From a virus, in the IMG/VR virus record IMGVR_UViG_3300044716_000476, positions 1 through 24,220 of that record: a stretch of 24,220 nucleotides of DNA; one strand, written 5' to 3'. Positions 1-24,220 of the stretch are shown here, piece by piece (position 1 is the first letter of the stretch; the number at the start of each line of letters is the position of its first letter). The translations under genes were made by a program, and so were the position numbers. Under the pieces are notes generated by a model. That model did no database searches. It was not told the origin of the DNA and saw only the letters and a program-made list of their open reading frames with translations.

Positions 1-567
1 AACGCCTCCGTTTATTAATGTAGTTTCAACTGTAGTTCCTGTTATAGGAGTTGAATTTCCTGTCTGAGCAAATAATCCTGGCATACCTACAGGTCCTGGA
101 ACACCTTGAATTCCTTGAATACCTTGTATTCCTTGAGGACCTTGAATACCTTGTGGTCCTTGTAAATCTCCTACATCTTCCCAAGCAGTAGTTGCTGTAT
201 TCCATACATATAAAGAACCATCAGATTCTATAATCCAAGCTTCTCCAGCAGCTCCTGGACTTCCACCTGCTCCTGCTAAAAATGCAGCAAGGTCAGGGTA
301 AGAACCTAATACTGTAAGAGCTGCTCCTTGTGGGCCAGGAACTCCTTGAATTCCTTGTATGCCCTGTGGACCCTGTGGTCCTTGAGGCCCTGTAGTAGCA
401 CTCCAATCTCCTTGTTGATTTAAATATAATGTAGGACTTCCTGAAGAACTTATTCCAAGACAATCTTTAACTATGCAACAGAAATTATTACAACTACTAT
501 ATAGTAAGTTATATAATTTTCTTCCTGCCTTATATCCAAAAAGATCTATAATTTTTTGTTTAGTCAC
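1..567 (-). CDS. Collagen-like tail fibre protein, partial (C-terminus outside window)
   Basis: The reading frame is open to the left edge, giving 189 residues with no stop. The best start is GTG at 567-565, 20 bases after the stop of the beta-helix gene; no ATG is available in frame and the frame closes upstream at 580-582. Residues 1-40 form a Cys-containing head (C26, C30, C31, C36). Residues 60-82 and 137-164 are uninterrupted Gly-X-Y triplets (GPQ, GIQ, GVP), the signature of collagen-like triple helices in phage fibres. Between them lies a short domain with a W-N-T-A-T-T-A-W pattern that often precedes collagen stalks in fibre proteins. It is the last of several appendage genes in this cluster, so a role as a trimeric fibre at the tail or head surface is inferred. 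The receptor-binding end is not visible. Confidence 0.8.
   Translation of the reverse strand, partial: MTKQKIIDLFGYKAGRKLYNLLYSSCNNFCCIVKDCLGISSSGSPTLYLNQQGDWSATTGPQGPQGPQGIQGIQGVPGPQGAALTVLGSYPDLAAFLAGAGGSPGAAGEAWIIESDGSLYVWNTATTAWEDVGDLQGPQGIQGPQGIQGIQGIQGVPGPVGMPGLFAQTGNSTPITGTTVETTLINGGV
76..159 (-). repeat. Gly-X-Y collagen repeat block (second)
   Basis: About nine consecutive triplets rich in GPQ and GIQ in the collagen-like gene. At DNA level this is a short tandem repeat of ccttgaata/ccttgtatt-like units, a likely site of length variation by slippage. Confidence 0.8.
322..390 (-). repeat. Gly-X-Y collagen repeat block (first)
   Basis: About eight consecutive triplets (GPQ x3, GIQ x2, GVP, GPQ) at residues 60-82 of the collagen-like protein, separated from the second block by a non-collagen spacer of about 54 residues. 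Confidence 0.8.
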
Positions 568-586
568 GGTGAATAGTAATTATTTA

Positions 587-2368
587 TTAATAAATTATAG
601 AGTTTGCCCCAGGAGCTCTTGTTAATGACGGGTCTAAATCCCCAGTATATATTACAGAACTATAATCTGCTACAAGATTTGCAGAAATAGGTATATTTAA
701 AAATGTGTTTAAAGTAGATGGTATTAATGAATCATCTAACCAATATTGTGTTCCTTGCACAGAAGTTCTTATACCCACAGATAAGTTACTAAAATCAATA
801 ATATTTCCAGAAAAAGAAGAAACATTTGCCCCATCTTCCCATATAAGATATTTATTTACAGTAGGGTTTGCTAATGCATAAGTAGTATTAAATATAAAAG
901 TATTATTATATATTGTTGTTTTTCCTCCAAAAGTAGAGTTATATATAGTATGAAGTTCCATATTAGTATTATCAATAATTGAGTTACTAGAGTTACTATC
1001 AATACCAATAGTTCGTTTTGTATAATCAAAACTTATTACTTTACCTCCTTGTATATGAAAACTAGAATTTGAACTTTGGTTAACTAATTGTACTATAGAG
1101 TAAATAGTATTAAGATTTGAACCTGCTAAAAACACATTAGAACTTTTTGATGCTACACCAAAATAAAACCCTGAAATAACCTGTGTAGGAATAGAATAAT
1201 CATATACCGCTCTTAAAGAAGATTGATCCAATGAAAAACAAATAGAATTAAAATTAGAAGGAGCAGAATTTATAAATCGGTTGTTTTCTATATTTAATTT
1301 ACTATCTGATATTAATTCTACTAGAGAAACATTTGCTAAATTAGAAAAAGTTATAGTAGAGTTATTCATTTTTAAACTAGATTGTCTAGACTCCACAAAT
1401 TTTTTATTTATAGAATGAGATCCTCCATTAATTTTTAAAGAACTTCCTGTGTCTAAATAAAAAATACTTTTTGAAAAATTTACTATATCAGAATCTTCTA
1501 TTAAGCAATTATCTAGACTAAGACTGGCATTTAAACTTAAATTAAAAACATTATTAGGAGTAGTTTGTGATAAAACCTTTACATTGTTTAAAACAACACT
1601 TGTTCCTGAATTTTTAATATTAAGTAAAGTATTAGTACTATTGGTCTGTAATGACATATTAGAAACAGTCAAATTACCAAAATTAAGAGTAATAGTGCTG
1701 GTAGTTCTTAAAATTATGTTTTCTTTAATACCAGATACAGAATCTAAAACTAAAGTATTTTTGTCATTTAAAAAATTTTGTACAGCAAACTCATTTGTAA
1801 GATTGTGTGTGCCGTCTTCTAATTTTATTGTTACAGGAACATTAAAATGAAATTTAGCTAATTCAACTAAAGCTGTGTTAATATTGTTATAAGGGGCCGC
1901 CTGAGCTACTCCTACAATAATATTAGAACTTCCTTGCCAAACAGGTTGTCTTTGGTTAATATCAGTATATGCACACTTAACTGCATTCCAAATATTACTT
2001 AAAGCGTCCGTTAAAGAAGAGCCTGTAGCTACAACCGTTGCAGTATCTTCGCAGTTTCTTAGGTTTGCCCCTGTATAATCTATTGTATTTGTTGTAGGAG
2101 CTGCCGCACATTTAACTGTATCCCAAAGTTGAGATAAAAAAGTATTAAAATTAGTTCCTCTAAAAAGATAATCATCTCCCTCACAATCTTGTAGATTATC
2201 TCCTGTATAAATTAAGCAGTTAGTAGATTGTAATCCACAAGGACATTCTTCTGTAAATTGGTCAGTTGTACAAGTACAAGTGGTTACACAAGTTTGTTGA
2301 GGTATAGGATTATTACAATCTTGGCAGGGTGAACACCCACAATTAGGTTTATTACATGAATTACACAT
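587..2368 (-). CDS. Cys-rich appendage protein with predicted beta-helix (tail spike/fibre candidate)
   Basis: 593 residues. The first 51 residues hold 12 cysteines in short C-x2-C, C-x4-C and C-x-C spacings. Residues 51-87 and 95-132 are two copies of a 44-residue-period module beginning Y-T-G-x-N-L-x-x-C and ending W-x-x-V-K-C. From about residue 150 to 560 the sequence is rich in Asn, Ser, Thr and Ile/Leu/Val with regular short hydrophobic strands (L-x-I-x-N, L-x-L-D-N), as expected of a right-handed parallel beta-helix. Phage spikes of this fold often bind or cleave surface glycans, but no catalytic residues can be assigned. The short C-terminal tail after residue 560 could be a tip or trimerisation element. 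It lies between the GIY-YIG gene and the collagen-like gene. Virion appendage is inferred from context and fold type; enzymatic activity is unknown. Confidence 0.7.
   Translation of the reverse strand: MCNSCNKPNCGCSPCQDCNNPIPQQTCVTTCTCTTDQFTEECPCGLQSTNCLIYTGDNLQDCEGDDYLFRGTNFNTFLSQLWDTVKCAAAPTTNTIDYTGANLRNCEDTATVVATGSSLTDALSNIWNAVKCAYTDINQRQPVWQGSSNIIVGVAQAAPYNNINTALVELAKFHFNVPVTIKLEDGTHNLTNEFAVQNFLNDKNTLVLDSVSGIKENIILRTTSTITLNFGNLTVSNMSLQTNSTNTLLNIKNSGTSVVLNNVKVLSQTTPNNVFNLSLNASLSLDNCLIEDSDIVNFSKSIFYLDTGSSLKINGGSHSINKKFVESRQSSLKMNNSTITFSNLANVSLVELISDSKLNIENNRFINSAPSNFNSICFSLDQSSLRAVYDYSIPTQVISGFYFGVASKSSNVFLAGSNLNTIYSIVQLVNQSSNSSFHIQGGKVISFDYTKRTIGIDSNSSNSIIDNTNMELHTIYNSTFGGKTTIYNNTFIFNTTYALANPTVNKYLIWEDGANVSSFSGNIIDFSNLSVGIRTSVQGTQYWLDDSLIPSTLNTFLNIPISANLVADYSSVIYTGDLDPSLTRAPGANSIIY
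1973..2218 (-). repeat. Two tandem YTG-NL-C modules
   Basis: Residues 51-132 of the beta-helix protein contain two related modules: IYTGDNLQDCEG...LWDTVKC and DYTGANLRNCED...IWNAVKC, with a Y-to-Y period of 44 residues. A related module is found near the N-terminus of the collar protein at 2977-4011. Confidence 0.75.
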
Positions 2369-2389
2369 ATATTATTTTATTTTTATAGT

Positions 2390-2983
2390 TTATTTATTTA
2401 ATTTTCCTACAAATTCTAAATTAAAATCTTTTAAGCCTTCTTTTTTGTAAGATTTATATCTAAAATTATTATAGGGTTGTTTTAAAATTTTAGCCCACTC
2501 AACTAAAGAAAATACAAAACCATTTATATTATTCATATAGAAATTAATATTTTTATGACTTTTATTTCTTTTGCTTGTATTAATAGACATTAATTTTTTT
2601 GTACTTTCTTTTATTTTATAATTTTTTCTTTTTTCTGACATTATTTTTCTAATCTCAAGATTTAAATTAGCTATTCCATCTCCTCCATTTGTATAATTAC
2701 ATAAAGTACCTAAGTTTAAATCTTTTCTACCATATTTTTTTATTAACTCAATTTCTAATTCATTAGCTTCATCTCTTGTCAAATTTTCTTTATAAATTAT
2801 TACATCATATTTATTTTTATTTGCAATAAACAACCAATGTCTATTTCTATCTTTCTTAGAATAAGCTCTTTCAAACCCTCTTTCTCTACCATTTATACTT
2901 ATTTTAGTACCTATTCCTACATAAAATATATCATTAGTATCTAATCTTTTATGCAAATAAATATAACAATTATTCATTAACAT
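2390..2983 (-). CDS. GIY-YIG homing endonuclease
   Basis: 197 residues. The N-terminal catalytic domain starts with a Y-I-Y strand at residues 7-9, followed by F-Y-V-G-I-G (about 19-24), a variant of the two GIY-YIG strands. A conserved-looking helix E-A-N-E-L-E-I-E-L-I-K-K-Y-G supplies the metal-binding Glu, followed by N-Y-T-N-G-G-D-G, typical of phage SegF/I-TevI-like enzymes. The C-terminal half is basic (KRNKSHKN, YKSYKKEG) and resembles DNA-binding repeats of such endonucleases. It overlaps the upstream collar gene stop; an alternative ATG at 2977-2975 in a TAATG overlap would remove two residues. It is probably a free-standing selfish nuclease inserted between two appendage genes. No intron or intein flanks it that I can see. 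Confidence 0.85.
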   Translation of the reverse strand: MLMNNCYIYLHKRLDTNDIFYVGIGTKISINGRERGFERAYSKKDRNRHWLFIANKNKYDVIIYKENLTRDEANELEIELIKKYGRKDLNLGTLCNYTNGGDGIANLNLEIRKIMSEKRKNYKIKESTKKLMSINTSKRNKSHKNINFYMNNINGFVFSLVEWAKILKQPYNNFRYKSYKKEGLKDFNLEFVGKLNK

Positions 2984-4011
2984 CCTCCAATGAATTGAAT
3001 TGGAATACCTGCAATATATTCTGGTTGTATTGATATAGGCGTAGGAACAGCATTTCCAACCGTTGCAGAAAATGAACCTGTTGCTGTTGCATCAAAGGTA
3101 TGAGTATGGGGACCTATGGTGCTTATAGAGTTTGAAGTGTTATTTATAGGAACATTAAGGTCAGGAGGGGTTATTAAACCATTAGGACCTACCCACTCCA
3201 TTTCATCAGTAGCGCAACTATCCCCCAATGTTACAGGTCTAGGTTCACAATCAAAATCCTGAGATGTATCTAAGGTTGCTAATATATTATGATTATGTTG
3301 CCCAGCTTCATTAGTTTCTCCCGTTAACGTAAAATCAGCTTGAACTGTAAATGGCACTTCAGGGATATTTGCTTCCCCTAATGTTATAGTGTTAGCACCA
3401 CCTGTTGTACAACACCCATTACAATCATATTTTAAATATCTACCACAAGCATTTATAGTACCATTTCTACCATCAGCAATAGCCCAACCACTTAATCCTG
3501 CAGAAGGTTTACCTAATCCAGCTTGAGGTCCAGAAGAAAAGAAATCACTAATATTTCCAAAATAAGGAAGTATGGTTTTTTTAGGGACAAAAGCTCCTAG
3601 TTTAAATATTTTTTGTGTAGGAGTTTCAACTAATGAAATATCATAAGATGGGTTACAAGAAGTTATATTAACATTCTTAACAGTTGGCCCACCATTTATA
3701 GTGTTCCATATAAGAGTTATTTGTGCTTCTAAATCTGCTAATTGAGTACAAAAAGCACTTTCTGTATTTAGGATGCTTTGTAAAACATCTTTTATTGAAG
3801 TGCCTAATAAAGTGATACAACTACTGTTTTCTACTAAACCTGTAATATCTATTTCTTGATTAATTATATCAATACAATATTGTATTTTTTCAATCACAGA
3901 AGTCATAGACTCACCGTTAGTAATAGTTTTACCTGTACATAAAGTTAAATTAGGGCCTGAATAAATTACAAGACCTGTATTTGTTTCTAAAGGATTACAA
4001 TCATGACACAT
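2977..4011 (-). CDS. Tail collar-like fibre protein with HxH motifs
   Basis: 344 residues. Residues 14-48 carry the Y-S-G-P-N-L-x-x-C module also found twice in the beta-helix protein, and a weaker copy follows at 56-88. Residues 141-200 contain a P-Y-F-G ... S-G-W-A-I-A-D-G-R pattern typical of phage tail-collar domains (start of receptor tip domains such as T4 gp12). Two histidine pairs, H239-x-H241 and H302-x-H304, recall the metal-binding HxH motifs of phage fibre tips. The protein ends IQFIGGC, a Cys-terminated C-terminus. Its start overlaps the 202-aa gene by 11 bases, so the two are probably translated together. A role as a short fibre or adhesin is inferred from these motifs and its place in the appendage cluster. 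Confidence 0.75.
   Translation of the reverse strand: MCHDCNPLETNTGLVIYSGPNLTLCTGKTITNGESMTSVIEKIQYCIDIINQEIDITGLVENSSCITLLGTSIKDVLQSILNTESAFCTQLADLEAQITLIWNTINGGPTVKNVNITSCNPSYDISLVETPTQKIFKLGAFVPKKTILPYFGNISDFFSSGPQAGLGKPSAGLSGWAIADGRNGTINACGRYLKYDCNGCCTTGGANTITLGEANIPEVPFTVQADFTLTGETNEAGQHNHNILATLDTSQDFDCEPRPVTLGDSCATDEMEWVGPNGLITPPDLNVPINNTSNSISTIGPHTHTFDATATGSFSATVGNAVPTPISIQPEYIAGIPIQFIGGC
3748..3972 (-). repeat. YSG-NL-C module plus degenerate second copy
   Basis: Residues 14-48 (VIYSGPNLTLC...EKIQYC) match the modules of the beta-helix protein; residues 56-88 (DITGLVENSSC...LQSILN) look like a weaker second copy. Such modules are probably capsid/tail docking or oligomerisation units. 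Confidence 0.6.
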
Positions 4012-4609
4012 TTTCTATCAATTTTACTACTTGTTTATAATCAACACATTCAAGTGTTTTTAATACATCAAAATATACATACTCATAACTAAAAGTTTCT
4101 TCATACACATAAGATGTAGAAGAAGTTATAGTGTTAGTTAAAGCATCATAAGAAAAATTAAAAAATCCTAAATATTGTAGGTTTTCTAATATTGCTAAAA
4201 CTTTATCCACATCATCAAGAGATTCTAAATTACAGTTAATCCACAATCCATAAATATAAAAACCTCCTGTATGAGGAATAGTAGGAAGTTCAAAAGAGAA
4301 TTGACGAGTGGTGTTTAACGTTTTAGTAATTGTTTTAACTACTAATTGAGCTTTATTGCCCACTAACTTATTAAACTTCTTAACTACTTGAATATCACTA
4401 CCTTCTTCAGTGGTACAAGAGTAGTAAAGATTATTTAACTCTTGTAGATTAAAAGAATTCTGCAAAAGATCTTTTGTTCTTACCAGCCTAAGCAACTTAG
4501 CTTTATTATTACAATATCCATAAGTATTAGACCTACAAAAGCCTTTTGATAACTCAGCTATTTGAGTATCAAGACTGCATATTAAATCTCTATATTTAGA
4601 TATGTTCAT
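4001..4609 (-). CDS. Conserved-looking protein of unknown function in the tail cluster
   Basis: 202 residues, no family recognised. The first ~75 residues are mainly helical with C11, C25, C33 and C65; residues ~90-150 look like a beta-rich domain (QLVVKTITKTL, FSFELPTIPHTGGFYIYGLW), and the C-terminal part is Tyr-rich. No signal peptide or membrane segment. It starts two bases after the stop of the 188-aa gene and overlaps the collar gene start by 11 bases, so it is transcribed with the appendage genes. A structural or tail-assembly role is inferred from position only. Confidence 0.7.
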   Translation of the reverse strand: MNISKYRDLICSLDTQIAELSKGFCRSNTYGYCNNKAKLLRLVRTKDLLQNSFNLQELNNLYYSCTTEEGSDIQVVKKFNKLVGNKAQLVVKTITKTLNTTRQFSFELPTIPHTGGFYIYGLWINCNLESLDDVDKVLAILENLQYLGFFNFSYDALTNTITSSTSYVYEETFSYEYVYFDVLKTLECVDYKQVVKLIENVS

Positions 4610-4611
4610 TC

Positions 4612-5178
4612 TTAGTTACATTTACAATCATAAGGTTCCAATTCAAGCAAATATCTTATACAAGCTTGTATTTCAGCAGCAGTTTCTTTTTTACAGACAT
4701 TGCCAGCAGATTTTAATCCTTCTCTATATAATCTCAAAGTTTCTATTGTTTGAGTTTGTTTGTTTAGCTTTCCTGTACAATCATCTTCATTGCAACATTT
4801 ATTTTGCAATAAGTCTAATGTTTTTTTATCAATAGTACAATCTAACTGACAAGTGTTTACATAACAAAATGTTTCTTTTGTTTCTGTAATAGGAGCGTTA
4901 GGATCTACTTGTTGTTTCACTACAAACTCAAATTGATAATAACCTTCTGTTAAATTTTGTAAATAAACACTAAGGTTTTGTTGGATACCTAAATTCTTTG
5001 CATTCAAGGGTACTTGTCCCGAAAAAGGAATAGATATTTTTATGGCATTTGTTTGACCAGGAACAGTAGCTAATATATAAGTTTCTACAATATTTCCCAA
5101 TGATAAGTCATATTCAGAAACATTGTTTAAGTATATATATTTACAACTAAATTGGCTAAATTCTAATAATAATTGCAT
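4612..5178 (-). CDS. Cys-containing unknown protein downstream of PhoH
   Basis: 188 residues, no family recognised. Residues 1-100 look like a beta-sandwich (alternating hydrophobic residues: YIYLNNVSEYDLSL, NAIKISIPFSG, YYQFEFVV). The C-terminal part is helical and Cys-rich (C105, C110, C114, a CC pair, another C in DDC, and C-K-C at the end). It starts one base after the PhoH stop and ends two bases before the 202-aa gene. The Cys-rich C-terminus matches the style of its neighbours, which suggests a virion component or a tail-assembly partner, but this is an inference. Confidence 0.7.
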   Translation of the reverse strand: MQLLLEFSQFSCKYIYLNNVSEYDLSLGNIVETYILATVPGQTNAIKISIPFSGQVPLNAKNLGIQQNLSVYLQNLTEGYYQFEFVVKQQVDPNAPITETKETFCYVNTCQLDCTIDKKTLDLLQNKCCNEDDCTGKLNKQTQTIETLRLYREGLKSAGNVCKKETAAEIQACIRYLLELEPYDCKCN

Positions 5179-5179
5179 G

Positions 5180-5854
5180 TTAGTTATTTTTATTTTTAAA
5201 ATCTTCGTAAAGATTTAATATTTCTTCTACAATTGGATCTCTATGGTTAGTTTTTAAAACAATTTTACTAAATTTTTTTAATCCTTGTTCTTGTAAGAAT
5301 TCTAAAAATCTTATTCCTGATGTTACTCCTCTACCTAAATCTATTTGATTAACATCCCCACATAGCATCATCTTGCTTCCTTTACCTAATCTTTCCATCA
5401 CCATTTTTACTTGGCTTTCAGTAGTATTTTGCACTTCGTCCACTATAATTACAGCTTCACAAAATGTACTTCCTCTCATATACGCAAAAGGTTTTATTTG
5501 AATAACCCCTTCTTGTATCATTTTGTCTATCTTTTCTTTTTTATACAAAGTATAAAAATTTTGATAAATGGCTTGCACATAAGGATCTAATTTATCTTCT
5601 AACCCTCCTGGCAAAAAACCTAGCTTTTCTCCCGCCTCTAAAGCAGGTCTTGTTATTATAATGTGCTTAACTTGTTTCTTAAAAAACAAATCTAAAGCTA
5701 CTTGACAAGATACTAAAGTCTTCCCACTTCCTGCTTTTCCTGCAATGTATGTTATACTATTTTCTAATATAACAGATTTTGCTTGTTTTTGCTCCTCATT
5801 TAAACTAATCTGGAACTTTATATTTTTTTCTCTTTCATTTGCAAAGTCTGGCAT
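5180..5854 (-). CDS. phoH: PhoH-family ATPase
   Basis: 224 residues, the usual length of a phage PhoH ATPase domain. Walker A is G39-K-A-G-S-G-K-T46; a T-R-P-x-L-E-A-G-E-x-L-G-F-L-P-G stretch (68-83) is diagnostic of the family; Walker B is V-I-I-V-D-E (135-140), followed by N-T and by the M-L-C-G-D-V-N-Q-I-D sensor segment. The C-terminal N-H-R-D-P arginine motif is also present. PhoH proteins are superfamily 1-type NTPases with suggested RNA-related roles and are common auxiliary genes in phages. Its location in the middle of a virion cluster is unusual, and nothing in the sequence explains what it does there. Start ATG at 5854; leader is AT-rich, with a CATATTTG promoter-like match about 25 bases upstream. 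Confidence 0.93.
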   Translation of the reverse strand: MPDFANEREKNIKFQISLNEEQKQAKSVILENSITYIAGKAGSGKTLVSCQVALDLFFKKQVKHIIITRPALEAGEKLGFLPGGLEDKLDPYVQAIYQNFYTLYKKEKIDKMIQEGVIQIKPFAYMRGSTFCEAVIIVDEVQNTTESQVKMVMERLGKGSKMMLCGDVNQIDLGRGVTSGIRFLEFLQEQGLKKFSKIVLKTNHRDPIVEEILNLYEDFKNKNN

Positions 5855-5935
5855 AAATATAATTTAGATGTATTGCAAATATGAGAGTTAATTTTGAGTT
5901 TACTAAATAAAAGTTTAAGTTAACTTGTACATAGT

Positions 5936-7015
5936 TTATGGAGTTATTGTACAATTTTTAGTTAGCAATATAGTTTCTAAGTTTGTTCCCGTAACAAAAT
6001 TCACATTTCCTGTTAAATTTACACTACAAGTTCCTGCAAAACTAGGTTGAGCATTTGCCCAAGGCTCACTAGCTGTATATCCTGCAGTAGTCATTTGGTT
6101 GCTGCTTAAAAATAAAAATTGCAACGAAACAGGCAACGCAATACTAGGATTAAAGTTTACTATTTGGTTAAAACTTAAATATAGTTCTATTAAACTACTA
6201 GGCAACGCAATGCTAGGGTTGAATGTTACTATTTGGTTGTTGGCTAAATATAGTTCTTCCAACGAATTAGACAATGCAATACTAGGATTAAAAGTTGTTA
6301 TTTGGTTAAAACTTAAATATAAACGTCTCAGCCCGTTTATAACTCCTATTTTCTCTACATTTACTATTGTGTTATAACTTAAATTAAACCTAGTAGCATC
6401 TGCTGTTAAATTACATTGGATTCTATCCCCTGTTTTTACAAAATCTGTAATAACAATGTTTGTGAAGTCATTTGCGCTAAAATTACCTAGACTATCATAC
6501 CCGTTTGTTAACCATTGCTCAAAAGTAGCTTGATTTGTAACGGGATAAGGATTGAGACTATTATCTAATAATATACTCCAATCCATAGTTAAATCAAAGT
6601 TATATGATGGACAACCACATTGAGTTATTCCACAACAGTTCAATACTTTGTCTATAATAGGAGTAAAGTTAATTGTTTCGATAGTTTTAGCAGGTCTAAT
6701 AACATCAGTTGTAATCCACCATTGTTCACTTCTTGAACTAGGACATAATGTTGTTCCTTTACAACAATTATAGACATCTAAAACCATTTTATTTAAAGAT
6801 TGCCAGTTAGCTCCTGGTTTTTTTCTACTTTGTATTAAATAAGCTCTTCTTATAAAAAAATCTGATTTGCTGGCAAGTAGGCCATTGCAACATGTGATTC
6901 CAAAACAAGAGAATATGTCTCCCATTAAGTCGGACATATTAACAAAAGCTCCTTGATTTACAAGTTTATGTTGACCTTTATAGATAGCCTCTGAAATAAT
7001 ATTTATTCTTTTCAT
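5936..7015 (-). CDS. Leucine-rich repeat protein with Cys-rich N-terminal modules
   Basis: 359 residues. Residues 1-135 contain three related stretches ending in paired cysteines: S-C-F-G-I-T-C-C (36-43), V-Y-N-C-C-K-G-T-T-L-C-P-S (81-93) and V-L-N-C-C-G-I-T-Q-C-G-C-P-S (124-137). Residues 229-309 are leucine-rich repeats with a strict 23-residue period (LxxLYLSxNQIxxFNPSIAL), whose DNA copies are close to identical. A short Cys-containing cap follows. LRR domains bind protein or glycan ligands, so a host-contacting appendage is plausible. No signal peptide or membrane segment. The gene follows the strong terminator at 7098-7136 after a 169-base AT-rich gap, so it may have its own promoter, although I find no convincing box there. 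Confidence 0.75.
   Translation of the reverse strand: MKRINIISEAIYKGQHKLVNQGAFVNMSDLMGDIFSCFGITCCNGLLASKSDFFIRRAYLIQSRKKPGANWQSLNKMVLDVYNCCKGTTLCPSSRSEQWWITTDVIRPAKTIETINFTPIIDKVLNCCGITQCGCPSYNFDLTMDWSILLDNSLNPYPVTNQATFEQWLTNGYDSLGNFSANDFTNIVITDFVKTGDRIQCNLTADATRFNLSYNTIVNVEKIGVINGLRRLYLSFNQITTFNPSIALSNSLEELYLANNQIVTFNPSIALPSSLIELYLSFNQIVNFNPSIALPVSLQFLFLSSNQMTTAGYTASEPWANAQPSFAGTCSVNLTGNVNFVTGTNLETILLTKNCTITP
6089..6331 (-). repeat. Leucine-rich repeats, 69-bp period
   Basis: Three full 69-base units plus a partial one (23 residues each). Anchor words ggcaacgcaat, ggcaacgcaat and gacaatgcaat start at 6132, 6201 and 6270. The similarity at DNA level, not only protein level, points to recent tandem duplication or ongoing homogenisation. 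Confidence 0.85.
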
Positions 7016-7097
7016 GTACTTTGTATTTATTGTAAGTAATTTTATTATTATTTGTAAAATTAAAAAATAATTTTAATATTATTATTTTTATTTGTAT

Positions 7098-7136
7098 AAA
7101 AAAAAATAGGTGGCAAAAGAGAACTCTTACCACCTA
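7098..7136 (-). terminator. Strong intrinsic terminator after the 383-aa structural gene
   Basis: Read on the minus strand: TAGGTGG (7136-7130), an inner AGAG/CTCT hairpin, then CCACCTA, directly followed by nine T (7106-7098). The 7-bp stem with 4 G/C pairs and the T-run make a textbook rho-independent terminator. It lies about 50 bases after the stop of the gene at 7185-8336. Confidence 0.92.
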
Positions 7137-7184
7137 CCCACACAAAACAATAGATATATTAACCTAGATTAACATATTTTTTTA

Positions 7185-8336
7185 TTATATACAATCAACA
7201 CTAATTGTTTTTCCACAAGGACCTGTAGTAACAAATGCATTCAATACACCTTCTACAGCTGCTTGAGTTACAGTATCTGTTGAAGGAATCAAAATGTTAG
7301 TGATGAAGTTTGGCTGCCAGTTGTGTCCATTTGCATCTTCATTTTTAGAAGAAGAATGATGACCTACTGAATACTGACAATATGTTTTTTCACACTCTAC
7401 CAACAAGTTTTTAGTTCTTGAAACTTCCAACTGAGCATAATAAGGAGCTCCTGTAGTTTCAACTTCATTGTTCAAACCGTCAAAACCTGTTCCACCTGGC
7501 ATTTCCATGTACTCTTCCCATTGCAAGTCAGCACCAATACCTTTTGGCATTTGCATTCCTGCCATATTAATAGTTACAGTTGTGCTGTTTGGTGCCCATC
7601 CTGATTGAAGAACTGTTTGGATTGAACCAATTGTGTAACGTTGCATGATGCTCTCTGCTTTAGGGAAACATCCACAATCTTGAGTGTTAGGCTTGAAAGT
7701 AATAGTGATACCAGCTTCGTAAGCTACACCATTTACTGTTTGAGGACCTGTACCTACAACTGTAGCAACGTATTTCTTTAAAAATTCGTTTTCTTGAATT
7801 GCTGTTACAAATTGTGCTTGCAAATCTAGAGGATCTGGAACATAGTTACAATCACCATCACAAGAAGGACAAGTTTCAGACTGAACATTAATTGTTTCTA
7901 CTTGGAATCTGTTCTCAGGCATAAAGAAGTTCAAAGAAGGATCTCTTAGTTGAATTCCAATTGCATAGTTTGTAGAACAATCAATACAAGAAAAATAGAA
8001 ACTTGCTGTGTTAGAAGTTCCTGCTTGAGGAGCATCTACGTTAGCATAATCAATAAGACAAGAAGAAAGATATTCTCCATTGCTCAATCTTACGCTTTTA
8101 GACTTAGTTGGTTGACCAGTCACCGCACCTACACCAATAGCTACGAAAATTGTTTTTGCTGCTGCTACACCTGCTGCATTTACTGCTACACTTGTTTCAG
8201 CGTTGTAAAATCCAATCTGACCTGGGGCCAAATTGTACCATTTGTTTGCTGCATCAAAAAAAGCTGTTCCATTAGCTACAATTGCTGCATCTCCTTTTGT
8301 TGGAAGGAAAATTTGTTTTTGAATTCTAGTTGACAT
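7185..8336 (-). CDS. Abundant-looking virion structural protein, unassigned
   Basis: 383 residues, Ala/Gly/Thr-rich and noticeably less AT-rich in codon use than its neighbours, a feature shared with the capsid gene and often linked to high expression. N-terminal residues 1-110 are Ala/Val-rich; the middle has a Cys cluster (SETCPSCDGDCNYVPDP, about 152-168, and D-C-G-C further on). No enzymatic motif is visible. It follows the adaptor candidate by 28 bases and ends in a strong terminator. Candidates are a head decoration/auxiliary protein, a head fibre, or a tail tube-type protein; I cannot decide between them. The start ATG is preceded by TAAATAAATAAATT, a typical AT-rich Bacteroidota-type leader without Shine-Dalgarno. 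Confidence 0.75.
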   Translation of the reverse strand: MSTRIQKQIFLPTKGDAAIVANGTAFFDAANKWYNLAPGQIGFYNAETSVAVNAAGVAAAKTIFVAIGVGAVTGQPTKSKSVRLSNGEYLSSCLIDYANVDAPQAGTSNTASFYFSCIDCSTNYAIGIQLRDPSLNFFMPENRFQVETINVQSETCPSCDGDCNYVPDPLDLQAQFVTAIQENEFLKKYVATVVGTGPQTVNGVAYEAGITITFKPNTQDCGCFPKAESIMQRYTIGSIQTVLQSGWAPNSTTVTINMAGMQMPKGIGADLQWEEYMEMPGGTGFDGLNNEVETTGAPYYAQLEVSRTKNLLVECEKTYCQYSVGHHSSSKNEDANGHNWQPNFITNILIPSTDTVTQAAVEGVLNAFVTTGPCGKTISVDCI

Positions 8337-8364
8337 AATTTATTTATTTAAAGTTTAATAAAAT

Positions 8365-9063
8365 TTATATTTTAGATATGTTTAAGATTTTGTTTAATTG
8401 TGATTCAAAGTCTATAGTGTTACCTACATCTCTCATTGCGACTAAAACTGCAATATCTATTATTTTGTTTACTTGGAAAGTTGAGTCAATTTCAATATCT
8501 TGCTGTACAGCAGGGGTACCATCAGGTAGGTTATAAGTGCCTCCAATAAAGTCTTGAGGATTGGCAGGTCTTTTTGGTTTTCTTACATACGTTAAATAAA
8601 CATTTGTTATATCAAAACCATCATAATACATGTATAGTTTATTTCCAGACATGTCTAAATTGACTCTTTCAAATGTGTACGATGAACTAAACATCGGATC
8701 ATTTATATAAATATCATCTTTGCGGATGAAATAGTTTTTGATTTCTTTTGACGGACATTTTTCTGTTTGACATGCAGAATAACTTTCTAAGTATCTGTAA
8801 TAGTCAGCAGGTAAATCCGCTGTATAATAATCATCATTGACTTTAGTAACTGGAAGCAAAGCGTTCTTCACTTCCAATTGTCTAATGTCATCTCTTCTCT
8901 TCTGGTTTAACTCTAATTGAGTACAAACGTTTTCAATATAGATAATATATGCTTCATAAATGTATTCGTCTATTTGAGGGACTAGGAAATTAGCATTTCG
9001 TAATCCATCTACTTTGTTAGCGTGTTGTTTAAATTTATAATGAGCATTTTTTATTGAATACAT
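8365..9063 (-). CDS. Putative head-tail adaptor / ring protein
   Basis: 232 residues. The pattern is a helical N-terminal part (IDEYIYEAYIIYIENV), a T-A-D-L-P-A-D-Y-Y-R motif near 80-90, a beta-rich middle ending in V-Y-L-T-Y-V-R-K-P (about 165-173), and a helical C-terminus (KIIDIAVLVAMRDVG). This arrangement, with a P-x-D-Y-Y-R loop and an L-x-Y-V-R-x-P strand, resembles T7 gp11-like adaptors and the ring proteins of short-tailed phages including crAss-like ones. Position two genes after the capsid gene supports a connector role. Its ATG overlaps the upstream stop in TAATG. Function rests on pattern and context, not on a definitive motif. Confidence 0.6.
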   Translation of the reverse strand: MYSIKNAHYKFKQHANKVDGLRNANFLVPQIDEYIYEAYIIYIENVCTQLELNQKRRDDIRQLEVKNALLPVTKVNDDYYTADLPADYYRYLESYSACQTEKCPSKEIKNYFIRKDDIYINDPMFSSSYTFERVNLDMSGNKLYMYYDGFDITNVYLTYVRKPKRPANPQDFIGGTYNLPDGTPAVQQDIEIDSTFQVNKIIDIAVLVAMRDVGNTIDFESQLNKILNISKI

Positions 9064-9977
9064 TATTTCATTTTAGCTTTTAGAGCTTCTTCTAGAGAAA
9101 GGTATAGTGCAGAGTTTTCAGGTTTTGTTAAAAAGTCTACAATATTGATTGTGTCTGTAGAAAGTTGCTCTCCGTTAAAGAATACCTTTGTGTTTTCTTT
9201 TCTTAGAATGGCATATTGGAATAATCTTTCCACTGTAACTGTCAATTCTAATTTTGCTTTATTTTTAGGGTCAGACAACTCTAAGAATAAATCTTGGATT
9301 GCTACTAAAGTTTCTTTAGAAGTGTTCTCTGTGATTTTAGTGTAGAGCATATCTTCAATAATCACATCTTTCTCTTCTCCTGTAAACTTAATTCCCAAGG
9401 CTGTAGCCATGTTTTTCTTTTGAGATTTTGTAAGTCCTTCAAATCTTGTATGTAATTTGCTAACTCTTTCTCTTTTAGATTCTCTCACCACTGCATCTGC
9501 TTCTTCATCTGCAATAATCCATTCTGCTGTGGGATGCTTAGTTAAAGCGTTTTCTCCTATAACAGTCATTGGATCAGAAGTCATAATAGCGTATACTAAT
9601 TCATCCAATGGTTTATTCAAATCTAACATTTGTATATCTCTACCTACTTTAGCTCTACATTTTGAGTTGTTGAAGAAGGGATCTTTTCTGTTTGATGGGT
9701 CAGCAGTAGTTATTTTAGCTCCTGTTGCATCATCATTAAAGGCTAGTTTTTTAACTAAATCATTGATTTGAGCATCAGAGTATCTGTTTCCTACGGGTCC
9801 TAATTGGAATCTGTAGTTTTGCTCGTCAAATTGAGGTCTTATAGTGTTACTGTTTGCTAAAAAAGCATAAGTTTCTGAAATTTGTCTATAAGATGGGTCA
9901 ATGTTAACTTGCCAATGCTTATTCTTTCTAATGTTTGGGTAAATCTTTACCTTTTTTGGTTTAATTGATTCTGACAT
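9063..9977 (-). CDS. Unknown virion-region protein downstream of the capsid gene
   Basis: 304 residues, no family recognised. The N-terminus is basic (PKKVKIYPNIRKNKHW), followed by a mixed domain and, from about residue 165, predominantly helical sequence rich in Lys/Glu. No membrane segments or Cys clusters (one Cys only), unlike the appendage genes. It begins a transcription segment after the tRNA-like element and the capsid terminator and overlaps the adaptor candidate by one base (TAATG). Its leader contains a 17-base word identical to that of the scaffold-like gene, at the same distance from the ATG. Possible roles are internal head protein, head completion or a connector component. Confidence 0.7.
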   Translation of the reverse strand: MSESIKPKKVKIYPNIRKNKHWQVNIDPSYRQISETYAFLANSNTIRPQFDEQNYRFQLGPVGNRYSDAQINDLVKKLAFNDDATGAKITTADPSNRKDPFFNNSKCRAKVGRDIQMLDLNKPLDELVYAIMTSDPMTVIGENALTKHPTAEWIIADEEADAVVRESKRERVSKLHTRFEGLTKSQKKNMATALGIKFTGEEKDVIIEDMLYTKITENTSKETLVAIQDLFLELSDPKNKAKLELTVTVERLFQYAILRKENTKVFFNGEQLSTDTINIVDFLTKPENSALYLSLEEALKAKMK

Positions 9978-9980
9978 ATT

Positions 9981-9997
9981 TTTTTTGTTTTGTGTGT
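9981..9997 (-). promoter_or_regulatory. Shared 17-base translation leader, copy 1
   Basis: Minus-strand word ACACACAAAACAAAAAA lies 3 bases upstream of the ATG of the 304-aa gene. The same word sits at the same distance upstream of the gene at 11726-12862. A role in ribosome binding without Shine-Dalgarno pairing is an inference. Confidence 0.45.
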
Positions 9998-10008
9998 TTA
10001 AAAAATAG

Positions 10009-10080
10009 TAGCAACGACTCAGACTCGAACTGGTTAAACTGGTTTATGAGACCAGAGAGATCCATACCTCCCTCCTGCTA
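10009..10080 (-). tRNA. tRNA-like element, anticodon CAT (Met/Ile type), imperfect fold
   Basis: On the minus strand a D-arm (GGAG/CTCT with loop GTATGGAT), a perfect 5-bp anticodon stem CTGGT/ACCAG with 7-base loop CTCATAA (anticodon CAT at 10048-10046), and a canonical T-loop TTCGAGT with C after it can be drawn. The ends TAGCA and TGCTA pair. Against it: the outer two T-stem pairs do not form, the acceptor stem is only 5-6 bp with a 2-base length conflict, base 8 is A, and no CCA is encoded. It could be a divergent functional phage tRNA or a decaying one. It lies directly after the capsid-gene terminator. Confidence 0.55.
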
Positions 10081-10081
10081 T

Positions 10082-10109
10082 AAAAAGGGGTGATTTATCG
10101 GCTCACCCC
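10082..10109 (-). terminator. Intrinsic terminator after the major capsid gene
   Basis: Minus strand: GGGGTGA (10109-10103), 9-base loop, TCACCCC (10093-10087), then TTTTT (10086-10082). A perfect 7-bp stem with five G/C pairs plus a T-run, 20 bases after the capsid stop codon. Confidence 0.9.
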
Positions 10110-10127
10110 ATAAGGCCTATAAAGGTT

Positions 10128-11705
10128 TTATTTTCCTCTCAATACTGCTGGAATCAACTCACCGCATTTTGTAACATCTTTTACCATGATACCTGCGTAT
10201 TCCATTCTATGTACAGTCCAGAAGTCACCTGCGTGAGACATCAATGAACCTTGGTTATTTCCGTAAGGATTAGACAATCCACCTGTGTAACCGTAAGCAA
10301 CATCTCTTGAAGATTTCAAGTAAGCAATGTTTTTACCAAAACCATCACCCAATCCGTAGTTAACGAATGTAAATCTTGAAGACTCTGCTGGATAACCATT
10401 CTCATCTAAGATAGTGTTGAATGTTACGTCATCATAAGCTTTCATGTGCATAACTGTCAATGAGCCACCTAGTTTGAATTTGTACTGAGTCCAAGGAGTT
10501 TCTGTGTAAGACAATCCTGTTGGTCCACCTGGTACCAATGAATTTCCATCAACTTTGATGAAGTAGTCTTTCATATCTTTGAAATATCCTTGAGTTATTT
10601 GGTTGATAGCCTCATCAAACAATCTCAATCCAATCTCACCTGTCCACATTACAACATTTCTTTGGTCATAAGCAACTCTACCGAAGAAAATATCAGTTAA
10701 GAAGTCTCTTACTAGGCCAATAGAGAAAGTGTTATAGTATTCTCTGTAACCATCTTCCAAAATTTCTTGAAGACCTGGACCTTGATTTACATAGTATCCT
10801 GTTGACTCATCTACAACTGTAGAAGAACTTCTTTGATACATCAAGTGCAATTCTTTTTCCATTTCGAATTCTTTGTTGAATTTAACCTCAGCAACAGAAG
10901 TAATATACATATTATTCTTGATTGGAGAGTTCATTGCTTTTTGAATTCTGTTTTGGAAGTTTTCTTGAGACTCACCTTGTTTTCTACCTGCAAGAATCAA
11001 CAAATCTGCCTCAGTCAAGTTACCGTTCAATTTTCTTTGAGCAGCATCTCCTGTCATTTGGTATTGTTTTCTGAATCTAGAAAGACCAGAACGGAATTTA
11101 ATTTTTCCGATTGAATCTACACTCATTGAACCGCCCTTTACAGAACCTTCAGAGTAAGTAGAAGACATTTTCATTACTCTTGATCCAATAACAAACAAGT
11201 CAGCTGGTACGAATAATGTAGGATCGTCAGTCATAAGTTTTACAGTGTAAATAGTGCTTGAACCGTCTTTTTGACCTGCACTCATTACACGCATGTTGAA
11301 TTTTTTGCTGTCTGTGAATACCAAAGTATCACCTTCAACAAAAGTTCCTAAATCTAATTTCAATTTAAATGGTCTTTGTCCTGCACCTTTTGTAGTGTTA
11401 GATGGCTCAACATCTTCAACCAACAAAGCTGGTCTATAACCTGACACCATGAATTCCCATTCTACTTTGTTACCTTCTACGGTAATTGTGTCTGCACCTT
11501 GAGCAAGTTCCAAAAGTGGAGCTGTACCGTCAAACAATGTTTTCATTGAAGCTAATTGACCCATACCACCCAAAGCATCTACATCAGTTTTAATCAAACC
11601 TGATTGATAAAGATTGTTCAAGTTAGTATAATTCATACCCCAATTACGGTCTCCTGTTAACATAGGAGCCTTAATGATTCCGAATTTACTTTGTGATAAT
11701 TTCAT
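10128..11705 (-). CDS. Major capsid protein (HK97-fold, crAss-like size)
   Basis: 525 residues, assigned mainly by position: directly after portal and an acidic scaffold-like gene, followed by its own strong terminator, and with the more GC-rich codon use of a highly expressed gene. Length fits crAss-like capsid proteins (about 500 residues). Sequence shows mixed alpha/beta composition, many Gly/aromatic residues in the second half (EYYNTFSIGLVRDF, FGRVAYDQRNVVMWTGEIG), and no enzymatic motif. The segment with FDEAINQ and later LTVMHMKAYDD fits P-domain/A-domain-like alternation of an HK97 shell protein, but I cannot prove the fold by eye. Start ATG preceded by AAATTTAAAACAA, with 20 bases after the scaffold-like gene. 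Confidence 0.85.
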   Translation of the reverse strand: MKLSQSKFGIIKAPMLTGDRNWGMNYTNLNNLYQSGLIKTDVDALGGMGQLASMKTLFDGTAPLLELAQGADTITVEGNKVEWEFMVSGYRPALLVEDVEPSNTTKGAGQRPFKLKLDLGTFVEGDTLVFTDSKKFNMRVMSAGQKDGSSTIYTVKLMTDDPTLFVPADLFVIGSRVMKMSSTYSEGSVKGGSMSVDSIGKIKFRSGLSRFRKQYQMTGDAAQRKLNGNLTEADLLILAGRKQGESQENFQNRIQKAMNSPIKNNMYITSVAEVKFNKEFEMEKELHLMYQRSSSTVVDESTGYYVNQGPGLQEILEDGYREYYNTFSIGLVRDFLTDIFFGRVAYDQRNVVMWTGEIGLRLFDEAINQITQGYFKDMKDYFIKVDGNSLVPGGPTGLSYTETPWTQYKFKLGGSLTVMHMKAYDDVTFNTILDENGYPAESSRFTFVNYGLGDGFGKNIAYLKSSRDVAYGYTGGLSNPYGNNQGSLMSHAGDFWTVHRMEYAGIMVKDVTKCGELIPAVLRGK

Positions 11706-11725
11706 TTGTTTTAAATTTATTTATT

Positions 11726-12862
11726 TTAGTTGATGAATTCTATTTTAAAATCGTTAGATTCTTTCTTTTTACCTGCTGTCTTTTTTATAGAGTCTGCAAG
11801 TTTGCTTCTAACTTTACTTTCAATTTCTACTTTTTCAGTTTTATCAGAAAGACCTTCATATAGTTTGTAAGCTAATGCTACCATCTTTTCAGGGTCTGAC
11901 AAATACTCATTAAGTACTTTTTTAAATCCTGTTGACCTTCCTACGACTTGACCTTTATTGTCTTTAATATCCATAGGAGAAAAAATAAAATCTTCAAGAT
12001 TTGTTTTTTGGTTTTTAGCAATAACTACATTATCACTTTTCCCCGCTTTAATTGTTTCTCTTATTTTTCCCACTGTTTTAGAATATTCTTCTTTTTGATA
12101 ACGAGCATATTCTTCTTGGGACTTCACTAACTCTTCTTCTTGTTTCTCTCTGTATTTTTGTAAATCAGATTGAATCTTAGTAGCCTGGGTAAACAATTTG
12201 TTTTTTTCTTTATAACCCTCTACAAGTTCCTCTGCTTCTTCTTCCTCTAAACCCTTTACAGATTGTAGATAAGTTTTTACTAGAGCTGTGGCATTATCTT
12301 CGTCTTCTATATCTACATCCACCCAATTTGTGTCTGCATGTAAATTAATATAATCGTCAATATTACCCCCGTTTTTCAAGAAATTAAGAACACCGTCTAC
12401 TTTAGGATCATCTATCTTGTAAGCATTTTTAACCATACTCACCGCTCTATCTTCTAGAGTTTTTTCATAAGCCTCATATAAAGACTCTTCATCACCATTC
12501 CAATCTTCTGGAATATCTAAAAGATTTTTTTCAGCTAATTCTTGAGCAAAGATTTTTAAAGGACTTTCTTCTACTTCATCCTCCTCCGTTTCTTCTTCCT
12601 CTTCTTTTTCCTCAGACTCTTCTTCAGACTCCTCAGTTTTTTTAGCTTTTTCTTCTTTTTTCTTAATGATGGCTTTTTTCTCTTCATCAGTTAAGTCTAA
12701 CTCATCTAAGTTCGACTCATCCACTAAATCAGTGTTTACTAAGTCATTGTCATCATCTTCTTCAACCTCGTTTAGAGTTTGAATCTTGTCTGTAAGATTA
12801 TTATCATCTAGCATACTATCGCTAAACTCCATAATCTCAAAATCTAGATTATTGTCTATCAT
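11726..12862 (-). CDS. Acidic scaffold-like protein
   Basis: 378 residues. The first 100 residues are extremely acidic (runs of E and D, e.g. EESEEKEEEEETEEDEVEES at about 81-100), the middle is helical with strong coiled-coil character (about 215-270, Q/K/E-rich), and the C-terminus ends in a basic helix (KLADSIKKTAGKKKE) followed by a short hydrophobic tail. A charged coiled-coil protein between portal and capsid genes is the classic place and type of a head scaffolding protein; the basic C-terminus is the usual capsid-binding end. It may be removed by the ClpP-like protease encoded at 20288-20830, which is an inference. Its leader carries the 17-base word also found before the gene at 9063-9977. 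Confidence 0.7.
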   Translation of the reverse strand: MIDNNLDFEIMEFSDSMLDDNNLTDKIQTLNEVEEDDDNDLVNTDLVDESNLDELDLTDEEKKAIIKKKEEKAKKTEESEEESEEKEEEEETEEDEVEESPLKIFAQELAEKNLLDIPEDWNGDEESLYEAYEKTLEDRAVSMVKNAYKIDDPKVDGVLNFLKNGGNIDDYINLHADTNWVDVDIEDEDNATALVKTYLQSVKGLEEEEAEELVEGYKEKNKLFTQATKIQSDLQKYREKQEEELVKSQEEYARYQKEEYSKTVGKIRETIKAGKSDNVVIAKNQKTNLEDFIFSPMDIKDNKGQVVGRSTGFKKVLNEYLSDPEKMVALAYKLYEGLSDKTEKVEIESKVRSKLADSIKKTAGKKKESNDFKIEFIN

Positions 12863-12865
12863 ACC

Positions 12866-12882
12866 TTTTTTGTTTTGTGTGT
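12866..12882 (-). promoter_or_regulatory. Shared 17-base translation leader, copy 2
   Basis: Minus-strand word ACACACAAAACAAAAAA lies 3 bases upstream of the ATG of the scaffold-like gene, identical in sequence and spacing to 9981-9997. Upstream of it, CAATTTTACA occurs twice in tandem. The remaining 95 bases to the portal stop are AT-rich with a weak TATTAT/ATAATA hairpin (12939-12956). Confidence 0.45.
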
Positions 12883-12976
12883 AAAATTGTAATGTAAAAT
12901 TGAAAAAAAATTATTTTTTTATTTAATTTATTTTTCTATATTATTAAAATATAATAACTAATGGGTTAAGAATCAA

Positions 12977-15493
12977 TTACTTAGTAGTTTTATTATCTTT
13001 ACCCATTAAAGCTATTTCTTTTTCTAATTTTTTATTTTGTAACTCTATTTGTTTCATCTTTTCCTCTTTAAGACTAACATCTGCTGATGATTGATTTTTA
13101 AGCATCTGTAATTCTACCAAATCATTTTCATTATTTTCGTTAATATCATTAGCTCTTGCAAACCTTTCAGCATTGAGTTCTGCTGCTTGTAGAGTGGTAG
13201 CATTTCTGTCATCTGCTATTTGTTTTTCTACTCTAAGCTTCTCTTGCTCCATTTGAGTTTGCATTTGCATTTGTTGCTGTTGTTGCTCTTGTTGAGCTGC
13301 TTGCATTTGCTCTTCTTTAGCTTCTTTTTCAACTTGTATTCTGTTAATGATGTTTTTAACTTCTGTAGCGTTTTCTGATGTTATAATCTCTGCGGCCACT
13401 CTTAAATCTCCACCAGCATTTTGAATGATAGGTTGAATAAGATTTTTAAACTGATTTAACATTTCTGTATCTCTCAAAGTATTAGTGATGTAAACCTTAT
13501 AATTATAATTAGCAAAATCTGCGAATTCTGTATTCAATGTAGCAACACTTAAATCAGAAAGAATATAAGATGCTTTTAAAGGGTTTTCTTTGTAAACCAC
13601 TTTACATACTTCAATATAGTTTTCTACAGTTCTCTCTTTAACGTAAGAGTGCATATAAAACCATTTTTCAGTTTGATTAGAAGACTGTATAATACTTTGT
13701 TGATTATTAGACACAGATTCATAAGGAGATTGCATTCCTAATCTTGCAGGATTGTAACTCATTGCTTGAGTCATTTTTCTCTCTATATAATCAAGTAATT
13801 GTATTTTTTGTTGAATCTCTTGAGTGTGAGATAGGTCTATAGATTTCCAATACTGGGGGTCAACTCCTAAGTTTCTCATATCCCCGTCTCTAGAACCACT
13901 AATCAATGCCACTTTGAATTTCTTAATATAAGTCATCCATTGTGTAGGTGTCATATCTTTTGGTATCTGCTCATTCAAACCTAATAGGACTTTACCTATA
14001 TCAGTTTTCATAACCTCAATGATTTGATTTACAATAACATTGTATAAAAACTGCCAAGGTTTCCCTAAATCAGCAATTGCTACTGCCATAGAGTTTCTTG
14101 CAGAGTAAACTGTACCTGTGTAAGGGCCTCTAATTTGGAAAGGATTATCAATATCTCTGTATTGGTTAGGAACTGGCTCTATCTTCAAATAAACTTTAGG
14201 GTTAGTGAAGATTTTATATCCTTGCCAGTATTCTGGAATCCAAATGATTTCTTGTTTAATATCATTAGCTTTGTCAAAAACATAAGTTTCATCAACTATG
14301 TTTCTTTCTAATGTACCATTCTCATTTAATCTATAAATGTATTTAATTTTCTTCAAAGATTTCCAAACCACATGGGTTACACGAAGTCTTCTAATCTTAT
14401 AGTTATCGTTGTAATTATCTTCCCAAGGATCAATCCAACTTGGAGTTGTCTCAGGGTCTGTAGGATTCATAATAGCATTAGGAATAATTTCCCATACTTT
14501 AGAATCACTTGGAGAGTTTAATGTAGACTCATATTTGTCAAAAACTTCTCTCTCTTCTTCTGTAATTATATTACCAAACTTTTGATATATCTCATAAATA
14601 GAAAGATATTCATCATAAGTACACCAATCCACCTCATCTAAGTAATCTACATCCTTAGATTTAGCGTAATTAAAATATAAAGGATTACAAGCTTTAATTG
14701 TAGGCTTTCCGTTATACTCACCTGTCCAATACACCTCTTCACCTGTAATGATTACATCTTTCCAACCTTTATCAAATACAAACTTTAATCTATCTGTACG
14801 AATATGATATTGTAATATTTCATCAGTTACTTTTTCTTCAGGCAATCTAAAACCATGAGCCATATAGTTCTCTACCTCAACAGGAGTCATTTTTACGGCA
14901 GCTTCTTCTAACTGTGCTTGAAAACTCTCTTGTATTTGTTGTAGTTTTTCTTGATATTGAGGATCAGTGTTAGGATCAATACTAGCCGCAGCTTCCTGCA
15001 TCTTTTTTTGATTCTCAACCTGTAGTTTACTTATAATACTTTCTTTAACAATCTTTGCTGTATTCTCAAGCAATAAATCTTTTCTAGTTCTTTGTCTAAC
15101 AGATTCGCTGTTAGAATTAGTTGTGACAGCTCTAATATTAAAAGGTCTTTTAATCTCTTCTCCCTCTAAATCGTGTAACACTGTCTGTAAAACAGGAAAA
15201 TGGATAAAGTCACTTTGGTTAAACTCAATTTCAGGCATAGACACACCTAAATCACTCTCTACAACTTTACCTGTCTCTAAAAAACTGTTAAAGTCCATAC
15301 GACCGTTATAAAGTTCATAATTTATCTTGAACTTTTCTTTCTTTTCGTTATAATAATTATATTGATTACAGAAATAATCCATCTTCTTTCTAGCCCAAGC
15401 ATACTTATCCGCTATCTTCTTTTTGTAAGAAAGCCTGTCTGTACCTGGTCCAGAAAGAATTACATCTTCTGTAGCATTACCATTAATTACCAT
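12977..15493 (-). CDS. Portal protein
   Basis: 838 residues, immediately downstream of TerL, with the size of crAss-like portals. The N-terminal part has the Y-E-L-Y-N-G segment and a long helix; the middle contains the W-K-D-V-I-I-T-G-E-E-V-Y-W pattern followed by C-N-P-L-Y-F, a stretch seen in large portals of this type, and Y-S-A-R-N-S / A-I-A-D-L-G before the stem. From about residue 710 the protein becomes a long coiled coil with a Gln-rich run (QQEQQQQQMQMQ) and ends in basic helices, consistent with a barrel/crown extension inside the head. It forms the dodecameric DNA channel and docks TerL during packaging. ATG preceded by a TAAATTTG promoter-like box (15519-15512). Identification by order and pattern. 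Confidence 0.85.
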   Translation of the reverse strand: MVINGNATEDVILSGPGTDRLSYKKKIADKYAWARKKMDYFCNQYNYYNEKKEKFKINYELYNGRMDFNSFLETGKVVESDLGVSMPEIEFNQSDFIHFPVLQTVLHDLEGEEIKRPFNIRAVTTNSNSESVRQRTRKDLLLENTAKIVKESIISKLQVENQKKMQEAAASIDPNTDPQYQEKLQQIQESFQAQLEEAAVKMTPVEVENYMAHGFRLPEEKVTDEILQYHIRTDRLKFVFDKGWKDVIITGEEVYWTGEYNGKPTIKACNPLYFNYAKSKDVDYLDEVDWCTYDEYLSIYEIYQKFGNIITEEEREVFDKYESTLNSPSDSKVWEIIPNAIMNPTDPETTPSWIDPWEDNYNDNYKIRRLRVTHVVWKSLKKIKYIYRLNENGTLERNIVDETYVFDKANDIKQEIIWIPEYWQGYKIFTNPKVYLKIEPVPNQYRDIDNPFQIRGPYTGTVYSARNSMAVAIADLGKPWQFLYNVIVNQIIEVMKTDIGKVLLGLNEQIPKDMTPTQWMTYIKKFKVALISGSRDGDMRNLGVDPQYWKSIDLSHTQEIQQKIQLLDYIERKMTQAMSYNPARLGMQSPYESVSNNQQSIIQSSNQTEKWFYMHSYVKERTVENYIEVCKVVYKENPLKASYILSDLSVATLNTEFADFANYNYKVYITNTLRDTEMLNQFKNLIQPIIQNAGGDLRVAAEIITSENATEVKNIINRIQVEKEAKEEQMQAAQQEQQQQQMQMQTQMEQEKLRVEKQIADDRNATTLQAAELNAERFARANDINENNENDLVELQMLKNQSSADVSLKEEKMKQIELQNKKLEKEIALMGKDNKTTK

Positions 15494-15511
15494 TATTATC
15501 GGTTTAATTTA

Positions 15512-15519
15512 CAAATTTA
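15512..15519 (-). promoter_or_regulatory. Possible Bacteroidota -7 box upstream of portal
   Basis: TAAATTTG matches the TAnnTTTG consensus of the Bacteroidota -7 element, 18 bases before the portal ATG. No TTTG -33 element is visible at the right distance, so this may be chance in AT-rich DNA. Confidence 0.25.
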
Positions 15520-15549
15520 TAAATAAATTATTATATTTCTTTTTTTAGT

Positions 15550-18500
15550 TTAAAACTTAGTAAGAGTGGTACTTTTTAGTCTGTTATTGTATAAATCAGA
15601 ATAAAAGTTTTTAGCTGTTCTTTGGGCAATCTCTTCTGATTCCTTAACTACTAACTCTTTATCTTGTTCTATCCACAACATTAACAATAAAAAAGCTGAT
15701 ACACGGTCAAAGTTTCCTTTGTCGTTGTATTGAATAAGTTCTTCAAGCAATAAATCGTCTTTTATTGTATTTAAGTTTCTTTCTACCACCTCTCTCTTGG
15801 TTCCATCAGCTAACTCTTCTACATAGCTTTTTTTCTCATCTAACAACCATTGTTGAGCTAATCTGAGAGCATACTGTTTTAGAGGATTAGTCATCGGAAT
15901 ACCTACATCGTACTTAAATGAAGGATCTCTTAAAGCTTTCTCTATAATTTGTTTAGGAGTGGACGCTAGTATGTGATAGTTTCCTGTACGCATACAATAG
16001 TTTTTAAAGTCAATGATGTTATTTTCAAACATTACTTGAGCATTAAAATATTTAGCTGCCATAACACACTGTTGATGAATATCATCTGGTTTATCATATC
16101 TGCCTACCCACCAAGCAATTAACTCATTACCATTAGCATCTACTGTGTTATTAGACTTATACACATAAATAGCTGCTAATGATGTACCTCCACCCTCATC
16201 TTTAATAGGGTCATAAACTATTTTATAAAGATCTGGTTGTATAAATCCCGCAGGAGGATGCTCGTAAAATTCCCAAGCAGAAGTTAAATTTGATTTAGAG
16301 TCGTGAGGAAACCTATCAATAGGTCTTAAATCAAAGTCTGGCTTAAATTTAACACCATAGATGTAGTCTTTGTCCTCTAAAAGTATTCCCATTGTTCTAA
16401 GGTGTTTCTTATACCCATATCTATCATTTGTAGCCTGTTGCTCTCTAAGCATAACCACAGGAAACTTATTACCTGTTTTAGACAAGAACATCTCAGAAGG
16501 TTTGAGAGGTCTTGACATAATATATTCATCGTATGCTGAAGTATTATTGTTTTTCTTCTTTTGCTCTCTAACTTCCATCTCATATTTCAAAGAGGTTTCT
16601 ACGTCAGTGTTGCCCATCTTATCTTTATAAGCTAAGTTGGTGTAAATAGAAGGTAGAAAGAAACCTAGTACCCCTCTTCCCTCATATATGTCATTAAAGC
16701 CTAAAAAATCATATCCTTCAGGGTCTCTAAATATAATTTCAGACTCAATAACTTTTTCCATATCTCCACCAGTGTTGTGTGTTACAATACCATTGGCAAT
16801 ATAGTTATGGTCTCCACCAGCAGACATATTATAAACGATTTGTTCTCCAAGATACTCTAAACTTACTACTCTTTCCCACCTAATATCACTTTTTCTGTAA
16901 AGAGATTTTCTTTCAGATAAAACTTTAACTATTTTATTTAGATTATCTTGTTTATATCCTACCAATAAAGTAATATTTTTATGAAAGTTTAAAATACTAT
17001 CTTTATCCTTAATATACAAATTATAGGTAACATTTTTACCCTCTGCCAATTTAGTTTTTCTAGGGGACTCTTTAATTATTTTAGATTGAATTCCAAATTT
17101 ATTTAATAGTAATTGTAATTCTGTTACTATATTTTTACAAATTGATGTATATTTTAATGTACTTACTTGTTTTTCAGAAAAGTGAATACAACCATCAGTA
17201 TCAAATAAACCTCCTATAAATTCTTTTATAGTTTCTTTATTACAATAATGTAACTTTTCAGGAATATGTTTTTCTAGTTTATTTTGTAAATGTAAATCCA
17301 AATCTTCTAACTTAGATTTTAATCCTAGTATTCTAGTTTTATATAATCCATTTTCTTCACTATCTACTTTTACAGTGTATTTATTTTGAATATAATTTAA
17401 AAGACTTTTATCTTTTGTAATAAATTTAGTGGTTTCAGTAAAAGACCCATCTCCTATTAGCATACCTAATAATCTTGCATCAAATAATGTTTCTTTACCA
17501 AAATAATCTACATTATTAATAACTCCTACTCTTTCGCCTATTTTTAAATCTTTTGCTTCCTTGTATACTGGAGTTAATTTTCTTGTACCACAATTATATC
17601 TTTCTTGTGTGTAAATAGGGTGGTCATCACTACAAGATAGTTCTCTGCCTGTATTGGTAGTAATTTTATAACAATGTTTTCTAGAGGTACCCATTTTAAA
17701 CTTAGTGGTGGTAGGCTGAAATTTATTTTCACTTTCATTCAATCCCATAACCCCTTCTTCTTTTATCAAGTCTTGCACTTTTACATAAATACCCTCTGCA
17801 TTTAAAATTAGAGAATCTTCACATACACAACCTAAATAGAATGAAGACCCAAACTTACCTGACCCCATATCCTGTGTAGATTCGTTGGCACCATGCACTG
17901 TTAAGATTTTATCTTCCAAACCAACCTCTTCTACAACTAATACGTTATAACGTCCTCCTACAGCGGCTTGTTTATTATCTTTGTAAGTTTCATGTACCAA
18001 CATAGAACCTGTACCCTGTTTAACAGAGTTATTTCCTATCTTTTTCTCATACTCAAATCTAAAAGCATTCTTAGAGTTTCCTACTTTAAGGGTTCCTGAA
18101 GAATTTCTTGAGAATGGAGGGGGATAGTATTCTCTATCTGTATAACCACCAGGAAGATGAGATAAAGAATTTGCAAATTTATCTAACAATTGTGAGGATT
18201 TACTTGAGCTTGCTGAACCACAAAATATTTCCACTTTATTTCTACCTGATAAATAATCCTCTACAGTTTTAGCTCCATCTGTAATCCATTCATGTTCCAT
18301 AATAGCAGATGCCATAAAACTTTTACCCCCTGAACGGCTTCCTAATAGAAACAAATTCAACGAGTTATTATCATATAATGGGTTACCAAGAGAATTTTTG
18401 TGAGTAATATTTAAATACTCTAAAGGGTCAACATAAGTTTTTAAAGTCCCATCTTTTTTATAACAATACTCTGTTAGATTATTTATATATTTTAAAGGAA

Positions 18501-18909
18501 TATCAGGAAGTGTCTCATCTTTTAATTTATCTTCTTTTAGTTTAACTGTCCAATTACAAGTGTACTCCTCATCATCTTGGAATCCACTAAAACCTCTACA
18601 AATAAACCAACAATTAAACAAAGTCCAATTTATATCTAATAAATTAGGTCTTGATAATATACGTTGTTTACCCTCTTGAATTGTAATGGTATGATAGTTA
18701 GTGAAGTAGTTCAATTGAGGATTCATATATCTCCATCTCTCTCCTTCGGGAGTTTCTTCTGTTTGCCACATTCCATAAATTAATTCATCCAATTCTTTCA
18801 TCCAATATTGTTCATAAGCAGAACTATGTGGATGTAGCTTAGGATGATTTTTAATAAACTTAGTGTTATCAAAAATTTTAGGAAAAATTAAATCAGTGTT
18901 TATTATCAT
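15550..18909 (-). CDS. terL: Terminase large subunit interrupted by an intein
   Basis: 1119 residues: a 767-residue TerL plus a 352-residue intein at 361-712. ATPase domain: Walker A G190-S-R-S-G-G-K-S197; Walker B Y-N-V-L-V-V-E-E (321-328). The intein splits the coupling segment, restored after splicing to F-Y-L-G-T-G-G-D-M. RNase H-like nuclease: candidate metal ligands D900 (IVYDPIKDEGG), E962 (VMFENN) and D1068 (NFDRVSAF), in the right order and spacing. TerL cuts concatemers and drives DNA into the prohead through the portal. ATG overlaps the stop of the 85-aa gene in ATGA, and the portal gene follows 56 bases later. Splicing must happen for activity, because the intein sits beside the ATPase site. 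Confidence 0.95.
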   Translation of the reverse strand: MIINTDLIFPKIFDNTKFIKNHPKLHPHSSAYEQYWMKELDELIYGMWQTEETPEGERWRYMNPQLNYFTNYHTITIQEGKQRILSRPNLLDINWTLFNCWFICRGFSGFQDDEEYTCNWTVKLKEDKLKDETLPDIPLKYINNLTEYCYKKDGTLKTYVDPLEYLNITHKNSLGNPLYDNNSLNLFLLGSRSGGKSFMASAIMEHEWITDGAKTVEDYLSGRNKVEIFCGSASSSKSSQLLDKFANSLSHLPGGYTDREYYPPPFSRNSSGTLKVGNSKNAFRFEYEKKIGNNSVKQGTGSMLVHETYKDNKQAAVGGRYNVLVVEEVGLEDKILTVHGANESTQDMGSGKFGSSFYLGCVCEDSLILNAEGIYVKVQDLIKEEGVMGLNESENKFQPTTTKFKMGTSRKHCYKITTNTGRELSCSDDHPIYTQERYNCGTRKLTPVYKEAKDLKIGERVGVINNVDYFGKETLFDARLLGMLIGDGSFTETTKFITKDKSLLNYIQNKYTVKVDSEENGLYKTRILGLKSKLEDLDLHLQNKLEKHIPEKLHYCNKETIKEFIGGLFDTDGCIHFSEKQVSTLKYTSICKNIVTELQLLLNKFGIQSKIIKESPRKTKLAEGKNVTYNLYIKDKDSILNFHKNITLLVGYKQDNLNKIVKVLSERKSLYRKSDIRWERVVSLEYLGEQIVYNMSAGGDHNYIANGIVTHNTGGDMEKVIESEIIFRDPEGYDFLGFNDIYEGRGVLGFFLPSIYTNLAYKDKMGNTDVETSLKYEMEVREQKKKNNNTSAYDEYIMSRPLKPSEMFLSKTGNKFPVVMLREQQATNDRYGYKKHLRTMGILLEDKDYIYGVKFKPDFDLRPIDRFPHDSKSNLTSAWEFYEHPPAGFIQPDLYKIVYDPIKDEGGGTSLAAIYVYKSNNTVDANGNELIAWWVGRYDKPDDIHQQCVMAAKYFNAQVMFENNIIDFKNYCMRTGNYHILASTPKQIIEKALRDPSFKYDVGIPMTNPLKQYALRLAQQWLLDEKKSYVEELADGTKREVVERNLNTIKDDLLLEELIQYNDKGNFDRVSAFLLLMLWIEQDKELVVKESEEIAQRTAKNFYSDLYNNRLKSTTLTKF
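16774..17829 (-). other. LAGLIDADG intein inside TerL
   Basis: 352 codons in frame. Starts C-V-C-E-D-S-L-I (block A with Cys1 at TerL residue 361); block B is G-R-E-L-S-C-S-D-D-H-P, with Ser in the usual Thr position of TxxH; the two homing motifs are L-L-G-M-L-I-G-D-G (intein 120-128) and F-I-G-G-L-F-D-T-D-G (204-213); block F is V-Y-N-M-S-A-G-G-D-H-N-Y and block G ends G-I-V-T-H-N, followed by Thr as the +1 residue. All elements needed for splicing and for endonuclease activity look intact, including the acidic residues of both LAGLIDADG motifs. Confidence 0.95.
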
Positions 18910-19163
18910 TGTCTAGGAGGTCCAGGTTTTATATCTGAAATATCATCAGGGTTAGGAGCTTTTGAAATAATTTTTTTGACAAAATCTTCTATTGTAAAGT
19001 TTTTATTTATAGGGATAAATTTAATTTCAACAGGAGGAGTTACAACGTGTTCAAAATCATCAAAATTCCTCAAAGTTTCTCTAATGAGTTTTTTTGTATC
19101 TTTTTTATCAATAACTTTTTCTACTTCAATTACTTTATCTTCTGTATCAATTAATATTATCAT
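18906..19163 (-). CDS. Small unknown protein before TerL
   Basis: 85 residues, no family recognised. Beta-rich start (MIILIDTEDKVIEVEKVI) followed by a charged helix and a Pro-rich tail (KAPNPDDISDIKPGPPRQ). It overlaps the 64-aa gene by 17 bases and TerL by four (ATGA), which supports it as a real, translationally coupled gene. A helper role in packaging is possible from position alone. Confidence 0.6.
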   Translation of the reverse strand: MIILIDTEDKVIEVEKVIDKKDTKKLIRETLRNFDDFEHVVTPPVEIKFIPINKNFTIEDFVKKIISKAPNPDDISDIKPGPPRQ

Positions 19164-19341
19164 TTGTTTCTTCAGTTTCTTTCTCCGCTTTTTCCTTCAG
19201 TTCTTTTTGCCAAGCCTCTTGCTTTGCCTTATCATAGGTTTTCATAATGCTTGATAACCAAAAATATTTTCCTTCTTTTAAAGAAAATCTTTCTCTTTGC
19301 TTTGGTTGATTGTGGATGTTTGGTTTATTTACTGGATACAT
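19147..19341 (-). CDS. Small basic/coiled unknown protein
   Basis: 64 residues, no family recognised. The N-terminus is basic (NKPNIHNQPKQRERF), the C-terminal 35 residues are a highly charged helix (AWQKELKEKAEKETEE). It lies 16 bases after the 180-aa gene and overlaps the next gene by 17 bases. The ATG is preceded by AAACAATAAAAT. Confidence 0.55.
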   Translation of the reverse strand: MYPVNKPNIHNQPKQRERFSLKEGKYFWLSSIMKTYDKAKQEAWQKELKEKAEKETEETNDNIN

Positions 19342-19357
19342 ATTTTATTGTTTTAGG

Positions 19358-19900
19358 TTATTTTTTGTTTAATAATTTCTCAGAAAAAGATTCTTCTCTT
19401 CCTCCTCTAGCTCTTGTTTCAATGTTTTCTTCTTGATATTCTTTATAAACTTTACCAAAGGCTTCCCAAATTGGCTTAGAGTCCTTCATCATCTTGTCTA
19501 AAGCTTCAAAAGTATTCATATCGTAAGTGACACTCTCTAAAAACTTATTTCTTTCTTCAATTTTATCATGCCACACTTTAAGTTCTCTCTGTATCTTACT
19601 TAACACTACTTTTGGGTAAGCATCTATTAGCTCCTGATACCTATTAAATGTGAATTCAGGGTCTTTAATAAAGAATGTTTTAATTTCTTCTTCTCTTTCG
19701 TCTAATCTCAACCTTATTTTAGGACTGTTTATATCACATAATAAATAAATTGCCCACATCACCATAGATGTTTTCTTTTTATCCGTTATAGAGGTGTAGA
19801 ATGCATCATAAGGAGCAACAAATTTAAACTCTGGGTTTACTTCCCAAAACTTATCCTTAAACTCTTCGTAATTATTGTTTTGTATTAAATTATAATCCAT
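19358..19900 (-). CDS. Unknown helical protein upstream of TerL (small terminase candidate)
   Basis: 180 residues, no family recognised. Sequence is mostly helical and charged, with a Trp/Tyr-rich first third (FWEVNPEFKFVAPYDAFY) and a basic C-terminal tail (RARGGREESFSEKLLNKK). The C-terminal ESFSEKLL patch could be a docking peptide. Location a few hundred bases before TerL, size and helical character are compatible with a small terminase subunit, but no helix-turn-helix can be confirmed. It starts two bases after the SET gene stop. Confidence 0.65.
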   Translation of the reverse strand: MDYNLIQNNNYEEFKDKFWEVNPEFKFVAPYDAFYTSITDKKKTSMVMWAIYLLCDINSPKIRLRLDEREEEIKTFFIKDPEFTFNRYQELIDAYPKVVLSKIQRELKVWHDKIEERNKFLESVTYDMNTFEALDKMMKDSKPIWEAFGKVYKEYQEENIETRARGGREESFSEKLLNKK

Positions 19901-19902
19901 AA

Positions 19903-20295
19903 TTAGTATTCTTCAAAGTAATCTATTCTTTCTCCGTGTTTAAAATTATACAATTCTTTTGTATTTATTAAATCCCCTGTTTCTTTGTCTCTAAATTCTT
20001 TCACTATAATTTCTTCAGTTTCATAGTAATTTCTTTTTACTTCATCTCCTACTTTAATCTTTCTTGTTGCTACTAGAGAATGACCATTCACCCTTACATT
20101 AGGGTCAAAAGAATGATTTATCTCTTTTACAACAGGATCAAGGATATGATAGTTGTCATCTAATTGTATTGTGTATTGGGTAGGGGTTTTGTGGTCTTCG
20201 CAACAAATGAATAAAACAGTTTCACCTGCATAGAATTCTTTTGTGGATACAACTATCTTTAATTTCCCTTTTTTTATTATTTCAAAATTATCCAT
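19903..20295 (-). CDS. SET-domain protein (putative protein lysine methyltransferase)
   Basis: 130 residues, the size of a minimal SET domain. Residues 60-67 read N-H-S-F-D-P-N-V, matching the NHSCxPN motif that forms the cofactor pocket, with Phe replacing Cys. Residues 74-91 read L-V-A-T-R-K-I-K-V-G-D-E-V-K-R-N-Y-Y, matching the (A)xRxIxxGEELxxxY strand that carries the catalytic Tyr. The N-terminal G-K-L-K-I-V-V-S-T-K-E-F-Y-A-G-E-T-V-L fits the first SET strands (guGvfAxxxIxxGexI). Known SET enzymes methylate lysine side chains using S-adenosylmethionine. The target here is unknown: a virion protein or a host protein are both possible. It overlaps the ClpP-like gene by 8 bases, and no pre- or post-SET zinc domain is present. 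Confidence 0.75.
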   Translation of the reverse strand: MDNFEIIKKGKLKIVVSTKEFYAGETVLFICCEDHKTPTQYTIQLDDNYHILDPVVKEINHSFDPNVRVNGHSLVATRKIKVGDEVKRNYYETEEIIVKEFRDKETGDLINTKELYNFKHGERIDYFEEY

Positions 20296-20830
20296 CTAGT
20301 CTGTCTTTAAAAATTTTAACTAAATCCTCATAGAAAAGATGTACATCTTCTCCTTTAAGTAATTTGGTTTGTTGTGTTGTGGGTAGGTGTAGAGCTTTTA
20401 ATTGCTCATTAAAATCAACTAGATGTCTTCTCTTCTTAAAAAAGTCTTTTGGATAGATGTTATTATTATTAAAATCTCTCCAAGACTCAACTCTAGGAAA
20501 ATGAACTACACTAATTATACTCTTATCTATAAATTTAATAGGAACCGTTGTGTTTAACAATAAAAAGAATGCAGAGCTAGAACATTGTTCTAAAGGATAA
20601 ATAACTATATCTTCATAATCCTCTATCACTGTCATCAAAGGATAGACATAATTGATATATCCCCCTGGTGAATTAATAAATAAATTTACAGGTTGTGTGT
20701 TTGAATTTAAGAAATTGATTAGACTTACAGAGTTATCAGAGTCAAAATCACCTTCAAAAATATAAGTGATTCTTCTATCAGAAAACTCTAATTCAGGTAA
20801 AACTTCTTGTATTTGTGCTTCTTCTGTCAT
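20288..20830 (-). CDS. ClpP-like serine protease (prohead protease candidate)
   Basis: 180 residues, close to ClpP size. Residues 50-57 read L-F-I-N-S-P-G-G, the oxyanion-loop motif of ClpP/crotonase-fold proteases. Residues 82-87 Q-C-S-S-S-A align with GQAASMA of ClpP, placing the nucleophile at S85; V-V-H110-F-P aligns with the catalytic His, 25 residues later, exactly the ClpP S97-H122 distance. The C-terminal segment K-G-E-D-V-H-L-F-Y-E-D aligns with the SAxEAxxYGLVD block, but the catalytic Asp position appears to be Thr155 or Gln154. The N-terminal ClpP processing-pore regions are reduced. In phages, such proteins process scaffold and capsid during head maturation; with a scaffold-like gene in the same unit this is the likely role. 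Activity is not certain because of the missing acid. Confidence 0.8.
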   Translation of the reverse strand: MTEEAQIQEVLPELEFSDRRITYIFEGDFDSDNSVSLINFLNSNTQPVNLFINSPGGYINYVYPLMTVIEDYEDIVIYPLEQCSSSAFFLLLNTTVPIKFIDKSIISVVHFPRVESWRDFNNNNIYPKDFFKKRRHLVDFNEQLKALHLPTTQQTKLLKGEDVHLFYEDLVKIFKDRLDG

Positions 20831-20831
20831 A

Positions 20832-21134
20832 TTATACTATTTCAGCTGCAACTGCTAAAGAAACTGTTGTACAATTTCCTGAAACATAAACATATTTCGT
20901 ACCTGGGGATGTTAAATGTCTACTGAAAGTTATTTCAACAGATTCGCCTGCTTTTAATACTTGTCCTGTCTTAATATTATTAGGTGTTGTACATCCACAA
21001 GAAGATGTTACACTTCTACATACAAAATCAACCTCTCCAATATTGGTTAGAGTGGATTTACCTGTTCCATGTTCATTTCTTTTACCTTTTACTAACACTG
21101 TTGCAGGATTAAACTGTAATACTGTATTTTCCAT
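20832..21134 (-). CDS. DUF1573-like Ig-fold protein
   Basis: 100 residues. The pattern of alternating strands with T-L-T-N-I-G-E-V-D-F (28-37), V-T-S-S-C-G-C-T-T-P (42-51), L-K-A-G-E-S-V-E-I-T-F (about 61-71) and a final V-Y-V-S-G-N strand matches the DUF1573 family, a PapD/ASPM-like Ig fold abundant in Bacteroidota and their phages. The paired C46-G-C48 is the hallmark of the family. There is no signal peptide, so unlike most bacterial members it would stay in the cytoplasm or in the virion. It is separated by two bases from the Cys-rich 101-aa gene and by one base from the ClpP-like gene. Confidence 0.75.
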   Translation of the reverse strand: MENTVLQFNPATVLVKGKRNEHGTGKSTLTNIGEVDFVCRSVTSSCGCTTPNNIKTGQVLKAGESVEITFSRHLTSPGTKYVYVSGNCTTVSLAVAAEIV

Positions 21135-21136
21135 TG

Positions 21137-21442
21137 TTAAAAATTTAGTTTATTATCTATTTTAAATTGTGTCCATTCTTTTTCTCCCATCATATTAGGG
21201 AAACAAGGGTTTTCTTTTCTTTTACACCCTTCTGTACCATAAAACAAATCAGGAGTTTCACACCCACACTCTAAACAACTGCCATTTAATGTACAAGGTT
21301 TAGCTGCTTCTGCTCTCCATAAGACTTGTTCTTTCTCCCAATCAGGCAAAAAACCAGCCTCCCTGACTTGAGCAGAGAGGTAGTTCTTTACATTCTTAAA
21401 AGTTATTTTAGCTGGATTATTAGCGTCTGGATTAGCAAACAT
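21137..21442 (-). CDS. Small Cys-rich protein of unknown function
   Basis: 101 residues. Residues 50-83 hold seven Cys in the order C-x6-C-x2-C-x-C ... C ... C (PCTLNGSCLECGCETPDLFY, then GCKR and PCFP), a good zinc-site candidate. The N-terminal half is helical with K-N-Y-L-S-A-Q-V-R-E-A-G-F-L-P-D-W. I recall similar small proteins (LNGxCxxCGCxxPDL) from Bacteroidota phages but know no function. Sits just upstream of the DUF1573-like gene, with which it may act. Confidence 0.65.
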   Translation of the reverse strand: MFANPDANNPAKITFKNVKNYLSAQVREAGFLPDWEKEQVLWRAEAAKPCTLNGSCLECGCETPDLFYGTEGCKRKENPCFPNMMGEKEWTQFKIDNKLNF

Positions 21443-21452
21443 ATAAATATTT

Positions 21453-21767
21453 TTATAGACTTAATACATCCCAGTTTTCCATAAAATTTCCACCTTCCAT
21501 TTTGTCATCTTCTTCCTCAGTATCTTCTTCTTCCATTTCTAGTGGGTTTTTTTCAAAATACTTCTTAACACAAGAATACTCTCCTTCTCCACCGAAAGGA
21601 TATTTATCCACTGTTAAAAGCCATCCATTACTGATTTTTTCTAAAGTTTTTGAAACTTCTTCTTTCTCAGTTCTTTTTTTCAGAGTAAAGGTTTCTTTCT
21701 CGGAATTCATTTCTTTTGTTAAAGAAATCATTTTCTTTTTGCTGTCCATAATCATTGGTGTTTTCAT
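21453..21767 (-). CDS. Small acidic-tailed unknown protein
   Basis: 104 residues, no family recognised. Basic/charged first half (MDSKKKMISLTKEMNSEKE), a short W/Y-containing core (SNGWLLTVDKYPFGG) and an acidic C-terminal stretch (MEEEDTEEEDDKMEGG) before a hydrophobic end. The Met at 21767 is used as the start since it is one base from the preceding stop; Met5 and Met7 are alternatives. Position inside the tight operon supports reality. Confidence 0.55.
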   Translation of the reverse strand: MKTPMIMDSKKKMISLTKEMNSEKETFTLKKRTEKEEVSKTLEKISNGWLLTVDKYPFGGEGEYSCVKKYFEKNPLEMEEEDTEEEDDKMEGGNFMENWDVLSL

Positions 21768-21768
21768 T

Positions 21769-22194
21769 TTAAATAGTATGTTTAATTGTAATTAAATCTT
21801 CAGGGATAAGGAATGTCAACTCAAGCGGAGTTTCTGGTTCCTCAATTTTATGACAATAAAATGCAAATGGCAACATACCTTGCAAATAAGAACCAAACAC
21901 AGGTCTTGCGTCTTTGTTAGGGTCATTACCTTCAGGGTGTTTGTAGCTTACAATTGGTCTATCTACAAAGTTATCTCCTACAGAAACAATATCTCCAACT
22001 TGGAATGTAGCATTAGGCCCTGCTTTAAGAATTTTAAACGCATTCTTAATCTCTGTAGCTTGTTTTTCAATCCCTACAAGAACCTTTGATAGCGTACTTT
22101 TTTTAGCATAGCATTGTACTAGCAAATGCTTGTCTTTTGTGATTTCGTAATCAAACTGTGGAATCACTTCTTCTTTGAATTCTTTTACTGTCAT
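21769..22194 (-). CDS. Unknown protein, possible GroES-like fold
   Basis: 141 residues. Residues ~20-85 run I-T-K-D-K-H-L-L-V-Q-C ... V-L-V-G-I-E-K ... F-K-I-L-K-A-G-P-N-A-T-F-Q-V-G-D-I-V-S-V-G-D. The V/L-x-A-G-P-N-x ... F-x-V-G-D-I-V stretch is reminiscent of the GroES barrel (V-x-A-V-G-P-G ... V-x-V-G-D-x-V), and T4 gp31 shows that phages can carry divergent co-chaperonins needed for capsid folding. The mobile loop cannot be identified and the C-terminal part differs, so this is a weak assignment. It overlaps the HU/IHF-like gene stop in ATGA and starts the head-side operon after it. Confidence 0.4.
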   Translation of the reverse strand: MTVKEFKEEVIPQFDYEITKDKHLLVQCYAKKSTLSKVLVGIEKQATEIKNAFKILKAGPNATFQVGDIVSVGDNFVDRPIVSYKHPEGNDPNKDARPVFGSYLQGMLPFAFYCHKIEEPETPLELTFLIPEDLITIKHTI

Positions 22195-22466
22195 AATTTT
22201 TTTGGTTTATAATTTAAATTTTTTAATGTTAATATGTGTCTTTTTACTTTTTCTTCATCTCTTCTATAAAAAGCTTCTCTTAATCTTGCTCTTATCTTTC
22301 CTATGCTCGGTACAAACTTCCCAAATTTTTCAAGATAAATCTCTCTTTCAGGATTCCTTTTTGACTCTGCTCTCACCTCATTTAAAAATATTCTATATAT
22401 TTTTTCAACTTCTTTCTCAGAGATTCCCATCTCTTCTGAAACTTTTTTATATAATCTCTTCATCAT
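22191..22466 (-). CDS. HU/IHF-like DNA-binding protein
   Basis: 91 residues from ATG 22466, or 90 from the next ATG. An in-frame start at 22493 exists but lies inside a promoter-like box, so the later Met pair (M-M-K-R-L-Y-K-K-V) is preferred and gives the normal length of HU family members. The sequence V-S-E-E-M-G-I-S-E-K-E-V-E-K-I-Y-R-I-F-L-N-E-V followed by L-E-K-F-G-K-F-V-P matches the N-terminal helices and the L-x-x-F-G-x-F turn of HU/IHF. The classical beta-arm with the Pro tip is reduced, leaving a short basic C-terminus. IHF-like genes close to the structural genes are a known feature of crAss-like phages. It probably bends or condenses DNA; it is the first gene after two promoter-like boxes. 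Confidence 0.75.
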   Translation of the reverse strand: MMKRLYKKVSEEMGISEKEVEKIYRIFLNEVRAESKRNPEREIYLEKFGKFVPSIGKIRARLREAFYRRDEEKVKRHILTLKNLNYKPKKL

Positions 22467-22490
22467 AGACAATATATTATATATTAGAAG

Positions 22491-22506
22491 CAAATATACA
22501 AAAAAA
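22491..22506 (-). promoter_or_regulatory. Promoter-like box A upstream of the HU/IHF-like gene
   Basis: Minus-strand TTTTTTTGTATATTTG contains TATATTTG, a full match to TAnnTTTG, the Bacteroidota -7 element. Its end is 24 bases before the chosen ATG. It is an exact 16-base copy of box B located 41 bases upstream. Confidence 0.4.
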
Positions 22507-22531
22507 CAGATAAAATATTATATAAAAATAA

Positions 22532-22547
22532 CAAATATACAAAAAAA
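22532..22547 (-). promoter_or_regulatory. Promoter-like box B, identical to box A
   Basis: Second exact copy of TTTTTTTGTATATTTG on the minus strand. A third related TATATTTTTG lies near 22600-22610. The rest of the 183-base gap (22467-22649) is AT-rich with no gene seen. Confidence 0.4.
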
Positions 22548-22649
22548 TATGTAATATTTTTATTTTATAATATTCTTTGTCTTTGTTTTTAAAAAAATTA
22601 TGCAAAAATATACAATATATCACATACAATATAAATAAAATAATTCCCA

Positions 22650-22841
22650 TTATACTAAGATTAAGCCTAATTTATCATTTTTACAAATACAAATTGTCAA
22701 GTTTTTGAACTCAAACAATTCTTCATATTCTTCCATACCCAGTTCTCTTTTCAAAATTTCGTAATTATTTTGATTTAAAATTAAAAACTTTCTGTATTTA
22801 GAATTATGGTCTCTAATAATTTCGACAATGCTCCTATTCAT
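22650..22841 (-). CDS. Small unknown protein
   Basis: 63 residues, no family recognised. N-terminal basic helix (IVEIIRDHNSKYRKFLIL), an acidic middle (MEEYEELFEF) and a C-terminal beta strand pattern (LTICICKNDKLGLILV). It overlaps the stop of the 136-aa gene by 8 bases, supporting a real coupled gene. The following gap holds the promoter-like boxes. Confidence 0.55.
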   Translation of the reverse strand: MNRSIVEIIRDHNSKYRKFLILNQNNYEILKRELGMEEYEELFEFKNLTICICKNDKLGLILV

Positions 22842-23244
22842 AACTAAACGTCAGTTCCATTTTAAAATTGTCACTATTGTACACTGACTCTAACCAAGCA
22901 GGAACATCATACTTCTCTATCCTTGCTCTAGAAAATCTATCACTAGGAATACTCATAGTTCTTGTTATTAATTTATTGGAAATCAACCTATCGTTAATGT
23001 ATGCTCCAATATAAGAAGAATAAACTCCCATTTCCTTCGCAATGGCTATATGCATTTGGTTCATATTCTTAAAAGTTTTATCCTTATTAGCTAGAGGGAA
23101 CTCTAAACTATAAAATAAAACCCAATACAATACCTCTAGCGTTTTATCAGACATTAGCAAACCTTTGCTGGCCAATAAAACTCTAGACCTTTGCATAAAG
23201 TTTTCTTTCTTCTTGTCTTTTATATCTTGCTTATAAATTTTCAT
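22834..23244 (-). CDS. Unknown protein with possible winged-helix segment
   Basis: 136 residues. Basic N-terminus (KIYKQDIKDKKKENF), then a helical core. Residues about 62-95 (N-Q-M-H-I-A-I-A-K-E-M-G-V-Y-S-S-Y-I-G-A-Y-I-N-D-R-L) read like a helix-turn-helix (I-A-K-E-M-G-V-x-S-S-x-I) followed by a wing-like I-S-N-K-L-I-T-R-T. It could be a small transcription or replication regulator at the start of the late region, but no named family is recognised. Overlaps the next gene by 8 bases. Confidence 0.6.
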   Translation of the reverse strand: MKIYKQDIKDKKKENFMQRSRVLLASKGLLMSDKTLEVLYWVLFYSLEFPLANKDKTFKNMNQMHIAIAKEMGVYSSYIGAYINDRLISNKLITRTMSIPSDRFSRARIEKYDVPAWLESVYNSDNFKMELTFSYE

Positions 23245-23297
23245 AACCTATTGTTTGTCTATAAGGTATAAACACAGGCATTATGAAAAAAGTTCCA

Positions 23298-23576
23298 TTA
23301 GTAATTATTCCACTCTGTGAGCACGAACTTTAGGCTTAATTTTACTCTACCCTCTATATAGAGTGCTTCTGCGTGAAATCCCCCCGTACTAATAGTGAAT
23401 TCTTCTTTATGACTCTCACACCCAGAATAAGCTTCATCTAGTATTTCAGAAGCTCTCACTACTAATTTTCCCATTGTTGGAACCTCATCCCACCATTTCC
23501 AATCTAAATAGGTCATAACATCCTGAACTTTACCAAAATCAAATTCTTCAAGTATTTCTTTTACTTCTTTTCTCAT
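23298..23576 (-). CDS. Small conserved-looking protein (92 aa)
   Basis: 92 residues from ATG 23576. A longer in-frame start at 23633 would translate the terminator hairpin and its T-run (giving MLLTSRQVGVFFF) and is rejected. The leader AAACACAAAATAT resembles the shared leader of the virion genes. The pattern M-T-Y-L-D-W-K-W-W-D-E-V-P-T-M-G-K-L-V-V-R-A, then S-T-G-G-F-H-A and the C-terminal strand L-S-L-K-F-V-L-T-E-W is one I associate with small proteins common in Bacteroidota phages; function unknown. Sits immediately downstream of the attenuator-like RNA. Confidence 0.65.
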   Translation of the reverse strand: MRKEVKEILEEFDFGKVQDVMTYLDWKWWDEVPTMGKLVVRASEILDEAYSGCESHKEEFTISTGGFHAEALYIEGRVKLSLKFVLTEWNNY

Positions 23577-23594
23577 ATATTTTGTGTTTAATTT

Positions 23595-23642
23595 AAAAAA
23601 AAATACTCCAACCTGTCTACTCGTCAGCAGCATCAGTTGGAG
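23595..23642 (-). terminator. Intrinsic terminator with long loop
   Basis: Minus strand: CTCCAAC (23642-23636), 23-base loop, GTTGGAG (23612-23606), then TA and nine T (23603-23595). The stem can also be read as CTCCAA-CTG / CAG-G-TTGGAG with one bulge. It would stop transcription before the 92-aa gene unless an alternative fold forms. Confidence 0.65.
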
Positions 23643-23721
23643 GTTCCTCCGCTTATTTTTTTGTCAGAGTTCTAAGACCTATTAGTAGTGGGCATGTTGC
23701 ACAGAGGCCGAACAGGTTCAT
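23595..23721 (-). ncRNA. Structured RNA / attenuator-like element
   Basis: A ~125-base stretch clearly less AT-rich than its surroundings. On the minus strand AACCTGT (23718-23712) can pair with ACAGGTT (23616-23610), whose bases overlap the 3' arm of the terminator; GGAG (23650-23647) can pair with CTCC (23642-23639), the 5' arm of the terminator. The three pairings are mutually exclusive, as in attenuators and some riboswitches. It could equally be a free small RNA ending at the terminator. No known class is recognised. A 22-codon ORF (ATG 23721 to TAA 23653) also spans it, with codons unlike the phage's other genes, so RNA is preferred. Confidence 0.4.
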
Positions 23722-23725
23722 TATT

Positions 23726-23806
23726 TTAACCAATGAGAATAATATCCACTACAATTTCTACAACACTTTCATAATTTTTTAATTTATTTTTTGTATCAGT
23801 TTTCAT
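23726..23806 (-). CDS. Possible 26-aa peptide upstream of the RNA element
   Basis: ATG (23806-23804) preceded by AT-rich TTAAAATT, codons typical of the phage, stop TAA 23728-23726. The product begins MKTDTKNKLKNYESVV and ends in a hydrophobic tail (VVDIILIG). It lies between the HNH gene and the attenuator-like element; it could be a leader peptide or a chance ORF. Confidence 0.3.
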   Translation of the reverse strand: MKTDTKNKLKNYESVVEIVVDIILIG

Positions 23807-23836
23807 AATTTTAATTTTTAGTAGTTAGGACAGAAA

Positions 23837-24220
23837 TTATTTTTTTAATTTAGCCCTATATTCTCTAGCCTTCGTTGTATGAATAGCTTTACACTCGTCA
23901 CATCTACATCCCTTTTTATATGCTCCATTACTAGGATGTTTTTTAAGTTTTTCAATATCAATACCTCCTAATAATTTTATCCTTCCTTTATCAAACCCAT
24001 CTTGCCAATTATCTTTTGGTGTTCCCAAAAACAAATGCTCTGGATTAACGCATTTTCTATTATCACAAGAATGACAAACATACATTCCTTCAGGTATATC
24101 TCCATTATATAACTTATAAGAGACTCTATGGGCATCTACAACTTTCCCATCTATCTTAAAAGCTCCATAACCTGATTTGCCTCTTAGAGATGCTTTCCAT
24201 ATCCAACAAGTTTCAGTTTT
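23837..24220 (-). CDS. HNH homing endonuclease, partial (N-terminus outside window)
   Basis: The frame is open to the right edge; 127 codons plus stop are inside the window. Before the internal Met at 24085 there are 45 further in-frame codons with typical HNH content (C-W-I-W-K-A ... Y-G-A-F ... D-A-H-R-V-S-Y), so that Met is not the start. The HNH core reads [23 protein letters not shown], with the first His of the fold in C-H-x-C, and N and H in V-N-P-E-H-L; N-x-x-D and G-R follow. The C-terminus adds [13 protein letters not shown], a small zinc-finger-like tail seen in many phage HNH enzymes. It is probably a free-standing homing nuclease. Confidence 0.88.

Follow-up and report, generated by a model that had tools for sequence, protein, structure and literature searches.

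A SET-fold gene in the head and packaging module of crAss-related phages: a deep sister lineage of small bacterial BurB-like methyltransferases

SET proteins are textbook histone methyltransferases and, to our knowledge, almost no functions have been assigned to those of bacteria and phages. Exchange of the active-site tyrosine for phenylalanine is generally held to inactivate lysine methyltransferases. In zinc-free SET proteins, C-terminal elements serve as a lid; vSET of Paramecium bursaria chlorella virus 1 has no zinc site. The nearest characterised relative of the phage protein described here, BurB of Burkholderia thailandensis (PDB 9l4t/9l4v), is a methionine S-methyltransferase of DMSP/malleicyprol synthesis (PMC12542666). 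In BurB, H93 contacts the adenine of SAM, a Y124F variant retains more than 60% of the activity and a Y124A variant almost none, and Y124 was considered by the authors not to be a catalytic residue in this enzyme; zinc is not mentioned in their paper (PMC12542666). In Methanosarcina, the DNA-binding protein MC1-alpha is methylated by a SET enzyme, Go1-SET (PMC3980110).

A phage-encoded SET protein is not in itself new, as databases already carry such annotations for uncultured tailed phages and for giant viruses. Two annotated in uncultured Caudovirales (A0A6J5L8Y2 and A0A6J5PTS6, BFVD) have a phage-encoded SET fold in common with the present protein, at 14-19% identity. The open-licence papers listed in our literature searches included none on a SET protein of a crAss-type packaging module or crAss-like phage, and none on phage capsid lysine methylation. 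Two apparent mentions of a 'SET domain' were discarded: 'C2-set' immunoglobulin in the crAss001 structure paper and 'I-set' in a Salmonella phage paper. Within the literature searched, we met no SET protein that combines a fixed place inside a crAss-type packaging module with loss of the zinc-type cysteines and a sister relation to a metabolite methyltransferase.

The DNA analysed here (the window) is a viral stretch of 24,220 nucleotides, IMG/VR record IMGVR_UViG_3300044716_000476. An earlier note on its letters had placed a SET-domain methyltransferase at positions 19903-20295, in a head-assembly operon between a ClpP-like protease and the terminase large subunit. Both the coordinates and this placement were borne out, with the gene on the minus strand and three small genes separating it from the terminase gene. 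The note's interpretation was supported in part, namely for the SET fold and the head/packaging setting; methylation of a virion or host protein is a proposal. The relevant features are:

20832..22493, minus strand: conserved upstream module, comprising a DUF1573 protein, three genes and an IHF/HU-like DNA-binding protein (22191-22493)
20288..20830, minus strand: ClpP-like protease gene (19.5 bits with Pfam CLP_protease, for which the cut-off is 20.2; E 0.006 with the PHROG head maturation protease)
19903..20295, minus strand: gene for a SET-fold protein of 130 aa (Pfam, homologues, AF2 model, 33 syntenic loci)
20098..20118, minus strand: NHSFDPN motif, residues 60-66, the SAM-contact motif of SET proteins
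19993..20049, minus strand: G83-F101 block (GDEVKRNYYETEEIIVKEF)
19963..19989, minus strand: DKETGDLIN, residues 103-111, in place of the bacterial CxCG....C post-SET cysteines
19358..19900, minus strand: 180-aa gene immediately downstream of the SET gene (33 of 33 loci)
18906..19341, minus strand: two small genes of 64 and 85 aa (19147-19341 and 18906-19163) between the 180-aa gene and the terminase gene
15550..18909, minus strand: terminase large subunit (TerL), interrupted by a LAGLIDADG intein
12977..15493, minus strand: portal protein
10128..11705, minus strand: major head protein (MCP)

The description of the region as a head-assembly operon was also correct, since the phage is distantly related to crAss-like phages and to a set of Flavobacterium phages that includes FpV4. 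In tblastn searches, the portal and major head proteins were approximately 26-31% identical to crAss-like and Flavobacterium (e.g., FpV4) counterparts at 85-96% coverage, and TerL, portal and major head proteins of the Crassvirales/Fipvunavirus type were also matched by profiles. By analogy with these phages, the host is likely a member of the Bacteroidota. FpV4 has the same TerL-portal-x-MCP order and, upstream, a homologue of the window gene at 21137-21442, and gave no SET match. For the genes between 21137-21442 and TerL, no counterpart was found in FpV4, which suggests that the DUF1573-ClpP-SET-180aa block is particular to the present phage group. The TerL intein also occurs in L030 and is suggested in L042 by a TerL frame of 1087 aa; in ten related phages TerL is uninterrupted (767-768 aa). 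The DUF1573 (Ig-like) protein, encoded at 20832-21134 inside the packaging module (Pfam 32.6 bits), changes faster than the products of neighbouring genes (dN 0.24 in comparison with L005).

Relatives of the SET protein were encoded at 28 and 34 loci in two IMG/VR scans. Across 33 viral loci a single gene order was found as far as each contig reaches: IHF-like, three genes, DUF1573, ClpP-like, SET, 180 aa, 64 aa, 85 aa, TerL, portal, x and MCP. The 180-aa gene directly followed the SET gene in all 33, and of the 30 loci long enough to show the other side, 29 have the ClpP-like gene before the SET gene. When contigs were recruited independently via the major head protein, the SET gene was present in all that extend to the site. 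In L042 (4669-4697) the ClpP-like gene is missing and the SET gene is retained with both flanks, which indicates that SET is independent of the protease gene. Pairwise dN/dS values of the SET gene ranged from 0.04 to 0.21 (median 0.10), and in the comparison of the window with L005 it had the lowest dN among four neighbouring genes compared. The gene is thus under strong purifying selection, and its fixed synteny and low dN/dS led us to reject a chance open reading frame. Its start overlaps the ClpP-like gene by 8 bases and a 2-base gap separates it from the next gene, an arrangement that suggests co-translation.

The signatures on which the assignment was originally based, NHSFDPNV (residues 60-67) and ATRKIKVGDEVKRNYY, were both present in the product of 19903-20295, which was the only SET protein retrieved from the window's own record in a SET profile search. 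Against Pfam SET (PF00856) it scored 21.9 bits (E 2.4e-4), narrowly missing the curated cut-off of 22.4. All 13 distinct homologues matched the family (best E 4.3e-6), and orthologues in five long phage contigs scored above the cut-off. A tblastn search of the window protein against 50,697 phage records gave zero matches. No PHROGs family was found for it at E <= 0.01, and a relaxed threshold of E 5 gave a single, chance-level match, for one orthologue. When the phage SET alignment was scanned against prokaryote genome contigs, none were found.

Structure prediction with AF2 gave a SET fold. The alignment combined the 13 phage sequences with 78 relatives, chosen from the small SET genes of bacteria and archaea, at least 118 in number, that a degenerate DNA pattern retrieved from 84,980 prokaryote genomes. 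The resulting model had a pLDDT of 86.6 and a pTM of 0.78; with the 13 phage sequences alone the pLDDT was 42 and the model unusable. In Foldseek, the top PDB match was BurB (E 4e-8), followed by ASH1L, SETD8, MLL and vSET; 152 PDB chains matched at E <= 0.001, and the best 50 of these 152 were SET proteins. VIA-align likewise ranked BurB (Z 14.5, rmsd 2.1 over 115 residues) above ASH1L (Z 11.4) and vSET (Z 9.8). The added SET sequences could bias the AF2 model. The kinship itself stands apart from the model, because a profile built from phage SET proteins alone matched BurB at E 6e-6.

Profile, fold and tree agreed in identifying small bacterial BurB-like SET proteins, rather than histone-type enzymes, as the nearest relatives. 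In a midpoint-rooted tree of 92 proteins the phage variants formed a single clade (support 100/99) whose stem measured 2.55 changes per column; this clade was sister to, and outside, the BurB-like clade (99/87), with a joint branch supported at 93/88. The position of such a long branch is not certain. FYPSTEW proteins, common in Bacteroidota, formed a separate clade (99/95). On this tree the SET-fold gene represents a deep, phage-specific sister to the small BurB-like SET methyltransferases of bacteria. Its product shares with BurB a small single-domain layout and, in most phage variants, the lack of the canonical Asn before HS. It differs in the absence of the HSC and CxCG..C cysteines and of the SET-N glycines, in a hairpin two residues shorter, and in its location in a head/packaging operon, and no DMSP pathway genes were found in the long, possibly incomplete phage contigs. 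With small bacterial FYPSTEW-type SETs (e.g., of Chitinophagaceae, Chloroflexota and cyanobacteria) it shares the single-domain layout and the H..PN...G[DE]...Y..TE..F signature, whereas those proteins belong to a distinct, well-supported clade and retain NHSC and the post-SET cysteines. vSET is likewise a compact viral SET with a similar fold, but belongs to a eukaryotic virus, acts on histone H3K27 and is 25% identical over 89 residues.

Across the 91 aligned sequences, H61, P65, N66, G83, T93, E94 and F101 were invariant. The phage clade additionally kept S62, F63, D64 and Y91 without exception. Residues H61, Y90 and T42 correspond to H93, Y124 and T73 of BurB. Conservation of N60, H61 and Y90, whose absence the earlier note had named as a ground for refutation, gave a mixed picture: it held for H61, whereas residue 60 was Asn in 3 and Lys in 10 of the 13 phage variants, and Y90, present in 12, was Phe in one (L007/L029, two contigs). 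This variation does not refute the SET assignment, because the Asn is missing from BurB-like bacterial proteins too, and the Y124F form of BurB is more than 60% active. Asn at position 60 occurred in 41 of 41 FYP-type proteins and in no BurB-like protein, and is therefore not diagnostic here. A sharper difference concerned positions 63, 103, 106 and 111: Cys occupied these in 78, 78, 77 and 77 of the 78 cellular relatives (31, 31, 30 and 30 of the 31 BurB-like proteins), compared with 0, 0, 0 and 1 of the 13 phage variants. The residues otherwise found there in the phages are F, D, T and N. From known post-SET domains, we infer that these four cysteines bind zinc in the bacterial proteins. The N-terminal (SET-N) glycines were also lost in the phage clade; this motif is weak in the FYP bacterial subfamily as well.

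The reading that we favour, tentatively, is that the gene is expressed late and encodes a SAM-dependent methyltransferase whose target is a protein from the assembly module of the phage itself. SAM would be bound through the retained SET core (H61, DPN, T93-E94 and Y90 or F90) and the methyl group passed to the side chain of a lysine in one of that module's proteins, while a C-terminal helix (residues 113-120) would replace the lost zinc-bound post-SET lid. Candidate substrates are the virion and packaging proteins and, on the Go1-SET/MC1-alpha precedent, the IHF/HU-like DNA-binding protein. A protein substrate is preferred over a metabolite because no sulfonium-pathway genes were found in the long, possibly incomplete phage contigs. 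The step from SET fold to lysine methylation is a weak one, because the nearest solved relative methylates methionine. The use of free methionine by BurB, the loss of the cysteines and SET-N glycines in the phages, the single F90 variant and the dependence of the AF2 model on bacterial SET sequences all speak against the favoured reading. Screening the module's proteins for a single standout invariant lysine in a tail gave no usable information, since the large proteins contain many invariant lysines. A more specific proposal, for which we would claim less, is that a phage lineage has converted a BurB-type SET enzyme into a protein methyltransferase without zinc, and that head maturation requires this enzyme to modify a virion or packaging protein. 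If true, protein methylation would be built into phage assembly. With a fixed, strongly selected SET gene in the capsid/packaging block of crAss-related phages, a role in virion assembly can be put to a direct test, and a phage sister of the BurB-type fold without zinc-type cysteines is useful for studying how SET enzymes switch substrate.

Coordinated motif loss also allows a non-catalytic role, in which the protein would be a SET-fold assembly factor, scaffold or protease partner in head morphogenesis, its SAM site being a relict or binding SAM without turnover. The zinc-ligand positions and SET-N glycines all changed on the single long stem (branch 2.55), N60 and Y90 are not fixed, and the gene always lies within the head/packaging module. 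We nevertheless consider this role rather unlikely: H61, S62, P65, N66, T93, E94 and F101 stay invariant at a dN/dS of 0.1 and, with the glycine motif weak in FYP proteins and the Asn absent from BurB-like ones, such losses alone are not proof of a dead enzyme.

Affinity by sequence, fold and tree is best with BurB and BurB-like proteins, which is consistent with a small-molecule methyltransferase. In the infected cell its substrate for S-methylation would be methionine or else a related thioether or amine, and the reaction would spend SAM or make a sulfonium compound. Among the matches listed, 8 of 35 BurB-like genes lie near genes for AdoMet decarboxylase, PLP decarboxylase or aminotransferase/aldehyde dehydrogenase, compared with 2 of 77 FYP-type genes, and the Y90F variant could be active, as is BurB Y124F with over 60% of its activity (PMC12542666). 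This function is a genuine rival that we nonetheless consider rather unlikely, since the gene is located in a morphogenesis module and the phage clade falls outside the BurB clade and is devoid of the BurB cysteines. Moreover, the aldehyde dehydrogenase, class III aminotransferase, PLP decarboxylase and AdoMet decarboxylase families (Aldedh, Aminotran_3, Orn_Arg_deC_N and AdoMet_dc) were unmatched in six or seven long phage contigs of 40-140 kb, which are possibly incomplete. Methylation of a host protein (e.g., ribosomal, nucleoid or defence) instead of a phage protein would have parallels in vSET, which modifies H3K27, and in secreted bacterial SETs acting on histones (PMC10117894, PMC3980110), but is improbable in view of the strict head/packaging linkage, which suggests late expression alongside virion proteins, and of the probable location of most takeover genes elsewhere.

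SET genes of other types were also encountered. One phage of the group (L245, IMGVR_UViG_3300021141_000007) encodes a second SET protein at 1453-1833 (126 aa, Pfam SET 50 bits), of which only the last 31 residues were matched in G003 and G006, in a 38-aa frame (87% identical). Viral contig L053 encodes a different, 113-aa SET protein with NHSFDPN at 9845-10186, near an open reading frame (10880-11929) that appeared integrase-like by eye.

In five bacteria from at least three phyla, genes for SpeD-like AdoMet decarboxylases (PF02675) adjoin a BurB-like SET gene:

L160 7009-7416: SpeD-like gene
L170 5228-5653: SpeD-like gene
L091 6217-6624: SpeD-like gene
L148 1635-2000: SpeD-like gene
L149 7093-7461: SpeD-like gene

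Their products may decarboxylate S-methylmethionine and so stand in for the PLP enzyme BurI of DMSP-type pathways. In Desulfoprunum (L163 5301-6494) and a Caulobacteraceae bin (L143 4633-5820) a PLP decarboxylase gene lies directly 3' of a BurB-like SET gene, and in Aquabacterium (L125 5036-7998) aminotransferase and aldehyde dehydrogenase genes adjoin one. These three loci are likely sulfonium (DMSP-type) clusters outside Burkholderia.
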